A stretch of 64,000 nucleotides of DNA from Tannerellaceae bacterium (lineage in GTDB: Bacteria > Bacteroidota > Bacteroidia > Bacteroidales > Tannerellaceae). The translations under genes and the position numbers were made by a program. The DNA lies in contig JAIRKZ010000149.1 of NCBI GenBank assembly GCA_031259845.1, forward strand, positions 1 through 64,000, read 5' to 3'. Below are positions 1-64,000 of the stretch, piece after piece. Every line of letters begins with the position of its first letter. The first letter of the stretch is position 1. The notes beneath the pieces are model-generated. The model did not search any database. It worked only from the letters and a program-made list of their open reading frames with translations, and was not told the origin of the DNA.

Positions 1-31
1 TTTGCAAATTCAAAAATTTAACATATCTTTG
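1..31 (+). promoter_or_regulatory. Bacteroidetes-type promoter
   Basis: TTTG at 1-4 and TATCTTTG at 24-31 are separated by 19 bases, matching the Bacteroidetes -33/-7 pattern. Transcription would begin near base 37 and run toward pfp, leaving a leader of about 440 bases. No gene is recognised between the two. The 108-residue ORF at 140-466 resembles nothing known to me and I do not call it. A second weak -7-like GATATTTG lies at 422-429, nearer to pfp. Confidence 0.5.
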
Positions 32-477
32 TTAGACAGAAAGCTGGAGGTTTTGTGTAACGGTGTGCAAAAAGTGTGCATTAATTTATGTTCTTAATGT
101 GTAATTTCCTGATAATCAGACTAAGTAGATTACCTATGGATGGTGCCCTCAAGACTCCGCCATGTTTTCCCGGAACCCCCTCGCAAAACAGTCGATACCG
201 GCTCATTTGATTACGAAAATAACCGGAATCGCCCTCTGGTTTCCCTTGTCCGTGCAAAACGCCCGTTAGCTGAAAACATAAATTCTTTAACATCTGTCAG
301 CGAACAGGCCTTTATGGTAGCATATATTGTAAATAGGATTATCGGGGAAAGCCGTGAGAGAATCGCCCGGAGCACAATGGGAAAAGCCGGACTTTCCTTA
401 TTATATTTAAAGAAAAAATCCGATATTTGCACTAATTTTGAACTCTATGAGATTAATACATACTAATTTGAACAGAA

Positions 478-2127
478 ATGACTAAAAGTGCATTACAAAT
501 TGAAAGAGCAAAGTACAATCCTAAAGTACCTGCTGCGTTAAAAAACAACGTAAAAGCCGTTGACGGCGAATATACCCAATCCGTAGCCGACCAGGATGAA
601 ATAAAGAATTTATTCCCGAATACATACGGGCTTCCGGTTGTAACCTTTGAAAAGAGTAACGAAGTGAAAAGTATGCCGGCTATTAATGTAGGCGTAATCC
701 TTTCCGGCGGACAAGCTCCCGGCGGGCATAACGTGATTGCCGGCCTTTTCGACGGGATTAAGAAAATCAATAAAGATTCGCGTCTGTTTGGATTTATACT
801 TGGCCCCGGCGGACTGGTAAATCATAAGTATGAAGAACTGACGGCTGATATTATTGATGAATACCGCAACACCGGCGGTTTTGACATGATTGGTTCGGGA
901 CGTGATAAACTGGAGCACGACGAACAGTTTGAAAAAGCCCTGGAAATAATAAAAAAACTTGCTATCAAAGCGCTGGTTATTATTGGAGGAGACGATTCCA
1001 ACACGAACGCCTGCGTACTGGCCGAATATTATGCGAAAACGAATGCAGGCGTACAGGTGATTGGTTGCCCGAAAACAATAGATGGCGACTTGAAAAACGA
1101 ACAGATCGAAACATCCTTCGGTTTTGACACGGCTTGCAAAGTATATTCCGAAGTAATCGGTAATATACAGAGAGACTGTAATTCCGCCCAGAAATACTGG
1201 CATTTTATAAAACTAATGGGGCGTTCGGCGTCGCATATCGCGTTGGAATGCGCCTTGCAAACCCATCCGAACGTATGTATTATTTCGGAAGAGGTAGAAG
1301 CGCTGGATATGACATTGGACAACATTGTAGACCAGATTGCCGGCATCGTGGCCTTACGCGCCGAACAAGGCCGTAATTTCGGCACCGTACTGATTCCGGA
1401 AGGTTTGGTAGAATTTATCCCGGCGATGAAACGCCTTATCGCCGAATTGGTAGATTTCCTGCTTAAAAATAAAGCGGAATTCAAATTAATCAAACGTTCC
1501 GAACAGCGGAATTATGTTATCAGGAAACTAACAAAAGAAAACTCGGAGTTATACGCCAGCCTCCCGGAAAGCGTTGCCCGCCAGTTGACTTTAGACCTCG
1601 ACCCTCACGGAAACGTACAGGTGTCATTAATCGAGACGGAAAAGTTATTGGCCGAAATGGTTGCCACCCGCCTGGCCGAATGGAAAAAAGCAGGCAAATA
1701 TAAAGGAAAGTTTTCTACGCAGACGCACTTCTTCGGTTATGAAGGCCGTTGCGCAGCCCCTTCCAATTACGACGCCGATTATTGCTACTCGTTAGGCCTT
1801 ACCGCATCCTGCCTGATTGCCGCCGGGAAAACAGGCTATATGTCGTCGGTTCGTAATACAACGGCGCCGGCCGACCGGTGGATTGCCGGCGGTATACCTA
1901 TTACCATGATGATGAATATGGAAGTACGCAATGGAGAAATGAAACCGGTTATCCAGAAAGCATTGGTGAATTTAAAAGACGCCCCTTTCAAAGAATTTGC
2001 CGCCAACCGCAACGCCTGGGCGTTAACGACCGACTATGTATACACAGGCCCCATCCAATATTTCGGGCCGGAAGAAGTGTGCGACCAGCCTACAATCACG
2101 CTGAAACTGGAGCAAAACAAGAATTGA
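478..2127 (+). CDS. pfp: diphosphate-dependent 6-phosphofructokinase
   Basis: This cytoplasmic glycolytic enzyme reversibly phosphorylates fructose 6-phosphate using pyrophosphate instead of ATP. At 549 residues it has the long-form PPi-PFK size. The N-terminal nucleotide or PPi loop reads GVILSGGQAPGGHN. GGDDSNTNA and PKTIDGDLKN follow, and the Lys in PKTIDGDL together with the GGDDS motif is the known signature of PPi rather than ATP use. MGRSASHIALE forms part of the sugar-phosphate site. The ATG at 478 is the first in frame and gives the usual N-terminus. ribE begins 8 bases after its stop, so the two are probably cotranscribed. Bacteroidetes commonly rely on this enzyme, so its presence is ordinary. 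Confidence 0.95.
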   Translation: MTKSALQIERAKYNPKVPAALKNNVKAVDGEYTQSVADQDEIKNLFPNTYGLPVVTFEKSNEVKSMPAINVGVILSGGQAPGGHNVIAGLFDGIKKINKDSRLFGFILGPGGLVNHKYEELTADIIDEYRNTGGFDMIGSGRDKLEHDEQFEKALEIIKKLAIKALVIIGGDDSNTNACVLAEYYAKTNAGVQVIGCPKTIDGDLKNEQIETSFGFDTACKVYSEVIGNIQRDCNSAQKYWHFIKLMGRSASHIALECALQTHPNVCIISEEVEALDMTLDNIVDQIAGIVALRAEQGRNFGTVLIPEGLVEFIPAMKRLIAELVDFLLKNKAEFKLIKRSEQRNYVIRKLTKENSELYASLPESVARQLTLDLDPHGNVQVSLIETEKLLAEMVATRLAEWKKAGKYKGKFSTQTHFFGYEGRCAAPSNYDADYCYSLGLTASCLIAAGKTGYMSSVRNTTAPADRWIAGGIPITMMMNMEVRNGEMKPVIQKALVNLKDAPFKEFAANRNAWALTTDYVYTGPIQYFGPEEVCDQPTITLKLEQNKN

Positions 2128-2135
2128 TCAGCATT

Positions 2136-2738
2136 ATGTTTTCGGGAATTGTAGAAGAGGCGGCCCGGGTAATTGCCGTAAAGCGGGATAAAGAGAATAT
2201 TCATCTCACAATGAAAAGCTCTTTCGTGAATGAATTGAAGATAGACCAGAGCGTGTCGCACAATGGCGTTTGCCTCACGGTTGTGGCTATCGAAGGCGAT
2301 ACGTATACGGTAACGGCTATCAAAGAAACATTGGAACGTTCCAACCTGGGCTTGCTTAAAGCCGGCGATAAAGTGAACCTGGAACGCAGTATGCAGATGA
2401 ACGGACGCTTAGACGGGCATATCGTTCAGGGACATGTAGACCAAACGGCTGTTTGCACCCGCGTGGAAGAAGCTGCCGGCAGTTGGTATTACACGTTTGA
2501 ATATGAATTTAACAGGGAAATGGCCCGGCAAGGGTATATTACCGTAGAGAAAGGTTCTGTCTGTGTAAACGGGGTAAGCCTTACGGTAGTAAACTCGCAG
2601 GATAATAGCTTCCGGGTGGCCATTATTCCTTTTACGCATGATACTACCAACTTCGGGCAGATAGAGGAAGGAACCGTAGTGAACCTCGAATTTGACATCG
2701 TGGGAAAGTATATCAGTAAAATGATGCAGTTTAAGTAA
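2136..2738 (+). CDS. ribE: riboflavin synthase, alpha subunit
   Basis: The enzyme dismutates two molecules of 6,7-dimethyl-8-ribityllumazine into riboflavin and a pyrimidine in the last step of riboflavin synthesis. The 200-residue product starts with the family's MFSGIVE and carries two tandem lumazine-binding domains, each with a matching motif (NGVCLTVV near residue 47 and NGVSLTVV near residue 145). GRLDGHIVQGHVD lies in the first half. The ORF track opens at 1878, but that upstream part only shadows pfp; the ATG at 2136 gives the canonical start. It follows pfp by 8 bases on the same strand. The next gene converges on it after 17 bases. The gene is also called ribC in some species. Confidence 0.95.
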   Translation: MFSGIVEEAARVIAVKRDKENIHLTMKSSFVNELKIDQSVSHNGVCLTVVAIEGDTYTVTAIKETLERSNLGLLKAGDKVNLERSMQMNGRLDGHIVQGHVDQTAVCTRVEEAAGSWYYTFEYEFNREMARQGYITVEKGSVCVNGVSLTVVNSQDNSFRVAIIPFTHDTTNFGQIEEGTVVNLEFDIVGKYISKMMQFK

Positions 2739-2755
2739 TAGAACGATTGTTGTCT

Positions 2756-4120
2756 TTATAAGTCTTTCAACAAGAGTTTGCTGTTTGTGGCAAGCATATC
2801 CTGGCGGGTTTTCAGGATAGCTTGCCATTCGCTGTTAAACAGGCCGGCTGTATCTACCTTGAAGTTTTCAGAACCATATTCGTCCATTTTGGAAAGCAGA
2901 AAGCCTACGCTGATTTTATTGATATCCATAGCCGGCTGATAATAGACAATGCGTTCATCATCGCCGTACACTACTTCTATAATGATATTTAATTCCATAA
3001 GCAGGAAAAGTATCTGGGTGGTGATGCGTAAAGGTATTTTGTAAGAGTCGGACAGCTCGTCTGCCGTGTAAGGCTTTCCGCCGTCGCCGGTAAATCGTTT
3101 AACGATGAGTGAAGTAATCAATAAGGTAAGAAAGTCTTTATACCTGCGGCTGATATTCCGGCTGTCTCTTTCAAAACTGAATTTCTTTACATTTTGGGAA
3201 GCATACGAGAGTTCTGCGCCGAATAAACAAATTAACCACGACAATTGCAGCCAGAGCAATAATAAAGGCAAGGCGGCAAAACTTCCATAAATAGCATTGT
3301 ATTTACTTACCCATATCATACCGCTTATATATAACATCTGGAACAGTTGGAAAGCAAAACCGGCTATAATCCCGGGTATCAAACCGTTTAAGAGGTTCAC
3401 TTTCGTATTAGGCAATAAAATGTAGATAACGGCAAACGTTACGGAAGCGATAATAAATGGCGCTACGGCTAATATGGCCTTTACCATCGGGGTGAAGAAA
3501 ACATATTCGCTCAAAAATGTATTTTGCAAGGTTGATATGAATAGCGAAAAACCGCTCGACGCTGTCATTAATATAGGCAAAATAAGAAAAAGCGCCATAT
3601 AGCCCACAATCTTGCGCCGCCAGGGACGGGATTTGGGAATCTGCCAGATAGTATTGAATGTATCTTCAATAGAAGAAATCAGGTTTATCACCGTATAAAA
3701 TAATACGATAAGGCCTACTCCTATGATTACTCCTCCCTGTGCCTGGGAAAGATAACTTTCTACAAACTCCAGCGCTTTATCGATTTCCGGTTTGTGGCCG
3801 GGGAAATAATTCATTAACTGCTGGCGTACGGACCCCTGAAACCCAAATCCTTTCGCAATACCAACGATGATTGCCAGCAAAGGGACAATAGACAATAAGG
3901 TGCTGTAGGTAAGGGCGGAGGCTTGGATTAGAAGGTTTTCCGACAGGAAACCGCGGATGGCCAATATGGTTGTTTTGATCGTATTTATATAGATACTCTT
4001 TAACCCGCTCACCTCGTTTCCCGTGATTCGCCAGATATCATACGTAATGAAGTGAATCGTTGCTTTGACAAAAGAACGGATTTGTTCAATCATTGATATT
4101 TTTTCTTCCTTTTTTCCCAT
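2756..4120 (-). CDS. YihY/BrkB family inner-membrane protein
   Basis: This is a polytopic membrane protein of the YihY (formerly misnamed RNase BN) family, whose function is unsettled. The N-terminal half has several hydrophobic segments; LTYSTLLSIVPLLAIIVGIA and the central GFAFQLFQMLYISG region are typical. A soluble C-terminal tail of about 130 residues resembles a winged-helix-like extension seen in Bacteroidetes members. The track start at 4174 lies inside RNase P RNA, so I chose the ATG at 4120 (MGKKEEK). The ATG at 4093 (MIEQIRSF), preceded by AGGAAG, is equally possible. The gene converges with ribE and sits directly downstream of rnpB, and may be read from its promoter. Confidence 0.85.
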   Translation of the reverse strand: MGKKEEKISMIEQIRSFVKATIHFITYDIWRITGNEVSGLKSIYINTIKTTILAIRGFLSENLLIQASALTYSTLLSIVPLLAIIVGIAKGFGFQGSVRQQLMNYFPGHKPEIDKALEFVESYLSQAQGGVIIGVGLIVLFYTVINLISSIEDTFNTIWQIPKSRPWRRKIVGYMALFLILPILMTASSGFSLFISTLQNTFLSEYVFFTPMVKAILAVAPFIIASVTFAVIYILLPNTKVNLLNGLIPGIIAGFAFQLFQMLYISGMIWVSKYNAIYGSFAALPLLLLWLQLSWLICLFGAELSYASQNVKKFSFERDSRNISRRYKDFLTLLITSLIVKRFTGDGGKPYTADELSDSYKIPLRITTQILFLLMELNIIIEVVYGDDERIVYYQPAMDINKISVGFLLSKMDEYGSENFKVDTAGLFNSEWQAILKTRQDMLATNSKLLLKDL

Positions 4121-4137
4121 AATCAGTAAATAAAAAA

Positions 4138-4492
4138 TTGCAGCCTGCCTGTAAGCCGGGTTCTGTGCTTTCAATGGAAAAAGCGCCTGCCATTTATCTT
4201 GGCTTACCGTTGCCGGTAAGCTCCAGCGGCCTACCCCCCGGCATCGGACGAGCCATCCTACATGCGCCGGTGTACATGGCCTTACAACCCATAAGACGTA
4301 CGGCGTAGCATATCACTATACTACCGGTGAGCTCTTACCTCGCCTTTTCACCCTTATTCCGCAAGCGGAACGGTTCTTTTCTGTTACATTACTCTGCCTT
4401 TGCAGACAGCTTCCCGTTAGGAAGTATGGCGCTCTGTGTTGCCCGGACTTTCCTCCCAATATTTCATTGAGCGGCAGGCCGGCAGGCTGCAA
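4138..4492 (-). ncRNA. rnpB: RNase P RNA (class A)
   Basis: The minus strand reads GGAGGAAAGTCCGGGC near its 5' end, which is the universal P4 region, and ACAGAACCCGGCTTACAGGC near its 3' end, the matching universal 3' sequence. The ends TTGCAGCCTGCC and GGCAGGCTGCAA are perfectly complementary over 12 bases and form helix P1, which sets the boundaries. The size, about 355 bases, fits bacterial RNase P RNA. This RNA is the catalytic part of the enzyme that trims tRNA 5' leaders. ORFs called across it are shadows. Confidence 0.95.
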
Positions 4493-4497
4493 TAGTG

Positions 4498-4529
4498 CAA
4501 ACATACAAAAAAACAAGTATAGTTTCAAT
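4498..4529 (-). promoter_or_regulatory. rnpB promoter
   Basis: On the minus strand TATGTTTG (plus 4498-4505) is preceded 20 bases upstream by ATTG (4526-4529), close to the Bacteroidetes consensus. The predicted start falls at about 4492, exactly the predicted 5' end of RNase P RNA. Confidence 0.6.
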
Positions 4530-4554
4530 AGTTTCAATAGTATCATTATCTTTG
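4523..4554 (+). promoter_or_regulatory. promoter of the ABC-F gene
   Basis: TTTC at 4523-4526, a 20-base spacer and TATCTTTG at 4547-4554 form a Bacteroidetes promoter pointing at the ABC-F gene. It overlaps the divergent rnpB promoter across a tandem AGTTTCAAT duplication. The leader to the ATG at 4711 is about 150 bases. Confidence 0.55.
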
Positions 4555-4710
4555 CAAGTGAATTTTATAATTACTCCGATGAGAATATCTCTGTAAATAC
4601 ATTTGATTGGCATGCCCAATGTCTAAATCCCCCTGTTTCTTCCGGGGCGAATGTTTACTGTATTTGATAACCTCCCGCTGCCCGCGGGTAAATTATTTCT
4701 TTTTTACATT

Positions 4711-6312
4711 ATGAATATTATTGTACAGGATGTGAGTTATAACCATCCAGATAAAGAATTGCTATTTAAAGATATTCGTTTTACCGTAGGTAAAAATCAG
4801 AAGGTGGGTTTAACAGGTAACAATGGTTCCGGTAAGTCAACGCTTTTACGTATCATTGCCGGGAACCTGTCGCCGGCAGGCGGAGAAGTTATCTGTTCGT
4901 CGCTGCCTTATCATGTGCCGCAGCATTTTGGGCAGTATAACCGGCATACTGTGGCGGAAGCGTTAGGAATAGACCGGAAACTGGCGGCTTTGCAGGCGAT
5001 TCTGGAAGGGGATGTTTCGGCGGAAAACTTAGCCGCCCTGAACGAAGATTGGAACGTGGAAGGAAAAAGCCTCGGTGCTTTGGCGTTGTGGGGGCTGGAA
5101 CATATATCTTTATCTCAACCAATGGATACGTTAAGCGGAGGAGAGAAGACGAAAGTATTTCTGGCGGGAATACAGATTTATGAGCCGGATATTGTATTAA
5201 TGGACGAACCTACGAATCACCTGGATGTATGGAGCCGGAAGAAACTCTATTCATTTATAGAGTCTGCTCGCCAAACCTTGCTTATTGTAAGCCATGATAT
5301 TACTTTACTCAATACCTTACCGTTTATTTATGAATTGAGTGAAAATGAGGTAAAGGTTTATGGAGGTAATTACCACTTTTATAAAGAACAGAAAGAATTA
5401 CAGGCAGGGGCCATGCAGGCTTCTTTAGATGAAAAAGAGAAGGAATTAAGGAAAGCGAAAAAAATAGCCCGCGAAGTAGCCGAACGAAGGCAAAAAGATA
5501 CGGCAAGAGGAAAGAAACAGGCCCTGAAAAAAGGATTACCCCGTATCGTAATAAACCAGTTAGGTAGCAAAGCAGAGAATACCACTTCTAAACTGAAAGA
5601 AATCCATACCGGCAAAGCAGACTCGCTTAAAGAAGATATAAAACAGCTTCAAAACAGCATCCCCGATAATCAATTAATGAAACTTAATTTGAATGCATCC
5701 TCCCTTCATACGGGAAAGACGCTGTTGACGGCTAAGGACATAAATTTCAATTATGGCGAACATACCGTATGGCCACATCCCCTTTCTTTCCGGATTAAAA
5801 GCGAAGACCGTTTGTCCGTTAAAGGGCGGAACGGATCGGGAAAGACAACCTTATTAAAGATAATTGCCGGCGAGATTGAACCTTCGATTGGCGAAATAGC
5901 CAGGGCCGGCTTCCGTTACGTGTACATCGATCAGGAATACGCTGCTATTGAAAACGCCTTAACCGTAATAGAGCAGATAGAAAAGTATAATTTGCCACAC
6001 AGGCAAGACCACGAATTAAAAACGCTCCTGAACCGTTTCCTCTTTCCCCATACGGCGTGGAATAAGAAATGCGAATATTTAAGCGGAGGCGAAAAGATGC
6101 GTCTTTTACTGTGTTGCTTATTGGTGAGCGAGGATACGCCGGACATGATTCTATTGGACGAACCCACCAATAACCTGGATATACAGAGCAGCGCAATCAT
6201 TACATCCGTCATTAAGAATTACCGGGGAGCCGTTTTGGCAGTTTCGCACGATCTGCATTTCCTTCAGGAAATAAATGTTGATAAATCCATCGACCTCGAC
6301 AACCCTATTTAA
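4711..6312 (+). CDS. ABC-F family ATPase
   Basis: This is a cytoplasmic protein of 533 residues with two ATP-binding cassettes and no membrane segments. ABC-F proteins bind the ribosomal E site and act in translation or, in some members, protect against antibiotics. The first cassette has Walker A GNNGSGKST, signature LSGGEKTK and Walker B IVLMDEPTNHLD. The second has GRNGSGKTT, LSGGEKMR and MILLDEPTNNLD. A lysine-rich linker of about 80 residues joins them, as expected for the tRNA-contacting arm. The track start at 4651 would add 20 hydrophobic residues that do not fit, so I use the ATG at 4711. The subfamily, and thus any resistance role, cannot be told from the sequence alone. Confidence 0.9.
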   Translation: MNIIVQDVSYNHPDKELLFKDIRFTVGKNQKVGLTGNNGSGKSTLLRIIAGNLSPAGGEVICSSLPYHVPQHFGQYNRHTVAEALGIDRKLAALQAILEGDVSAENLAALNEDWNVEGKSLGALALWGLEHISLSQPMDTLSGGEKTKVFLAGIQIYEPDIVLMDEPTNHLDVWSRKKLYSFIESARQTLLIVSHDITLLNTLPFIYELSENEVKVYGGNYHFYKEQKELQAGAMQASLDEKEKELRKAKKIAREVAERRQKDTARGKKQALKKGLPRIVINQLGSKAENTTSKLKEIHTGKADSLKEDIKQLQNSIPDNQLMKLNLNASSLHTGKTLLTAKDINFNYGEHTVWPHPLSFRIKSEDRLSVKGRNGSGKTTLLKIIAGEIEPSIGEIARAGFRYVYIDQEYAAIENALTVIEQIEKYNLPHRQDHELKTLLNRFLFPHTAWNKKCEYLSGGEKMRLLLCCLLVSEDTPDMILLDEPTNNLDIQSSAIITSVIKNYRGAVLAVSHDLHFLQEINVDKSIDLDNPI

Positions 6313-6390
6313 GAGCGTTTTTGGGCGCATCCCCCTCCGCGCCACCCGGAAACCTCCAATTTCGTCCGGGGCCGTAGGCATGTTTGCCGG

Positions 6391-6427
6391 GGTAAAAGAT
6401 AGCTGACCGGGAATTTTGCCGTACACC
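6391..6427 (-). repeat. solo end of the 41-kb inverted-repeat element
   Basis: Read on the minus strand, this stretch begins GGGTGTACGGCAAAATTCCC and matches the left end of the element at 41276-41622 at 32 of 37 positions by my count. It lies between the ABC-F and Wzi genes and no inverted partner is visible nearby. It may be a remnant of the same mobile or structural repeat. Confidence 0.6.
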
Positions 6428-6467
6428 CATGCGGGTGGAATAAGGTGGTTTTTTTCGATATATTTCC

Positions 6468-6475
6468 TATCTTTG
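6468..6475 (+). promoter_or_regulatory. -7 element upstream of the Wzi gene
   Basis: TATCTTTG fits the Bacteroidetes -7 consensus and lies 24 bases before the chosen ATG at 6499. No clear TTTG is seen at -33. Confidence 0.45.
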
Positions 6476-6498
6476 CCTCCAAACTAATAAAATCTGTG

Positions 6499-7977
6499 AT
6501 GAAAATAAAGCGGCTGTTTCTTACTTGTCTGATATCATTATATATGGTTTCGCCGGGTTTCGCCCAGTTGGATAATGTATCCAATACATTGGATTACCGG
6601 GTAGAAGCCTTTGGGTCGGTAGCCTCCGGCGATAATACTCCCTTTTGGCTGGTAAGTAACCGGTATGGCGTTGTGCCTTTGGATGCAGGCAATGGCTATT
6701 TAAAAGCAGGCGCTTTTCACAACGGCTCTTTTGCGAAAAACTTTTACTGGGGCGCCGGCTTAGACCTGGCGGCCGCCGTTCCCCGCTACCGGAACGTATA
6801 TATTCAGCAATTGTATGTAGAAACAGGTTTTCAGGCGTTATTAGTAAGTATAGGAAGCAAAGAGAGATATACCTCCTTATGGGATAAACGTCTGAGTTCG
6901 GGCGACATGATATTGTCGGCTAATGCACGCCCGATTCCCGAAATAAATCTGAGCTTTCCCCAATTTACGGTTGTCCCTTATACGAAGGGCTGGCTCCAGG
7001 TAAAAGGAGACTTTGCCGTGAGCCGTTCTTTTGATACGGCCTATCTGGAGGATTTCGTGAATAAAAAACAAACCTATAATAAAAATACACTTTGGCATCA
7101 TAAATCGGCATACCTCCGGATAAAAGATACCGAAGGCAACTTCCCTCTTTCCTTTTCCTTAGGTTTACAGCATTGGGCGCAATGGGGAGGCGAATCTACC
7201 AGTCCTTCCATAGGCAGGCAGCCACAATCGTTGAAAGATTTCGTCCGCATTGTTTTCGGAAAAGAAGGAGGTGAAGGGTCAACCCTGTCAGACCAGGTAA
7301 ACGTTTTGGGTAATCATTATGGTTCCTACGATTTCAAAGCAAGTTTTACCCAGGCGGATTGGGCGGCGCACGCCTATTACCAGCATTACTTTGAAGACAA
7401 ATCAGGTATGGAATTTCAGAATGGCCATGATGGCCTGTGGGGATTGCAGGTAGATTTAAAGACGTTCGCATGGATACGGAAAGTGGTTGTTGAATATTTG
7501 GAAACACGCCGCCAGACCGGCCCTTTCCACTTTATTGATTTCGACCACGACGCGCATCCGGGAGTAGGAGGGGGAGCTGATAATTATTATAATAATGGCG
7601 AGTACACTACCGGCGTATCTTATTTTAACCGGGGATTAGGGTCGCCTTTATTACCTTCCCCGGAATATAATACCGGCGGTTCGCTGGGCTTTCCGAACAA
7701 TCGTGTAAGCGCCCGCCATATAGGATTGGAAGGTTCGATAACGCCACAGATTGATTACCGGGTATTACTGTCGGATATGAGAAGCTGGGGCAGACATGGA
7801 CGTCCTTTTCTGGAAAGGAAAGACAGTACCTCCGGATTACTGGAAATATCCTACCGCCACCCCAAACTGTCTGGTTGGCTATTTACCGGTTCATTCGCTG
7901 CCGACAGAGGCGCTGTTTACACCAAAAGTATCGGCTTCGGTTTGACTGTTTCCAAAAGAGGGTTGCTTTCGTTCTGA
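6499..7977 (+). CDS. capsule assembly Wzi-like outer-membrane protein
   Basis: This is a predicted outer-membrane beta-barrel of 492 residues in the Wzi-like family of Bacteroidetes. In Enterobacteria Wzi anchors capsule to the surface; the function here is inferred. The chosen start gives a clean signal peptide (MKIKRLFLTCL... ending GFAQ). The mature N-terminus, LDYRVEAFGSVASGDNTPFW, is the typical family opening, and alternating hydrophobic strands with aromatic girdles run through the rest. The track start at 6445 would place 18 extra residues before the signal and spans the promoter, so I reject it. It is monocistronic and converges with plsC, with 5 bases between the stops. No capsule cluster is nearby. 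Confidence 0.85.
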   Translation: MKIKRLFLTCLISLYMVSPGFAQLDNVSNTLDYRVEAFGSVASGDNTPFWLVSNRYGVVPLDAGNGYLKAGAFHNGSFAKNFYWGAGLDLAAAVPRYRNVYIQQLYVETGFQALLVSIGSKERYTSLWDKRLSSGDMILSANARPIPEINLSFPQFTVVPYTKGWLQVKGDFAVSRSFDTAYLEDFVNKKQTYNKNTLWHHKSAYLRIKDTEGNFPLSFSLGLQHWAQWGGESTSPSIGRQPQSLKDFVRIVFGKEGGEGSTLSDQVNVLGNHYGSYDFKASFTQADWAAHAYYQHYFEDKSGMEFQNGHDGLWGLQVDLKTFAWIRKVVVEYLETRRQTGPFHFIDFDHDAHPGVGGGADNYYNNGEYTTGVSYFNRGLGSPLLPSPEYNTGGSLGFPNNRVSARHIGLEGSITPQIDYRVLLSDMRSWGRHGRPFLERKDSTSGLLEISYRHPKLSGWLFTGSFAADRGAVYTKSIGFGLTVSKRGLLSF

Positions 7978-7982
7978 ACAAA

Positions 7983-8720
7983 TTATTTATATTCTTCCCA
8001 CAGCGCCGAGCAGACAATTTCGTGCACCCGCCCGGCCAACTCCCTTAAGCCGTTATGGGATGTATCAATTCCATCCGTTAAGACAGGCGGGTGGATAACC
8101 ATCTCCATTTTATGACATTGGAGGTTTAGCGAATGAATCGGCAATACATGAAAAGGGCCATTTAACGTGATGGGGATAATGGGTAAACGCTGAGCGAAGG
8201 CCATTTGGAAAGCCCCTTTCTTGAATGTAGCCGTTTTTCCGTCACAGGTTCTCGAACCCTCCGGGAAAATGGCGATAGACGCCCCGTTCTTTAGCGCTTT
8301 CTCAGCCTCAATGATACTCCCGGCGGCGCCCTTCCGGGTAGAATTATCCACAAAGATAAAGCCGGCAGCCCTGCAAGCGGCTCCCACAAAAGGTATCTTG
8401 CCCAGCCCGGCCTTCATAACCCATTTAACAGGGACGCCCAGAAAGCCGTAAATAAGGAATATATCAAACGCTCCCTGGTGATTGGCGGCGAATACGTATG
8501 ATTGTTTGCGGTTAATATATTCCCGCCCGCGTACTTTTACAGGGCAAAGCGCCAGGTAGCACGTTAACCGCGACCAAATCATCCCCGGATAATAAGCGAA
8601 AATCTTTTCTCCTCCCAGCAGGCAGCCGGCAAAGGTGATAAGCGCTGTGAGAATCGTTAACACCACGAAGACAGGGACAAAGACTAACCATACATAAACT
8701 GCATATACTATTCGTACCAT
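7983..8720 (-). CDS. plsC: 1-acyl-sn-glycerol-3-phosphate acyltransferase
   Basis: This membrane-associated enzyme acylates lysophosphatidic acid to phosphatidic acid in phospholipid synthesis. Its 245 residues begin with a hydrophobic anchor (residues 5-35). The catalytic NHQGAFD block (the HX4D motif) is near residue 80 and the substrate-binding block FPEGSRT near residue 155, both standard for the family. A -7 element TATATTTG on the minus strand at 8742-8749 gives a short leader of about 15 bases to the ATG at 8720. The gene stands alone and converges with the Wzi gene. Confidence 0.9.
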   Translation of the reverse strand: MVRIVYAVYVWLVFVPVFVVLTILTALITFAGCLLGGEKIFAYYPGMIWSRLTCYLALCPVKVRGREYINRKQSYVFAANHQGAFDIFLIYGFLGVPVKWVMKAGLGKIPFVGAACRAAGFIFVDNSTRKGAAGSIIEAEKALKNGASIAIFPEGSRTCDGKTATFKKGAFQMAFAQRLPIIPITLNGPFHVLPIHSLNLQCHKMEMVIHPPVLTDGIDTSHNGLRELAGRVHEIVCSALWEEYK

Positions 8721-8741
8721 TTCAAATTCAGATTATTTCTA

Positions 8742-8749
8742 CAAATATA
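8742..8749 (-). promoter_or_regulatory. plsC -7 element
   Basis: CAAATATA on the plus strand reads TATATTTG on the minus strand, a full match to the Bacteroidetes -7 box, about 22 bases upstream of the plsC ATG. Confidence 0.5.
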
Positions 8750-8788
8750 AAAGCTAAAATGAAGCGATTCGTGATTTTTATTCTAAAA

Positions 8789-8796
8789 TATTTTTG
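8789..8796 (+). promoter_or_regulatory. -7 element for the small membrane protein
   Basis: TATTTTTG matches TAnnTTTG and lies about 60 bases before the ATG at 8855. Confidence 0.4.
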
Positions 8797-8854
8797 CAAT
8801 CGGGTTATTATTGCTTTATTTGCGTCAGAAAATAATTATAAATATCTATAAACC

Positions 8855-9025
8855 ATGAATGCGTTGTTAAAATATTTGGGAGTTTTTGTACTTCTTATTG
8901 GCGTGGTTATACTTGCTGTGCCTACTATTACACATCACCTGAGTAATTCCACCCTTCTTATTGGGCTGGTAGTGATTATCATCGGTTATTTGGGACATAT
9001 CTTCCTTAATAAGAGGGTAGAGTAA
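8855..9025 (+). CDS. small two-helix membrane protein
   Basis: This 56-residue ORF is too short for the ORF track. It reads MNALLKYLGVFVLLIGVVIL, a loop with TITHHLSNST, a second hydrophobic helix (LLIGLVVIIIGYLGHIF) and a basic tail NKRVE. I therefore predict a hairpin of two membrane helices with both ends in the cytoplasm. It has its own upstream -7 box and a terminator just downstream, which supports a real single-gene unit. Similar tiny hydrophobic proteins are common in Bacteroidales, but I know of no function. A 12-bp inverted repeat spans its stop codon. Confidence 0.65.
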   Translation: MNALLKYLGVFVLLIGVVILAVPTITHHLSNSTLLIGLVVIIIGYLGHIFLNKRVE

Positions 9026-9046
9026 TTTTCCCTTTTATTAAGGAAG
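9001..9046 (+). repeat. inverted repeat across the stop of the small gene
   Basis: CTTCCTTAATAA at 9001-9012 and TTATTAAGGAAG at 9035-9046 are perfect 12-base complements. The hairpin would enclose the stop codon of the 56-residue gene. Confidence 0.6.
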
Positions 9047-9052
9047 AAGGAA

Positions 9053-9085
9053 AGAGGGTGTTCTGATAAGGGCGCTCTCTTTTTA
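9053..9085 (+). terminator. intrinsic terminator
   Basis: AGAGGGTGT (9053-9061) pairs with GCGCTCTCT (9072-9080) over nine positions, including three G-U pairs, and is followed by a run of T. It would end the small membrane-protein transcript. Confidence 0.6.
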
Positions 9086-9145
9086 CATAATAAAGTTTCT
9101 TTTCATAAAGTACCGGGTTGTATTAATAAAAAAAGTTACAGGTAA

Positions 9146-9177
9146 TTTGTTTTATTAATCATAAAAGGATATATTTG
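9146..9177 (+). promoter_or_regulatory. promoter of the glycogen operon
   Basis: TTTG at 9146-9149, exactly 20 bases, then TATATTTG at 9170-9177. Both boxes match the Bacteroidetes consensus fully. The predicted start is near 9183, about 60 bases before the ATG at 9244. Confidence 0.65.
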
Positions 9178-9243
9178 GTACTTAATATAATGAAAAAACG
9201 ATTGGTACTTAATCCGTTTGCAACTTAAAAACACTTATTGTAT

Positions 9244-11178
9244 ATGAGCTATCTTGAATTTGATAAGACGATAATGATAAACCTGCAGGAATCGCTAAGC
9301 CGCGAAGTCCTCCGTACAAACAGGAAAGGAGCCTATCACAGCACTACCGTTGTAGACTGTAATACACGGAAGTATCACGGATTGCTTGTGATGCCGGTTC
9401 CCGGGCTTGATGATGAAAACCATGTACTCCTGTCTTCTTTTGACGAAACGGTTATTCAGCATGGAGCTGAATTTAATTTAGGCTTACATAAATACAGCGG
9501 CGATAATTTCAGCCCTAAGGGACATAAATATATCCGCGAATATACATGCGAAACAGTGCCGAGAACCCTTTACAGGGTAGGCGGGGTTATTTTCTCTAAG
9601 GAAATGGTTTTCTCGCAGTATCATAACCGGATTATGATAAAATATAAATTGGAAGACGCACATTCGCAAACCACGCTCCGTTTCCGCCCTTTCCTGGCTT
9701 TTAGAAGCGTAACCGAATTAACATACGAAAACGGCGCGGTCAACCGGTCGTATGCGGAAGCGCCTAATGGCATAAAGATGTGTCTCTACCAGGGCTATCC
9801 CGAGCTGTTCATGCAATTTAGCAAAGAAGTCAAATTCGTTTTCGAACCCTATTGGTATAAGGGGCTGGAATACCCGAAAGAACAGGAGAGGGGCTTCCCT
9901 TACCAGGAAGATTTATTTGTTCCCGGTTATTTTGAATTATCCATTGAAAAAGGCGAGACCATTATTTTTACGGCAGGCGATACGCAAGCAGCAACAGCCC
10001 GCCTGTTTGAAGATTATGAAGAAGAGGTAGATCAACGTATACCGAGGAATAGCTTTATCAATTGTTTAAAGAACTCCGCCCAGCAGTTTTATTATCGTCC
10101 TACGGAAAACGACGCTTACCTGTTGGCCGGCTATCCCTGGTTTAAAGTAAGGGCAAGGGATTTGTTTATATCTACGCCGGGATGTACGCTTTCGCTTGAC
10201 GACCCGGTGCGTTTTGAAAAGATTCTGGGAACAGCCATACCGGCTTTGAGGAACTTCATGAAAGACGGGCTACACGATGCGGTAATCAAAGAGATAGACC
10301 AGCCGGATGTTCTCCTGTGGTGTATAAATGCCATCCAGCTTTATGGTATAGACCAGGGAATGGATCGTTGTAAAGAGTTATATGGCGATTTTGTAGCCGA
10401 AATAATAGACTATATCCTTGCCCAGAAACATCCCGACATGAGGGTGACGCACAATGGCCTGATTTATGCCGAAGGGAGAGACAAAGCAATTACCTGGATG
10501 AATTCTACCGTAAACGGCAAACCGGTTGTGCCCCGTTCGGGTTACATCGTAGAGTTTAACGCCTTATGGTATAATGCGCTTTGTTTCTATAAAAACGATT
10601 TGAATAAAGATATACCTCTTGATAACATAAAAGAGCTGATTGATAAGATTAAGGTATCGTTTTCAGATGTATTTGTAAACGGCTATAAATACCTGTTTGA
10701 TTCGGTAACCGGGTCGAAGGTAGACTGGAGCGTACGGCCTAATATGATATTTGCCATAGCATTACCTTATTCGCCTCTGGAAAAATCGGCGCAGCGTCCT
10801 ATATTGGATATAGTTACAAAAGAATTGCGCACCCCTAAAGGGATACGATCGCTAAGCCCTAAAAGCGAAGGATACCGCCCGGATTATACAGGCTCCCAGA
10901 CAGAACGGGATTTGTCTTACCATCAGGGAACGGCATGGCCGTGGTTACTGGGCGCTTACCTGGAATCATACCTCCGTATATTCGGGAAAAGCGGCGTTTC
11001 TTTTGTAAGGAGAATGCTCGTAAGTATGGAAGAAGAGATGAAGCTGCATTGCATCGGGACAATCCCCGAACTGTTCGACGGGAATCCCCCGTTTACAGGC
11101 AGGGGGGGCATTTCTTTTGCGATGAATGTGGCAAACATACTGAGAATATCAAAAATGTTGGAAAAGTTTGACGATTAA
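9244..11178 (+). CDS. amylo-alpha-1,6-glucosidase (glycogen debranching enzyme)
   Basis: This is a 644-residue bacterial/archaeal-type debranching enzyme that removes alpha-1,6 branches of glycogen. The N-terminal domain opens with the characteristic NRKGAYHSTTVVDCNTRKYHG (about residues 26-46). The C-terminal (alpha/alpha)6 catalytic barrel of the GH133/GDE_C type includes WFKVRARDLFISTPG and YHQGTAWPWLLGAYLE. The track begins at a TTG two codons earlier; I use the ATG at 9244, which fits the strong promoter upstream. The stop is followed after 17 bases by the GT4 gene and then by GH57. This is the fixed gene order of the Bacteroidales glycogen operon, so the three products probably build and remodel storage glucan in the cytoplasm. 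Confidence 0.9.
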   Translation: MSYLEFDKTIMINLQESLSREVLRTNRKGAYHSTTVVDCNTRKYHGLLVMPVPGLDDENHVLLSSFDETVIQHGAEFNLGLHKYSGDNFSPKGHKYIREYTCETVPRTLYRVGGVIFSKEMVFSQYHNRIMIKYKLEDAHSQTTLRFRPFLAFRSVTELTYENGAVNRSYAEAPNGIKMCLYQGYPELFMQFSKEVKFVFEPYWYKGLEYPKEQERGFPYQEDLFVPGYFELSIEKGETIIFTAGDTQAATARLFEDYEEEVDQRIPRNSFINCLKNSAQQFYYRPTENDAYLLAGYPWFKVRARDLFISTPGCTLSLDDPVRFEKILGTAIPALRNFMKDGLHDAVIKEIDQPDVLLWCINAIQLYGIDQGMDRCKELYGDFVAEIIDYILAQKHPDMRVTHNGLIYAEGRDKAITWMNSTVNGKPVVPRSGYIVEFNALWYNALCFYKNDLNKDIPLDNIKELIDKIKVSFSDVFVNGYKYLFDSVTGSKVDWSVRPNMIFAIALPYSPLEKSAQRPILDIVTKELRTPKGIRSLSPKSEGYRPDYTGSQTERDLSYHQGTAWPWLLGAYLESYLRIFGKSGVSFVRRMLVSMEEEMKLHCIGTIPELFDGNPPFTGRGGISFAMNVANILRISKMLEKFDD

Positions 11179-11195
11179 TTAAAATATCGTTCTGT

Positions 11196-12458
11196 ATGAA
11201 AGCATTAATGTATGGATGGGAATTTCCTCCGCATATATTGGGAGGATTAGGGACAGCCAGTTTTGGGTTGACCCGTGGAATGGCCTTGCAACCGGATATG
11301 GATATAACCTTTGTTATACCCAAACCCTGGGGCGATGAAGACCAGAGTTTTCTAAAAATTGTAGGAGCATGTAATGTCCCCACCGTTTGGCGTGATGTAC
11401 ATTGGGATTATGTGAAAAGCCGTGTAGGACGATATATGGACCCGCAAAAATACTATGATTACCGCGATCATATTTATGCCGATTTCAATTACCTGCATGT
11501 GAACGATCTGGGATGTGTAGAGTTTTCGGGGCGTTATCCGGATAACTTGCTGGAAGAAATTAATAATTATTCAATCGTGGCCGGAGTCATTGCCCGCACA
11601 GGGTATTTTGATATCATCCATGCGCACGACTGGCTGACGTACCCGGCAGGTATCCATTCTAAAAAGGTAAGCGGGAAGCCATTGGTTATCCATGTACACG
11701 CCACGGATTACGACCGCAGCCGGGGAAAAGTAAACCCTGAGGTGTATGGCATAGAAAAGAACGGGATGGATTATGCCGACCATATCATAACCGTAAGCAA
11801 CCTTACAAGGCAAACGGTGATTGAGAAATACCACCAACACCCCTCTAAAGTAACCACCGTTCATAATGCCGTAGAGCCTTTAAGCCCCGAAATACTGGCC
11901 ATACCCGACAGAAGGGGCGTTAAAGACAAAATAATAACCTTCCTCGGGCGTATAACAATGCAGAAGGGGCCGGAATATTTTGTGGAAGCCGCCGCCAAGG
12001 TATTATCCAAAGCCCCCCATGCCCGTTTTGTTATGGCCGGGAGCGGCGATAAGATGAATGACATGATCAGGTTGGCGGCCTCGCGTAATATATCCGACCG
12101 GTTTCATTTCACCGGTTTTATGAAAGGGAAACAAGTATATGAAGTGTTCAAGGCAAGCGATGTGTACGTAATGCCGTCGGTATCCGAACCCTTTGGCATT
12201 TCGCCCCTCGAAGCCATGCAATGCGGCGTGCCCAGTATTATTTCCAAACAATCGGGATGCGCCGAAATACTTGATTATGCCGTTAAAGTAGATTACTGGG
12301 ATATTGAAGCGATGGCCGATGCCATGTATTCTATCATTACCTATCCGGCGATGCATAATTTTCTGCAGGAAGAAGGGAAAAAAGAAGTGGATAATATTAA
12401 ATGGGAATATGCCGGACAAAAAGTACGCCGTATTTACGATCAACTAATTAACCGATAA
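11196..12458 (+). CDS. GT4 glycosyltransferase, glycogen synthase-like
   Basis: This is a 420-residue GT-B glycosyltransferase of family 4. It opens with MKALMYGWEFPPHILGGLGT, the glycine-rich acceptor-side loop typical of alpha-glucan synthases. It ends with SEPFGISPLEAMQCGVPSI, the EX7E nucleotide-sugar motif. The middle motif IIHAHDWLTYPAG is also conserved among starch and glycogen synthases. In this operon the likely job is elongation of alpha-1,4-glucan from UDP- or ADP-glucose; the donor cannot be told from the sequence. The gene sits between the debranching enzyme (17 bases) and GH57 (23 bases) and is surely cotranscribed. Confidence 0.85.
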   Translation: MKALMYGWEFPPHILGGLGTASFGLTRGMALQPDMDITFVIPKPWGDEDQSFLKIVGACNVPTVWRDVHWDYVKSRVGRYMDPQKYYDYRDHIYADFNYLHVNDLGCVEFSGRYPDNLLEEINNYSIVAGVIARTGYFDIIHAHDWLTYPAGIHSKKVSGKPLVIHVHATDYDRSRGKVNPEVYGIEKNGMDYADHIITVSNLTRQTVIEKYHQHPSKVTTVHNAVEPLSPEILAIPDRRGVKDKIITFLGRITMQKGPEYFVEAAAKVLSKAPHARFVMAGSGDKMNDMIRLAASRNISDRFHFTGFMKGKQVYEVFKASDVYVMPSVSEPFGISPLEAMQCGVPSIISKQSGCAEILDYAVKVDYWDIEAMADAMYSIITYPAMHNFLQEEGKKEVDNIKWEYAGQKVRRIYDQLINR

Positions 12459-12481
12459 AATAATTAAAAAATTTAAACATT

Positions 12482-13789
12482 ATGAAAACGATATGTTTCT
12501 ATTTTCAGATACATCAGCCATTCCGGCTGAAAAGATACCGTTTCTTTGATATTGGATGCGGCCATTATTATTATGATGATTTCCAGAATGAAGAAATTAT
12601 CCGCCGGATAGCCGAGCGTTGTTACATACCGGCCAACAGGCTTTTCCTCGAAATGATAAAGGAAAGCGGAGGAAGGTTTAAGGCTGCCCTTTCCATATCC
12701 GGTACGGCTCTTGAACAAATGGAAGTTTATACGCCGGAGGTACTGGACGGTATTATGGAACTTGTTAAGACGGGAAATATTGAATTCTTATCCGAAACGT
12801 ACGCACATTCGCTTGCCTCGCTGGGAAATGAAGACGAATTTAAAAAGCAGGTGCAGTTACATAAAGAAAAGGTATACGCTTTATTTGGCGTAGAACCGAA
12901 GGTTTTCCGAAATACGGAATTGATTTATTCCGACGAAATATCGGATATTGTGTATGATTTAGGGTATCATGGAATGTTGACGGAAGGGGCAAAACATGTT
13001 TTAGGATGGAAAAGCCCGAACTATCTGTATACATCAGCCAGTAAGCCCGGGCTAAAGCTTTTGTTAAAGAACGACCGTTTCAGCGAAGACCTGTCCATGC
13101 GATTTAATAATTATAGCTGGAGCGAATATCCGTTGACTGCCGATAAGTATATGTCGTGGATCGCTTCTACTCCGGAAGAAGAACAAGTGATAAACCTGTT
13201 TATGAACTATGATGTATTAGGGTCTTTTCATCCGGCCGAATCGGGAATTTTCGATTTTTTCAGGGCGCTTCCCCGGTTTGCAGCCGAAAAAGGGATAGGT
13301 TTTTCTTTGCCGTCGGATGCGTTTAAAAAGCTTAAGCCGGTGGATGCTATTTCTGTTCCCTTCCCTATGTCATGGGTAGACGAAGAGAAGGATTGCAGTT
13401 CCTGGCTGGGAAACGTATTACAACAGGAAGCTTTTGAAAAGATAAACGGGATTAGTAACCGTGTACATTTGATACAAGACGGGCGTATCCAGCAAGACTG
13501 GCTTTACTTACAAAGTAGCGACCATTTTTATTATATGAACACGAAACATCCGGGAGAGAAAGGATTTAGCCCGTATGACAATCCATACGAAGCATTCAAT
13601 AATTATATGAATGTGTTGTCTGATTTTATTTTCCGTGTAGAAGCCGAATATCCTACATCTATTGAAGACGAAGAACTTAATTCGCTGCTAACAACAATCA
13701 ATAATCAGAATGAAAAGATAGAAGCATTAGAAAAGGAAATACAGAAATTGAAGAAAAGAACAACAAAAAAAGAAACTGTTTATAAATAA
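12482..13789 (+). CDS. GH57 alpha-amylase-family protein
   Basis: This is a 435-residue glycoside hydrolase of family 57, which cleaves or transfers alpha-glucan chains in the cytoplasm (no signal peptide). It begins MKTICFYFQIHQPFRL with the conserved HQP. FLSETYAHSLASL and VFRNTELIYSDEI follow, the second holding the expected catalytic glutamate. The C-terminal 35 residues form a charged coiled coil (NNQNEKIEALEKEIQKLKK), which is common in Bacteroidetes members. It is the last gene of the glycogen operon, and a terminator lies 80 bases downstream. Confidence 0.9.
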   Translation: MKTICFYFQIHQPFRLKRYRFFDIGCGHYYYDDFQNEEIIRRIAERCYIPANRLFLEMIKESGGRFKAALSISGTALEQMEVYTPEVLDGIMELVKTGNIEFLSETYAHSLASLGNEDEFKKQVQLHKEKVYALFGVEPKVFRNTELIYSDEISDIVYDLGYHGMLTEGAKHVLGWKSPNYLYTSASKPGLKLLLKNDRFSEDLSMRFNNYSWSEYPLTADKYMSWIASTPEEEQVINLFMNYDVLGSFHPAESGIFDFFRALPRFAAEKGIGFSLPSDAFKKLKPVDAISVPFPMSWVDEEKDCSSWLGNVLQQEAFEKINGISNRVHLIQDGRIQQDWLYLQSSDHFYYMNTKHPGEKGFSPYDNPYEAFNNYMNVLSDFIFRVEAEYPTSIEDEELNSLLTTINNQNEKIEALEKEIQKLKKRTTKKETVYK

Positions 13790-13869
13790 TTTGAACCTTT
13801 ATCAAACGAACTCTGTTAATATTATATAGCGTTTTTCATGGTATTTAGAGTTAGTTTAATTTAGGTTAT

Positions 13870-13904
13870 CCGTCTCGTTCGTGAGAATAGGACGGTTTTT
13901 ATTT
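13870..13904 (+). terminator. terminator of the glycogen operon
   Basis: CCGTC (13870-13874) pairs with GACGG (13891-13895) around an inner CTC/GAG stem and is followed by TTTTTATTTT. It lies in the convergent gap between GH57 and the gldB-like gene. Confidence 0.6.
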
Positions 13905-14900
13905 TCAGAAAGGTTTATATTTCGATGCTGTCAGTATCTCCTGTGCGTTTGTTTGTTTCATCAATTCTCCGGGCGTTGTATGGGTTTCTTTCATATAGTT
14001 AGTTACGATTTGCCAGCCAATCCATACGCCTAATTTGCCTGGTGCGTCGAATGACAGGAAAGTACTTGGCATATCTTCAAAATACTTGTTGGCGGTTAGA
14101 TGGTCGGGCGTATAAAGATGCTTACGTTCTACGATAGCCTTCCATATATCCTTTTCATGTGTTGTACACCATTCATAATCTTTTTCCGAATAACCCATTA
14201 ATTCGGCGGGAGTTGTTTCCGGTAATGCATGGGATACCAAATACCTGATTTTACCCTCATATACCATTCGTTCCAACAATACATTTTCTTTTCCGGTAAA
14301 CGGATATTCAGATAATAACCAACCGGATAAATAATCGGGCACAATATGCGAACGCTGCATATCCTCACGTTGATAATCATAAAAGAAGTTGAGGTATAGC
14401 GGATAGGTTTTCCCCATATATTTATCAATAGACAGGGAAAGAAGGTTTTCAGCAGCCAGTACGTTTTGGTTCAGCCCGGATACATGCATATAAACGGCGG
14501 GCGTCTCCATTGCCGGGAAATGGGCTTGCAGATAAGCAAAACCCACTCCCAGTTGCTTTTCAATGTCATTTATGGAATCATATTCTGTAATAGCATCCCG
14601 GTAAAGCCCTTTTAAGGCAGGTTCGGAATAATAATTAACCAAGCGGTCAAAGAAGCCGGGCGTTTCGGGTGATTGCATATTCAAAACGCCTTTTCCTATC
14701 ACGTCAAGCATGCCATAGTATTCCTGCAAAAGCCGGTTTTGCAGGATTGGATCATCATCCGCCTCAATCAATTGAAAAAGCGCTTTATCAAAACGATGAA
14801 TTTGAACGGGAGCGGCGTCGGCAAAAGGATTATTCTCCTGTCCGCCGCAACTTACGCATGGCAACAGAAGGAGGATGGCAAGGTATATTCTGAAGTGCAT
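13905..14900 (-). CDS. gldB: GldB-like lipoprotein
   Basis: This is a predicted lipoprotein of 331 residues. The signal ends LLLPCVSCGG with a lipobox Cys near residue 19. The body (QIHRFDKALFQLI ... FLSFDAPGKLGVWIGWQIV) matches the GldB-related family of Bacteroidetes. In gliding flavobacteria GldB is needed for motility and type IX secretion; in non-gliding Bacteroidales its role is unknown and related proteins are widespread. It is the last gene of the minus-strand run thrA-thrC-holB, 87 bases after holB. A shared transcript is possible but not required. Confidence 0.75.
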   Translation of the reverse strand: MHFRIYLAILLLLPCVSCGGQENNPFADAAPVQIHRFDKALFQLIEADDDPILQNRLLQEYYGMLDVIGKGVLNMQSPETPGFFDRLVNYYSEPALKGLYRDAITEYDSINDIEKQLGVGFAYLQAHFPAMETPAVYMHVSGLNQNVLAAENLLSLSIDKYMGKTYPLYLNFFYDYQREDMQRSHIVPDYLSGWLLSEYPFTGKENVLLERMVYEGKIRYLVSHALPETTPAELMGYSEKDYEWCTTHEKDIWKAIVERKHLYTPDHLTANKYFEDMPSTFLSFDAPGKLGVWIGWQIVTNYMKETHTTPGELMKQTNAQEILTASKYKPF

Positions 14901-14987
14901 AACTTTCTACTTTTAATAAAATAACGATTAAGAGAATAGTATATTGTGAAATATATCAACCAATCTTAATAGTTTAAGTAATAGACA

Positions 14988-16112
14988 TTATCGCCTGATA
15001 AATACGGTTATGCGCAGAGCCAAATCGAAAAATACCATTTTGGCATTCACATTCTGTGTAATATGCCTTTCTGCTTTGGCCAATTCGTCCATTAGCTCAA
15101 ATACATTCCGTTCATTTACGAAAGGAGCAAACTTCACGGCAAACTCAGCCTCCTTTCTATTCATATAATTCAATTCCTCCGACTGAAAACGATACATGAA
15201 ATTTTCACGGATCAGGTGCTGACAGTAGGCAAAGAAGTTTTTTTGCCGTTCGCGCCCGATACCGGCAAGCAAATCGGCGGATGTTTTCATTCCTTTCACG
15301 TTACGCGCCCATGAATTGCGCATCATCCCTTTGAATTGTTCCAGATAGAATTCGTTTTCTTCGTTTATACTGATAAGTTCTAATGCCTTCAGATAACTCC
15401 CGCCGGCTAAGTGGGCGATTTCTTTGGCCGGCTCCGGCTCTAACATCTCCTTATTAATAAGAGCCTCTACCATATCGCCTTGCCTGATACCCCGGGCATT
15501 TACCCTTTGTGCGCGCGACTGGATTGTACCCAATACCATATCGGGTTCTTCGGAAACCATCAAAATGGCCGTATTGGCAGGAGGTTCTTCTATAACCTTC
15601 AGCAATTTGTTGGCGCAGCTTGAGTGCATCTTCTCCGGAAGCCATACCAATAATATCCGGTAAGTCGCTTCGTAAATTTTGAGGCTTAGTTTGCGGATAA
15701 TCTCATCGCTTTCTTTTGAATAAATAATGGCCTGCGAATTTCCGGCGTCCATGGCTTCCAACCATTCATTCATACCGAAATAAACCTGCCTCTTCAAAAA
15801 AGCACGCCATTCGGGAAGGTAATCGTCGCATACCTCCTTTTTCTTTTCTTTTTTGGAAACAATCGGAAATACAAAATGCAAGTCGGGATGCGCCAACTCA
15901 TTAAACTTTGTACAGGAAGGGCAATGCCCGCATGAATCCGTATCCGATGGATTGGCGCAGTTCAGGTAACGGGCGTAAGCCAGCGCTAACGGAAAAACGC
16001 CCGTACCGCCCTGTTCGCAAAAGAGTTGGGCATGCGGCACAATTCCTTTCCTGGCCGATTCTGTCAGTCGCTGCTTTATTTCCTGTTGCCCGATAATATC
16101 TTTGAAATACAT
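14988..16112 (-). CDS. holB: DNA polymerase III delta' subunit-like protein
   Basis: This is a 374-residue clamp-loader AAA+ subunit that helps load the sliding clamp during replication. It starts MYFKDIIGQQEIKQRL, and the P-loop position reads CEQGGTGVFP, lacking the normal GKT. A non-hydrolysing site is the known state of delta'. A four-cysteine zinc module (CANPSDTDSCGHCPSC) lies near residues 52-67. The sensor-1-like region GTIQSRAQRV is present. The gene follows thrC by 21 bases, an odd partner for an amino-acid operon but a common arrangement in Bacteroidales as far as I recall. DnaX is the alternative reading, but the dead P-loop argues against it. Confidence 0.85.
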   Translation of the reverse strand: MYFKDIIGQQEIKQRLTESARKGIVPHAQLFCEQGGTGVFPLALAYARYLNCANPSDTDSCGHCPSCTKFNELAHPDLHFVFPIVSKKEKKKEVCDDYLPEWRAFLKRQVYFGMNEWLEAMDAGNSQAIIYSKESDEIIRKLSLKIYEATYRILLVWLPEKMHSSCANKLLKVIEEPPANTAILMVSEEPDMVLGTIQSRAQRVNARGIRQGDMVEALINKEMLEPEPAKEIAHLAGGSYLKALELISINEENEFYLEQFKGMMRNSWARNVKGMKTSADLLAGIGRERQKNFFAYCQHLIRENFMYRFQSEELNYMNRKEAEFAVKFAPFVNERNVFELMDELAKAERHITQNVNAKMVFFDLALRITVFIRR

Positions 16113-16133
16113 GTTGTCTGCCGGATGAAAAAC

Positions 16134-17453
16134 CTACTGTTCCAATAAAAACCGTTTAAACCCTTCAAAATCCTTACCTAATCCGATGCTTTGTTTTTCT
16201 CCTTTCATAAAAGCCTGGAGCTTCTCCGGGATTTCCAGGTCAATACCTAATATTTCATCGACGGAACTTTTGAATTTGGCGGGATGGGCCGTTTCAAGAA
16301 ACAATCCTGTCTCGTTCTCTGCCGGTTTGTAGTCGGTTAATCCCTGGTATCCACAGGCGCCGTGAGGGTCTAAGATGTATCCGTATTGCTTATAAACCTG
16401 CTGCATTGTTTTAGCAATTTCTTCGTCTGTATACGTACATCCGGCAATCTTTTTTTTGATCGCCTTATACGGGTCCGGATATATGCTGAACATATCTATG
16501 ATACGGGCAAAATTACTGGGATCGCCTACATCCATGGCGTTGGCAATAGTGGCTACCGACGGCCGGGGCGTATAAACGCCCGTATTCAGGTAATCGAGGA
16601 ATACGTCGTTGCGGTTGTTGGCTGCAATAAAACGCTTAATGGGCAATCCCATCCAGTGGGCAATTAAGCCGGCGGTAAGATTTCCGAAATTGCCGCTGGG
16701 AACGCTTATTACCAGATTATCCGTTTTCCCCAACTTGTCTAATTGGGCATACCCATAGAAATAATAGAAAGACTGGGGCAGGAAACGGGCTATATTGATT
16801 GAATTGGCAGAAGTAAACTTGCTATGGCCGTTCATATCGGGGTCCATAAAGGCGGATTTCACCAATGCCTGGCAATCGTCAAACGAGCCGTCTATTTCCA
16901 ATGCGGTTATGTTCCGCCCTAATGTTGTAAACTGACATTCCTGTATGGGGCTTACCTTTCCTTTGGGATATAATACATATACGTTGATTCCGTCTACGCC
17001 AAGAAAGCCATTTGCTACCGCACTCCCCGTATCGCCCGACGTAGCCACCAAAACGTTTATATCCTTAATTCCTTCTTTGTCGATAAAGTACCTTAATAAA
17101 CGAGCCATAAAACGGGCGCCCACATCTTTGAAGGCAAGGGTAGGGCCATGAAAAAGCTCAAGGCTGTAGATATTGTCATGCACATGAACAACGGGCGTAT
17201 CGAATGAGAGCGTGTCGTTTACTATTTTTTCCAAAGCGCCTCCGTCTATATCATCCCCAAATAAGGCTTGGACTACTGTGCAGGCAATTTCGCGGAAAGA
17301 CATGTCTTTCATCTCGCCAATCACAAAGTCGTTCAGCAGGCCGATATCTTCGGGCATATACAATCCTTTGTCTGCGGCGAGTCCTTTTATAACAGCCCTT
17401 TTCAGGGATGCCAGGGGAGCCTGTTTGTTTGTACTGTAATACTTCATACTCAT
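16134..17453 (-). CDS. thrC: threonine synthase
   Basis: This PLP enzyme converts O-phosphohomoserine to threonine. At 439 residues it has the usual bacterial length. The PLP lysine lies in HGPTLAFKDVGARF near residue 110, and the phosphate-binding loops VATSGDTGSAV and ISVPSGNFGNL are intact. The start is ATG at 17453; a second ATG two codons on (MKYYST) is possible and matches many relatives. It lies 21 bases after the phosphoglycerate-mutase-like gene and completes the threonine pathway encoded by this operon. It would be under the control of the leader peptide upstream of thrA. Confidence 0.95.
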   Translation of the reverse strand: MSMKYYSTNKQAPLASLKRAVIKGLAADKGLYMPEDIGLLNDFVIGEMKDMSFREIACTVVQALFGDDIDGGALEKIVNDTLSFDTPVVHVHDNIYSLELFHGPTLAFKDVGARFMARLLRYFIDKEGIKDINVLVATSGDTGSAVANGFLGVDGINVYVLYPKGKVSPIQECQFTTLGRNITALEIDGSFDDCQALVKSAFMDPDMNGHSKFTSANSINIARFLPQSFYYFYGYAQLDKLGKTDNLVISVPSGNFGNLTAGLIAHWMGLPIKRFIAANNRNDVFLDYLNTGVYTPRPSVATIANAMDVGDPSNFARIIDMFSIYPDPYKAIKKKIAGCTYTDEEIAKTMQQVYKQYGYILDPHGACGYQGLTDYKPAENETGLFLETAHPAKFKSSVDEILGIDLEIPEKLQAFMKGEKQSIGLGKDFEGFKRFLLEQ

Positions 17454-17474
17454 TGAACGTTGAGAGCTGAAAAA

Positions 17475-18683
17475 TTAATTTTCAAGCAGGTGTTTTATAA
17501 ATTCATCTTTTTCCAAGATTCCAAATTTACCATTTTTTATGGAGAATTCATCATATTTTGTTACGGAATCCGGTTTTTCCCCCGGTTTATAGATAATAAA
17601 AGGGATTGGCTTGTTGGTATGCGTGCGTATGGCGCAGGGCGTAGGATGATCCGGAAGGATGCCAATGGCTACCGGTTCTTTCCATGCCTGTAATGCTTCT
17701 ACTACAGGGCGGACGATGCGATTGTCTAAATATTCAATTGTTTTAACCTTCAACGCTCCATCCCCTTCATGCCCGGCTTCGTCGCTGGCTTCGACATGCA
17801 GGTAAACAAAATCGTTTGTTTTCAGCGCTTCTAATGCGGCGGCAGCCTTTCCCTCGTAATTCGTATCATATAAACCGGTGGTTCCTTCCACATGAATAAC
17901 CTCCAGGCCGGCATATACGCCGATACCCCTTATCAGGTCTACCGCAGAGATAACGGCCCCTTTCTTAAAGCCAAACATTTCCTGCATGGTTTGCATAGCC
18001 GGGCGATAACCGGGAGACCAGGGCCAGATACTGTTGGCCGGACTTTTGCCTTCGGCGATTCGTTTTTGATTAACCGGATGATCCTTTAACAGATGCTGTG
18101 ATTTCAGGATTAAATCATTCAATAAACCGGCAGTCTCTGATGCTTCGCTTGTTTCGGGCTTCACCATGAACGGGCGAAACGGCTGGAGCGGAACATCATG
18201 CGGAGGCGTACAATCCAATTGTTTATTCCCTTTTTTTATGACTAACAGGTGGCGATAGGAAACGCCGGTGTAAAACCTTATTTGTTCCGACCCCAGTTTT
18301 CCGTTTAAGAACTTAATCAGCACATCCGCTTCTTCCGTACTGATATGCCCTGCCGAATGATTCTTTATCTTATTATCTTCTATACAAATCAGGTTGCACC
18401 GCATAGCCATCTCGCCCGGTTGCAGGGTAACCCCTATACTGGCAGCTTCCAGCACGCCGCGCCCTTCATATACTTTCGGCAAATCGTATCCCAATACGGA
18501 TAAATTAGCCACTTCGCTTCCCGGATGAAACCCTTCGGGTACAGTCTTCAACTGGCCGGTGACGCCCATTTCGGCCAATTTATCCATATACGGCGTATGG
18601 GCGTATTGCAAAGGGGTCATCCCTCCCAGCATATCCACAGGCTCATCCGCCATGCCGTCGCCTAAAATTACAATACTTTTCAT
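17475..18683 (-). CDS. archaeal-type phosphoglycerate-mutase-like protein, probable homoserine kinase
   Basis: This 402-residue protein belongs to the alkaline-phosphatase superfamily (ApgM/TIGR00306-like). It opens SIVILGDGMADEPVD with the metal-binding Asp, and carries FHPGSEVANLSVLGYD, HVEASDEAGHEGD and ILPDHPTPC for the second metal cluster. Its start overlaps the thrA stop by 4 bases (ATGA), so translation is probably coupled. No GHMP homoserine kinase lies in the operon. From memory, genetic work in Bacteroides assigned homoserine kinase activity to such a protein. The assignment here is inference from position plus that knowledge; genuine phosphoglycerate mutase is the alternative. Confidence 0.8.
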   Translation of the reverse strand: MKSIVILGDGMADEPVDMLGGMTPLQYAHTPYMDKLAEMGVTGQLKTVPEGFHPGSEVANLSVLGYDLPKVYEGRGVLEAASIGVTLQPGEMAMRCNLICIEDNKIKNHSAGHISTEEADVLIKFLNGKLGSEQIRFYTGVSYRHLLVIKKGNKQLDCTPPHDVPLQPFRPFMVKPETSEASETAGLLNDLILKSQHLLKDHPVNQKRIAEGKSPANSIWPWSPGYRPAMQTMQEMFGFKKGAVISAVDLIRGIGVYAGLEVIHVEGTTGLYDTNYEGKAAAALEALKTNDFVYLHVEASDEAGHEGDGALKVKTIEYLDNRIVRPVVEALQAWKEPVAIGILPDHPTPCAIRTHTNKPIPFIIYKPGEKPDSVTKYDEFSIKNGKFGILEKDEFIKHLLEN

Positions 18684-21121
18684 CGGATATTAGCTATTGA
18701 GATAATGTCGGCAAATACGCCGGCGGCTGTTACGTCTTCGCCGGCTCCGTATCCTTTGATAATCATGGGATAGTCATTATACCGCTCGGTGGATATCATG
18801 ATGATGTTGTTGCTTCCTTCCAATTCGTAGAAAGGGTGGTGGCGGTCTACTTCCTGCAAGCCTACTTCACATTCGCCCCTTTCCATTTTGGCTACCAAAC
18901 GGATATGTTTCTTTTCAGCTTCCACACGCTTGCGCATCGCTTCAAATTCGGCATCCAGTTCTTTGATGTTTCTCCGGAAGTCGTCTAAAGAACCTTCAAA
19001 ATATTTTTCCGGGATAAACAGGTTTACTTTTACGTCTTTCTGTTCTATCTTATAACCGGCCTCGCGGGCCAGTATCACCAATTTGCGAATAACATCCTTA
19101 CCGCTCAAATCAATGCGGGGGTCGGGTTCGGCATAGTTGGCTTCTTTGGCCATTTGTATCGCCCGGCTGAAAGGAATATCTGCACTCAGGGTGTTGAAAA
19201 TAAAATTAAGCGTACCCGACAGTACAGCTTCCAGTCTTAATATATGGTCGCCACTGTTTATCAGGTCGTTCATTGTATTAATGATAGGAAGCCCGGCGCC
19301 TACATTTGTTTCGAATAAGAATTTTACGTCCCGTTGGCGGGCTGTATCTTTCAGGTTTGTATAGTTGTTGTAAGACGATGAGGCCGCCATTTTATTAGCC
19401 GCTACTACGGAGATATTATTCTTCAGCAGTTCGGAATATATTTCGGCTATTTCGGGACTGGCCGTGCAATCTACAAATACGGAATTGAAAATATTCATTT
19501 TCAGTATCTCGTCACACAAATACCGGGGCGAACTGTCTTCTCCTTTTTCTTTCAATTCGCGGATGCAGGTATCCAGGTTCAAGCCTTGCCGGGAAAGGAG
19601 TAATTTTTTTGAATTAGCGATACCTACCACCCGCAGTTTAAGGCTGTTCTGTTCCATCAACGTAGCCTGCTGGTTGCGGATTTGTTCCAATAACTTTTTG
19701 CCTACCGTACCAATCCCTACCAGAAAGAGGTTTAATACTTTATATTCCGAAAGAAAAAACGAATCGTGAATAGAGTTTAACGCTTTCCGTAAATATTCAT
19801 GCTTGATAACGAACGATATATTCGTTTCCGAGGCGCCTTGTGCACAAGCTATCACACTGATACCGGCCCTGCCCAGCGTACCGAACAGCTTTCCTGCAAT
19901 ACCCGGCGTCCGTTTCATATTTTCGCCTACAATCGCTACGGTAGCCAGGTCTTTCTCGGCTGTAATATCATCTATTTCGCCCTGTGCGCGTTCAATGGCA
20001 AACGTTTCATTCAATACGGCTACCGATAAATCGGCGTCGGCATTGCGGACGGCAAAGGTTGTATTGTTTTCCGAACTTGCCTGGGATACCATAAACACGC
20101 TGATGCCATTCTTTGCCAATGTTTTGAATATACGGTAATTCACTCCGATAATGCCTACCATGCCCAAACCCTGTACGGTGACAAGGCAGGTATCGTTAAT
20201 AGAAGAAATCCCTTTAATGATTGATTTTGCCTCCCCGTTGCTACGCTCTTTAGATATGTAGGTTCCGGGAGCTTCAGGATTGAAGGTGTTTCGTATGAGA
20301 ATAGGTATATTCTTATGATAAACAGGATAAATGGTGGGCGGATAAATTACTTTCGCTCCGAAATTACACAGCTCCATAGCCTCGGTAAAGCTAAGCCTGT
20401 CTATTACATAGGCCGAACTGATAATGCGCGGGTCGGCTGTCATAAAACCGTCTACGTCTGTCCATATTTCCAGTATCGAAGCGTCGAGCGCCGTTGCCAG
20501 GATAGCCGCCGTATAATCCGAACCTCCGCGTCCCAGGTTGGTTACCTCTCCGTTTTCTTTGCTTGAAGAGATAAATCCCGGCACTAAAGAGACGTTAGGC
20601 AGCGGGGTAAACGTTTCTTTTATCAACTCATTCGTCAACTCAAAGTCTACCATGTGTTTGTTAAACTGCTTGAACGTTTTGATAAATTTGCGCGAATCGA
20701 ACAGTTGGGCGTCTTTAATAACATTCGATATGATGAGGGAAGAAATACGTTCGCCATAACTTACAATCGCATCAGACGTCTTGGGCGACAGGTCATTAAT
20801 AAGATAGATACCTTTATATATATTGGATAGTTCGTCGAGCAGACGCATCACCTGCTCCTGCACTTCCATTCGCAAGGTATCGCCGGGGATAACGCCTTCT
20901 ATTACATCCAGGTGCCGGGAGATTATTTCGGATAATTCTTTTTCGTAAGCCATATCGCCTTTTGAGGCCATCAGGGAGGTGTTAATCAATTTATCGGTTA
21001 TTCCGCCCAGCGCTGAAACGATTACTACTACAGGCTCTTCAATAGCCTCTGCTATTTTCTTTACGTTTAAAATGCTTTCTACGGAACCTACGGACGTTCC
21101 GCCGAATTTCAATACTTTCAT
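18680..21121 (-). CDS. thrA: bifunctional aspartate kinase/homoserine dehydrogenase I
   Basis: This 813-residue cytoplasmic fusion catalyses the first and third steps from aspartate to homoserine. The kinase half starts MKVLKFGGTSVGSVES and holds NLGRGGSDYTAAI near residue 205. Two ACT domains (VQGLGMVGIIG, IVGENMKRTPGI, IACAQGASETNISF) at about 310-460 provide feedback control by threonine. The dehydrogenase half begins at about 465 with LFLVGIGTVGKKLLEQI, a Rossmann loop, and ends with the GYGAGEDVTAAGVFADI motif. The start is the first ATG after a leader peptide lying 115-189 bases upstream. It heads the operon thrA, the homoserine-kinase-like gene and thrC. Confidence 0.97.
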   Translation of the reverse strand: MKVLKFGGTSVGSVESILNVKKIAEAIEEPVVVIVSALGGITDKLINTSLMASKGDMAYEKELSEIISRHLDVIEGVIPGDTLRMEVQEQVMRLLDELSNIYKGIYLINDLSPKTSDAIVSYGERISSLIISNVIKDAQLFDSRKFIKTFKQFNKHMVDFELTNELIKETFTPLPNVSLVPGFISSSKENGEVTNLGRGGSDYTAAILATALDASILEIWTDVDGFMTADPRIISSAYVIDRLSFTEAMELCNFGAKVIYPPTIYPVYHKNIPILIRNTFNPEAPGTYISKERSNGEAKSIIKGISSINDTCLVTVQGLGMVGIIGVNYRIFKTLAKNGISVFMVSQASSENNTTFAVRNADADLSVAVLNETFAIERAQGEIDDITAEKDLATVAIVGENMKRTPGIAGKLFGTLGRAGISVIACAQGASETNISFVIKHEYLRKALNSIHDSFFLSEYKVLNLFLVGIGTVGKKLLEQIRNQQATLMEQNSLKLRVVGIANSKKLLLSRQGLNLDTCIRELKEKGEDSSPRYLCDEILKMNIFNSVFVDCTASPEIAEIYSELLKNNISVVAANKMAASSSYNNYTNLKDTARQRDVKFLFETNVGAGLPIINTMNDLINSGDHILRLEAVLSGTLNFIFNTLSADIPFSRAIQMAKEANYAEPDPRIDLSGKDVIRKLVILAREAGYKIEQKDVKVNLFIPEKYFEGSLDDFRRNIKELDAEFEAMRKRVEAEKKHIRLVAKMERGECEVGLQEVDRHHPFYELEGSNNIIMISTERYNDYPMIIKGYGAGEDVTAAGVFADIISIANIR

Positions 21122-21158
21122 TGTATTTGTTTTAAAATGTATGTTGTTTGATAAAGAA

Positions 21159-21171
21159 CCGGAATTTCCGG
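21159..21171 (-). terminator. candidate attenuator hairpin of the thr leader
   Basis: CCGGAAATTCCGG lies between the leader peptide and thrA and is followed by TTCTTTAT, a weak U tract. Another partly paired region (CTACAA with TTGTAG around AGG/CCT) lies just upstream and could be the competing structure. I cannot decide by eye which fold is terminator and which antiterminator. Confidence 0.3.
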
Positions 21172-21235
21172 GATAAGAAAAAGAGATGCAATATCAGGGA
21201 ATTGCTACAACGCAGGGCGTGGCCTCCGCTATTGT

Positions 21236-21310
21236 TTATTTGTAGATTCTAACCCCCCAAGGGGTCGTTGTTAATGCCCACGTATAATATGCAAATACTG
21301 CATTTGTCAT
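21236..21310 (-). CDS. thrL: threonine operon leader peptide
   Basis: This 24-residue ORF is missing from the ORF track. It runs from ATG at 21310 to TAA at 21236, upstream of thrA on the same strand. The peptide contains TWALTTTPWG, including three consecutive Thr codons (ACA ACG ACC), and has five Thr in all plus Ile and Val. Such Thr/Ile-rich peptides before thrA act as ribosome-stalling sensors in attenuation. Stalling at low charged threonyl-tRNA would favour an antiterminator and expression of thrA. Reading frame, position and composition are seen directly; the regulation is inferred from thrL of other bacteria. Confidence 0.75.
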   Translation of the reverse strand: MTNAVFAYYTWALTTTPWGVRIYK

Positions 21311-21393
21311 AAAGTTCTTTCTTTTTTCTGGTTTATTACGGCACAATATTACATATTATTTATTAAACGGCAAAAAATAGATCACTTTATTAA

Positions 21394-21831
21394 TTAATCA
21401 ACCGACCATTCTTTCATTTCGTACATGTCTTTATATTCTTCCCATTCGGGGTCGGCTTCCGTATAAATGGAGATAGGCAATAATTCAAACGGCGCTAATA
21501 TCTCGTTCAGCCGCTCGCCGAAAACGCGCACCGTACGGGTATAAAACACCCATATTTTTTCTCCGCCCCCGGTGTAAACGGCAGTCAGTATGGATAGTTT
21601 GTCTTTTTCCATCGCCTTCCGGATCGTTTCCTGTACCGCTTCCATCCGTTCGGCGTCGTGTCCGTTCGGCATACCTTTATCAGACGGCTCATACTTCCAG
21701 GTTATTTCAACCCGTTCCTTCAATTTGCCCGAGAGGATAAATTCGGCCAGCGAATCACGCCCCACGACGGTAACCAAGTCGCCCGCCCCATTGTCGGACA
21801 AAGCTGTAAACCATTCATTACTTAATTTCAT
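21394..21831 (-). CDS. DUF695 domain protein
   Basis: This 145-residue soluble protein has a sequence (EWFTALSDNGAGDLVTVVGR at the N-terminus, WVFYTRTV, YTEADPEWEEYKDMY near the end) that fits the DUF695 family, found alone or with immunity-like or regulator domains. I know of no function. The track start at 21855 is a TTG lying inside a -7 promoter box (TATCTTTG, minus, 21853-21860), so translation must begin downstream. The ATG at 21831, preceded by AAAGGG, is the sensible choice. It is monocistronic. Confidence 0.7.
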   Translation of the reverse strand: MKLSNEWFTALSDNGAGDLVTVVGRDSLAEFILSGKLKERVEITWKYEPSDKGMPNGHDAERMEAVQETIRKAMEKDKLSILTAVYTGGGEKIWVFYTRTVRVFGERLNEILAPFELLPISIYTEADPEWEEYKDMYEMKEWSVD

Positions 21832-21852
21832 ATCCCTTTCATAGATGATTGC

Positions 21853-21860
21853 CAAAGATA
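21853..21860 (-). promoter_or_regulatory. -7 element of the DUF695 gene
   Basis: CAAAGATA on the plus strand is TATCTTTG on the minus strand. It overlaps the ORF-track start and so decides for the downstream ATG at 21831. Confidence 0.5.
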
Positions 21861-22018
21861 CATATTATCTCGCCCAACACCATAACTCTACCTATGTTTA
21901 TACTCATTTTTTAACAACAAATACATTCCCATGTCGTAATGTTTTCCGTTCTAATAACTTTTGTCCTTCTTGTTCGCTTGTCAATGGAAGTAGATTGTAA
22001 AACGCTGTCACCTTTTAA

Positions 22019-22576
22019 TTATTTTATATACTCATCTTTGAGCATAGAATAATACAACCGATTGATATATTTCCCGTCCATATAAAAGAAGTCGCGTAAG
22101 GTTCCTTCGTAAGTGAAATTACATTTTCTAATAACACTTTGGGATGCGATATTACCTTCCTTATGACAAACTTGTACTTTATGAAAGTTTAATTTATTAA
22201 AGCTAAAATCTAAGATTGCTTTTACAGCCTCTGTTGCATATCCTTTACGGTGGAATTTACTACCCAAAGCATATTCAATCTCACAAAAATGGTTTTTGTG
22301 ATCTACAAGGAATATGGCAATTTGTCCAATACATATATTAGATTCTTTTTCTATAATAGCCCAGCGATAATAATCTGGTCTTTCATACGAATTGATATAT
22401 TTCTCTAATAGTTTTTTGACTTTCTCTGTTGTTGTATATGTTGGTTCTGAATAAAGTGACTGGATTTTAGGATCACTAACCCAATAGGTTAGCATATCGT
22501 TATTATCTGTATAATGAAAAACTCTGAGTATTAGTCTTTCCGTATTAATTGTTTGAGTTCCAAGATGAGTCAACAT
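22019..22576 (-). CDS. GNAT-family N-acetyltransferase (RimJ/RimL-like)
   Basis: This 185-residue protein should acetylate an amino group using acetyl-CoA. TINTERLILRVF at the N-terminus, IGQIAIFLVDHKNHFCEIEYALG in the middle and FHRKGYATEAVKAILDFSF (the acetyl-CoA-binding R/Q-x-x-G-x-G/A motif) are the typical RimJ/RimL-type blocks. The substrate is unknown. The track start at 22651 lies upstream of a -7 box (TATATTTG, minus, 22621-22628), so the ATG at 22576 is preferred. The base composition is more AT-rich than the flanking housekeeping genes, which hints at transfer. Confidence 0.8.
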   Translation of the reverse strand: MLTHLGTQTINTERLILRVFHYTDNNDMLTYWVSDPKIQSLYSEPTYTTTEKVKKLLEKYINSYERPDYYRWAIIEKESNICIGQIAIFLVDHKNHFCEIEYALGSKFHRKGYATEAVKAILDFSFNKLNFHKVQVCHKEGNIASQSVIRKCNFTYEGTLRDFFYMDGKYINRLYYSMLKDEYIK

Positions 22577-22620
22577 ACTTCTTGTTTTAGCAATATTATT
22601 AAAATAGTTATTATTCGATG

Positions 22621-22628
22621 CAAATATA
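22621..22628 (-). promoter_or_regulatory. -7 element of the acetyltransferase gene
   Basis: CAAATATA on the plus strand reads TATATTTG on the minus strand, with the start of transcription expected near 22614. This places the ATG at 22651 outside the message. Confidence 0.5.
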
Positions 22629-23107
22629 GTTATTTGTTTGTTCCTTATCATCTTTTAAAAAGCATTCTGTTATTTTACCCCTCCCTGTTTCGCCGATTTG
22701 TACGCCATCCGGGATAACCTCTGAAAACACGCCGCATTAGGTGCTTACCTTTTGATAAAATGACATAAAAAGGATGATAGTACAAACTATATGTGCGCAA
22801 ATGAATCCTTCGCAGATGCAAAACAAAGCTAAAAACAACTGTTTGCTCAATAAAAACAGCAGGTAAAAACACTTGTTCCAGCGATATTTTGAGCCTTCGG
22901 AAGCCTCTTTTCCGGGCGCTTTCGAGCCTTCCGATTTTTCATTGCGATTTCAATGTTAACTTCCAAATATTTTTACTGTTTTTAACTAAATGTCGTTTGG
23001 TTAAGCTATAACTTCTTCTTATTCATGTAAGAAACTTTTTTTGTTTTATGATTTCCGGGATTAGTTCTGCCGGGCCTTATGATTTCACAGGTTTTCATCA
23101 TTAGCTC

Positions 23108-23380
23108 ATCAAAGGCTATTAACCTGATTGAGGATAAACGTATATCCGTCCGGAACAGCGTTATGGATACGTACCGGATCATCCTGTTGTTTTATTGCCG
23201 GCATAATGAAGAAGTATCCGTTAGTTCCCAGTCGTTTAATCTTTCCACAATTGTGAGGCGAACGGCTCACCCGTGTGGGACGAACGGCTCACAAGGGTGG
23301 AACGGTCGCCCCACAATTGTGGAAAGATTAAACGGAGGCAATGAAAATATGAAATATCTATGAAGCAGTCAATAAAATTA
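23108..23380. repeat. palindrome-rich dispersed repeat, copy A
   Basis: This intergenic stretch shares ordered blocks with 54725-54993: GGCTATTAA, TTGTTTT.TTGCCGGCAT, AAGTTCCCAG-like and CACAATTGTG, and a tail GAAAT..C...GAAGC..TCAATA. Its core holds a 28-base inverted repeat (23234-23261 against 23306-23333) with 27 matches, enclosing two copies of CGAACGGCTCAC 22 bases apart. No convincing gene lies between 22629 and 23676 apart from this. The 94-residue and 65-residue ORFs there look like chance. Confidence 0.65.
23234..23333. repeat. 28-bp inverted repeat with CACAATTGTG ends
   Basis: The left arm contains CTTTCCACAATTGTG and the right arm CACAATTGTGGAAAG, each embedded in a 28-base arm with one mismatch. 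The loop of 44 bases carries the direct repeat CGAACGGCTCAC. The structure could fold as a long cruciform or RNA hairpin. Confidence 0.7.
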
Positions 23381-23676
23381 TACGCCCTTAGCGAAACATA
23401 AACACCCACAACACGGAAAATTCCGATAATTTCGTCTGGGGTAAGCAGGCATATAATGCCAGTTGTTCTGAACCGGCCTTATCGCTTTTGCCGCGTTGAC
23501 CATTGACAACCATTTTATTTGCAAAGGAGAATCAATCCATAGACACAACCCTTTGCTACTCAATAAATAATACCAAATTTTCATCACAAACAACTTGCCT
23601 TTATCGGCTAAAATGTATATTTTTGACATGTTTTTCAAATAATATCTTGCCGATAACAGCAATTTATAAACTTTAA

Positions 23677-23955
23677 GATTGGTTCAGGGTAGGCGATTAT
23701 AAGAAACTGCCTAACGAAGCAGGGGGAATGGAAACTTGTCTACCCGAAGAAGTCCAAACTCAAATGAAAGACTTGTTGAATAGCTATCATTCCGAAAAAA
23801 ATAAAACGATTGAGGATGTTATTGACTTTCATTACAAATTTGAATGCCTGCATCCATTTCAGGATGGCAACGGGCGTGCAGGTCGCCTTATCATATTTAA
23901 AGAATGTCTGGCTAATAACATAGTACCATTTATTATTGATGAAGATTTTTTAATG
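23677..23955 (+). pseudogene. Fic-domain protein remnant
   Basis: The reading frame is open from 23677 (an in-frame stop lies just before) with no plausible start, and encodes DWFRVGDYKKLPNEAGG followed by the 23728 ORF. The Fic active-site motif HPFQDGNGRAGR (HxFxDGNGRxxR) is intact. Fic enzymes transfer AMP or similar groups to target proteins. Here about the first half of the protein and the C-terminal helices are missing, so activity is unlikely. The sequence runs into a different remnant at about 23950. Confidence 0.7.
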
Positions 23956-24239
23956 GTATGGGGACACTGCACAGGTCTGTTGAAAAGAATATAATATCAA
24001 CCTTTGAACTAATTGAACAATTTGATACAGTCCATGAGATTTGCATTGATAATCTTGCTCAATTAGATGATGATATTTTGGAACAAGAATTAGAACCCAT
24101 TCCATTTAAACACCCTGTTGCCAACACCAAATATGAAGCATTATCGTGGTGTTTCAAGTATGAGATGTGGCACAGTGCAGAAATGGAAGCTATAAAATTA
24201 TCATTAGGACACCCTATTATCTGGATGAAAGACAATTAA
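23952..24239 (+). pseudogene. DinB-like protein remnant, frameshifted
   Basis: Two frames together read VWGHCTGLLKR and then ISTFELIEQFDTVHEI through LSWCFKYEMWHSAEMEAIKLSLGHP. The C-terminal block with spaced His residues resembles the DinB/YfiT-type four-helix metal proteins. A one-base shift near 23990 separates the parts and the N-terminus is absent or fused to the Fic remnant. The family assignment is tentative. The region is AT-rich compared with its surroundings. Confidence 0.4.
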
Positions 24240-24286
24240 TATCGGATGCTGAACAATACTCGTATAGAGAAGGGGCAAAAATGCTG

Positions 24287-24359
24287 TTTCTTACGCTTTA
24301 CGATTCATCGTATCTTTGGCAGGATTCATTTTCTTTTTTAACAGGAAATCGTATCTTTG
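24287..24359 (+). promoter_or_regulatory. tandem promoters of the DUF4834 gene
   Basis: ATCGTATCTTTG occurs twice, giving TATCTTTG boxes at 24311-24318 and 24352-24359. The first has TTTC 20 bases upstream (24287-24290). Both point at the ATG at 24396. Confidence 0.45.
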
Positions 24360-24395
24360 TACGGGGTTACATTATAATAGAACACACGTTACGTT

Positions 24396-24650
24396 ATGTT
24401 TAAATTTTTGTTCGTCATATTTTTCTTCATTATCCTGATGACTTTAATGTTGGGATTGTCTTTCCTTCGTACGCTTAAGCGTGTCTTGTTTGGCGAGAGT
24501 GAAAGCGAAAAGAAAGCCCGCCAGCGCCAGGCGGCCCAGCATGCGTCTAAACAGAAAAGCGCTAACCGGCAAGCGGCTGCATCGTCTAAAAAGAAAGTGT
24601 TTGGCAAGGATGAGGGTGAGTATGTGGATTATGAGGAAATAAAAGAGTAA
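24396..24650 (+). CDS. DUF4834 family small membrane protein
   Basis: This 84-residue protein has one N-terminal hydrophobic helix (FKFLFVIFFFIILMTLMLG), then a very basic Ala/Gln/Lys-rich region, and an acidic end (DEGEYVDYEEIKE). This layout fits the Bacteroidetes DUF4834 family, whose function is unknown. It is probably anchored in the inner membrane with the charged tail in the cytoplasm. Its stop directly abuts the stop of convergent tadA with no bases between. Two -7 boxes lie upstream. Confidence 0.7.
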   Translation: MFKFLFVIFFFIILMTLMLGLSFLRTLKRVLFGESESEKKARQRQAAQHASKQKSANRQAAASSKKKVFGKDEGEYVDYEEIKE

Positions 24651-25091
24651 TCATCTGCGGTTACGGAAAAATGCAATCATCTCATTTGCACATTCGTCTG
24701 CCAGTATCCCCTTTTTTATAATTGCTTTGGGATGCAATGCGTAAGGGGCAAATTGCTGAAAACCTTTTTTATCATCCGGGGCGCCGTACACTAATGTACT
24801 TATCTGCGACCAACCAATAGCGCCGGCGCACATTACACAAGGTTCTACCGTTACATACAGCGTACAACCCGTAAGGTATTTAGCGCCTAATACGTTTGCG
24901 GCGGCAGTAATAGCAATCATTTCGGCATGGGCCGTAGGGTCGTTCAGGCATTCGGTTTGGTTATGGGCGCGGGCGATGATACGTCCGTCGCAAACAATTA
25001 CGGCGCCCACCGGCACTTCCCCTTCAGCCGCCGCCTGCCTTGCTTCTTCCAGCGCTTGCTCCATAAAATAGTTGTCACCCAGAGGATTCAT
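24651..25091 (-). CDS. tadA: tRNA adenosine(34) deaminase-type enzyme
   Basis: This 146-residue zinc deaminase should convert adenosine to inosine at the wobble position of tRNA-Arg. The motifs TAHAEMIAI (zinc His and catalytic Glu) and PCVMCAGAI (two zinc Cys) are intact, and the start DNYFMEQALEEARQA is typical. A guanine or cytosine deaminase of the same fold is the alternative, but length and motifs favour TadA. Its ATG overlaps the stop of the upstream RHH-like gene by 4 bases, so the two are probably translationally coupled. Confidence 0.85.
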   Translation of the reverse strand: MNPLGDNYFMEQALEEARQAAAEGEVPVGAVIVCDGRIIARAHNQTECLNDPTAHAEMIAITAAANVLGAKYLTGCTLYVTVEPCVMCAGAIGWSQISTLVYGAPDDKKGFQQFAPYALHPKAIIKKGILADECANEMIAFFRNRR

Positions 25092-25318
25092 CCGCGCATT
25101 TCACTTTCGTCAAACAGGGTAGGATAGTCTTCTTCCAGCGTGCGAAGTACATGGGTGAAGATAATTTCACGGAACCAGCGCGACTTGTTTTCAATTTTGT
25201 ATTTGGAAAAGTGGTTTAAAAGCGCTTTATGCTCATCGTTATTGAGCATAAACGTTATCCGGTGTACGCGAGGTAATTTAGGCTGGTCCGTCTTTTTTTG
25301 TTTCTTCTTTTTCTTCAT
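25088..25318 (-). CDS. small ribbon-helix-helix-like protein
   Basis: The protein has 76 residues from the ATG at 25318, with a lysine-rich start (MKKKKKQKKTDQPKLP). The block HRITFMLNNDEHKALLNHF followed by KSRWFREIIF looks like the strand and two helices of a ribbon-helix-helix DNA-binding fold, as in MobC or Arc-type proteins. This is a pattern judgement, not a family match. A TATATTTG -7 box on the minus strand (25323-25330) would start transcription at or next to the ATG. The track start at 25375 lies upstream of that box and is rejected. It is coupled to tadA. Confidence 0.6.
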   Translation of the reverse strand: MKKKKKQKKTDQPKLPRVHRITFMLNNDEHKALLNHFSKYKIENKSRWFREIIFTHVLRTLEEDYPTLFDESEMRG

Positions 25319-25362
25319 GCTGCAAATATAAATGTGAAACCTTAAATAAAAAAGAAAAACCT

Positions 25363-25370
25363 TATATTTG
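25363..25370 (+). promoter_or_regulatory. yraN -7 element
   Basis: TATATTTG lies 16 bases before the ATG at 25387. The divergent minus-strand TATATTTG at 25323-25330 serves the neighbour. Confidence 0.5.
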
Positions 25371-25386
25371 TGCAAATTATAAACAA

Positions 25387-25752
25387 ATGACAGACCGGAA
25401 TCTTATCGGAAAAGAAGGCGAGGAAGAAGCCCGTGATTGCCTTATCCAAAATGGTTACACAATTCTCCATACCAATTGGCGTTTCCACCATTATGAACTT
25501 GATATCGTAGCCACGAATGGGGATGAATTAGTTATCATCGAAGTAAAAACCCGTTCGGAAGGCTACCTGATTGCTCCCGAAGAAGCAATAGACAAAGGCA
25601 AGATAAAACGAATCGTATCGGCAGCGGATGCGTATGTACGTTATTTCAGGCGGAACCTGCCTGTACGGTTTGATATCATTACATTGATAAAAAGTGGCGC
25701 CGGGTATGAAATAGAACATATTGAAGACGCCTTTTACGCTCCCATCCGGTGA
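25387..25752 (+). CDS. yraN: YraN/UPF0102 family protein
   Basis: This 121-residue protein is of the UPF0102 family, which has a PD-(D/E)XK nuclease-like fold and no firmly established role. The motifs GKEGEEEARDCLIQNGY, YELDIVATNGDELVIIEVKTR (the ELD...EVK catalytic-type core) and DIITL are all present. It probably acts in the cytoplasm, perhaps on DNA ends or Holliday structures, but this is unproven for the family. Its end overlaps the track start of the next ORF, whose true start is 131 bases further on. Confidence 0.85.
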   Translation: MTDRNLIGKEGEEEARDCLIQNGYTILHTNWRFHHYELDIVATNGDELVIIEVKTRSEGYLIAPEEAIDKGKIKRIVSAADAYVRYFRRNLPVRFDIITLIKSGAGYEIEHIEDAFYAPIR

Positions 25753-25882
25753 GATAATGAAAGGATACGAATCTGCCGGCGATTACGTAATGGTTAAAAA
25801 TGCTTACGAATGTATCGTAATCGGTTTGAATTTCGTATCTTGCGAACTTATCGCAGATACTAACCTGTTAAACCATCTTATT

Positions 25883-27091
25883 ATGACGACTCATGTAAAA
25901 TCTTTTCTGTTACCGGCAGCCATAGCCGTTTTGTTTGCCTGTAACGAAGCTCCGCAGGCGAATTACCTGGAGGATGCTCCCGTAGTTGCTGCCCGCACGC
26001 TACCGGACGGGGAAGAGTTCATTGAACTGAACCCCTCCCTGCTGAAAGACACGGTAATCTTCCCGTTAAGTTATTTTACGGAAGAACTGCAAATCATTAA
26101 ACTCGACGACCGGGATGAAGCGCTTGTCAACCCTTATAGGGTCTATATGTCGGAGAATTATTTTCTAACGCATGCATCGGAAACTACGCCCTGCAAGCTG
26201 TTCGACAAACAAGGCAGGTACCTCGCAGACATTGGCTCCTTCGGACAAGGCCCCGGAGAATACCGTTACCTTTACGCAGGGCAGATAGACGAGCCTGCCG
26301 GACGCATTTACCTGATGCCGTATGGCACGGAATCCCTCCTGGTGTACGACTTGGAAGGAAACGTATTACCCCCTGTCCCTTTGGCTTATAAAGCGCACAA
26401 ATCTCTATTCTTAGTCCGCGACAATGAAGTGTTGGTAATGGGCGAACCTCATCCTGATATTCCTTCCTTTATCTGGGTACAGGATTTGAAAGGCAATAAG
26501 CTTTACGATATCCCTTCTTCTCTTGATTTCCCCTTTGATTACAGTACGGAAGTACTCTCTTCCCTGAATGGGGATGCGATTGATTTCAGCCATTGGACCT
26601 GGACGCCCCGTGCAGATTCGCTCTACCATATTGATCTGGTAAAGAAGAAACTGATTCCCCGCTTTACAGCCAGTTTTAAAGGGGAGGCTCTTAAACCGCA
26701 CATGTATACGGAATGGCCGGGCTATTTCCTGGGGAGTACAAGTACGATTGTTACGGTTTCCATGATGGATGAGAGCGGAAACATGCAGATGCGAAAGGAA
26801 GGGGATGAACCTGCGTACTACATCGTGGATAAAAAAACGCTGAAAGGCGCCTATTTCGGGCTTGTGAATGACTTTTTGGGGGAAGAACGGTTTAACCAGC
26901 CTATCTTTCTCCGAAACGGATATTATTTGTCGTGTGTGGATCCCGGAGACTTGGAAGAACGCATCGAGAAAGCGCTTGCATCCGATCGCCTGTCAGATAA
27001 GATGCGGCAGAAACTCACCGAAGTGCAAGCGAATATGACGGCAAACGATAATAACTATATCCTGTACGCTAAACTGAAAGGCGCAGAGTAA
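25883..27091 (+). CDS. 6-bladed beta-propeller lipoprotein
   Basis: From the ATG at 25883 the 402-residue protein has a lipoprotein signal (MTTHVKSFLLPAAIAVLFAC, lipobox Cys near residue 20). It then shows the repeated pattern of the Bacteroidetes six-bladed propeller family (BF3164-like or DUF5128): FGQGPGEYRYLYAGQID, IYLMPYGTESLLVYDLEGN, LIPRFTASFKGE. These are predicted surface or periplasmic lipoproteins of unknown function, often next to glycan loci. The 54 residues before 25883 in the track have no signal and overlap yraN, so I reject them. The gene stands alone, with a tandem repeat downstream. Confidence 0.75.
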   Translation: MTTHVKSFLLPAAIAVLFACNEAPQANYLEDAPVVAARTLPDGEEFIELNPSLLKDTVIFPLSYFTEELQIIKLDDRDEALVNPYRVYMSENYFLTHASETTPCKLFDKQGRYLADIGSFGQGPGEYRYLYAGQIDEPAGRIYLMPYGTESLLVYDLEGNVLPPVPLAYKAHKSLFLVRDNEVLVMGEPHPDIPSFIWVQDLKGNKLYDIPSSLDFPFDYSTEVLSSLNGDAIDFSHWTWTPRADSLYHIDLVKKKLIPRFTASFKGEALKPHMYTEWPGYFLGSTSTIVTVSMMDESGNMQMRKEGDEPAYYIVDKKTLKGAYFGLVNDFLGEERFNQPIFLRNGYYLSCVDPGDLEERIEKALASDRLSDKMRQKLTEVQANMTANDNNYILYAKLKGAE

Positions 27092-27151
27092 GTTCAGGGC
27101 AAACGCACGAAAATAACGAACTTTTCCGATTTCAAACATAGAAACTTAATT

Positions 27152-27207
27152 CCTGTTTTCCTGTTTTCCTGTTTTCGTGTTTTCGTGTTTTCGTGTTTTC
27201 GTGTTTT
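27152..27207. repeat. 8-bp tandem repeat (seven units)
   Basis: Three CCTGTTTT units are followed by four CGTGTTTT units without interruption, in the gap between the propeller gene and the sigma factor. The unit is not a multiple of three, which argues against coding. Such a tract is prone to slip-strand copy-number change. Confidence 0.85.
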
Positions 27208-27452
27208 TTCTGACGATTGTATGTTGCCCTCATCCCAAAACACCTTTTTTGCTCGCTAAAAAAACCTATTTTTAACGAGAGTTTCCATACTATCACCTTG
27301 AAAACCGATCCAATATTCATCCCATCCTACGGAAACGTCAGGCTCATACTTATGCCATTCGCCCGAGAAAAGCAGGATGCTGCTACCGGTAATGAATAAA
27401 ATTTATGCAGGCTCTTATATATTATTGCGAAAATACTAACTTTACCACTGCT

Positions 27453-28010
27453 ATGGATAATCTTATGATTGATAAGTTGAAATCTGGAGATGAAAGGGCA
27501 TTTGAATACATATACAATCAGTATTACGGATTGTTGTGTCGTTTTGCATACCAATTACTGGGCGATTCCCCTTTAGTTGAAGAAATAGTGGATGATGTTA
27601 TTTTCCACTTATGGGAATATCGCGCTGAAATTGAGATTGCTGTTTCCATTCGTGCTTATTTGTTACGTGCGGTACGTAATCGTTGCTTGAATAAATTGAA
27701 CGCCCAAGCAAGCACAGATGAAATTAATTTCTCTTCATTACCTTTTCCTGAAGGTGTTTTGGAAAAAATGCTAATGGACGACAGACATCCGTTGGGTTAT
27801 TTATTAGAACAGGAGTTAGAAAAAAAAATGTTAGATAGCATAGAGAAATTGCCTAAGGAGTGCCGGGCCGTTTTTAAGAAAAGTCGCTTTGAACAAAAAA
27901 CGTATGAAGAAATAGCATCCGAACTGAAAATTTCATTGAACACAGTTAAATACCACATAAAGAATGCCTTATCTTCCCTTCATGCAACTATGGAGGAGTA
28001 CTTTAAATAA
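27453..28010 (+). CDS. ECF-type RNA polymerase sigma factor
   Basis: This 185-residue sigma-70 factor is of the Bacteroidetes extracytoplasmic-function type. Region 2 reads FEYIYNQYYGLLCRFAYQLL through EEIVDDVIFHLWEYR. Region 4 includes LPKECRAVFKKSRFEQKTYEEIASELKIS, a helix-turn-helix. The start at 27453 (MDNLMIDKLKSGDERAF) is the canonical beginning; the track's 16 extra residues are not conserved in style. It is followed after 73 bases by its likely FecR anti-sigma and then by an STN-type SusC. Together they form a cell-surface signalling loop that should switch on this glycan locus when substrate is bound. Confidence 0.9.
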   Translation: MDNLMIDKLKSGDERAFEYIYNQYYGLLCRFAYQLLGDSPLVEEIVDDVIFHLWEYRAEIEIAVSIRAYLLRAVRNRCLNKLNAQASTDEINFSSLPFPEGVLEKMLMDDRHPLGYLLEQELEKKMLDSIEKLPKECRAVFKKSRFEQKTYEEIASELKISLNTVKYHIKNALSSLHATMEEYFK

Positions 28011-28083
28011 AAAAAGATATTTTTTAGACTACCCGCTTTCTTCATTTTTTTGTCTATTATAATAAGGCCTGTTATAAGAACGT

Positions 28084-29094
28084 ATGTACACAGAAGAAAA
28101 AAATAAAAATATTGATGATTTGTTGGTGGAATATTTTTCCGGCAACACGAATGAGGAGTTATTGACACAATTGGAACGACAGATGGAAAAATCGGAAGAA
28201 ACTTCTGATTATGTACGTACCCAATTAGAAATATGGTTTTCTTCAGGAGTAGCCGGCAATGAATTGTCTTTTGATGCGCACAAAGCGTATATACGTTATA
28301 AACAACGGATATCTAAAGCGGGAAAACCGGAGAAAACAGCACGCGCATTTCCTTGGAAAATGCTATACCGGGCTGTGGCTGTGATATTGATTTTACTATT
28401 GCCTTTGGTGGGTTATTGGGGAGGTAAAGAAACAGTGAAGCATACTTTTGCAGATGTTGTGGTAGAGGCTCCCATGGGGTCTCAGACTAAACTTTCTTTG
28501 CCCGACGGAACGGCTGTGTGGTTGAATGCCGGTAGTAGAATTGTTTATTCACAAAGTTTTGGCGTAGATGACAGGAAATTGCGATTAGAGGGGGAAGGAT
28601 ATTTTGAAGTTGCAAAGAATGATAATAAACCTTTTGAAATAAAAACACAGGAACTGAACTTACGGGTGGTAGGGACTAAATTTAATTTAAAAAACTATCC
28701 GGATGATGAAGAGGTAACTGTAAATTTACTGGAAGGTAGGGTTGCCCTGACAAATATTCTGAAAGCGATGCCGGAACTTTATTTGGAACCAGAGGAAAGA
28801 ATCGTGCTCAACAAGCGGACAGGAATAATAAAGAAATCAAAGACCGATGTGACGAACGCCAACGCATGGGGCAGAAATGAATTGTACTTTGATGAGGAAC
28901 TGCTGGAGGATATAGCTAAGAAATTGATGCGCAGTTTCGATGTGAAGATAGAAGTGGCAGACACTCTGCGCAATAAACGTTTCTATGGCTATTTTAAAAT
29001 TACAGGGAATAGTGTGGATGATGTGCTTAAGGCAATGGCGTCTACCAATCAGATGAAATACGCATATAAAAATGATATATATATATTGTATTAA
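28084..29094 (+). CDS. FecR family anti-sigma factor
   Basis: This 336-residue inner-membrane protein has an N-terminal cytoplasmic region of about 93 residues, a membrane segment (AVAVILILLLPLVGYWGG, about 97-114), a periplasmic FecR domain (VEAPMGSQTKLSLPDGTAVWLNAGS onward) and a C-terminal DUF4974 region. In such systems the periplasmic part contacts the STN domain of the cognate SusC, and the cytoplasmic part holds the sigma factor. The neighbours on both sides (ECF sigma and STN-SusC) fit that model exactly. The start is the first ATG after the sigma stop. Confidence 0.9.
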   Translation: MYTEEKNKNIDDLLVEYFSGNTNEELLTQLERQMEKSEETSDYVRTQLEIWFSSGVAGNELSFDAHKAYIRYKQRISKAGKPEKTARAFPWKMLYRAVAVILILLLPLVGYWGGKETVKHTFADVVVEAPMGSQTKLSLPDGTAVWLNAGSRIVYSQSFGVDDRKLRLEGEGYFEVAKNDNKPFEIKTQELNLRVVGTKFNLKNYPDDEEVTVNLLEGRVALTNILKAMPELYLEPEERIVLNKRTGIIKKSKTDVTNANAWGRNELYFDEELLEDIAKKLMRSFDVKIEVADTLRNKRFYGYFKITGNSVDDVLKAMASTNQMKYAYKNDIYILY

Positions 29095-29161
29095 ATTGTA
29101 TTAATAAGAATGATTTTTTTTGTTAAACCTTAAAGAGTAATTGCATGAAACAGAGACTTTC

Positions 29162-29230
29162 CGGTTAACCGAGAAAAGGCGCTTTGATAATAGAAAAAAT
29201 CGGAGGATGTGACCGCATCCCCCGGATTTT
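29162..29230 (+). promoter_or_regulatory. palindrome and hairpin in the susC leader
   Basis: The 242-base gap between fecR and susC holds a perfect palindrome CGGTTAACCG (29162-29171). It also holds a strong hairpin CGGAGGATG...CATCCCCCG (29200-29226) followed by TTTT. The palindrome could be an operator or part of the sigma-dependent promoter; the hairpin looks like a terminator or leader structure. GCCTGCAGGC, another perfect palindrome, lies further on. Confidence 0.4.
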
Positions 29231-29336
29231 GAATGTTAAGAGCAGCCTGCAGGCAGCCTGTTTTAATACTTATACCAGGCAAAGATAGCGATTCTTTAGA
29301 ATCAATTAATTATTTAATCAAAAAATCAAGAGATTT

Positions 29337-32300
29337 ATGGAATATATAAAAAGGGTTATATTTATAGCCTCAGTAATACTTTGCATTAACCTATCGGCTT
29401 TTTCTCAATCCATATCATTGAATAACAATGATATAACGATAAAAGAAGCGATAGAACAACTTAAAAAAACATCGGGATATTCATTTGTGTTTTCATCGGT
29501 AGATATAGATACATCAAAGCACATTTCTTTGTCATTGGAAGACGCCACTGTAGATGAAGCCGTGCAACAGATTTTGCAAGGGCAAAAAGATATTGCTTAC
29601 GAAATATCGGGTAAAAAGATTATTCTTAAGAAAACGACATCTGTTCTTACGGTCGGAAATAAAGAAAAGATCACAGGGCGTGTCATTGATGGAAATGGCG
29701 ATCCGATTATTGGCGCTACCATTGTGCTGAAAGGTGCCACCACAGGTACTATAACTGACATAGATGGTTATTTTTCTTTGGATGCGGTTTCAGATTCGAT
29801 ATTAGAAATATCTTACATTGGTTATCAGACGCAACAATTGAAAGCGGTTGCAGGAAGCATACTTGTTGTTTCTTTGAAAGAAAACGCACAATTGCTTGAT
29901 GAGGTGGTTGTTATCGGTTATGGGACGACAACGCGTAAGGACTTTACGGGCTCCGTATCGTCTATGAAACTGGAGAATTCGCCTGTGGCGCTGGTATCCA
30001 ACACGAATGCTTTGGAAGCACTGAAAGGGTCTGTCGGCGGATTAGATATCGGCGCTACTAATATGGCCGGAGAGCAACCCTCCATGTTGATGCGCGGACA
30101 AAACTCAATCTCAGGTAATAATGACCCGCTGCTGATTGTGGATGGCGTGATTTTCTTGGGTAATCTGAATGATATCAATCCGAACGATATAGCAATAATC
30201 GATGTGTTGAAAGACGCCTCTTCAGCGGCGGCGTATGGTTCACGATCGGCTAACGGTGTGATTGCCATTACGACCAAACGTGGTAAGTCCGGCAAACCGG
30301 TAATTAACTTGAATGTGACAGGCACGATGCAATCCTGGCATCGCCAACCGGAATTCATGGATGGAGAAAGCTACCTGCAGATGCTTCACGATAAGAACGG
30401 TACTACCGTAGAATCATTGAGCACACAGCAAAGGACAAACTATGAAGCCGGAAATGAAACTAATTGGTTGGACGAAATTTCCCGCAAGGGCTGGTTACAA
30501 GACTATCAGGTGTCTGTGTCGGGTGCAGGAGAGAAGATGAATTATTACCTGTCGACCTCTTATACGGATAATAAAGGTATCATAATCGGCGATGATTTCT
30601 CGCGTATCACCATGATGGCAAAGATCAGTACGGATATTACAGACTGGTTGAAAATAGGTGCGGACGCTTCTTATACTTATTCTGATTACTCTGGCGTGGG
30701 CGCTGAGTACAACAGAGCGGTTCTTCTTGGCCCGTACGATGTGATGTATAGAAAAGGCGTTGATTTGTTGGAGAGATACCCTTTGGGCTCTAATACATTT
30801 GAGAATCCGTTGTGGAAAGACCAATCCGGCATGTATGACAATTTGGATATCAGACGTAATTTCCGCATCAACGCACACGCAGTTGTAAAACTACCTTGGG
30901 TGAAAGGGCTGAGTTATCGCGTCAACTATTCTGCTTACATGAATGTGAATGATGGGGCGGAATTCTATCATGAGGGTTATTATGCGCCATTAGGCGCTTA
31001 TGACGACGACTCGCGTTATTCTGACGAAACGGTTTATTCCATGTTGGGTTCAACAAACGGTTATTACCAGAACGCCAAGACAGACAGCTGGGTAGTAGAT
31101 AATATATTGAACTACAAAAACACATTTGGTAATCATTCCATCGATTTGACGGCTGTTGCCACTCGTGACAGTAAGCTCGACAGGTGGGACAAGATGGAAG
31201 GGCGTGATTATGTAGCCAATGGTAATACAAATTTAGGTTATGACGGATTGCAGTATGCCACTACGCAGAAAACGAACACAGGTATTACCCGCCGCCGGAA
31301 TGCCGGCTATTTCGCCCGTGGTTCTTACTCTTACGATGACAGATATTATTTAACGGCTTCGTATCGCAGGGACGGCGCTTCTGTATTTGGCGAAGATAAC
31401 AAATGGGGTAACTTTTTCGCCTTTGGCGGCGCTTACCGTATCACTCGCGAAGACTTTATGAAGGATGTTAAGTTTTTGAACGACTTGAAATTGAAATTAT
31501 CTTGGGGTAGAAACGGTAATCAGGGTATCAGCCCTTACGGCACGCTCTCCGGAGCAGTTATCGGTCCGGGTGGGGGTATTGCCTATCCATTTGGAAATTC
31601 TACCGTTCCTTCGTTTGGCATCAGACAGAGTTCATTGGGGAATAGTAGCCTCGGGTGGGAAACAACCGATTCATGGAACGTTGGATTTGAATCGACTTGG
31701 TTGGACAATCGCCTGTTTGTCAACATGGACGTTTATTTGTCAAAAACTACCGACCAGATATTTAACCGTACGATTCCTTCCATGACCGGTTTTGAATCTA
31801 TGATGTCTACGATGGGCGAAGTGGCCAATCGTGGTGTAGAATTCAGTATTCACTCGGTAAACATTAAGAACAAGGACTGGAGATGGGATACCAATCTTAC
31901 TTTCTGGCTGAACCGCAACAAACTGGTTCGTTTGTATGGTGAAGATTTAGATGGCGATGGCAAGGAAGATGATGATTTGGGCAACAACTTGTTCATCGGC
32001 CACTCTATCCATTCCATTTACGGTTACAAGGTTGCCGGCATTGTACAGAAGGATGATACGGAATACATACAGGCTAACGGCGCTATTTCCGGTAATCCGA
32101 AGTATGTTGATATGGATGGTAATGGAACAATCGGTGTGGAAGATCGTACCATACTGGGTACGTCGGATTCCCGTTTCAGGATGAGTTTGTCGAATACCCT
32201 TTCATGGAAGAATTTAGAACTGTATTTTATGTTGACTGGTACGTTCGGAGGAAATGAATATTATGTAAGTGAAAACATGCCGGCTTTCCTTGCTGGCGGC

Positions 32301-32642
32301 GGTGGCGGTGGAGCTTACTCCAACAATATGTATATACCTTATTGGACAGAAGATCGTCCGGGCAACAAATACCCTGCGGCGAACTTTGGAGGAGACGGAC
32401 GCTTCAAGGGTCTGCAAAGCCGTGCGTTTGTACGCTTACAGGACGTCACATTGTCTTATACCGTCAATTCTGCTAAAATAAAGAATTTAGGCGTCAATAA
32501 TCTGAGGATATTTTTCACCGGCAAGAATTTGTTCACGATTACGGGTTGGGAGAATGGAGACCCGGAGTTGGGCAACACCATTTTGTCCGCTACGTATCCT
32601 ATCTCTACAAACCTCTCTTTGGGTGCAAATATCAGTTTCTAA
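29337..32642 (+). CDS. SusC/RagA TonB-dependent transporter with STN domain
   Basis: This is an outer-membrane barrel of 1101 residues that imports oligosaccharides with its SusD partner, driven by TonB. The signal peptide ends AFSQ (about residue 24). An STN domain (ITIKEAIEQLKKTSGYSFVF, residues about 25-100) marks it as a signalling transporter. It is followed by a carboxypeptidase-regulatory-like domain (GRVIDGNGDPIIGATIVLKG, about 113-190), the SusC linker EVVVIGYGTTTRKDFTGSVS, the plug with LIVDGVIF, and the barrel. Together with the ECF sigma and FecR genes upstream it forms a trans-envelope regulatory loop. susD follows after 20 bases. Confidence 0.95.
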   Translation: MEYIKRVIFIASVILCINLSAFSQSISLNNNDITIKEAIEQLKKTSGYSFVFSSVDIDTSKHISLSLEDATVDEAVQQILQGQKDIAYEISGKKIILKKTTSVLTVGNKEKITGRVIDGNGDPIIGATIVLKGATTGTITDIDGYFSLDAVSDSILEISYIGYQTQQLKAVAGSILVVSLKENAQLLDEVVVIGYGTTTRKDFTGSVSSMKLENSPVALVSNTNALEALKGSVGGLDIGATNMAGEQPSMLMRGQNSISGNNDPLLIVDGVIFLGNLNDINPNDIAIIDVLKDASSAAAYGSRSANGVIAITTKRGKSGKPVINLNVTGTMQSWHRQPEFMDGESYLQMLHDKNGTTVESLSTQQRTNYEAGNETNWLDEISRKGWLQDYQVSVSGAGEKMNYYLSTSYTDNKGIIIGDDFSRITMMAKISTDITDWLKIGADASYTYSDYSGVGAEYNRAVLLGPYDVMYRKGVDLLERYPLGSNTFENPLWKDQSGMYDNLDIRRNFRINAHAVVKLPWVKGLSYRVNYSAYMNVNDGAEFYHEGYYAPLGAYDDDSRYSDETVYSMLGSTNGYYQNAKTDSWVVDNILNYKNTFGNHSIDLTAVATRDSKLDRWDKMEGRDYVANGNTNLGYDGLQYATTQKTNTGITRRRNAGYFARGSYSYDDRYYLTASYRRDGASVFGEDNKWGNFFAFGGAYRITREDFMKDVKFLNDLKLKLSWGRNGNQGISPYGTLSGAVIGPGGGIAYPFGNSTVPSFGIRQSSLGNSSLGWETTDSWNVGFESTWLDNRLFVNMDVYLSKTTDQIFNRTIPSMTGFESMMSTMGEVANRGVEFSIHSVNIKNKDWRWDTNLTFWLNRNKLVRLYGEDLDGDGKEDDDLGNNLFIGHSIHSIYGYKVAGIVQKDDTEYIQANGAISGNPKYVDMDGNGTIGVEDRTILGTSDSRFRMSLSNTLSWKNLELYFMLTGTFGGNEYYVSENMPAFLAGGGGGGAYSNNMYIPYWTEDRPGNKYPAANFGGDGRFKGLQSRAFVRLQDVTLSYTVNSAKIKNLGVNNLRIFFTGKNLFTITGWENGDPELGNTILSATYPISTNLSLGANISF

Positions 32643-32662
32643 ACTTAATACTTTGACGAATC

Positions 32663-34450
32663 ATGAATATTCTTAAAAATAAAATCAATATCGGATTGAC
32701 CGTTTTGTCTGTTATCATGGCAAGCGGTTGTAACGATGATGCTTTCTTGCGGGAAAGTCCGGAATCTTCCTATGCGGTAGAAAATGTTTTCAAAAGTTCC
32801 AATCAAGTGAGGCAGGTGGTTACCTCTTGCTATGAGAAAGTACGTGATATTTTTTGTACTTCTGCTCCTATGTTCTTCTCTCCGAGACATTATTATATGG
32901 GAAGTAACGGTACGGATATGTTTGATGTGCCCAACGGTCGCGATGCGCAGAGCATGAATGATTATAGTAAACTGGCGGCGGACTTTGACATCTACAAACA
33001 AGTGTACAATAACTTTTACAATTTGGTTTCTCAAGCCAATCTGGCCATATCTGCCGCCGGGGAAGTGGCGTGGGGTTCCGAGGACGACAAAGTTCAAACG
33101 TTGGCAGAAGCCCATTTCTTTAGAGCCTATGCTTATATGAACTTGGGCGAGTTGTATGGTGGCGTTCCTTTGGTGACGGAGCGCATTACGTCTCCGCGTT
33201 ACGACTTCCGGCGCAGTAGTCGTGTGGAAACATATCAGCTTGCCATAGACGACATGGAGAACTATGCCTTGGCTCTTCCGCAAACCCATGCCGATGCCGG
33301 CCGTTTAGTAAAGGGCGTTGTTCAGCATTACTTGTGTCAGCTTTATATAGACGAGGGCGTGGCGTTGCAAGAAGAAGGAAAAGACGGAACAGCTTCTTTT
33401 CTCAAGGCCGGGGAGTATGCCGACGCAGTAATAGACGGTGGCATTTATAACTTGATGATGAATCGTTTCGGCGCCCGCCAGCATGAGAACCCTGTTTATT
33501 ATTACGCCACAAGCATGCAGGAGAAGACGCCCGAACACACGTATGAATCTGCCGGCGTACATATCGAGGGTAATGTGTTCTGGGACTTGTTCCAAGAAGG
33601 CAATCAGGATTATCAAAACGGCAACACGGAAGCCATTTGGGTGGCCCAGATGAGTTTAGACCTTTGTCAACAAGGATATGACGCCAATCGTATGGCTCAT
33701 TCTTGCAATTACAGTCCGGTAGCCCGCGATGTTCAAGGTGAACTGATGGGTAGTTTGGAGGATGTGGGCGGCGAAGGTGTTACAGCCGTGATGCCTACTT
33801 GGTACACACGCGACATCATTTACGAAGGAAAATGGGGTGATGACATACGTAACTCCGAGGCGGTGTTCAGAAGAACCTTTGTAGGTAACCAAAAGAACGG
33901 ACAGTACTATGGTAAAATTGCTCCTTGGGATGTGTTACATAAGGTGAAAAACGGTATGAAAGACCGACAAGCCGAAACATATCTGTTCCCTATTTCCTGC
34001 AAGATTGCCACAGATAAATATACCGGCTACATGGCAGGTCTGGATGGTAGCTATTCATTTCTCTACAGGGATGATTATCTGGTACGTCTGCCGGAAACGA
34101 TCTTGTTGCGCGCGGAAGTAAAATGGCGTTTGGGCGACAATGGCGGCGCTGCTGCCGATATCAACAAACTGAGAGAAAGGGCTCAATGCAGCTACATGGT
34201 TACAGCTTCCGACGTAAGTTTAGACTTGATATTGGATGAGCGCGCCCGTGAACTGGCGTATGAAGAACATCGCTGGAACACACTGCTTCGTGTGGGAGGA
34301 ACTATAGCCATAGACCGCATTAAAAAATATGCTTACTGGGATGTGGCGCGTACGTCTCTTGCCAGCAAGAAATTCAATTTGTGGCCCATTCCCCAAAGCG
34401 TGATTGATACAAACAAGGACGTCAAGCTGGAACAGAATCCGGGTTGGTAA
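32663..34450 (+). CDS. SusD/RagB family nutrient-binding lipoprotein
   Basis: This 595-residue surface lipoprotein caps the SusC channel and binds glycan. The signal ends VIMASGCNDD with the lipobox Cys near residue 23. TPR-like helices (LAEAHFFRAYAYMNLGELYGGVPLV) form the conserved SusD core. The C-terminal RELAYEEHRWNTLLRVG and the final QNPGW are family hallmarks. It lies 20 bases after susC and is separated from the downstream rhamnosidase by a strong hairpin, so it is probably made in larger amounts than the enzymes. Confidence 0.95.
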   Translation: MNILKNKINIGLTVLSVIMASGCNDDAFLRESPESSYAVENVFKSSNQVRQVVTSCYEKVRDIFCTSAPMFFSPRHYYMGSNGTDMFDVPNGRDAQSMNDYSKLAADFDIYKQVYNNFYNLVSQANLAISAAGEVAWGSEDDKVQTLAEAHFFRAYAYMNLGELYGGVPLVTERITSPRYDFRRSSRVETYQLAIDDMENYALALPQTHADAGRLVKGVVQHYLCQLYIDEGVALQEEGKDGTASFLKAGEYADAVIDGGIYNLMMNRFGARQHENPVYYYATSMQEKTPEHTYESAGVHIEGNVFWDLFQEGNQDYQNGNTEAIWVAQMSLDLCQQGYDANRMAHSCNYSPVARDVQGELMGSLEDVGGEGVTAVMPTWYTRDIIYEGKWGDDIRNSEAVFRRTFVGNQKNGQYYGKIAPWDVLHKVKNGMKDRQAETYLFPISCKIATDKYTGYMAGLDGSYSFLYRDDYLVRLPETILLRAEVKWRLGDNGGAAADINKLRERAQCSYMVTASDVSLDLILDERARELAYEEHRWNTLLRVGGTIAIDRIKKYAYWDVARTSLASKKFNLWPIPQSVIDTNKDVKLEQNPGW

Positions 34451-34466
34451 TTAAGTAACATATTAG

Positions 34467-34500
34467 AACAGGTACCCGTTTTATCCTGCGGGTACCTGTT
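34467..34500 (+). terminator. intra-operon hairpin after susD
   Basis: AACAGGTACCCG (34467-34478) and CGGGTACCTGTT (34489-34500) are perfect 12-base complements around a 10-base loop, followed by TGTTAAT rather than a clean T run. It probably acts as a partial terminator or mRNA-stabilising element between susD and the enzyme genes. Confidence 0.6.
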
Positions 34501-34518
34501 TGTTAATAACTTGTAGTT

Positions 34519-37158
34519 ATGAAAAAAATTATTCTGTTTATAGTATCTGGCTTGATGGGTGTCCATATCTTATCTGCATCTTCTATTTTACTTAAAGACT
34601 TGCGTTGCGAGAATTTGAAGAATCCTATAGGTATAGACAACACGGCGCCGCATTTCAGTTGGAAAGTGTTGTGCGATGTGCCTATGCGGCAACAGTTTTA
34701 TGAGATACAAGCAGCTACAGACAGCATACAATTGTATCAAGGGAAGGCAGATTTGTGGGATTCAGGAAAAACAAACTCCAATGCTTCGGTCATGATTCCT
34801 TATCAGGGTAAAGAATTGAACTCACGTATGCTATGTTATTGGCGTGTACGCGTGGGTAATGAAAGGGGAGATATTTCAGAATGGAGCCCCATTCAACGGT
34901 TTGCTGTCGGCGTACTGGAGAATGACGCTTTGCGAGGAAAGTTTATCAGCCTTGCCGGAGGAAATGTGTCTTCACCGTTATTGAGAAAATCATTTACTAT
35001 TGAAAAAGTAGGTACGACCTTTCTGCATGTCAATTCTTTAGGCTATCATGAAGTGTATGTCAATGGAAAGAAAGCGGATGATTCTATCTTGAATCCGGCC
35101 GTCTCTCAACTGAATAAACGCTCGTTAATTGTTACGTATGATATCACACCGTTCCTGAAAAAGGGAGATAACGAATTACTTCTTTGGTTAGGAAAAGGTT
35201 GGTACAAGAAAACAACTTTTAAGGCTGAACATGACGGTCCTGTTGTAAGGGTGGAAATGGATGTTCTGAAAAACGACAACTGGGAACCGTTGCTTGTAAC
35301 GGATGCTACCTGGCAAGGTCGTGAAAGCGGATATTCTGATACCGGCTCCTGGAATGCGTTGCGATTTGGCGGAGAGCGGATAGACGCTCGTATGCTTCCC
35401 TCCGGATTGACTGTTGAAGAACTGGATAAATTGCAATGGACGGCAACGGCAGCGGTGACGGTGAATGACCGCAAAGCATCTCCGCAAATGTGTGAATCGA
35501 ATAAAATCCAGGAAATAGTAACTCCCAAAACTATCACGCTTCTTGATAATAATACATGGCTGATTGATATGGGGAAGGTATTGACGGGATGGTTCGAGTT
35601 GCAAATTCCTCAAATGTCCGAAGGGCATGCGATTACGGCGTCATATAGTGATTTTATGAAAACCGATGGTTCTATAGATGAGCAAGGCGAGAGCGATAAA
35701 TATATTGCTTCCGGTAAGGTTGGCGACGTTTTTCGTAATAAATTCCATTATCATGCTTTCCGTTATGTCAAGATTTCTAATCTGCCTGATAGACCACAGA
35801 TGGCTCAAATAAAGGCTTATTTAGTACATGGAGACTATCATTCTGCATCAACCTTTGTTTGTTCGGATACAGATTTGAATGCCATACATGATATGGTGAA
35901 CTATACGTTAAAGTGCCTTGTCTTAAGTGGGTATATGGTGGATTGTCCACACTTGGAACGTGCCGGTTACGGAGGCGACGGCAACTCGTCCACACAGATA
36001 TTTCAGACCATGTACGATGCCGCTCCTACCTTTGTCAACTGGTTGCAGGCATGGAAAGATGTCATGCAGAAAGATGGCGGTCTGCCTCACGTGGCTCCTG
36101 CCGGCGGTGGCGGCGGTGGTCCTTACTGGTGCGGATTCATCGTGCTGGCTCCCTGGCGTGCATATGTGAACTATGGCGACAGCCGCTTGTTGGAGCGTTG
36201 TTACGGCAGCATGAAGAAGTGGTTCGGCTATGTGGACAAGTACACAGTGAACGGCTTGCTGAAACGCTGGCCCGATACGCCTTATCGTGATTGGTATTTG
36301 GGAGACTGGTTGGCTCCTGCGGGAGTGGATAGCGGCAATCAGGCATCTATAGATTTGGTGAACAACTGTTTCATTAGCGACTGTCTGGATGCTATATGCA
36401 AAATAGCGACGGTGTTAGGATATGAAAACGAAGCGAAATCATTTGCTGTACGTAAAGAGAAACTGAATACTTTGATTCATCAAACATTCTATAACAATGA
36501 AGAAAATATCTATGCGACAGGCTCGCAACTTGATATGGCTTATCCGATGCTGGTGGGGGCTGTTCCCGACAGACTGTATGCTTCGGTAAGAGAACAATTG
36601 AAGAAACGTACGGAAGAACAATACAAAGGACACATTGGCGTTGGCCTGGTGGGTGTTCCCATTCTGACAGATTGGGCTATCCGGAATAAAGAAGCTGACT
36701 TTATGTATCATTTATTGAAGCAGCCTGATTATCCGGGCTATTTACACATGCTGAACAATGGCGCGACTACCACTTGGGAATATTGGAATGGAGAACGTAG
36801 CCGTGTGCATAATTGTTACAACGGCGTCGGCAATTGGTTTTATCAGGCTGTAGGCGGCATTCTCCCTGACGAGGACAATCCTGGCTACCGTCATTTCTTC
36901 ATAGACCCGCAAGTTCCTGAAAGAGTTACTTGGGCGCATACTTCTAAAGAGACGCCTTATGGCGCCGTAGTGGTCAACTGGCGGCAAAAAGAAGAGCTTC
37001 GTAGCTTGCATATTGTTTTGCCTGTAGGAGTAAAGGCTAGTGTTGTTGTCCCGGAAAATGCTGTTGATTGTTGTTTGAATGGTAAAAAAATGGAATTACC
37101 GGATGATTGCCTATTGTTGGAAACCGGAACCAGCGAAGTGAAATTCTTATTGAAATGA
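34519..37158 (+). CDS. alpha-L-rhamnosidase (GH78)
   Basis: This secreted enzyme of 879 residues should release terminal alpha-L-rhamnose. A signal peptide (MKKIILFIVSGLMGVHILSAS) leads into the family's N-terminal block LRCENLKNPIGIDNTAPHFSW and beta-sandwich domains (about 30-400). An (alpha/alpha)6 catalytic barrel follows. The catalytic stretch DCPHLERAGYGGDG matches the GH78 pattern D-C-P-x-x-E-R-x-x-x-x-G-D. The C-terminal part holds TTTWEYWNG and the beta-sandwich end. It sits in the rhamnose locus, 68 bases after susD and 4 bases before the esterase. Confidence 0.92.
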   Translation: MKKIILFIVSGLMGVHILSASSILLKDLRCENLKNPIGIDNTAPHFSWKVLCDVPMRQQFYEIQAATDSIQLYQGKADLWDSGKTNSNASVMIPYQGKELNSRMLCYWRVRVGNERGDISEWSPIQRFAVGVLENDALRGKFISLAGGNVSSPLLRKSFTIEKVGTTFLHVNSLGYHEVYVNGKKADDSILNPAVSQLNKRSLIVTYDITPFLKKGDNELLLWLGKGWYKKTTFKAEHDGPVVRVEMDVLKNDNWEPLLVTDATWQGRESGYSDTGSWNALRFGGERIDARMLPSGLTVEELDKLQWTATAAVTVNDRKASPQMCESNKIQEIVTPKTITLLDNNTWLIDMGKVLTGWFELQIPQMSEGHAITASYSDFMKTDGSIDEQGESDKYIASGKVGDVFRNKFHYHAFRYVKISNLPDRPQMAQIKAYLVHGDYHSASTFVCSDTDLNAIHDMVNYTLKCLVLSGYMVDCPHLERAGYGGDGNSSTQIFQTMYDAAPTFVNWLQAWKDVMQKDGGLPHVAPAGGGGGGPYWCGFIVLAPWRAYVNYGDSRLLERCYGSMKKWFGYVDKYTVNGLLKRWPDTPYRDWYLGDWLAPAGVDSGNQASIDLVNNCFISDCLDAICKIATVLGYENEAKSFAVRKEKLNTLIHQTFYNNEENIYATGSQLDMAYPMLVGAVPDRLYASVREQLKKRTEEQYKGHIGVGLVGVPILTDWAIRNKEADFMYHLLKQPDYPGYLHMLNNGATTTWEYWNGERSRVHNCYNGVGNWFYQAVGGILPDEDNPGYRHFFIDPQVPERVTWAHTSKETPYGAVVVNWRQKEELRSLHIVLPVGVKASVVVPENAVDCCLNGKKMELPDDCLLLETGTSEVKFLLK

Positions 37159-37162
37159 AAAT

Positions 37163-38542
37163 ATGAAAAAAAATATATGTGTGTGTGTTTGTCTGTTATT
37201 GGGGATTAGTGGGATAAAGGCCCAAAGTATTCCTGTTTTTAAGGATGGCGACAGGGTGGCATTTGTTGGAAATAGCATTACTTGCGGAGGGCATTACCAT
37301 TCTTATATCTGGTTGTATTATATGACCCGTTTCCCCAACCTGCGCATTGAAATATTTAATGAAGGGATTGGAGGAGATGACGCGCGTTTGATGTCAAAAC
37401 GTTTGGATAAGGTTTTTGAACACAAACCTACTGTGCTGGCATTAACTTTTGGAATGAATGATACAGGATATATGGATTTTACTCTTCCCGAAAATCAAAC
37501 GACCGGCGATAAAAATGTGATAACGGCTTGCAATGCTTATCAAGATATAGAGAAGGTTTACAAGCAACATTCGGAAGTAAGTAAAATACTCATAGGCGGA
37601 TCTCCTTACGATGAAACGACGCGTTTTAATAAGGTTCCTTTTCCTGGCAAGAATAAATATATGCAGGATATTTCAGATTTTCTGGAGAAGAGGGCGGAGG
37701 CAAACCGATGGGGCTATGTGGATTTCAATCGCCCAATGGTTAAGATTAACCAACGCGAACAACAAAAGGATTCTACTTATACCTTATGTGGTACTGATCG
37801 GGTTCATCCTACTACAGATGGTCACATGGTGATGGCTTGTCTTTTTTTGAAAGCGCAGGGATTGACCGGAAAACCTGTTGCCGACATCCGTATAGATGCG
37901 ATGACCAACAAGGTAAACCGTTCGGAAAACTGTCAGATTAATGATCTTGTCGTTACGAACGATAGTATTCGCTTTACCTATTTGGCTAATTCATTGCCTT
38001 ATCCGATAGACTGTTCACCTTATAACGGTGAAAAAAAGACACAGGCTGATGCTTTGAAAGTAATCCCTTTTATGGATGAAATGAATTGGGAAGGTCTGAC
38101 GGTAGATGGGTTGCCGGATGGTTACTGGTTGTTGAAAATAGACGGGAAGATCATCGCACGCTTGAATGCCCGAGAATTACAGCGTGGCATCAATATGGCT
38201 GTTTATGGTAATACGCCTCAAAATGAGCAGGCTCAGAAAATACGTTTCATGAATGAACAACGCTGGTTCATAGAACGTGAAATTCGTGAATACTATTGGA
38301 TTGAATACAATTTGATGCGTGATAAAGGAATGTTGTGGGCTGACAACGATGCAGCGGTTGATACATTGCGCAAGTACCGTAAGATTGATCCATTTGTAAA
38401 TATGTTGAAGGATTACTGGCTACGCTACATGAACAAGGGAATCCGTACCGACGGTGAGCAGGAACAGCAAAATTTGCAGGAACGTATCTATCAGGAGAAC
38501 AAGCCACAGACCTTGAAAGTAGTTTTAGTCAGGGTTCACTGA
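37163..38542 (+). CDS. SGNH/GDSL-type esterase
   Basis: This secreted protein has 459 residues, with a signal ending GIKAQS. The SGNH blocks are block I DRVAFVGNSIT (nucleophile Ser), block II NEGIGGDDA (Gly), block III LTFGMNDTG (Asn) and block V DRVHPTTDGH (Asp/His). A C-terminal extension of about 200 residues contains a poorly known domain. Between two rhamnosidases the likely role is removal of acetyl or other ester groups from a rhamnose-containing polysaccharide, as rhamnogalacturonan acetylesterases do. The exact substrate is inferred. Confidence 0.85.
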   Translation: MKKNICVCVCLLLGISGIKAQSIPVFKDGDRVAFVGNSITCGGHYHSYIWLYYMTRFPNLRIEIFNEGIGGDDARLMSKRLDKVFEHKPTVLALTFGMNDTGYMDFTLPENQTTGDKNVITACNAYQDIEKVYKQHSEVSKILIGGSPYDETTRFNKVPFPGKNKYMQDISDFLEKRAEANRWGYVDFNRPMVKINQREQQKDSTYTLCGTDRVHPTTDGHMVMACLFLKAQGLTGKPVADIRIDAMTNKVNRSENCQINDLVVTNDSIRFTYLANSLPYPIDCSPYNGEKKTQADALKVIPFMDEMNWEGLTVDGLPDGYWLLKIDGKIIARLNARELQRGINMAVYGNTPQNEQAQKIRFMNEQRWFIEREIREYYWIEYNLMRDKGMLWADNDAAVDTLRKYRKIDPFVNMLKDYWLRYMNKGIRTDGEQEQQNLQERIYQENKPQTLKVVLVRVH

Positions 38543-38588
38543 CCATAAAAAAAGAAAATATTATAAGAAAAATGAGAAGTAATAAATC

Positions 38589-41252
38589 ATGAATTATTCT
38601 ATTATAAAACTTTTTTTTGCATTACAGCTATGCGTATTGGGTTCATGTAGTACGATAGACGTTCGTGTTGCGAACCTGCGATGCGAATATATGAAGAATC
38701 CGTTATGTGTTGAGAACGCTCATCCGATGCTTCAATGGCAACTATTGTCGGAAAAACAAGGAAAGAGACAGAGCGCGTATCGTATCATAGTGTCAGGCGA
38801 TTCTTCTTTGATCGGGCAAAACCAAGGGGATTGCTGGGATTCGGGCAAGGTGTTTTCTTCGAAATCGCAAATCAGGTATCAAGGTAAAGAACTGTCTTCA
38901 ACCGAACAAGTCTATTGGAAGGTGATGGTATGGGATGAAAAAGATACCGCTTCCGAATGGAGCGATAAGGCTGAATGGACGACGGGTCTGCTACATCCAT
39001 CGGACTGGAAAGCCCAGTGGATAGGAGATAGGATAGATATGTATCCGGACTCTACATTGACTTTCCCCGCCCCTTACTTCCGCAAGGAATTTAGAGTGGG
39101 AAAACCTGTAAAAAAGGCGATGGCTTATGTGTGTGGGCTTGGTTTCTATGAACTGTATATGAATGGCAAGAAAACAGGCGACCAAGTGCTGGCGCCTGCC
39201 GTAACAAACTATGACAAACGAAGATTAAAGAACCTCCTCTATTATTATGACGACCAATCGACGCAACGTGTGTTATACAATGTGTTTGATATTACTAATC
39301 TATTGAAAAAAGAAGACAACGCCATCGGCATGGTCTTGGGAAACGGTTGGTACAACCAGCGCGACCGTATAGTGGAAGGATACATGTGGTATGACGTCCC
39401 GAAGATGATATTACAGTTGGATATTTACTATGAGGATGCTACTAAAGAAACGGTCGTTTCCGACGAGAGTTGGAAAACAACTACCGGACCATTATTGCAC
39501 GATGCTATCTTTACGGGTGAAGTATATGATGCGCGTAAGGAACTGGGGCAATGGAGTCGTGTCCTGTATGAAGATACCGGATGGAAATCCGCCATAACCG
39601 TTCGTCCTCCTGCGGGCGTGATGAGGGCGCAAACCGTACCGTTCAATAAAATCATGAACATTGTCGACGTTAGCTTTGAGCAGTTGGATGATTCTACCTG
39701 CCTCTTTACCTTGCCCGAGACCGCATCCGGCTGGTGCGCCCTGAACGTGGAAGGGAAAGCCGGAGACGAGGTACGCTTACGGTTTGTCAGTGAGGAAGAA
39801 TTGGATTATGGGCAGACAGACACCTACATTTTGAAAGGAGGCGGCAAGGAAGAATGGGAACCTCGGTTTACCTGGCACACCTTCAGATGGGTGGAGGCGA
39901 CAACCAGGGGAGTGAAGCTGTCGAAGGAAAGCCTGAGCGTAAAAAATATTTATACCGACGTGAAGAACGCTGGAACGTTCGAATGTTCCAACGAACTCTT
40001 CAATCGGATCGTTAAGGCATACGACCGTACTCTGCATGCCAACTTCAAAGGCGTTATAAGCAGTGATCCGCACCGCGAACGGCTGGCATATACAGGTGAC
40101 GGGCAGGTAATCGTGGAAAGCCTGCTCTACTCGTATGACATGACCCGTTTTCTCCGTAAGTTCATAGACGACATGGATGACGCCCGTAACAAAGTAACCG
40201 GCTATGTACCTCATACCGCGCCTTTCAGCGGAGGCGGCGGCGGTCCTGCCTGGGGCTCCGCTTACGTTATCATTCCTTGGGCATACTATTGCCATTACGG
40301 CGATACGGCGGTGTTGCGGAAACATTATGAAGGCATGAAGCAATGGATCGGATACCTCGGCACACGTACCGACGACAGAGGGCTTGTGGCGAGGGAAGAA
40401 CCCAACGGCTGGTGCCTGGGCGAGTGGTGTACCTTGTACAACCACATCGAAATCCCGGCGGAACTGGTCAATACGGCTTACTATTACCATATTACCCGCA
40501 TCATGATGGATGTGGCGGAAGTTTTAGGCAAGAAAGAGGATAAAACAGATTTTGCCGATTTATCCAAAACGATAAAGAATAACTTTAACGCTGCCTTTTT
40601 CAATCCCATCACCCACCATTATTGGGAAGGCAGGCAAGGGGCCGACGTCTTTTCTTTAGGTTTCGGTCTCGTACCGGACAATGAACAGGAAGCTGTCTTC
40701 TCCGCATTAGCGGAGCGTTTAGCAACGCTCGATTATCACTTTGATACCGGTATATTCGGCACTCCGCTGTTGCTTAAAGTATTGACGGAAAACGGTTGCG
40801 TTGATATGGCGTATACGCTAATGAACCAGCGGGATTTTCCGGGATATGCCTACCTGCTGGACAACAAGAACAGTACCTTGTGGGAAACATGGGACGGAGG
40901 TGGCGACCTGGGTGGACGCGGGCATTGTCATCCTATGTTTGGAAGTGTAGTTTCGTGGTTTTACGAATCATTGGCAGGCATAAAGCCAGACAAGTACCGG
41001 GCGGGAATGAAGCATTTCTACATTGCTCCGGCTCCCATACGGGATTTGAGCTATTGCAAGGCTTCATACGTCACGCTGTATGGAAAAATCGCTTCGGAAT
41101 GGAAGGTGGATGAAGGCGGTAATCTTGAGTTATGGGTAGAGGTTCCGGCAAATACTTCTGCTACGGTCATCCTTCCCAAATGGGGAAATACTCCGGAAAG
41201 GAAACCGCTGGAAATCTTGTCAGGGTTACATCATTTTACCGTATTAAAGTAA
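38589..41252 (+). CDS. alpha-L-rhamnosidase (GH78), lipoprotein
   Basis: This is the second GH78 enzyme, 887 residues, with a lipoprotein signal (ALQLCVLGSCS, lipobox Cys near residue 20), so it is probably anchored in the outer or periplasmic membrane face. VRVANLRCEYMKNPLCVENAHP is the family opening. The catalytic stretch reads SDPHRERLAYTGDG, where the usual DCP is changed to SDP while the ER...GD part is kept. The C-terminal STLWETWDGG and GGRGHCHPMFGSVVSWFYE are typical. It differs clearly from the first GH78, so the two probably cut different linkages of the same glycan. It is the last gene of the locus. Confidence 0.92.
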   Translation: MNYSIIKLFFALQLCVLGSCSTIDVRVANLRCEYMKNPLCVENAHPMLQWQLLSEKQGKRQSAYRIIVSGDSSLIGQNQGDCWDSGKVFSSKSQIRYQGKELSSTEQVYWKVMVWDEKDTASEWSDKAEWTTGLLHPSDWKAQWIGDRIDMYPDSTLTFPAPYFRKEFRVGKPVKKAMAYVCGLGFYELYMNGKKTGDQVLAPAVTNYDKRRLKNLLYYYDDQSTQRVLYNVFDITNLLKKEDNAIGMVLGNGWYNQRDRIVEGYMWYDVPKMILQLDIYYEDATKETVVSDESWKTTTGPLLHDAIFTGEVYDARKELGQWSRVLYEDTGWKSAITVRPPAGVMRAQTVPFNKIMNIVDVSFEQLDDSTCLFTLPETASGWCALNVEGKAGDEVRLRFVSEEELDYGQTDTYILKGGGKEEWEPRFTWHTFRWVEATTRGVKLSKESLSVKNIYTDVKNAGTFECSNELFNRIVKAYDRTLHANFKGVISSDPHRERLAYTGDGQVIVESLLYSYDMTRFLRKFIDDMDDARNKVTGYVPHTAPFSGGGGGPAWGSAYVIIPWAYYCHYGDTAVLRKHYEGMKQWIGYLGTRTDDRGLVAREEPNGWCLGEWCTLYNHIEIPAELVNTAYYYHITRIMMDVAEVLGKKEDKTDFADLSKTIKNNFNAAFFNPITHHYWEGRQGADVFSLGFGLVPDNEQEAVFSALAERLATLDYHFDTGIFGTPLLLKVLTENGCVDMAYTLMNQRDFPGYAYLLDNKNSTLWETWDGGGDLGGRGHCHPMFGSVVSWFYESLAGIKPDKYRAGMKHFYIAPAPIRDLSYCKASYVTLYGKIASEWKVDEGGNLELWVEVPANTSATVILPKWGNTPERKPLEILSGLHHFTVLK

Positions 41253-41275
41253 TTGTAAGTTGAATATATAAGCGC

Positions 41276-41622
41276 AGGGGTGTACGACAAAATTCCTAAT
41301 CAGCTTTCTTTTACATCGCAGCACCCCCCATGCAGCAACCCATTCAACGAAAAAAAGCGAACAGGCCAGACATGGTACATAAAGCCCCCCCCTTGCTTTC
41401 ACCCCAAACAATTAAAAAATATCCGATTTTCAGTCACACCTATCTGTTGGAATATAAGAGCCTTATGTGAAATGTGACTGAAAACAGCGAAAAAAATAAA
41501 GTTTTTGTATGCTCCTATACCGCGTAACGTATAGATATGATTAGGGATTAGATAAGCTGCCCCAACATTTTACACCGGTTTACCGGGATTGGAATCTATA
41601 AGGAATTTTGTCGTATACCCCT
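41276..41622. mobile_element. 347-bp element with 25-bp terminal inverted repeats
   Basis: The left end (41276-41300) starts AGGGGTGTACGACAAAATTC and the right end (41598-41622), reverse-complemented, starts AGGGGTATACGACAAAATTC. The 25-base ends match at 23 positions. No gene lies inside; the 65-residue ORF at 41280 is a read-through of the repeat. An inner perfect inverted repeat TTTTCAGTCACA/TGTGACTGAAAA is near 41427-41484. No target duplication is obvious. The layout resembles a MITE, and a related end occurs alone at 6391-6427. Confidence 0.55.
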
Positions 41623-41725
41623 TTTATGAGACACGCTTATAAATCGAATATTTTTATCTAAGTTTCTCCTATAAATGTTTTGTAACATTTTTATTCATCT
41701 GTGTGACAACTCAATTATTATCATG

Positions 41726-41733
41726 TATATTTG
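41726..41733 (+). promoter_or_regulatory. fumarase -7 element
   Basis: TATATTTG lies 34 bases before the ATG at 41767, giving a leader of about 27 bases. Confidence 0.5.
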
Positions 41734-41766
41734 CCATTAAAATAATCATTCATAAATTATAGCGAT

Positions 41767-43383
41767 ATGGCAATACCTCCGTTTAAGTATCAGGAACCGT
41801 TTCCTATGGGAAAGGATACGACCGAGTATTATTTGTTGACGAAAGAATATGTGTCGGTTACCGGGTTTGAAGGAAAAGAAATTCTGAAAGTAGAAGAAGA
41901 AGGATTAACCAGGCTGGCTAACGCCGCTTTCCGTGATGTGGCTTTTTATCTGCGCCCGGAACATCAGGCGCAGGTAGCGAAGGTTCTTTCCGACCCCGAA
42001 GCCAGCGACAATGATAAATTCGTAGCGCTGACTTTCCTGCGTAATGCGGAAGTATCGGCAAAAGGTAAACTTCCTTTCTGCCAGGATACGGGCACGGCTA
42101 TTATCACAGGTAAAAAAGGGCAGCAGGTGTGGACTGGCGGCAATGATGAAGAAGCGCTGTCGGAAGGCGTTTATAAAACATATACCGAAGAGAATCTGCG
42201 TTATTCGCAAAATGCGCCGCTGGATATGTATAAGGAAATCAACACAGGCTGTAACCTGCCGGCGCAGATTGACATATATGCTACGCAAGGGAATGAATAT
42301 AAATTCCTTTGTATTGCAAAAGGAGGCGGTTCGGCCAACAAAACCTATCTGTATCAGGAAACAAAGGCATTACTGACGCCAGATAAATTAGTTTCGTTCT
42401 TAGTGGAAAAGATGAAAACCTTAGGTACGGCCGCCTGTCCTCCGTATCACATTGCTTTTGCCATTGGCGGTACTTCTGCCGAAGCCAACCTGAAAACAGT
42501 TAAATTAGCCTCCGCCCATTATTATGACAATCTCCCTGTTTCGGGAAATGAAGGCGGACGGGCTTTCCGTGATATCGAATTAGAAAAGAAAGTCTTGGAA
42601 GAAGCGTGCCGGATTGGTTTGGGAGCGCAGTTTGGCGGAAAATACTTTGCGCACGACGTACGCATTATCCGTTTGCCTCGCCATGGCGCTTCCTGCCCGG
42701 TAGGGATGGGCGTATCCTGTTCTGCCGACCGCAATATCAAAGCAAAAATAAATAAGGAAGGTATCTGGATTGAAAAGCTGGAAACCAATCCGGGACGATT
42801 TATCCCCGAAGAATACCGTAAAGCAGGAGAAGGCGAAGCCGTAAAGATTAACCTGAACCAACCGATGGCCGGCATCCTTCGCGAGTTGGATAAATACCCG
42901 GTATCTACCCGGCTTTCTTTAACGGGAACAATTGTAGTGGGGCGCGATATAGCCCATGCGAAGCTAAAAGAGCGGCTGGATAGCGGGCAAGGATTGCCCC
43001 AGTACATCAAAGACCATCCCATTTATTATGCCGGCCCGGCAAAGACGCCGGAAGGTATGGCTTCCGGTTCTTTCGGCCCAACAACGGCCGGACGTATGGA
43101 TTCTTACGTAGACTTATTTCAGGAAAACGGCGGCAGCATGGTGATGATAGCCAAAGGCAACCGGAGCCAGCAAGTAACCGACGCCTGTAAAAAACACGGC
43201 GGATTCTATCTGGGAAGCATAGGAGGCCCGGCAGCTATTCTGGCGCAGGACAGTATTAAAAGAGTAGAATGCCTCGAATACCCGGAATTGGGTATGGAAG
43301 CTATTTGGAAAATCGAAGTAGAAGATTTCCCCGCCTTTATTCTGGTGGATAACAAAGGTAACGACTTCTTTAAACAGTTATAA
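41767..43383 (+). CDS. fumA: class I fumarate hydratase
   Basis: This 538-residue oxygen-sensitive [4Fe-4S] enzyme interconverts fumarate and malate. It has the single-chain layout of FumA/FumB, with alpha and beta domains fused. Cluster cysteines are expected in [21 protein letters not shown] and [18 protein letters not shown]...CPVGMG. The beta domain has [15 protein letters not shown] and [14 protein letters not shown]. In Bacteroidales it serves the reductive branch that makes succinate and propionate. It is a single gene with its own promoter and shares a bidirectional terminator with pnp. The name fumB would be equally valid. Confidence 0.92.
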
Positions 43384-43401
43384 AAGCGGCCTGCGCAATA
43401 C

Positions 43402-43440
43402 AAAAAAACGGAACGTATTCATTTACGTTCCGTTTTTTTT
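43402..43440. terminator. bidirectional terminator between fumarase and pnp
   Basis: ACGGAACGTA (43408-43417) and TACGTTCCGT (43424-43433) pair perfectly around a six-base loop. A runs precede and T runs follow, so the hairpin works on both strands for the two convergent genes. Confidence 0.9.
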
Positions 43441-43472
43441 GTGTATTCTTGTTTAAAAGAATCGTCCGGCTA

Positions 43473-45674
43473 TTAATAGCGCGGCGGGCGGTTGCTGCGT
43501 TGCCCGTTCCTGTCGCTACGGTCGTTACGTTCCATGCGCGGCGGGCGTTCTTCGTACCCTTCGGGTTTAGGCAATAATACTCTGCGGGAAAGTTTGAATT
43601 TGCCTGTTTTGGGGTCGATATCTACTAATTTTACTTGTATAACGTCGCCTTCTTTCAATCCGGCTTGTTCTACTGTATCCAATCGTTTCCAGTCTATTTC
43701 GGAGATATGAAGCAGGCCGTCTTTGCCTGACATAAATTCAACGAAAGCGCCATAAGGCATAACGGAAGAAATCTTTCCTTCATACGTTTCGCCTATTTCA
43801 GGGACGGCCACAATAGCTTTGATAGCTCGCATGGCTGCATCAATCGTTTCTTTATTCGTGCCGGATACTTCTATCTTACCTACGCCGTCTATCTCTTCAA
43901 TAGAAATAATGGCCCCTGTTTTCTCCTGTATTCCCTGAATAATCTTTCCGCCCGGGCCAATGATAGCGCCGATGAATTCTTTGGGCACCGTCAGTGATTC
44001 AATGCGCGGGGCATGCGGTTTCAAATCTTCACGGGGTTCTGCAATCGTTTCCGTCAGTTTACCCAGGATGTGCATCCGCCCTTCTTTAGCCTGGGCTAAT
44101 GCTTTTTCAAGGATTTCATAAGAAAGCCCGTCTACTTTGATGTCCATTTGGGTAGCTGTGATGCCGTCTTTTGTGCCGGTTACCTTAAAGTCCATGTCGC
44201 CCAAGTGGTCTTCATCTCCCAGAATATCGGAAAGAACGGCAAATTTACTCCCTTTATTTTCTGAAATCAGTCCCATGGCAATACCGGAAACAGGTTTCTT
44301 TATCTTCACGCCTGCGTCCATTAGCGCGAGCGTCCCGGCGCAAACCGTAGCCATGGAAGAAGAACCGTTCGATTCAAGAATATCCGAAACAACGCGGATT
44401 ACATAAGGATAATCGGCAGGAATCATCCGCTTGAGCGCCCGGTGGGCCAGATTGCCATGACCTACTTCCCTGCGCCCTACGCCCCGTGAGGCTTTTGCTT
44501 CTCCGGTAGAGAAAGGAGGGAAGTTATAATGTAAGAGGAAACGTTCTTTGCCGTGATTCAGTACGTCGTCTACTGTTTTTTCATCGGCTTTTGTTCCCAG
44601 TGTCAATGTCGTAAGCGATTGGGTTTCTCCCCGGGTAAAGACGGCGGATCCGTGAGGTCCCGGCAGGAAATCAACTTCACACCAGATAGGGCGAATCTCT
44701 GTTGTTTTACGGCCATCCAGGCGTTTTCCTTCATCCAGAATGGCGCGGCGCATCGCTTCTTTTTCTACATCGTGATAGTAGCGGCCTATCATTTCGGCTT
44801 TTTCTTCTAATTCTTCTTCCGTAAAATTTGTTCTGTATTCTTCCACAATCTTTTCAAAAGCATCGGAACGTTCCTGTTTGGAAGAGCCGGAAAGGGCTAC
44901 GGCATATACTTTGTCGTAACATTTATCGCGCACATCCTTACGCAGTTCGTCGTCGTTTACTTCGTGGTCGTATTCGCGTTTTGTCAGCTTGCCGCAAGCT
45001 TCCGACAGTTCAAGTTGTACCTGGCATTGTAGCTTAATCGCTTCGTGGGCAACCTTGATGGCTTCGAGCATTTCGGCTTCCTGTACTTCATCCATTTCGC
45101 CTTCTACCATCATGATATTATCCATCGTAGCGCCTACCATAATATCAATATCCGCTTTTTCCAGTTCGGAGAAAGTAGGGTTAAGGATAAACCTGCCGTC
45201 TATACGGGCCACACGAACCTCGGAGATAGGTCCGTTAAAAGGTATATCGGACACAGCTAACGCCGCAGACGCAGCCAAACCTGCCAGGGCGTCCGGCATA
45301 TCGTTACCGTCGGATGAAAATAATATAATATTAACGAATACTTCTGCATGATAGTTGTCGGGAAAAAGCGGACGAAGCGCACGGTCTACTAAGCGTGAAG
45401 TAAGTATTTCATAATCGGAAGCTTTTCCTTCTCTTCTTGTAAAGCCGCCCGGGAAACGGCCATACGCTGAGAATTTTTCTTTATATTCAACCTGTAGAGG
45501 CATAAAATCAACACCGGGGTTTGCATCTTTAGCGGCAGTCACAGCGGCAAGCAGCATTGTATTACCCATACGGACGGTAACAGCGCCATCGGCTTGTTTT
45601 GCCAATTTCCCGGTTTCGATGGTGATCGTCCTTCCGTCACCTAAATCGATCGTCTTGTTAATTGGATTAACCAT
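43473..45674 (-). CDS. pnp: polyribonucleotide nucleotidyltransferase
   Basis: This 733-residue 3'-5' phosphorolytic exoribonuclease acts in mRNA decay. Two RNase PH domains ([20 protein letters not shown] at the start; [17 protein letters not shown] in the second) flank an alpha-helical linker. A KH domain ([21 protein letters not shown]) and an S1 domain ([28 protein letters not shown]) follow, and a basic Arg/Asn-rich tail ends the protein. A minus-strand -7 box (TACCTTTG, 45714-45721) overlaps the track start at 45716, so I chose the ATG at 45674 ([12 protein letters not shown]), the usual start in the family. Confidence 0.95.
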
Positions 45675-45713
45675 AATTTTTAATATTCTTATTTTTCGTC
45701 TGTAAAATCGGGG

Positions 45714-45721
45714 CAAAGGTA
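45714..45721 (-). promoter_or_regulatory. pnp -7 element
   Basis: CAAAGGTA on the plus strand is TACCTTTG on the minus strand. It predicts a transcript start near 45708 and a leader of about 34 bases, which rules out the upstream ATG. Confidence 0.5.
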
Positions 45722-45837
45722 ATGAAAGTTTATCTGTTAAATGTATGTGAAAGCAATAAATAACTCGTTATAAGCCCTTTTTTGTAAAATAATTTGTAAG
45801 AAACAGCTTATAATTACGGTTCGATTGCAAATTACTG

Positions 45838-45845
45838 TATATTTG
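45838..45845 (+). promoter_or_regulatory. -7 element of the DUF4369/TlpA-like gene
   Basis: TATATTTG lies 32 bases before the ATG at 45877. Confidence 0.5.
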
Positions 45846-45876
45846 CATCCGAATAGCAAAATTTTGAGAAAGAAAT

Positions 45877-47034
45877 ATGAGACGGATAACTGCGCATCTG
45901 ATGTTGGCTCTCGGGGCAATACTTGTTTTATTTACAGCATGTAATGGTAATAGTTTTACGGTTAAGGGCGTAGTCTCCGGCGCTAACGGGCAGGTTATGT
46001 TTCTTGAAAATGTAGGAGTTTCGTCTGTGGAAACATTGGATTCGGTTAAACTTAATGCTGCGGGTAAATTTTCATTTAGCCAATCCCGCCCCCAGTATCC
46101 TGACTTTTACCGGTTGCGCCTGAATAACCAGTTGATCAATTTCTCGATTGATTCTACAGAAACCGTTTCTTTTAACGCTGATGCGGGTACGTTTGCGACT
46201 TCTTATATAGTAGAAGGTTCCGATAATTCAAAAGCGATCAAACAAATAACGCTGGCCCAGTTAGACGCCAATCAGGCTATCGGGCGGTTACGCAAAGATT
46301 ACGACAGTAAATTGATTTCCGATACTATCTACCGCGAACAGGTGTTGGAAGCAGCCGAGGCTTACAGGGAAGTGGCGCGCCGGTATATTTATTCAGCGCC
46401 CATGTCTACGGCTGCCTATTATGCGTTGTTCCAGCAAATAGACGGCCTGTACTTCTTTAATCTGTATGATAAAGACGATTCAAAGGCGTATGGCGCCGTT
46501 GCCACGAGTTATGATTTTAATTATCCGGAAAGCGCCCGTGCAAAGCATCTCCATAACCTGGCATTACAATCAATTAAAGTAATCCGCCAGCAACGGGTGC
46601 TTGATACGGAGACTGTAAACGTTCAAGAGATAAATTACCTGGATATAACGCTGCCAAACCTGTACGGAGAGATTGTTAAGTTGTCCGAAGTAGCCGAAGG
46701 GAAAACGGTTCTGGTAAATTTTACGGCCTATCAAAGCGAATGGTCGCCCGCTCTGAATATGGATTTTGCCGGATTATATGAAAAATACAATACGAAAGGA
46801 TTCACCATCTATCAGGTATCATTAGATATCGACAAACATTTCTGGAAGAATGTGGCGTCTAAATTGCCCTGGACATGCGTTCACGATCCCGAAGCAGCTT
46901 ATTCCCAGATAGCGGCGCTCTATAATGTAAAACAATTACCCGCGCTATTCCTCATTAATAAAAAAGGCGAAATAGTTAAACGCATTGAAGATTTAAGAGC
47001 GCTTGACGAAGATGTCAGTCAAGCAGTCAGGTAA
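45877..47034 (+). CDS. DUF4369/thioredoxin-fold lipoprotein lacking CxxC
   Basis: This 385-residue lipoprotein has a signal ending VLFTACNG (Cys near residue 22). The N-terminal DUF4369 domain (FTVKGVVSGANGQVMFLENV) is a common partner of TlpA/ResA-type thioredoxins in Bacteroidetes. The C-terminal domain from about residue 245 (LPNLYGEIVKLSEVAEGKTVLVNFTA) has the thioredoxin fold with cis-Pro loop QLPALFLINKKGE. Where relatives have WCxxC this protein reads AYQSEWSPAL, without cysteine. It therefore probably no longer does disulfide chemistry. Its stop abuts the stop of the convergent porin gene. Confidence 0.8.
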   Translation: MRRITAHLMLALGAILVLFTACNGNSFTVKGVVSGANGQVMFLENVGVSSVETLDSVKLNAAGKFSFSQSRPQYPDFYRLRLNNQLINFSIDSTETVSFNADAGTFATSYIVEGSDNSKAIKQITLAQLDANQAIGRLRKDYDSKLISDTIYREQVLEAAEAYREVARRYIYSAPMSTAAYYALFQQIDGLYFFNLYDKDDSKAYGAVATSYDFNYPESARAKHLHNLALQSIKVIRQQRVLDTETVNVQEINYLDITLPNLYGEIVKLSEVAEGKTVLVNFTAYQSEWSPALNMDFAGLYEKYNTKGFTIYQVSLDIDKHFWKNVASKLPWTCVHDPEAAYSQIAALYNVKQLPALFLINKKGEIVKRIEDLRALDEDVSQAVR

Positions 47035-48261
47035 TCAAAAATAATACATAAGTACTCCTAATATTCGGTGATTGGTAACGGCGTGCGCGTTTGTTACTTT
47101 GCCGTTTGAAAGGTTTGTATCCCCGTACCAGGCTGTTGTTGCCGAGTATTCAATTCCGGCTTTCCAGTGAGGTAAATTATACGAAAAAGAAGGCGCGATG
47201 CAAAGTAACCGGTCTATATCAATTCCACTTCCGTAAAATAATGCCGGGTTGACTAATTTACCGGTTGTCCCTAAATTTTTAGAATATCCCACAAACAGGC
47301 TGCCCTTCCATTTACTGCCTGCTGCTGCGTTAAGCCAGGTGGTAGAATGGCGTGAAGGCGTATATTGCTGCTCGCCCGTAATTTCGTCTATCGATGAAAC
47401 GCCATATCCGCCCAACATAGCGTTATGTGTCTGGTTGGAAGCAAGAAGCGTTTTCCCGGCCAGAAAAAGATTGTCTGACTTATATTGCGCCTGGGCCATG
47501 AAAGATACGCTCGTAACCCGTTCGTTTACTTTATATACTTTATCGCCCATACGCGCCTGTACACGGGGCTTCAGCGATATTGCTTCTACGCCTAATCCTC
47601 CTGAAAATCCATTCTCATGGTATGTTACGCCGGCAAACAGTTCGGGCAGAATGTTGTTTTTCAGGTATTCTTCGCTTTTCCCGTTTGGCCCTGCGGATAA
47701 ATATACTAATTGATAAATAGCCGATCCGGTAAAGGTAAACCTGTTGCTTTTATATTGATACCTTATTTGTGCGCTTCGGTTGAAAGGCTGGAAAGGGCTT
47801 CCCGTGTTCAGATTCAAAACATCCGGCATAACATCTCCGAACAGCGGATGCCATGTTTGTCCAAGCAAGAGAGACGAACCTTTCTCCCAGCTTAAATTAA
47901 CATACGCCTGGCGGATACGAAGCAGGTAATTGGCGAGATTAAATCCTCCCAAATCGGTTTCTACCTTCGCGGATGTTTTAGCCGAACCTACTTTGGGGCC
48001 GGTCATATTTAAACCAAACCGGGTGGTAAATGTATAAAATGTGCTGTTCGGATTGTCGTTTAAGTCATTGCCATCAGCATCAAGCGCTTTATCAAGCGGA
48101 TAGAGATAAAAATTGCCATCTACTGCTTCTACGTTACTTCTCGAATTGTAATAAGCGTCGCCTCTTACAAATCCATAAAAGTTATAGGTGAAATTCTTTT
48201 TCTGAGCAAAGGCTAATGAAACGGATAAAAGGCAGGAGAGTAGCAATAAGGATTTTCTCAT
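47035..48261 (-). CDS. outer-membrane porin-like beta-barrel protein
   Basis: This 408-residue protein has a clear signal peptide (MRKSLLLLSCLLSVSLAFAQ). The mature part is all alternating strands such as NFTYNFYGFVRGDAYYNSRS, TRFGLNMTGP and GFNLANYLLRIRQAYVNLSW. It ends with an aromatic strand (HRILGVLMYYF), the usual C-terminal signal for barrel insertion. The overall look is of a DcaP-like or similar porin; the substrate is unknown. A minus-strand TACATTTG box at 48305-48312 gives a leader of about 37 bases. Confidence 0.7.
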   Translation of the reverse strand: MRKSLLLLSCLLSVSLAFAQKKNFTYNFYGFVRGDAYYNSRSNVEAVDGNFYLYPLDKALDADGNDLNDNPNSTFYTFTTRFGLNMTGPKVGSAKTSAKVETDLGGFNLANYLLRIRQAYVNLSWEKGSSLLLGQTWHPLFGDVMPDVLNLNTGSPFQPFNRSAQIRYQYKSNRFTFTGSAIYQLVYLSAGPNGKSEEYLKNNILPELFAGVTYHENGFSGGLGVEAISLKPRVQARMGDKVYKVNERVTSVSFMAQAQYKSDNLFLAGKTLLASNQTHNAMLGGYGVSSIDEITGEQQYTPSRHSTTWLNAAAGSKWKGSLFVGYSKNLGTTGKLVNPALFYGSGIDIDRLLCIAPSFSYNLPHWKAGIEYSATTAWYGDTNLSNGKVTNAHAVTNHRILGVLMYYF

Positions 48262-48304
48262 GATGATGTTAATTAAGTTGTATTTCGTAAAATCAGTCAG
48301 TTCG

Positions 48305-48312
48305 CAAATGTA
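48305..48312 (-). promoter_or_regulatory. -7 element of the porin-like gene
   Basis: CAAATGTA on the plus strand reads TACATTTG on the minus strand, 44 bases before the start codon. Confidence 0.45.
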
Positions 48313-48426
48313 TAGAATTTTATTTAATTCACATTGAATAATAGATTATTATTTGTTACTTTGCTTCCATGTTGTAAGCAATAAGGCTTTTTTTTTAGAA
48401 ATAATGTAACTTAACATAAATGTAGT

Positions 48427-49788
48427 ATGAGCACGAAAAAATTTTTACTGGAAGAAAAAGATATTCCTACGGCATGGTATAATATTGTAGTGGATATGAA
48501 GAACAAGCCACGCCCCATTCTAAATCCGGGCACAAAGCAACCTGTCAAGGAAGAAGAACTCTATCCTTTGTTTGCAAAGGCGCTGGCGCATCAGGAGTTA
48601 AATGAAACCGACGCTTGGATAGAAATACCGGAAGAAGTGCGCGATATGTATAAGATATGGCGGCCTACTCCATTGGTTCGCGCCTATGGACTGGAAAAAG
48701 CATTGGATACGCCGGCTCATATTTATTTTAAGAATGAAAGCGTGAGCCCGGTAGGTTCTCATAAATTAAATTCGGCGATTGCCCAGGTGTATTTTTGCAA
48801 GGAAGAAGGGGTAACCAATATTACTACTGAAACCGGAGCCGGGCAATGGGGAGCCGCTTTATCGTATGCCGCGAAGGCCTTTGGCCTGGAGCTGGCCGTT
48901 TATATGGTAAAGGTGAGCTATCATCAAAAACCATATCGTCGTTCAATTATGCAAACGTTTGGCGCACAGGTAATCGCTTCGCCCAGTATGAGCACAAAAG
49001 CCGGGCGCAGCATATTGACTGCCCATCCGAATTATCAGGGAAGCCTGGGTACGGCTATTTCCGAAGCGGTGGAACTTGCGCTGCAAACGCCTAATTGTAA
49101 ATATACATTGGGCAGCGTATTGAACCATGTTATGCTACACCAGACAGTTATCGGTTTGGAAGCGGAAAAACAAATGGAAATGGCCGGCGAATACCCGGAT
49201 GTGGTTATTGGTTGCTTTGGAGGAGGCTCAAACTTTTCAGGCATTAGCTTTCCGTTTCTTCGGCATAAATTAGTTGATGGTAAAGAGATACGTATTGTAG
49301 CCGCCGAACCGGCATCGTGTCCGAAACTGACGCGCGGCGAGTTCCAGTATGACTTTGGCGATGAAGCCGGTTATACTCCGCTGATACCTATGTTTACATT
49401 AGGGCATAACTTCTCTCCAGCCCATATCCATGCAGGAGGATTGCGTTATCATGGCGCCGGTTCGATTGTGAGCCAGCTAAGGCAAGACGGATACGTGGAA
49501 GCGGTTGATGTTGAACAATTGGATACATTCGAGGCAGCGGTTTTATTTGCCCAGGCCGAAGGCATTATTCCTGCACCCGAATCTTCCCACGCCATTGCGG
49601 CAGCTATTCACGAAGCCAGGCAAGCAAAAGAGGAAGGCAAACAACGTACGATATTATTCAATCTCTCAGGTCATGGATTGATAGATATGGCTGCTTATGA
49701 TCAATACCTGGCAGGCGATTTAAGTAATTATAAATTGACCGATGAAGAAGTGTCGGCTAATCTTTCCGGTTTAGAGAAAATCATTTGA
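48427..49788 (+). CDS. trpB: TrpB2-type tryptophan synthase beta chain
   Basis: This 453-residue PLP enzyme of the TrpB2 subgroup (TIGR01415-like) condenses indole and serine to tryptophan. The PLP lysine is in SPVGSHKLNSA near residue 114. ITTETGAGQWGAALS and the phosphate loop GCFGGGSNFSG are intact, and PESSHAIAAA closes the site. The long N-terminal region (EEKDIPTAWYNIVVD) and the length set TrpB2 apart from the usual 390-residue TrpB1. No trpA or other trp genes are near, so it may act as a stand-alone indole-salvage enzyme. It is followed by a very long perfect hairpin. Confidence 0.9.
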   Translation: MSTKKFLLEEKDIPTAWYNIVVDMKNKPRPILNPGTKQPVKEEELYPLFAKALAHQELNETDAWIEIPEEVRDMYKIWRPTPLVRAYGLEKALDTPAHIYFKNESVSPVGSHKLNSAIAQVYFCKEEGVTNITTETGAGQWGAALSYAAKAFGLELAVYMVKVSYHQKPYRRSIMQTFGAQVIASPSMSTKAGRSILTAHPNYQGSLGTAISEAVELALQTPNCKYTLGSVLNHVMLHQTVIGLEAEKQMEMAGEYPDVVIGCFGGGSNFSGISFPFLRHKLVDGKEIRIVAAEPASCPKLTRGEFQYDFGDEAGYTPLIPMFTLGHNFSPAHIHAGGLRYHGAGSIVSQLRQDGYVEAVDVEQLDTFEAAVLFAQAEGIIPAPESSHAIAAAIHEARQAKEEGKQRTILFNLSGHGLIDMAAYDQYLAGDLSNYKLTDEEVSANLSGLEKII

Positions 49789-49810
49789 TTCCGATCCTTC
49801 TGCTTATAAA

Positions 49811-49864
49811 TAGAAAATGGTGCAACAATGAAGATTCACATCTTCATTGTTGCACCATTTTCTA
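49811..49864. terminator. perfect 25-bp stem hairpin
   Basis: The arms 49811-49835 and 49840-49864 are perfect complements with a four-base TCAC loop. The left arm starts TAGAAAATGGTGCAACAATG. It lies between the convergent trpB and DUF3836 genes and probably ends both transcripts. A perfect stem of this length is unusual for a terminator and the outer ends are A/T-rich on both strands. Confidence 0.8.
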
Positions 49865-49876
49865 CTGTTTATTGTA

Positions 49877-50287
49877 TTATGAAAAGATCGAATCATAGCT
49901 TGAAGCAGGCGAAATCATCTCCTGAACATTCAAACTGTAATCCTTTTTCTTTTTATCCCACATTCCATAGGTAGTGTGGATATCTCCCGTTTCATTGTCG
50001 TATTCATAAGAAATCAGGAAAAACGGCTCCCAGCTATCTGTGGATTTATCCCATTTACAAGCTTTCTTCACAGCCACCTTACCCTCTTCATTGTAAGTGA
50101 AATCGTACTTCAATTGCTTGTTTAGAAGCCCGTTTTCGTTAGTAAAAACGGTTTTCGACACTATTTTCCCATTTTCTTCTTTCGTGTCGTACATATAATT
50201 CTTGGGAGAAGCAGCATTCATAGCCAGAGTGCATACAAAGACAAAAATAAATCCCAAAACACTTTTAGTTAATAATAATGTTTTCAT
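49877..50287 (-). CDS. DUF3836 family exported protein
   Basis: This 136-residue protein has a signal peptide (VLGFIFVFVCTLAMNAAS). The mature part repeats a short motif (DFTYNEEGKVAVKKACKWDK; ISYEYDNETGDIHTTYGMWDK) typical of the Bacteroidales DUF3836 family. It is predicted to be periplasmic or secreted and its function is unknown. It is a single gene, converging with trpB. Confidence 0.75.
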   Translation of the reverse strand: MKTLLLTKSVLGFIFVFVCTLAMNAASPKNYMYDTKEENGKIVSKTVFTNENGLLNKQLKYDFTYNEEGKVAVKKACKWDKSTDSWEPFFLISYEYDNETGDIHTTYGMWDKKKKDYSLNVQEMISPASSYDSIFS

Positions 50288-50464
50288 TTCAATTTTATTT
50301 ATAGGGTTTCATGTCATTTTGATGCAAAGTAAGATGCTTTTCCCGGATTAAAAAAATATTTTCTGACATTTTGATAGCGGAAAGGGCATATTTAACCAAT
50401 ATAAACAAATGGGCCATTCGAATGCAAAACAGGGAAGTTACGATTTGAATCGGTGGCTACCGGA

Positions 50465-51304
50465 TCAAATTATTTCGGAATCAATATCTTCGGGGAGTTC
50501 TTCAAATTCGTGGCTTTCGGTTGTTTCGCCATTTAGTTTTTTCTTTAATTCGGAGACGGTTTCCCGAAATTCTTTGTCGAGGCGAAGTTTTCTTATAGCC
50601 ATCTTGGCTGCATTTTGTTGTGATTCTTTCTTGGAATAACCGATTCCAACCCCTATTTGATGATCAAATAACGTTACACATGTTTGGAATACAGGATTTC
50701 CTTTGTTATCAACAAAGGATTCTATCAGGTCGAAAGTAATCTCTATTTTGTTTTTCTGGCTCCATTCAATGAGGCTCGACTTGAAATTTACTTCTTTCCT
50801 GGCTAATTTATCTATGTCAAGGTTTTTCTTAATAACCACATCTTCTATGAATTTATAACATTTCCGGTAGCCCTGGTCAAGGTATATCGCCCCGATTAAT
50901 GCTTCCAGCGCATTGCCATATAAGTGGTTATTATGAGAACTGAGTTTGGCGGAGTAGACAACTAATTTTTGCAATCCGAGGTTGATTGCTATACGGTCAA
51001 GGTTATCGCGTTGCACAATTTTGGAACGTGTGTTGGTGAGAAAACCTTCCCGTTTGTTCTTGAAATGTTTATATAAAATGTCTGCCACAACGGCGTCAAG
51101 GATAGCATCTCCAAGAAACTCCAGACGTTCATTATTAAGCCATCGCCCGTTGCCTGCTTCTATTGAAGAAGATTTATGCAGAAAGGCCTGCTCATACAAA
51201 CTAATATCATCGGGATAAAAACCGGAAAGCTTATATAAAGACAAATAAGGCTCCTTACCTTTATTTTTAAGGAGCCTTATTCTTTTATATAATCGCTTGA
51301 ACAC
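50465..51304 (-). CDS. rnc: ribonuclease III
   Basis: This 279-residue double-strand-specific endoribonuclease is for rRNA and mRNA processing. The signature NERLEFLGDAILDAVVADIL (near residue 60) holds the metal-binding Glu/Asp; the second metal Glu is in NALEALIGAIYLDQG. A double-stranded-RNA-binding domain follows (FKSSLIEWSQKNK ... GIGYSKKESQQNAAKMAI). The N-terminal extension and acidic C-terminal tail make it longer than the enterobacterial enzyme, as usual in Bacteroidetes. It follows fabF by 13 bases in the operon acpP-fabF-rnc. Confidence 0.95.
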   Translation of the reverse strand: MFKRLYKRIRLLKNKGKEPYLSLYKLSGFYPDDISLYEQAFLHKSSSIEAGNGRWLNNERLEFLGDAILDAVVADILYKHFKNKREGFLTNTRSKIVQRDNLDRIAINLGLQKLVVYSAKLSSHNNHLYGNALEALIGAIYLDQGYRKCYKFIEDVVIKKNLDIDKLARKEVNFKSSLIEWSQKNKIEITFDLIESFVDNKGNPVFQTCVTLFDHQIGVGIGYSKKESQQNAAKMAIRKLRLDKEFRETVSELKKKLNGETTESHEFEELPEDIDSEII

Positions 51305-51317
51305 TTTAAAAAAACGG

Positions 51318-52574
51318 TTATCTGACGAATTTCTTTACAATTACGCTTGCATTATGCCCACCGAAACCAAAGGTGTTGGATAAGGCTGTATTTATTTCTC
51401 TTTTTTGTGCTTTGTTAAATGTAAAATTCAGCTTATAATCTATTTCCGGATCGTTGTCGCCTTCCTCGTGATTAATCGTAGGAGGAATAACGCCTTCTTT
51501 CACTGTCAGGATGCAGGCAATCGCTTCCAATGCCCCGGCTGCTCCTAAAAGGTGCCCGGTCATAGACTTTGTAGAACTGATATTCAGGTTATAGGCATGT
51601 TCGCCAAATACATCTTTAATAGCTCTCGCTTCCGATATATCGCCCACAGGGGTAGAGGTTCCATGTACATTAATATAATCAATATCTTCCGGTTTCATCC
51701 CTGCATCTTCCAATGCGTTTCTCATTACCAGCTTAGCGCCTAACCCTTCAGGATGCGAAGCTGTCAGATGGTAGGCATCGGCCGACATACCTGTTCCTGC
51801 TATTTCACAATATATTTTAGCTCCTCTTGCTAAAGCATGTTCCATTTCTTCAAGCACTAAGCAAGCCGAACCTTCGCCTAATACAAATCCATCCCGGCTC
51901 AGGCTAAACGGGCGCGAAGCCGTATGGGGCGAATCATTACGGGTAGACAGGGCGTTCATCGCATTAAAACCGCCTATGCCTGCTGCCGAAACAGCCGCTT
52001 CCGCGCCGCCGGTAACAATCACGTCTGCTTTTCCTAAACGGATATAATTGAACGCATCGGAAATAGCGTTGGTAGAAGACGCGCAAGCCGAAACAGTGGC
52101 AAAGTTTGGCCCTCTGAATCCGTATATCATGGAGATTTGCCCGGCAGCAATATCGGAAATCATCTTAGGAATGAAAAAAGGATTAAAACGCGGCCCTCTT
52201 TCCTCGTCGTAACCCTTTACTTCGTCTTCAAATGTTTTGATACCGCCGATACCGGATGCAAAGATCACTCCGATACGGTCCAGGTTTTCTTTCTCTGTAT
52301 CCAAGGCCGAATCAGCGATTGCTTCTTTGGCTGCGTTTAATGCTAACAGGGTATAGCGATCGCATTTACGTACTTCTTTCCGGTCCATAACTTGTAACGG
52401 ATCAAAGTTTCTCACTTCACAAGCGAAATGCGTTTTAAATTTTTCTGCATTAAACTGAGTGACAGGCCCGGCTCCACTCCTGCCGTTAATAAGACCCTCC
52501 CAAGTGTCTGAGAGGGTATTACCAAGCGGAGTTATAGCTCCAAGGCCCGTCACCACAATTCTTTTTAATTCCAT
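51318..52574 (-). CDS. fabF: beta-ketoacyl-ACP synthase II
   Basis: This 418-residue condensing enzyme elongates fatty acyl chains on ACP. The active-site Cys lies in TVSACASSTNAI near residue 165. The two His are in NVHGTSTPVGD and STKSMTGHLLGAAG, and the C-terminal NTFGFGGHNASV is the usual glycine loop. The start at 52574 (MELKRIVVTGLGAITPLG) is canonical. It lies 19 bases downstream of acpP and is followed by rnc, a common gene order in bacteria. Confidence 0.97.
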   Translation of the reverse strand: MELKRIVVTGLGAITPLGNTLSDTWEGLINGRSGAGPVTQFNAEKFKTHFACEVRNFDPLQVMDRKEVRKCDRYTLLALNAAKEAIADSALDTEKENLDRIGVIFASGIGGIKTFEDEVKGYDEERGPRFNPFFIPKMISDIAAGQISMIYGFRGPNFATVSACASSTNAISDAFNYIRLGKADVIVTGGAEAAVSAAGIGGFNAMNALSTRNDSPHTASRPFSLSRDGFVLGEGSACLVLEEMEHALARGAKIYCEIAGTGMSADAYHLTASHPEGLGAKLVMRNALEDAGMKPEDIDYINVHGTSTPVGDISEARAIKDVFGEHAYNLNISSTKSMTGHLLGAAGALEAIACILTVKEGVIPPTINHEEGDNDPEIDYKLNFTFNKAQKREINTALSNTFGFGGHNASVIVKKFVR

Positions 52575-52593
52575 ACGTTGAAATAAAAGTGGA

Positions 52594-52830
52594 TTACTTC
52601 GCGTTTGCTTCGATATAAGCGATAGCGTCGCCTACGGTTGCAATTTTTTCTGCTTGATCATCGGGGATTGAGATGCCGAATTCTTTTTCGAATTCCATAA
52701 TCAACTCTACTGTATCAAGAGAGTCTGCTCCTAAATCATTAGTAAAGCTGGCTTCGTTAGTAACTTCTGTTTCTTCCACACTTAATTTATCAACGATAAT
52801 AGCCTTTACTCTGGACGCAATTTCAGACAT
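52594..52830 (-). CDS. acpP: acyl carrier protein
   Basis: This 78-residue acidic protein carries growing acyl chains on a phosphopantetheine arm. The attachment serine lies in [13 protein letters not shown]. Length and four-helix pattern are standard. It is the first gene of the acpP-fabF-rnc operon, transcribed from a minus-strand promoter at 52912-52919 with a leader of about 75 bases. Confidence 0.97.
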
Positions 52831-52869
52831 AACTTTTCAATTTAGATTAATAAATTAGAATATACTTTT

Positions 52870-52877
52870 TAAATTTG
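52870..52877 (+). promoter_or_regulatory. purN -7 element
   Basis: TAAATTTG on the plus strand points at purN, leaving a leader of about 100 bases. Confidence 0.35.
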
Positions 52878-52911
52878 CAGTGCAAAGGAAAGCATTTTTT
52901 ATGTTACAAAA

Positions 52912-52919
52912 CAAATATA
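52912..52919 (-). promoter_or_regulatory. acpP -7 element
   Basis: CAAATATA on the plus strand reads TATATTTG on the minus strand and points at acpP. The two divergent transcripts overlap at their 5' ends by about 20 bases. Confidence 0.45.
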
Positions 52920-52984
52920 TGAGCTTAAAAATGTACGGAACTTGCACATTTCCTTCTTTCGTGTGCATTTAAACAATTGAAATA

Positions 52985-53554
52985 ATGAAGAACATCGCTA
53001 TTTTCGCTTCCGGCTCCGGAACAAATGCCGAAAATATTGCCCGGTATTTTGCAGGCAGCACAACGGTTAACGTATCCGTCGTCTTATCTAATAACAAGAA
53101 AGTCAAAGTGCATGAACGTGTAAACAGGCTGGGTATTCCTTCATTTGTGTTTACGCGGGATGAATTTGCAGAAGGGAAGCCTGTCATTGATAAACTTACC
53201 GCATACAAGGTAGACCTTATCGTATTGGCCGGCTTTATGAATAAAATCCCGGATACATTATTAAAGGCCTTTCCCGGTAAGATTATAAACATTCATCCGG
53301 CGCTGTTGCCCAAGTATGGAGGAAAAGGCATGTACGGCATGCACGTACACGAGGCGGTGGTAGGCGCCGGCGAGAAGGAGACGGGTATTACCATACATTA
53401 TATAAATGAGCAGTACGACGAGGGGGAGATTATTTTCCAGGCTACCTGCCCCGTCATTCCTTCAGACGCCCCCGGAGATGTAGCGGCCAAAGTGCATGCG
53501 CTGGAATATGAACACTATCCTCCCGTAATAGAACGTTTGCTTACCGGGCGTTAG
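52985..53554 (+). CDS. purN: phosphoribosylglycinamide formyltransferase
   Basis: This 189-residue enzyme uses 10-formyl-tetrahydrofolate to formylate GAR in purine synthesis. IAIFASGSGTNAENI binds the phosphate. INIHPALLPKYGGKGMYG holds the catalytic Asn and His, and the Asp lies in HYINEQYDEGEII. The length is standard. The gene overlaps the convergent hydrolase by 4 bases at the stops. Confidence 0.95.
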   Translation: MKNIAIFASGSGTNAENIARYFAGSTTVNVSVVLSNNKKVKVHERVNRLGIPSFVFTRDEFAEGKPVIDKLTAYKVDLIVLAGFMNKIPDTLLKAFPGKIINIHPALLPKYGGKGMYGMHVHEAVVGAGEKETGITIHYINEQYDEGEIIFQATCPVIPSDAPGDVAAKVHALEYEHYPPVIERLLTGR

Positions 53555-54510
53555 TTGTAATTGGTATTGATATAGTCCATAAAATCAAACTCTTTTTCCA
53601 ATTCGGGTTTGCCTATTTGTTCCGCTACCGTATGGATAATAAGCGGTTCGGGATGGAGTACGAATTTATCGATAAAGGCGCCTATTTCGTCTAAATTATA
53701 GCGCATGGGCGAACCGGCTATTTCATGCGCGGCATTTTCCGCTTCATAGAAATAATAGGGCGATTGCATTTTTTTCAATTGCCCGGCTATATAGTTGGAA
53801 CCATATAATCCGGCGTCTCCCAGCAAGGCCTTATTAAAAGGAACATTCTTGTCGGCGTCTCCATGAAAAAACTGGATGGGAGACGGATTTACCGGCCACG
53901 TCAAATCGCCGCTTCCGTTAGCGACAGCGCCGGCAAAAGCGATAATTCCCCCATAGCGGAAACCGCCGGGCAACCGCTTGGCCAATTCCGCATTATTACA
54001 TATCATATATTCGCCTTGCAATGCGGTTACGGCTCCCGCGCTTGAACCGTTGGCTATGATTTTGGTTTTATCAATTCCCCACGCTCCGGCATGTTCGTAA
54101 ACGAAAGCGGTTGCATCAAACATATCCTCTACAGCCATCCGGATTGCATCAAGTAATGCCCCAACGATATCGGCAGGATTGGATACACCCCTGTCTTTTA
54201 TGTCTTTCAATCCCAGGCGATAGTCAATGCCAATTCCCACATATCCTTTCTCCGCCAGTTTTTTAAGATACGCTACATTATATTCCTCCGTTCGCGCTCC
54301 CCCCACAAAGCCGCCTCCAAAAACAAACAAAACGCAAGGTTTATTTATCTCTTTGGATGGAATATCATACTTGTCAAGCCGTAGCGTATCAGTCCCTTTA
54401 ATAGAAAAAACAAACGTTTGTTTCTCTATTTCTACAGCTTGGGGAACTGTCTGTTTTGTACAGGAAGATATAAGAACGGCAACAAACAAAAACAGGATGT
54501 ATTTCTTCAT
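53551..54510 (-). CDS. alpha/beta-hydrolase lipoprotein
   Basis: This 319-residue exported lipoprotein has a signal ending VLISSCTKQ (Cys about residue 17). An oxyanion loop LFVFGGGFVGGA and nucleophile NGSSAGA (GxSxG type) give an esterase/lipase core. The Asp is likely in FHGDADKNVPF and the His in AENAAHEI. It resembles carboxylesterase/acetyl-esterase-type proteins. The substrate is unknown. It is a single gene in an otherwise housekeeping area. Confidence 0.8.
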   Translation of the reverse strand: MKKYILFLFVAVLISSCTKQTVPQAVEIEKQTFVFSIKGTDTLRLDKYDIPSKEINKPCVLFVFGGGFVGGARTEEYNVAYLKKLAEKGYVGIGIDYRLGLKDIKDRGVSNPADIVGALLDAIRMAVEDMFDATAFVYEHAGAWGIDKTKIIANGSSAGAVTALQGEYMICNNAELAKRLPGGFRYGGIIAFAGAVANGSGDLTWPVNPSPIQFFHGDADKNVPFNKALLGDAGLYGSNYIAGQLKKMQSPYYFYEAENAAHEIAGSPMRYNLDEIGAFIDKFVLHPEPLIIHTVAEQIGKPELEKEFDFMDYINTNYN

Positions 54511-54724
54511 GGCAAACCGGATTTAAAAAGTTCAGGTGCAAATATAGTATTTTATTCAATACGGATATTCTTCCGGTAATTCAACAGTCGCCGATTGTTG
54601 AATTTGTGGGTAAGTTTTGTAAAAGGCTCGACAATTTCTTAAAGACATCGGAGAATATCCTCTAATACTTTTACTCTTAAGTTTTTATACATCTCATCTA
54701 TGAGCTTTTCCCCGCTGAATCGCT

Positions 54725-54993
54725 GGCTATTAATAGCCTGAGTTTGGAATAAGCGTATCCGTATGTAACGATGTTATGCATCCGTAAGCGAATCATCTGG
54801 TTGTTTTGTTGCCGGCATGATGAATAAGTAATCATAAGTTCCCAGCCTTTTCCATTGCTCACAATTGTGACTGGGGTCAGTCACCCTCGTGACAGGATTC
54901 GCTCACAACTGTGAACGGATCCTGTCACGAGGGTGAGCGGCGGAAAACATAGTGGGAAAAGCCTGAAATCTACCGGAAGCCATCAATAGAATA
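54725..54993. repeat. palindrome-rich dispersed repeat, copy B
   Basis: This stretch is collinear with copy A at 23108-23380 (shared TTGTTTTGTTGCCGGCAT-like, AGTTCCCAG and CACAATTGTG blocks, and a GAAATCTACCGGAAGC tail). Its own core is a different inverted repeat: 54881-54901 (TCACCCTCGTGACAGGATTC...) against 54916-54936, with 20 of 21 matches around a 14-base loop containing TCACAACTGTGA. No gene is seen between 54511 and the next susC other than a possible small ORF. Confidence 0.65.
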
Positions 54994-55067
54994 ACGAGAT
55001 TAATTTAGAAAAGAATAATTATTCCTTAACAATAAATATTAGTTGTAATAAAAATTTGCATTAAAAG

Positions 55068-55097
55068 TTGTTTATATCATAAAAACATATATCTTTG
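55068..55097 (+). promoter_or_regulatory. promoter of the second susC
   Basis: TTG at 55068-55070, 19 bases, then TATCTTTG at 55090-55097. The predicted start near 55103 leaves a leader of about 345 bases before the susC ATG, long enough for regulation in the leader. It contains the hairpin GGCAGTACGCTGCC (about 55229-55242) and a possible 46-residue ORF from ATG 55204 that I cannot support as a gene. Confidence 0.5.
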
Positions 55098-55448
55098 CGT
55101 TGTTGTAGCTGTATTGCGGACACGTATTCTTGTTTTGTTATATGGCTGGGTCGTTTAAGCATAAATTTTTAACTTGCAATATACTTTGTTGTAAAGCATT
55201 ATTATGGAACAATTTGAACTAATTAAAGGGCAGTACGCTGCCATTACAAATCCCTACTCTCATCTTATATCAATAAGATATAAATGTCTGAAAATCGGAG
55301 TTTATTCCGCATATAATCAAATAATTATGATGTTTAACTAATTCGATTATGCCTATGATGTAAGTACGTATGCTTTTTTATTAATGTGAGAGACGGATAG
55401 AAATATCCAAAATGTATAACCTTATTAAACTAATTAAATGAAGAAAGT

Positions 55449-58400
55449 ATGAGAAAATTTTCTTTAAACAAACAGGTAAAAGAGAGTGGGATGCCGAATC
55501 GCATCAAACACTTGTTAATCTTATTGTTGTGTGCGACCACAACATTTGCTCAAAACGTAACGGTAACAGGGAAAGTTATTGATAACACAGGAGAAACTTT
55601 GATTGGGGTAAACGTGACGGTAAAAGGAACAACTATCGGAACCATCACAAATGTAGATGGCGGATACACGTTGGATATCCCGGGCAATCAGTCTATTTTG
55701 GTTTTCTCTTATGTTGGTTATATAACACAGGAAATTACTGTGGGCAATCAAAGGAGAATCGATGTTACTTTGCTGGATGATTCGCGGGCTTTGGACGAAG
55801 TCGTAGTGGTAGGTTATGGCGTGCAAAAGAAGGAAACTGTGACCGGTTCCGTATCCTCTGTACAGGGCGCCGATCTGTTAAAATCTCCGGCTACCAACCT
55901 GTCCAACTCCATTGCAGGACGCTTGACGGGGGTTTCTACTTTCCAGCGTACCGGAGAGCCTGGATACGACGATACAACCATTCGCATCAGGGGCGCAAAC
56001 ACACTCGGAAATAACGACCCACTGATTGTAATTGACGGGGTAGCGGCAAGAGCTGGCGGATTAGGCCGCTTAGACCCGAACGAAATAGAAAGCATGTCGG
56101 TATTGAAAGACGCATCGGCTGCTATCTATGGCGCGCGTGCCGCCAATGGCGTAATCCTTATCACTACCAAGAAGGGAAAAACAGGGAAACCCAAGCTGAC
56201 GTATTCGTTCAATCAGGGTTTTGGAACGCCCAATATGCTTCCCAAAATGGCGGATGCCGCTCAGTATGCCGAATTGCGTAACGAATTGATCGTTAATGAA
56301 GGTACGCAAAACCCGAAGTATGGAGAATCCATCCCCCTTCCCCCCTGGAAAACACAGGAAGAAATCCAGAAATATCGCGACGGTTCCGACCCTTGGCGAT
56401 ACCCCAACACCGACTGGGTAGAGGCTACGTATGCCGACTGGTCGCCGCAGCGCACCCATACAGCCGATTTGGAAGGCGGAACGGATAAAATGTCGTATTA
56501 TGTAAACTTCGGGCATCGTTTTCAGGATGGATACTGGAAAAGGTCTGCCAACAACTACAAACAGTACAACCTCCGCATGAATATTGATGCCGAATTAAAC
56601 GACTTCGTAAAAGTGGGCGTTAACTTAATGGGACGTCAGGAAAACAGAAACTTCCCCAGTCAAGGCGCTGGCGACGTGTTATGGTTCACCGTAAGAGGAC
56701 GTCCTACCGACCCGGCCTTCTGGCCGAACGGACTGCCCGGCCCGGCGCAGGAATACGGACGAAACCCGGCAGTAGCCGCTTCGGATATAACCGGATATGA
56801 CAGAGACAAACGTTATTACGTGCAGACAAATGCGTTTGCCGAAATCACACAGCCTTGGATTGAAGGGTTGAAACTGAACGTAAATATCGCTTACGACAAG
56901 TTTCTTGCCCAGCGAAAAAAATGGTTCCAACCTTGGACGCTCTATTCTTGGGACGGCACATCATTGGAAGCAGACGGCGTAACCCCGAAGCTAAGTGGCG
57001 GCTTAAACTATCCCAGCCATGCAGACCCCCGGTTAGACATGTATTCGGAAGACCAGACCAACTTAGTGGCAGGCGGTATTCTGAGCTATGACAAAACATG
57101 GGGAAATCACGGCATAAACCTGCTGGTCGGCACGGAAAAGGATCAGTCCGACAATGAATACTTCACGGCCATGCGCCGGTATTACCTGGCAACAGCCGTG
57201 CAACTGTTCGACGCCGGCGGCGATAAGGAAAAGGATTCATCAAGCAAGAGCAACGACGAATGGAACAAAAACTGGAAAAGAGCCCGTATGAACTATTTCG
57301 GACGTATCGCTTATAACTATCAGGAAAAATACCTGGCCGAGTTTGTTTGGCGTTACGATGCTTCGTATATGTTTCCCGAAGACAATCGCTATGGATTCTT
57401 CCCCGGCGTATTGCTGGGCTACCGCATATCGGAAGAAAACTTCTGGAAAGAAAACCTCTCCTTTATCGACTATTTCAAGATTCGCGGGTCGTGGGGGCAG
57501 ATGGGTAACGACCAGGTATACTTTGACGATAAGTTGCAGGAATTTCAATATATGGCAACCTACAAGTATGCGTATGGCTATATTATTGACGGAGCCGACC
57601 AAAAGGGTCTTGAAATTAGCCGATTCCCGAATACTAACATCACATGGGAGGTGGCCAACAATTCAAACGTGGGGATTGAACTTCGCACCCTCAAAAATCG
57701 TTTATCACTGGAAGGCGATTATTTCAACAACAAGCGTTCCAATATCTTGTGGAGAAGAAATGCTTCCATCCCTCAAACAGCAGGGTTAACACTGCCGGCT
57801 GAAAACATAGGTGAAGTAGAGAACAAGGGGTTCGACATGAAACTTGAATGGAGTGACCGGGTTGGAAAGGATCTCAGCTATCGTGTGTCGGGCACTGTAT
57901 TGTACAGTAAAAACAAAATCACGTATTGGGACGAAGCGCCGGGAGCGCCGGAATGGCAGAAATCAACAGGACATTCCTTTCCGATTGATATCAACAATCC
58001 GGGACAAAGTTTATATTATGTGTTCGACGGCGTGTTTAAGGATTGGGACGAAATCAATAATACGGCCAGCCGTCCGAATTATGATGGAATCACTACAGAT
58101 AAAGGCCTTCAGCCCGGCGACATGAAATTCAAGGATATTAATGGCGATGGCGAGATAGATTCAGACGACCGCGTGCGGTATGACAGGAACAGAGACCCCA
58201 AATGGACGTATGCCTTCAATGCTTCTCTTCAGTGGAAGGATTTTGACTTGGCCATTTTATTCCAGGGCGCTGCAGACGCTTGGACGAAGGTATATTTTGA
58301 CTCGGGCGAGATTGGCAACTACCATATTAGTATTTACAACAACCACTGGTCGGTAGATAATCCTACAGATAAGCATCCGCGCGTGCATGCCCGCGGAAAA

Positions 58401-58673
58401 TATTACTGGGACAGCGGACAGGGACAATACAACACGTACTGGATGCGGAGAACCGATTATTTAAGATTGAAAAATATCGAAATAGGCTATTCCGTTCCCA
58501 GGCAAATCCTTGAAAAAACGAAATTCCTTTCGTATGTGCGTTTTTACCTGAACGGGAACAATTTGGTTACATTTACTGATTTTGATTATTTTGATCCGGA
58601 AGGAAGCACGGCAGCCGGTAACTTCATACCGCCTTCAAAAGTTATTAATTTTGGTTGTATGGTAACATTCTAA
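55449..58673 (+). CDS. SusC/RagA TonB-dependent transporter
   Basis: This outer-membrane importer has 1074 residues. The signal region ends ATTTFAQ at about residue 35; a start at ATG 55491 (MPNRIKHLL) would give a shorter, more usual signal. Unlike the first SusC there is no STN domain. The mature protein begins directly with the carboxypeptidase-like domain (VTGKVIDNTGETLIGVNVTVKG). The linker ALDEVVVVGYGVQKKETVTG, the plug (PLIVIDGVAARAGG) and the barrel follow. It is paired with SusD 12 bases on and heads the locus with oxidoreductases and a cytochrome. The lack of STN and of a sigma/FecR pair means another kind of control. Confidence 0.95.
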   Translation: MRKFSLNKQVKESGMPNRIKHLLILLLCATTTFAQNVTVTGKVIDNTGETLIGVNVTVKGTTIGTITNVDGGYTLDIPGNQSILVFSYVGYITQEITVGNQRRIDVTLLDDSRALDEVVVVGYGVQKKETVTGSVSSVQGADLLKSPATNLSNSIAGRLTGVSTFQRTGEPGYDDTTIRIRGANTLGNNDPLIVIDGVAARAGGLGRLDPNEIESMSVLKDASAAIYGARAANGVILITTKKGKTGKPKLTYSFNQGFGTPNMLPKMADAAQYAELRNELIVNEGTQNPKYGESIPLPPWKTQEEIQKYRDGSDPWRYPNTDWVEATYADWSPQRTHTADLEGGTDKMSYYVNFGHRFQDGYWKRSANNYKQYNLRMNIDAELNDFVKVGVNLMGRQENRNFPSQGAGDVLWFTVRGRPTDPAFWPNGLPGPAQEYGRNPAVAASDITGYDRDKRYYVQTNAFAEITQPWIEGLKLNVNIAYDKFLAQRKKWFQPWTLYSWDGTSLEADGVTPKLSGGLNYPSHADPRLDMYSEDQTNLVAGGILSYDKTWGNHGINLLVGTEKDQSDNEYFTAMRRYYLATAVQLFDAGGDKEKDSSSKSNDEWNKNWKRARMNYFGRIAYNYQEKYLAEFVWRYDASYMFPEDNRYGFFPGVLLGYRISEENFWKENLSFIDYFKIRGSWGQMGNDQVYFDDKLQEFQYMATYKYAYGYIIDGADQKGLEISRFPNTNITWEVANNSNVGIELRTLKNRLSLEGDYFNNKRSNILWRRNASIPQTAGLTLPAENIGEVENKGFDMKLEWSDRVGKDLSYRVSGTVLYSKNKITYWDEAPGAPEWQKSTGHSFPIDINNPGQSLYYVFDGVFKDWDEINNTASRPNYDGITTDKGLQPGDMKFKDINGDGEIDSDDRVRYDRNRDPKWTYAFNASLQWKDFDLAILFQGAADAWTKVYFDSGEIGNYHISIYNNHWSVDNPTDKHPRVHARGKYYWDSGQGQYNTYWMRRTDYLRLKNIEIGYSVPRQILEKTKFLSYVRFYLNGNNLVTFTDFDYFDPEGSTAAGNFIPPSKVINFGCMVTF

Positions 58674-58685
58674 ATAATACACATT

Positions 58686-60539
58686 ATGAAACATAGCAAT
58701 ATTATAATCATTTTGTTTGCAACATTCTTGCTGAATGCCTGCAGTGATGATTTTATGAACATCAATCCGCCGAAAGAAATCACAGCAGACGCCGTATGGG
58801 CGGAAGGCGCTTTGGCGGAAGCGTATATGTACAATATTTACTTTGCTTTCCAAGACGCCGGATTTGCGGAAGAAACGCAAGGCTCGGCCACTGATGAAGC
58901 ATTGTTTATCCACGGCAGGGAATATGTAGAATCAAATGCGGGCGCCCTGACCGACGCCAACCTTGCCTGGTTCGGCAAAACACAGGGAGGGCATCAATGG
59001 GAACGTTTGTATAAGAACATCCGTTCGTGCAACGATTTCATCGAAAACATAGACAATGCCACCTTTGAAGACAGCTACAAAGTGCAGTTGAAAGGCGAGG
59101 CCTATTTCCTTCGCGCTTATTTCTGCCACCGTTTATCCAGGGGCTACGGAGGAATTCCCCTTCAGCTAACCGTAACGCAGTTAGACGATCCCGACTTCAC
59201 CATTGTCCGGTCTTCCTATACGGAAACGGTACAGCAGATTCTCAGCGATATTAACAACGCTGCCGAATTATTGAAGGATCGCACGTTTGCCAATACGCAG
59301 AAGGGACGCGCCACGCTGGCTGCCGTCCAGGCATTGAAAGTACGCGTGCTGACGGATGCCGCCAGCGATTTGCACGATCAGGCTACAGCTACGGCTAAAA
59401 TACCGTCGCTGGCTTCCTACGCGAATAAAGAATTGTTATTCTACACGGAAGGTTCGCGCGAAGACAGGTGGAGGGCTGCCAAAAACGCCGCAAAAGCATT
59501 AATAGACAATCCCATGGGACATGGACTGTCAACGTATGGCGGCGATGGGTTGTTGGCCGAAGAGAAAGCGGATGCTATCTGGGAATTTTTCGGAAAAGAA
59601 TCGGAAGAGCACATTTTCTCACGTTATTTTATTGAAACAAAAGATGAAAGCGGAACGAAAATGGCGCTGTTTAACGGACCTTCCGGCTATCACGCCTGGG
59701 GCGGTAATGTGCCTGTGCAGGATTTGGTGGATGCCTACCTGATGGCAGACGGTAGCAAATTCGACTGGAACAAACCGGAACATAAAGCAAATCCCTACAA
59801 AAATCGCGAACCGCGCTTTTATGCTTCCATCCTGTATGATGGCAAGCAATGGTATCAACGTCCGGCGGATTATGCTGCCATGGAACCCAGCGGTATGATA
59901 CAAACCGGCTACTATCAGCTTGATCCGGCGGACGCCAAGGATGCCTATTGGGCAGGTATGGATACGCGTAGCGGCGGCGGCGAAACATGGAATGCCACCT
60001 ATACGGGATATTATCTGCGAAAGTTTATTCACCCCAGAGAGGGAGACCATCGTAACAAGGTGACGTGCCTCTTCCCGTTCATTCGCTTCTCCGAAATCGT
60101 TTACGACTACGTGGAAGCTTGCATTGAATTGGGTGAACTGGATGAAGCCCGGAAATATTTCAATATGTTCCGCAAACGTGTAGGCCTGCCGGAAGTAACA
60201 ACAACCGGCAAAGACGAATTACGCCGGTTATACCGTGAAGACCGCAGGTTGGAGTTTCTGATGGAAGAACATCGTTACTGGGATGTCCGCCGATGGATAA
60301 TCGGAAATGAATGTCCGGGAATGAACAGTCTCTATGGAATAGAAATACTTGCCACGCTTAAACCGGGCGTTGGCAAACAGAGCAGCTATGTGCATGATGA
60401 AACCCGTTGGGATTACACCTATACACGGATTCCATTGGCACAGGAAAAGCGAGCATTTGTTGACAAAACATACTTCTTGCCAATCCACCGGGATGAAATG
60501 AACCGAAATGAAAAATTGATTCAGAATCCGGGATATTGA
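58686..60539 (+). CDS. SusD/RagB family nutrient-binding lipoprotein
   Basis: This 617-residue surface lipoprotein has a signal ending FLLNACSDD (Cys about residue 19). LKGEAYFLRAYFCHRLSRGYGGIPL is the core SusD helix region. REDRRLEFLMEEHRYWDVRRW and the final IQNPGY are the family C-terminal marks. It binds the glycan for the SusC partner directly upstream. A promoter-like box and a strong terminator follow its stop, so the oxidoreductase genes may be transcribed separately or by read-through. Confidence 0.95.
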   Translation: MKHSNIIIILFATFLLNACSDDFMNINPPKEITADAVWAEGALAEAYMYNIYFAFQDAGFAEETQGSATDEALFIHGREYVESNAGALTDANLAWFGKTQGGHQWERLYKNIRSCNDFIENIDNATFEDSYKVQLKGEAYFLRAYFCHRLSRGYGGIPLQLTVTQLDDPDFTIVRSSYTETVQQILSDINNAAELLKDRTFANTQKGRATLAAVQALKVRVLTDAASDLHDQATATAKIPSLASYANKELLFYTEGSREDRWRAAKNAAKALIDNPMGHGLSTYGGDGLLAEEKADAIWEFFGKESEEHIFSRYFIETKDESGTKMALFNGPSGYHAWGGNVPVQDLVDAYLMADGSKFDWNKPEHKANPYKNREPRFYASILYDGKQWYQRPADYAAMEPSGMIQTGYYQLDPADAKDAYWAGMDTRSGGGETWNATYTGYYLRKFIHPREGDHRNKVTCLFPFIRFSEIVYDYVEACIELGELDEARKYFNMFRKRVGLPEVTTTGKDELRRLYREDRRLEFLMEEHRYWDVRRWIIGNECPGMNSLYGIEILATLKPGVGKQSSYVHDETRWDYTYTRIPLAQEKRAFVDKTYFLPIHRDEMNRNEKLIQNPGY

Positions 60540-60556
60540 TATTCCATAAAAATTTG

Positions 60557-60564
60557 TATATTTG
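60557..60564 (+). promoter_or_regulatory. -7 element directly before a terminator
   Basis: TATATTTG with TTG 18 bases upstream (60536-60538). The predicted start near 60571 lies only about 7 bases before a terminator hairpin. Confidence 0.4.
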
Positions 60565-60577
60565 ACACGCTTAACAG

Positions 60578-60622
60578 AGGGCTGTGCTTAGACTTAGGTC
60601 CATAATAAGCACAGCTCTTTTT
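60578..60622 (+). terminator. terminator after the second susD
   Basis: AGGGCTGTGCTTA (60578-60590) pairs with TAAGCACAGCTCT (60606-60618) with one G-U pair, followed by TTTTT. It would end the susCD message or a very short RNA from the box at 60557. Confidence 0.85.
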
Positions 60623-60670
60623 ACTATACCTTATATATAATAGGAAAGCTAATTATTAATCTAAAATTTA

Positions 60671-61843
60671 ATGAGGATGGAAAACAGGAAACTTAGAATG
60701 GGAATGGTTGGCGGAGGTAGCGACGCTTTTATTGGCGCTATCCATCGTTGCGCTGCTTTTTTGGATAATCAGATAGAATTAGTTTGCGGATGTTTTAGTG
60801 TGAACCCCGATATTTCTATCAGTTCGGGGCGTTCTTATTTCCTGCCGGAAGACAGGATATATAAAACATACCAGGAAATGTTTGAGCGCGAAGTAACCCT
60901 TCCCGAGGGCGAACGGATGGACTTCGTAACGATTGTAACTCCCAACAAATGGCATTTTGAACCGGCTATGATGGCGCTGGAAAGAGGATTTCATGTAGTG
61001 GTAGACAAACCGATTACCTTCTCGCTGGAAGAAGCTAAAGCGCTGCAAAAAAAAGTGGAAGAAACCGGATTGATACTGGCGCTCACACATGTTTACTCCG
61101 GTTATCCCGCCGTAAAAGAGGCGAAAGAACGGGTAGCCACAGGCGAGTTCGGTAAAATCCGCCGGGTATATGTTGAATATTCGCAAGGATGGCTGTCCGA
61201 GAGAATCGAATTACAAGGCGGCAATAATGCCGGCTGGCGTACAGACCCGAAACGTTCGGGCAAAGCCGGAGCGGTAGGCGACATTGGCACCCATGCCTGG
61301 CACCTGAGCGAATATATCACCGGACAGAAAGTGACCGAACTTTGCGCCGACCTGAAAGCGTTTGCCCCCGGCCGCCCGATAGACGATGACGGCGCTGCCT
61401 TTTTGCGCTACGATAAAGGCGCTACAGGCGTCCTTACCTGTTCGCAAATTGCAGCCGGCGAAGAAAACAAGCTTATCATCCGCGTTTATGGAGAAAAAGG
61501 AGGATTGGAATGGCGACAGGAAGAACCCAACAGCCTGTACCTGAAATGGACAGACAAGCCTAAAGAAATCGTAAGGGTGGGTAATAACGGCTTTATCGGC
61601 GACCTGGCGAAATACAATACCCGTACGCCGGGCGGTCATCCGGAAGGATTTATCGAATCATTCGCCAATATCTACCGGAATTTTGCCGCTACGCTCAGAA
61701 AAACAAAGAGCGGCGAAAAGCCTGCCGGAAAAATGCTCGACTTCCCCACGGTATATGACGGCGTAAGAGGAATGCAATTTATTGAAACCATGGTAGAAGC
61801 CGGATACAATGAAAAGCAGAAATGGCAAAAATGGATTGAATAA
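60671..61843 (+). CDS. Gfo/Idh/MocA family oxidoreductase (cytoplasmic)
   Basis: This 390-residue NAD(P)-dependent sugar oxidoreductase has a Rossmann loop at the start (LRMGMVGGGSDAFIGAIHR). It then has the family's EKP-like site changed to VVDKPITFSLEEAKAL, and a C-terminal beta-sheet domain with DIGTHAWHLSEYITG, whose His is the usual catalytic residue region. No signal peptide is visible, so it acts in the cytoplasm. Such enzymes oxidise or reduce hydroxyls of sugars, inositols or their keto forms. It sits between susCD and a multiheme cytochrome, suggesting it handles an imported, oxidised sugar. Confidence 0.88.
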   Translation: MRMENRKLRMGMVGGGSDAFIGAIHRCAAFLDNQIELVCGCFSVNPDISISSGRSYFLPEDRIYKTYQEMFEREVTLPEGERMDFVTIVTPNKWHFEPAMMALERGFHVVVDKPITFSLEEAKALQKKVEETGLILALTHVYSGYPAVKEAKERVATGEFGKIRRVYVEYSQGWLSERIELQGGNNAGWRTDPKRSGKAGAVGDIGTHAWHLSEYITGQKVTELCADLKAFAPGRPIDDDGAAFLRYDKGATGVLTCSQIAAGEENKLIIRVYGEKGGLEWRQEEPNSLYLKWTDKPKEIVRVGNNGFIGDLAKYNTRTPGGHPEGFIESFANIYRNFAATLRKTKSGEKPAGKMLDFPTVYDGVRGMQFIETMVEAGYNEKQKWQKWIE

Positions 61844-61995
61844 CTAATGGAAAGACAATAAAAAAGTATACAAGGATAGATTTATTCGCAAAAACAGCAT
61901 GTTTTTTATTTTATATTCGATAAAATATGCTACTTTTAGCGCTGATTTATAATCTGATCCTTATATACGAAAAAATAGTTGAGCATAAAAACGAA

Positions 61996-63573
61996 ATGGT
62001 AAAGAACAAATCAACTCGCTACACACAATCCGAGAAGAAAAGTTTCTTTAGAAAGAAATCCTTCCTCTTTTTATCAGGAATCATTCTGGGAGCCGGCTGT
62101 ATTGTTGGCGTATATCTTACTTCCGTATATTTTTCAACAGACGAATCGTGTATGATGTGCCATGTACACCCGCATGTGGAAAACAGTTGGAAATTATCCA
62201 AACATTATAATAACGGAAGCGGTACGAAGACGCACTGCATAGCCTGCCATCTTCCCCCGCAAACCCATACATGGGCGCATTATACGGCTAAAGCGAAGTT
62301 AGGGCTGCGCGATGTATGGGGCTACCTGGCGAAAGACAGCGCCGATTATGATTGGGACAGGATGTCGGAGTTGGAATATGCCGTTACATACATTCCGAAC
62401 GAATCGTGTAAAGAATGTCATCATAATTTATTCCCGGAAGGCATTACGGCTGACGGCATTACGGCCCACCTGTATTATGAAGACAATGAGGAAAAGTTGG
62501 ATTTACAATGTATCAGTTGCCATTTGGATGCCGGCCATTACAATCCGAATTACAGCCACGGCAAGCTAACCGGCGTCCCCGGCGCAACTGCAGGCTCGCA
62601 GGCAGTTGATCCGGCCCTGTTTTTCAAAACTCCCGCGGAAGTAACTTCCTTTACAAATTATACCGAGCAAATCCCCGGCACGATGGTATCTTTCAACATG
62701 ATTGCCATTCCGGGCGGGACATTCCGGATGGGTAGCTCTGATAAAGAGCCTTTCCATAAAGCGGACGAACTACCTGTACGTAACATAACAATCAGCCCGT
62801 TCTTCATAGCTGAAGTGGAAGTAACGTGGGATCAGTATTGGGCGTTTTATGCCAATACGATGAGTGAAGGCCGCACGCCTCCCGAAGACGTTTATGCCAA
62901 TAACAGCCGTCCGGATGTAGACGCCATATCAGGCCCTACGCCTCCGTTTGGATTCCCCGACCAGGGATGGGGAGGGGGGAGCCGCCCGGCTATAACCATG
63001 ACGCATTACGCTGCGGAAACATTCTGCCAATGGCTTTCGTTGAAAACAGGTAAAAAATACCGTTTACCCACTGAAGCCGAATGGGAATATGCAGCCCGCG
63101 GCGGTACGGAAACCCCTTATTTCTTCCCGGGCAACCCGAGGAAGTTCTCGGATGAAGGATTCTGGCGCAAATTTATCAGCGCAGATACAGACCCTATCGG
63201 TTCGTATGTTATTTACAGCAAGAACAGTAGAAACAGAACGCAGGAGCCGTCGGAGGTAAACGCAAATCCATTCGGGCTTAAAAATATGTTGGGCAATGTA
63301 ATGGAATATTGTGCGGATAAGTACGACCCCGAAGCCTATAGCAAAGGAGGAGAGAGCGCAGTAGACCCGGTAGTAACGGAAGGCGCCGAATGGGTGGTGC
63401 GCGGAGGTAATTATACCTCGGACGCGGCCAATCTTCGTGTAGCCGCCCGTGATTATACAAAACACGATGCGTGGCTGAAAACAGACCCGCAGCAACCTAA
63501 AAGCATTTGGTGGTATTCCGATATCCGTGGTATCGGTTTCCGCGTAGTATGTGAAGAATCATCAACACACTAA
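61996..63573 (+). CDS. tetraheme cytochrome c fused to a formylglycine-enzyme-like domain
   Basis: The product has 525 residues. After a basic start, one membrane helix (FLFLSGIILGAGCIVGVYL, about 23-45) is followed by four heme motifs: CMMCH (52), CIACH (81), CKECH (138) and CISCH (162). This is the layout of NapC/NrfH-type membrane cytochromes that take electrons from quinol. From about residue 223 a FGE-sulfatase (SUMF1) domain follows: MIAIPGGTFRMGSS, YRLPTEAEWEYAARGG, GLKNMLGNVMEYCADKYD and IGFRVV. The stretch that carries the catalytic cysteines in true FGE (RGGSYMCHRSYC-like) reads RGGNYTSDAANLRV, without Cys. The track start adds 23 residues overlapping a TACTTTTA box, so I use the ATG at 61996. 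It is followed 14 bases later by a Tat-exported oxidoreductase. Confidence 0.88.
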   Translation: MVKNKSTRYTQSEKKSFFRKKSFLFLSGIILGAGCIVGVYLTSVYFSTDESCMMCHVHPHVENSWKLSKHYNNGSGTKTHCIACHLPPQTHTWAHYTAKAKLGLRDVWGYLAKDSADYDWDRMSELEYAVTYIPNESCKECHHNLFPEGITADGITAHLYYEDNEEKLDLQCISCHLDAGHYNPNYSHGKLTGVPGATAGSQAVDPALFFKTPAEVTSFTNYTEQIPGTMVSFNMIAIPGGTFRMGSSDKEPFHKADELPVRNITISPFFIAEVEVTWDQYWAFYANTMSEGRTPPEDVYANNSRPDVDAISGPTPPFGFPDQGWGGGSRPAITMTHYAAETFCQWLSLKTGKKYRLPTEAEWEYAARGGTETPYFFPGNPRKFSDEGFWRKFISADTDPIGSYVIYSKNSRNRTQEPSEVNANPFGLKNMLGNVMEYCADKYDPEAYSKGGESAVDPVVTEGAEWVVRGGNYTSDAANLRVAARDYTKHDAWLKTDPQQPKSIWWYSDIRGIGFRVVCEESSTH

Positions 63574-63587
63574 TAAAGTATAATATC

Positions 63588-64000
63588 ATGAAAAAAGAAA
63601 TCAGTAGAAGATCATTTTTAAAAAGTTCAGCGATGGCCGGTGCAGTCGGCGCAATCGGAACAGGCAGCGCTGCTGCAGTATTATCCTCATGCGGCGGAGC
63701 CGGCGAAAGCGCCGCAGCCAGCAAGCCTCTGAAAGCTCCCGGTACTTATTATGTGCCTGACCTGGTAGACTTTGCCGCTGATGGGAAAGAATTAAAAGCC
63801 GGTATAATCGGTTGTGGCGGCCGCGGTTCGGGCGCAGCATTCAACTTCCTGAATGCAGCAAACGGCGTAACGATTACGGCGCTGGGCGACACGTTTAAAG
63901 ACCGTGTAGACAATTTAGCCGAAAAATTAAAAGCAGACAAGGGCGTTGATATACCGGAAAACATGCGCTTTGTTGGTTTGGATGCTTATAAGGCTGTTAT
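63588..64000 (+). CDS. Tat-exported Gfo/Idh/MocA lipoprotein (partial, runs off the window)
   Basis: The gene begins at ATG 63588 and is open to the window edge, which is why it is missing from the ORF track. The N-terminus SRRSFLKSSAMAG carries a twin-arginine signal, and LSSCGG a lipobox Cys at about residue 35. The protein should therefore be exported folded with its cofactor and lipid-anchored. A Rossmann loop follows (KAGIIGCGGRGSGAAFNFL), typical of Gfo/Idh/MocA enzymes. About 137 residues are visible of an expected 430-480. Its position directly after the cytochrome-FGE-like gene suggests a shared operon and a periplasmic redox role. Confidence 0.88.
   Translation, partial: MKKEISRRSFLKSSAMAGAVGAIGTGSAAAVLSSCGGAGESAAASKPLKAPGTYYVPDLVDFAADGKELKAGIIGCGGRGSGAAFNFLNAANGVTITALGDTFKDRVDNLAEKLKADKGVDIPENMRFVGLDAYKAV

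What the first reader, a model, noticed from the sequence alone, without database searches (positions are those of the whole stretch)
21159..21310. Unannotated threonine leader peptide and attenuator
A 24-codon ORF ahead of thrA encodes TWALTTTPWG with three Thr codons in a row. Candidate hairpins lie between it and thrA. This is the logic of thrL attenuation known from Proteobacteria, here in a Bacteroidetes operon of different gene content.
Basis: partly seen in the sequence, partly recalled or inferred. Interest (0 to 1): 0.65.

Follow-up and report, generated by a model that had tools for sequence, protein, structure and literature searches.

The report
Threonine leader-peptide attenuator before thrA
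A short, unannotated threonine-containing peptide gene and RNA hairpins sit in front of the threonine operon of a gut bacterium, and relatives across its class carry the same kind of element, so it is very probably a threonine-sensing switch built differently from the E. coli one.

Summary
The 24-codon ORF MTNAVFAYYTWALTTTPWGVRIYK (21310-21236, minus strand) lies between a predicted promoter and thrA. 68 of 90 Tannerellaceae thrA upstream regions carry it. The peptide is under selection (YYTWAL block, pN/pS 0.15), and hairpins H2 and H3 after the ORF covary. The TTT run is not the conserved part: one Thr (YYT) is invariant, a second (TP) nearly so.

In other Bacteroidales families and other orders, thrA is often preceded by unrelated Thr-rich peptides (SYTTTTTPWGV*, STTTTTTP*, FITTP*) ending in the same hairpin, ACCCC-loop-GGGGU, often with the stop codon in the loop. 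In some it is a full intrinsic terminator whose 5' arm is the Thr codons. This genome also has a His leader ahead of hisG and an Ile/Leu/Val leader ahead of ilvD, so codons match each operon.

Best reading: ribosome-mediated attenuation of the thr operon, in a compact form where the leader ORF runs into the hairpin. How the window's own version switches (H1-H4) is unresolved. Leader-peptide attenuation is a known kind, already noted in Bacteroidota; I found no description of this form. No expression data were available.

The parts
21371..21373 (-). putative -33 TTG promoter element
   Evidence: sequence; TTTTTTG conserved in relatives; 19 bases from the -7 box; consensus from general knowledge
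21344..21351 (-). putative -7 promoter element TAATATTG; start site expected near 21337
   Evidence: conserved in alignment A1; the same box lies directly ahead of thrA in leaderless L035
21236..21310 (-). leader ORF MTNAVFAYYTWALTTTPWGVRIYK, 24 codons plus TAA
   Evidence: 68 relatives
21272..21289 (-). conserved peptide block YYTWAL
   Evidence: pN/pS 0.148 over 38 distinct blocks; Thr invariant
21263..21271 (-). three adjacent Thr codons ACA ACG ACC
   Evidence: the last belongs to the nearly invariant TP pair
21250..21267 (-). hairpin H1, ACCCC-UUGG-GGGGU core, overlaps the ORF
   Evidence: unique in the genome
21207..21235 (-). hairpin H2, ACAA..GCGG[A]GGC-CAC-GCC CUGC..UUGU, directly after the stop codon
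   Evidence: changes on both sides in 8 of 11 pairs
21188..21205 (-). hairpin H3, GCAAU..AUUGC
   Evidence: changes on both sides in 3 of 5 pairs, 100% of cells paired
21175..21186 (-). U-rich stretch after H3 (UCUCUUUUUCUU)
   Evidence: kept in most relatives
21159..21171 (-). hairpin H4, CCGGA-AAU-UCCGG followed by UUCUUU, terminator-like
   Evidence: different bases but paired in L073 and L081
18680..21121 (-). thrA, bifunctional aspartate kinase / homoserine dehydrogenase
   Evidence: NF006959, 1039.7 bits
17475..18683 (-). apgM-type proposed homoserine kinase
   Evidence: TIGR02535 and NF003242
16134..17453 (-). thrC, threonine synthase
   Evidence: TIGR00260

Best explanation
The region is a ribosome-mediated attenuator that lets the supply of charged Thr-tRNA set transcription of the thrA-homoserine kinase-thrC operon. 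Shown from sequence: a conserved leader ORF with Thr codons follows a predicted promoter and runs into hairpin H1, and H2, H3 and H4 with U-rich stretches follow before thrA. Inferred: when Thr-tRNA is scarce the ribosome halts on the Thr codons. In the form found in other Bacteroidia families those codons lie in the 5' arm of the hairpin or terminator, so a halted ribosome would physically block it and RNA polymerase would read on; when Thr is plentiful the ribosome finishes (often at a stop codon in the loop), leaves, and the terminator folds. In the window's family the ORF was extended through H1 and termination would have moved to H3 or H4. How ribosome position is passed on to them there is not known.
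For: ORF conserved in 68 of 90 family regions with peptide-level selection and an invariant Thr. Where WAL is lost Thr often replaces it (YHTCTTTMTP, YHTYTTTMTP). Unrelated Thr-rich leaders ending in the same hairpin in other Bacteroidales families and other orders. Complete terminators with Thr codons in the 5' arm in L147 and L149. H2 and H3 covary; H4 terminator-like. The same genus has His codons ahead of hisG and Ile/Leu/Val codons ahead of ilvD, including this genome. Predicted promoter upstream of the ORF.
Against: No expression, 5'-end or ribosome data. In the window's family no convincing antiterminator was found: H2 to H4 fold alike with the ribosome modelled on the Thr codons, and the one conserved alternative pairing is weak. 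H3 alone is weak (-2.9 kcal/mol). Many family leaders have only two or three Thr codons. 22 of 90 family regions and more than half of the other-family regions show no such leader.
Confidence: 0.85

Rival explanations
1. In the window's family the leader is an arrest peptide: the nascent chain AYYTWALxxTP halts its own ribosome, perhaps in response to threonine or another metabolite, and Thr codon speed is secondary (comparable in outline to TnaC).
For: Non-Thr residues Y, Y/H/F, W, A, L are conserved with free third codon bases (pN/pS 0.148). Thr codons in the family are as few as two. Some members end ..WALTMTP* (L028, L052, L054).
Against: Trp, Ala and Leu are replaced in several species, often by Thr, and Thr is the invariant residue. 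Other families keep Thr runs without this block.
Confidence: 0.2
2. The leader acts on translation or RNA stability, or through Rho-dependent termination, rather than by an intrinsic terminator: ribosome position around H1 and H2 exposes or hides the downstream RNA.
For: In the window H1 has no U tract, H3 is weak, and H2 starts directly after the stop codon where a terminating ribosome would cover it. Structures after H1 differ between subgroups.
Against: H3 and H4 are followed by U-rich stretches, other families have clear terminators, and no structure over the thrA start was seen.
Confidence: 0.15
3. A metabolite-binding riboswitch or T-box, with the ORF incidental.
For: Conserved, covarying H2 and H3 with a conserved CAC loop.
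Against: The ORF is under peptide-level selection, H2 and H3 are missing in many relatives that keep the ORF, and there is no Rfam match.
Confidence: 0.03
4. Chance ORF and chance hairpins.
For: Single-sequence folding is unremarkable.
Against: Shuffle controls, covariation, uniqueness in the genome, and the match of leader codons to operon product.
Confidence: 0.02

Closest known systems
Enterobacterial thr operon leader thrL (Rfam Thr_leader)
   Same: Short Thr-codon ORF ahead of thrA followed by hairpins; same operon product.
   Different: No Rfam match. Thr codons run directly into the GC hairpin H1; extra conserved YYTWAL block; hairpins H2-H4 of unrelated sequence; no antiterminator found.
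Actinobacterial ilvB leaders with regulatory codons overlapping the terminator (PMC1262725; Corynebacterium ilvB-II uORF, PMC10272879)
   Same: Leader ORF whose regulatory codons overlap the candidate terminator hairpin: closest architecture to the short form in other Bacteroidia families.
   Different: Branched-chain codons, another phylum and operon; in the window's family the overlapped hairpin H1 has no U tract.
Leader-peptide attenuation noted upstream of amino-acid operons in Flavobacterium psychrophilum (PMC9723704) and sORFs in long 5' UTRs of Bacteroides thetaiotaomicron (PMC7366714)
   Same: Same phylum and same general mechanism proposed.
   Different: The main texts do not mention thrA; no hairpin core with a stop codon in the loop is described there.
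His and Ile/Leu/Val leaders ahead of hisG and ilvD in this genus (found here)
   Same: Leader ORF with codons of the operon's product in the same genome.
   Different: They look classical: separate strong terminators with U tracts, and for ilvD a GGAGAAAGG / CCUUUCUCC / GGAGAAAGG triple that gives antiterminator and terminator.

Membership tests
Ribosome-mediated leader-peptide attenuator | Translated short ORF between promoter and operon | tested here: met
   Conserved start codon at fixed distance, pN/pS 0.148, promoter boxes upstream; translation itself not measured
Ribosome-mediated leader-peptide attenuator | Regulatory codons of the amino acid made by the operon | tested here: met
   Invariant Thr in 68 leaders; Thr-rich leaders elsewhere; His and ILV codons at hisG and ilvD
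Ribosome-mediated leader-peptide attenuator | Intrinsic terminator between leader and first gene | tested here: inconclusive
   H3 and H4 with U-rich stretches in the window, of modest strength; clear terminators in L147 and L149
Ribosome-mediated leader-peptide attenuator | Ribosome position decides terminator formation (antiterminator or occlusion) | tested here: inconclusive
   Overlap of Thr codons with the terminator in other families; no convincing alternative pairing in the window's family
Ribosome-mediated leader-peptide attenuator | Expression rises on limitation of the amino acid | not testable with these tools
   needs a reporter or RNA-seq experiment
Rfam Thr_leader | Match to the Rfam covariance model | tested here: not met
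   No match at gathering score or at E up to 5
T-box riboswitch | Match to the Rfam T-box model | tested here: not met
   No match
Arrest-peptide leader (TnaC-like) | Peptide-level conservation of non-regulatory residues | tested here: met
   YYTWAL block, pN/pS 0.148
Arrest-peptide leader (TnaC-like) | Ligand-dependent ribosome arrest by the nascent chain | not testable with these tools
   needs toeprinting

The most novel reading that the evidence does not exclude
A Bacteroidia-wide class of minimal attenuators in which the leader's own last Thr-Pro codons form the 5' arm of the terminator and the stop codon sits in its loop, and from which Tannerellaceae evolved an arrest-peptide version (YYTWAL) with added hairpins H2-H4.
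Probability: 0.25. Interest if true: 0.75.

Novelty: new variant of a known kind. Interest (0 to 1): 0.5.

Why it matters
It gives the thr operon of a large class of gut bacteria a concrete, testable amino-acid sensor. The same core hairpin persists under otherwise unrelated peptides, so ancestral and derived forms can be compared to see how an attenuator changes its switch. His and Ile/Leu/Val leaders in the same genome suggest that leader-peptide control is a general strategy there, and such short ORFs are missing from standard annotation.

Tried and rejected
Order-wide DNA pattern built on the window's own motif: matched only the family (4 of 393 genomes), which suggested a family-only element until upstream regions were read one by one. 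Rfam at gathering and relaxed thresholds: nothing relevant. Single-sequence fold of the leader: not significant. Search for an antiterminator by conserved complementarity: only a weak G-run/H2 pairing, and H2-H4 fold alike under modelled stalls. The idea that conserved TPWG reflects peptide function: rejected, because Trp sits in the H1 loop and varies (F, S, L, E, H, C, R, G) or is replaced by a stop codon (L028, L052, L054) while the stem stays. The 2010 survey of attenuation by Lopatovskaya and colleagues (10.1134/S0026893310010164) is not held and may already list Bacteroidetes cases.

Full report
What was checked. It lies upstream of thrA (18680-21121), which is followed by an apgM-type proposed homoserine kinase and thrC. 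A Bacteroidetes-type promoter (TTG at 21373-21371, TAATATTG at 21351-21344; consensus from general knowledge) is conserved upstream of the ORF, so the ORF should be in the transcript. In a leaderless relative (L035) the same -7-like box sits directly ahead of thrA.

Who carries it. The window comes from a Tannerellaceae genome assembled from a metagenome (named relatives). Of 90 thrA upstream regions read in the family, 68 carry a leader with Y[YHF]T followed mostly by WAL; the start codon is 6 or 7 codons ahead of this block in 63 of them. Among 38 distinct 18-base blocks, synonymous differences far exceed amino-acid changes (pN/pS 0.148), and the Thr of YYT is present in all 68 with all four third bases used. 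Selection is therefore on the peptide, not only on the RNA. The presence rule required this Thr, so the better independent measure of Thr is the comparison with other families below.

What is and is not conserved. The TTT run is rare in the family; relatives mostly have TMTP or MTP. By contrast the bases ACCCC...GGGGGU after the Thr codon are almost invariant. In variants the loop codon changes (TPFGG, TPSGG, TPLGG, TPEGV, TPHGV, TPCGG, TPVRG) or becomes the stop codon TAG (L028, L052, L054), with the stem kept; L095 has UCCCC-GUGU-GGGGA and L041 ACCUCU-UGAG-AGAGGU, both compensatory. So H1 is an RNA hairpin that overlaps the ORF. The core ACCCCTTNGGGGGT occurs once in the 3.66-Mb genome.

Structure after the ORF. 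On an alignment of 27 distinct sequences, H2 and H3 have 95% and 100% of cells paired, with changes on both sides in 8 of 11 and 3 of 5 pairs. Over all three helices there are 38 double-change cells against 8.6 in shuffles and 3 to 7 when the partner is slid. RNAalifold finds the same three hairpins unprompted. H4 (CCGGA-AAU-UCCGG, then UUCUUU) is terminator-like and is replaced by GGACA...UGUCC in L073 and L081. H2 and H3 are confined to part of the family; other members have other hairpins in this place.

Outside the family. thrA upstream regions of 61 genomes from other Bacteroidales families contain, in 25, a short ORF with a Thr codon running into a GC hairpin: MQNKPPYFSYTTTTTPWGV, MMNFTAHTLLFTTTTPWGVQ, MKQFLQYCFIYTTITTTTP, MCNTVPHILFITTP, MMFWQLHITTTTTTTPAGV and others. 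Apart from Thr and the hairpin codons these peptides are unrelated, so the recurrence of Thr is informative. Shuffles give 0.2 of 61, and 0.6 of 90 for the family. A sample from other orders of the phylum adds MKNNSIKYQSSIITTQTGVAIAATIISTTTTTTP, MSATTTITITTP with ACCCC-AUAA-GGGGU, and classical-looking Thr/Ile leaders such as MYNSTIIITIIITTGRNLAEE. Many of these ORFs end at a stop codon in the hairpin loop, and U-rich stretches follow H1 more often than background (48% against 19.5% with 6 or more T in 7). In L147 and L149 the hairpin is a complete intrinsic terminator (GCAACA...CCCC-UUA-GGGG...UGUUGC-UUUUUU in L149) with Thr codons in its 5' arm.

Specificity control. If these leaders sense amino acids, other operons should carry other codons. 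In the window's genus hisG is preceded by His-rich leaders (own genome: MKGNRLHHHHHCNKGR*) and ilvD by Ile/Leu/Val-rich leaders (own genome: MVSNILHNIILVVLLVISRR*), with strong terminators and, for ilvD, a classical antiterminator triple.

Mechanism. Shown: the ORF, its selection, the hairpins, the codon-operon match. Inferred: stalling at Thr codons under Thr-tRNA shortage prevents termination. For the short form this follows directly from the overlap of Thr codons and terminator. For the window's form it does not: with the ribosome modelled on the Thr codons, H2 to H4 fold as before, and the only conserved alternative pairing (H1 G-run with the H2 3' arm) is weak. I therefore claim attenuation by a Thr leader at 0.85 but no specific switch for this family. 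The conserved YYTWAL block leaves room for nascent-chain arrest.

Relation to known systems. It works like thrL-type attenuation. It is not a member of the Rfam Thr_leader family as tested. Overlap of regulatory codons with a terminator was described for actinobacterial ilvB (PMC1262725). Clues for leader-peptide attenuation at amino-acid operons were noted in Flavobacterium psychrophilum (PMC9723704), so attenuation in the phylum is not new. Searches of the held library found no description of thrA leaders in Bacteroidales; a 2010 survey by Lopatovskaya and colleagues is not held and may cover some.

Noticed in passing
L217 (own genome G000, contig C11) and L209, L211-L213, L215: His-rich leader ORFs ahead of hisG (MKGNRLHHHHHCNKGR* in this genome) followed by a strong terminator; unannotated histidine attenuator.
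   Followed up: partly
L230 (own genome G000, contig C95) and L221, L223-L225, L229: Ile/Leu/Val-rich leader ORFs ahead of ilvD (MVSNILHNIILVVLLVISRR* in this genome) with a classical antiterminator/terminator triple.
   Followed up: partly
L031, L032, L049, L050, upstream of thrA: The interval between leader and thrA is filled with repeated GTTGACAGTTGACAG / GTCAACTGTCAAC units instead of H2-H4.
   Followed up: no
L009 / L058 (G009), upstream of thrA: No leader; the upstream region is a tandem array of GGGGCCAAGCAGATGGTCGTC-like units.
   Followed up: no
L041 (G014) and L104 (G016), upstream of thrA: H1 followed by a U-rich stretch, stop codon in the loop, and no H2-H4: within the family these resemble the short form of other families.
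   Followed up: no
window 4136-4490, minus strand: Bacterial RNase P RNA class A (Rfam RF00010, 253.6 bits).
   Followed up: no

What the first reader, a model, noticed from the sequence alone, without database searches (positions are those of the whole stretch)
23108..23380. Dispersed intergenic repeat family with swapped palindromic cores
Copies at 23.1 kb and 54.7 kb share outer blocks in the same order but carry different long inverted repeats in the middle (28 bp with CACAATTGTG ends here, 21 bp with TCACCCTCGTGAC there). Conserved flanks with a variable hairpin core are unusual. They suggest a repeat family whose palindromes are exchanged or grow by recombination.
Basis: seen in the sequence. 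Interest (0 to 1): 0.6.

Follow-up and report, generated by a model that had tools for sequence, protein, structure and literature searches.

The report
Four-palindrome elements paired with HU proteins
The two repeats belong to a widespread, apparently undescribed family of small mobile-element-like sequences in gut Bacteroidales, each built around four short palindromes at a 22-base pitch that match the site in front of a partner HU-type DNA-binding gene, which gives an orphan protein family a likely target and may reveal an unusual kind of mobile element.

Summary
Each core is an array of four 10-bp palindromes CAC-N4-GTG at an exact 22-bp pitch (57 unit pairs in this genome, none with the reversed pattern). 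Conserved blocks flank it, giving a ~260-270-bp element. The genome holds two subfamilies; the window carries one copy of each, hence the 'swapped cores'. The same architecture with other sequences occurs across Bacteroidales.

The arrays match the site upstream of HU-HIG genes (HU domain + winged helix): in 148 array loci all 17 neighbouring HU-HIG genes and all 9 PrimPol/VapE genes have their 5' end facing the array. Both subfamilies here, and all three in P. vulgatus, have a matching HU-HIG gene. Array-bearing HU-HIGs fall in one clade, and protein and site divergence correlate. In P. vulgatus and B. xylanisolvens, solitary arrays look like internally deleted relatives of gene-bearing units with inverted ends.

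I infer that HU-HIG binds the array and, less surely, that the array is a cis-site for copying the element with a PrimPol-helicase. Binding and mobility are untested. RAYT/REP, RNA hairpins and palindrome growth are not supported. Exchange of core tetramers is supported by one orthologous copy.

The parts
23117..23388 (+). Subfamily 1 element, gene-less copy (boundaries approximate)
   Evidence: Stretch covered by at least three other copies in the genome, -129..+142 of the array start
23117..23232 (+). Left conserved block, shared with subfamily 2
   Evidence: Alignments among G000 copies
23233..23245 (+). Left arm CGTTTAATCTTTC
   Evidence: Inverted repeat I1
23246..23321 (.). Array of four CAC-N4-GTG palindromes at 22-bp pitch (units at 23246, 23268, 23290, 23312)
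   Evidence: Exact pattern match
23322..23334 (+). Right arm GAAAGATTAAACG
   Evidence: Inverted repeat I1
23335..23388 (+). Right conserved block
   Evidence: Alignments among G000 copies
54731..54988 (+). Subfamily 2 element, gene-less copy (boundaries approximate)
   Evidence: -129..+128 of the array start; the element's edges coincide with indel edges against orthologous locus L145
54860..54935 (.). Array of four CAC-N4-GTG palindromes at 22-bp pitch (units at 54860, 54882, 54904, 54926)
   Evidence: Exact pattern match

Best explanation
Both repeats are gene-less copies of a mobile-element-like family. SHOWN: each carries a site of four CAC-N4-GTG palindromes at a 22-bp pitch. The same kind of site lies about 36-240 bp upstream of genes for HU-HIG proteins (HU domain plus winged helix) and near PrimPol(BT4734-like)/VapE-DUF3874 genes, always facing their 5' ends. 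Both subfamilies here have a matching HU-HIG gene (contigs C175 and C136), as do all three in P. vulgatus. In P. vulgatus and B. xylanisolvens, solitary arrays lie next to the same end sequences as gene-bearing units. INFERRED, likely: HU-HIG dimers bind the palindromes, about four per array, and shape the DNA, controlling their own gene and the PrimPol gene. INFERRED, less certain: the array is also an origin-like site at which PrimPol-VapE copies the element, so that copies which keep array and ends but lose the genes can still spread. UNKNOWN: the enzyme that cuts and joins the DNA. The window copies differ in core because they belong to different HU-HIG partners, and because N4 and spacers can turn over quickly while the CAC/GTG anchors stay.
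For: Architecture and copy number. Bacteroidales-wide occurrence. In 148 array loci, 17/17 neighbouring HU-HIG and 9/9 PrimPol/VapE genes within 290 bp have the 5' end facing the array, and neither family lies farther off in those loci. Two subfamilies and two array-bearing HU-HIG genes here; three and three in P. vulgatus. All array-bearing HU-HIGs lie in one clade (22 of 32, against 0 of 24 outside). Mantel r about 0.5 between protein and half-site distances, no permutation of 5000 as high, n=36. 32 of 39 solitary arrays are nearest to a HU-linked array of their own genome, the other 7 to that of a related genome. Predicted HU + winged-helix fold, pLDDT 90. A 4.2-kb unit, 95% identical in two genomes at different places. 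Shared ends in solitary and gene-bearing copies.
Against: No binding or mobility experiment. No recombinase identified and no clear target-site duplication. In this genome no PrimPol/VapE gene was found near the arrays held here, and a gene-bearing parent was not found (the genome is incomplete and was not searched whole for it). The two HU-HIG genes here stand without PrimPol. Orthologous positions with different array types can be read as functional sites rather than insertions. Some clade HU-HIG genes have no recognisable array upstream (L345, L348, L350, L354, L356, L357, L358, L367). The protein/site correlation may partly reflect shared ancestry.
Confidence: 0.62

Rival explanations
1. 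Operator/regulon model: the arrays are HU-HIG operators only. The site upstream of HU-HIG and PrimPol genes is autoregulatory, and solitary arrays are regulon operators or chromosome-structuring sites kept by selection, not mobile DNA.
For: Arrays sit upstream of HU-HIG and PrimPol genes. Arrays of different sequence type occupy the same intergenic gaps in different species (queC-queF, murF, an ABC ATPase gene, recR). The lack of copy-specific arm pairing fits protein sites.
Against: Solitary copies share long outer blocks and sharp ends, some are 94-95% identical at unlinked places, many lie beside gene 3' ends or between convergent genes (25 of 85, against 23 of 152 control gaps), and a 4.2-kb unit lies at different places in two genomes.
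Confidence: 0.27
2. REP/REPIN-like elements spread by a REP-associated tyrosine transposase (RAYT).
For: Short palindromic intergenic repeats with lineage-specific sequence tied to one partner gene resemble REPIN-RAYT pairs; Y1_Tnp genes occur in some array-bearing genomes.
Against: Only two Y1_Tnp fragments in this genome. No Y1_Tnp match in P. vulgatus ATCC 8482, B. finegoldii, P. faecalis, P. oris or two B. caecigallinarum genomes, all with arrays. The partner found is HU-HIG.
Confidence: 0.03
3. The element acts as an RNA or single-stranded DNA hairpin (terminator, stabiliser, processed RNA) selected for folding.
For: Overall dyad symmetry; outer arms pair well across 127 arrays; arrays lie closer to gene 3' ends (median 109 bp) than to 5' ends (212 bp).
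Against: Within subfamilies, arms of the same copy are not consistently more complementary than arms of different copies. Unit-centred and spacer-centred dyads are about equally paired, so no single fold is favoured. No Rfam family matches the element.
Confidence: 0.07

Closest known systems
REPINs / REP-BIME with RAYT (PMC3116915, PMC2817692)
   Same: Dispersed short palindromic, mostly intergenic repeats; lineage-specific sequence tied to one partner gene per lineage
   Different: Partner is HU-HIG, not a Y1 transposase; four palindromes at a fixed 22-bp pitch; no consistent Y1 gene
BrickBuilt MITE of Porphyromonas gingivalis (PMC4596501)
   Same: Bacteroidales MITE-like intergenic element with a short-period repeat between leader and tail; about 19 copies in a genome
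   Different: BrickBuilt has 23-nt direct repeats (AGAYCATARTATCCTCTCRTRTG), variable number, IS5-type inverted ends, and was found essentially in P. gingivalis
CGTC-tagged REPs (PMC3733652)
   Same: Palindromic repeats without a dedicated transposase
   Different: Single or dimeric tagged hairpins; no four-unit array and no HU partner
HU-HIG family (PF18291)
   Same: The partner proteins are members by Pfam (E 1e-27 to 1e-37)
   Different: I found no described DNA site for them; the four-palindrome array is proposed here for one clade
Iteron origins and PrimPol replicons (AEP primases of mobile elements, PMC5862659)
   Same: Repeated sites beside a primase-helicase gene
   Different: Chromosomal, tens of gene-less copies; origin activity not shown

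Membership tests
REP/REPIN with RAYT | A Y1 tyrosine transposase in the genome | tested here: not met
   Only fragments in this genome; no match in six array-bearing genomes
REP/REPIN with RAYT | Palindromes tagged GTAG or CGTC at one end | not tested
   Not scanned systematically; no such tag is apparent in the printed arrays
BrickBuilt MITE | 23-nt direct repeat AGAYCATARTATCCTCTCRTRTG | tested here: not met
   Unit is 22 nt, palindromic, CAC-N4-GTG
BrickBuilt MITE | IS5-type inverted ends GAGACCTTTGCA | tested here: not met
   End sequences in P. vulgatus and B. xylanisolvens are different
MITE (general) | Inverted ends on gene-less copies shared with a gene-bearing relative | tested here: met
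   Met in B. xylanisolvens and P. vulgatus; not established in the window's genome
MITE (general) | Target-site duplication | tested here: inconclusive
   None clear by eye at the ends of P. vulgatus L412 and L419
MITE (general) | Mobilised by a transposase of the parent element | tested here: inconclusive
   No recombinase recognised in the 4.2-kb unit of B. xylanisolvens
HU-HIG (partner protein) | PF18291 match over the cut-off | tested here: met
   Five array-linked proteins, E 1e-27 to 1e-37
Structured RNA | Copy-specific compensatory pairing | tested here: not met
   Same-copy arm pairing not consistently above cross-copy pairing in 12 groups; no Rfam match to the element
Iteron replication origin | Initiates replication | not testable with these tools
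   Needs an experiment

The most novel reading that the evidence does not exclude
A class of mobile elements without a recognisable recombinase: a PrimPol-helicase and an HU-winged-helix protein act on an origin-like array of four palindromes, and gene-less derivatives spread through Bacteroidales genomes by a replication-based route. Each element lineage carries its own lock (array) and key (HU-HIG).
Probability: 0.33. Interest if true: 0.9.

Novelty: new variant of a known kind. Interest (0 to 1): 0.76.

Why it matters
It proposes a DNA target for a clade of HU-HIG proteins, a family of which Bacteroides genomes carry many members (15 and 34 matches in two genomes) with little known role, and it makes a sequence-level prediction for each: the array in front of its own gene. 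It links them to PrimPol-helicase genes and to dispersed repeats in common gut bacteria (P. vulgatus, B. xylanisolvens, Parabacteroides). It makes a test of recombinase-free, replication-based spread possible in laboratory commensals, and offers a natural set of paired protein and site variants for studying how DNA recognition changes.

Tried and rejected
RAYT/REP: rejected by absence of Y1_Tnp in array-bearing genomes. BrickBuilt MITE: different unit and ends. RNA structure: no consistent copy-specific covariation, no Rfam match. Growth of palindromes by recombination: most arrays have four units; one-unit forms (C50, C183, C168, C187) and three-unit forms (C61, C25, C62, C164) read as losses or decay, while a few other lineages have five or more. 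Phage origin: the viral collection held only 3 pattern hits. Plasmid or virus records with PrimPol-VapE gave no clear circular replicon; at least one B. finegoldii 'plasmid' looks like a chromosome piece. Target duplications: none clear. Literature: no description of these arrays found in the open library; most subscription papers, including the original HU-HIG description, could not be read.

Full report
1. The observation. BLAST with 23100-23380 against the assembly (G000, 3.66 Mb, 204 contigs, 87% complete) finds about 20 places, the best 94-95% identical over 130-340 bp. The core is not one long inverted repeat but an array: four CAC-N4-GTG palindromes separated by 12 nt (76 bp in all). 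A pattern made only of these anchors and spacings, with up to one mismatch, gives 57 pair matches here and 0 for the reversed control. The four-unit pattern gives 17 against 0. Shared sequence runs from about -129 to +142 of the array start, so the elements span about 23117-23388 and 54731-54988. Some copies have one unit (C50, C183, C168, C187) or three (C61, C25, C62, C164).

2. Two subfamilies. Spacers fall into two types: RRNCGNNCGNYY (subfamily 1, the 23.1-kb copy) and ACAGGNNCCTGT-like (subfamily 2, the 54.7-kb copy). Both share the outer blocks, which is why the cores look swapped.

3. Distribution. Among 295 genomes of the order, the three-unit pattern occurs in this genome, in one other of its family (G205) and in two of other families (G258, G030), plus one hit in what reads as coding sequence (G105); controls are zero throughout. 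Sequence differs by lineage; the architecture does not. P. vulgatus ATCC 8482 has about 23 arrays of three types, B. xylanisolvens about ten. Eight of 13 sampled genomes of the P. vulgatus genus have none with CAC/GTG anchors.

4. The partner protein. Clustering genes beside arrays gave one large family, HU-HIG (PF18291), and one of PrimPol/VapE proteins. In 148 array loci all 17 HU-HIG and all 9 PrimPol/VapE neighbours lie within 290 bp with the 5' end toward the array; neither family occurs farther off in the same loci. In this genome HU-HIG C175:7051 has a subfamily 1 array upstream and C136:58309 a subfamily 2 array. P. vulgatus has three HU-HIG genes with CAC/GTG arrays, one per type; the dispersed GGCC type of B. 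xylanisolvens matches the HU-HIG at 2552963.

5. Tests of the pairing. Scoring about 450 bp upstream of HU-HIG genes separates those with arrays (19-24 of 24 anchor bases) from the rest (random windows mostly 10-13). In a tree of 56 of these proteins all 22 array-bearing ones lie in one group of 32 (support 100/97) and none among the other 24. In genomes without CAC/GTG arrays some full-length members still have four palindromes at 22-bp pitch with other anchors (GACNNNNGTC-like in L352 and L370), though others have none. Protein distance correlates with half-site distance (Mantel r 0.50 for the HU part, 0.49 for the winged helix; no permutation of 5000 as high; n=36); shared ancestry is not excluded. 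Of 39 solitary arrays, 32 are nearest to a HU-linked array of their own genome; the other 7, all subfamily 2 here, are nearest to that of a Tannerellaceae MAG (L115), with the own-genome one second. The AlphaFold2 model of the C175 protein (pLDDT 90, pTM 0.56) is an HU fold followed by a winged helix; its best solved match is BVU_2165 of P. vulgatus, at low overall TM-score.

6. Evidence for mobility. In B. xylanisolvens the array at 5865516 lies in a 4.18-kb unit with a 720-aa BT4734-like/VapE/DUF3874 protein, a 154-aa ORF and mirror-image ends of TTTTATTGTCAGCC motifs (spacing 80/23 on the left, 23/80 on the right). The unit is 95% identical to one at another place, with other flanking genes, in a related genome. 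The array at 2009926 lies between the same kind of ends without the genes. The orthologous locus in the relative has both ends but lacks the array; whether this is loss or non-gain is open. In P. vulgatus the three types have their own ~95-115-bp end sequences, inverted left to right in B (L412) and C (L419), close to the array in solitary copies and beyond HU-HIG or VapE in gene-bearing ones. No recombinase was recognised in the B. xylanisolvens unit and no clear target duplication was seen. BT4734-like proteins are an archaeo-eukaryotic primase family, and VirE/VapE domains are predicted helicases of mobile elements (PMC5862659). For the window's own genome the gene-bearing parent was not found in the stretches held.

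7. Core turnover. The 54.7-kb copy has an orthologue in Tannerellaceae locus L145, with flanking sequence 86-92% identical. Outer blocks are 98/110 and 40/50 identical, anchors 24/24, spacers 24/36 and N4 only 4/16. Both loci were found through exact anchors, so anchor conservation is biased upward; the contrast between N4 and flanks is not. This supports exchange or very fast change of the tetramers. Other orthologous pairs change less (B. xylanisolvens/B. finegoldii L225/L136: no N4 change).

8. What was excluded. RAYT. RNA: outer arms are symmetrical, but arms of one copy fit those of other copies about as well as their own, as a protein-binding consensus predicts.

9. Unexplained. Arrays of different type occupy the same intergenic gap in different species (also downstream of recO in this genome and P. 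vulgatus). I did not test whether this exceeds chance. Conserved functional sites, insertion hot spots, or inherited positions whose sequence is overwritten would all fit.

10. Verdict. A family of MITE-like elements carrying a four-palindrome site that belongs with an HU-HIG clade. Anatomy, distribution and pairing are well supported; binding is likely; replication-based spread is a hypothesis.

Noticed in passing
L240, L110, L181 (queC-queF gap); L144, L190, L228 (murF 3' end); L127, L143, L206, L209 (ABC ATPase 3' end); L413 and L267 (recO 3' end); L259 and L153 (recR): Arrays of different sequence type occupy the same intergenic gap in different species.
   Followed up: partly
L402:2039-6214 and L403:2211-6426: A 4.2-kb PrimPol-VapE unit, 95% identical in B. 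xylanisolvens and a relative at different genomic places, with mirror-image TTTTATTGTCAGCC ends and no recognised recombinase.
   Followed up: partly
41276-41300 and 41598-41622: A 25-bp, 92% inverted repeat about 300 bp apart between two genes of the same strand; the arrangement resembles an invertible promoter.
   Followed up: no
49811-49864: A perfect 25-bp inverted repeat with a 4-nt loop between convergent ORFs, terminator-like.
   Followed up: no
27142-27205: At least six tandem copies of an 8-bp unit (TTCCTGTT/TTCGTGTT) between ORFs.
   Followed up: no
4136-4490: Bacterial RNase P RNA class A, minus strand.
   Followed up: no
L429:2129-2204 (MT838091.1, deposited as bacteriophage): A faecal scaffold with a PrimPol-VapE gene has a four-unit array with AAC/GTT-like anchors upstream.
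   Followed up: no
NZ_OY725909.1 (L432): A B. finegoldii record labelled as a plasmid carries argC and glycoside hydrolase genes and looks like a chromosome fragment.
   Followed up: no
L412:5331-7725: A B-type VapE element of P. vulgatus seems to be split by an insertion that reads like IS66 genes.
   Followed up: no
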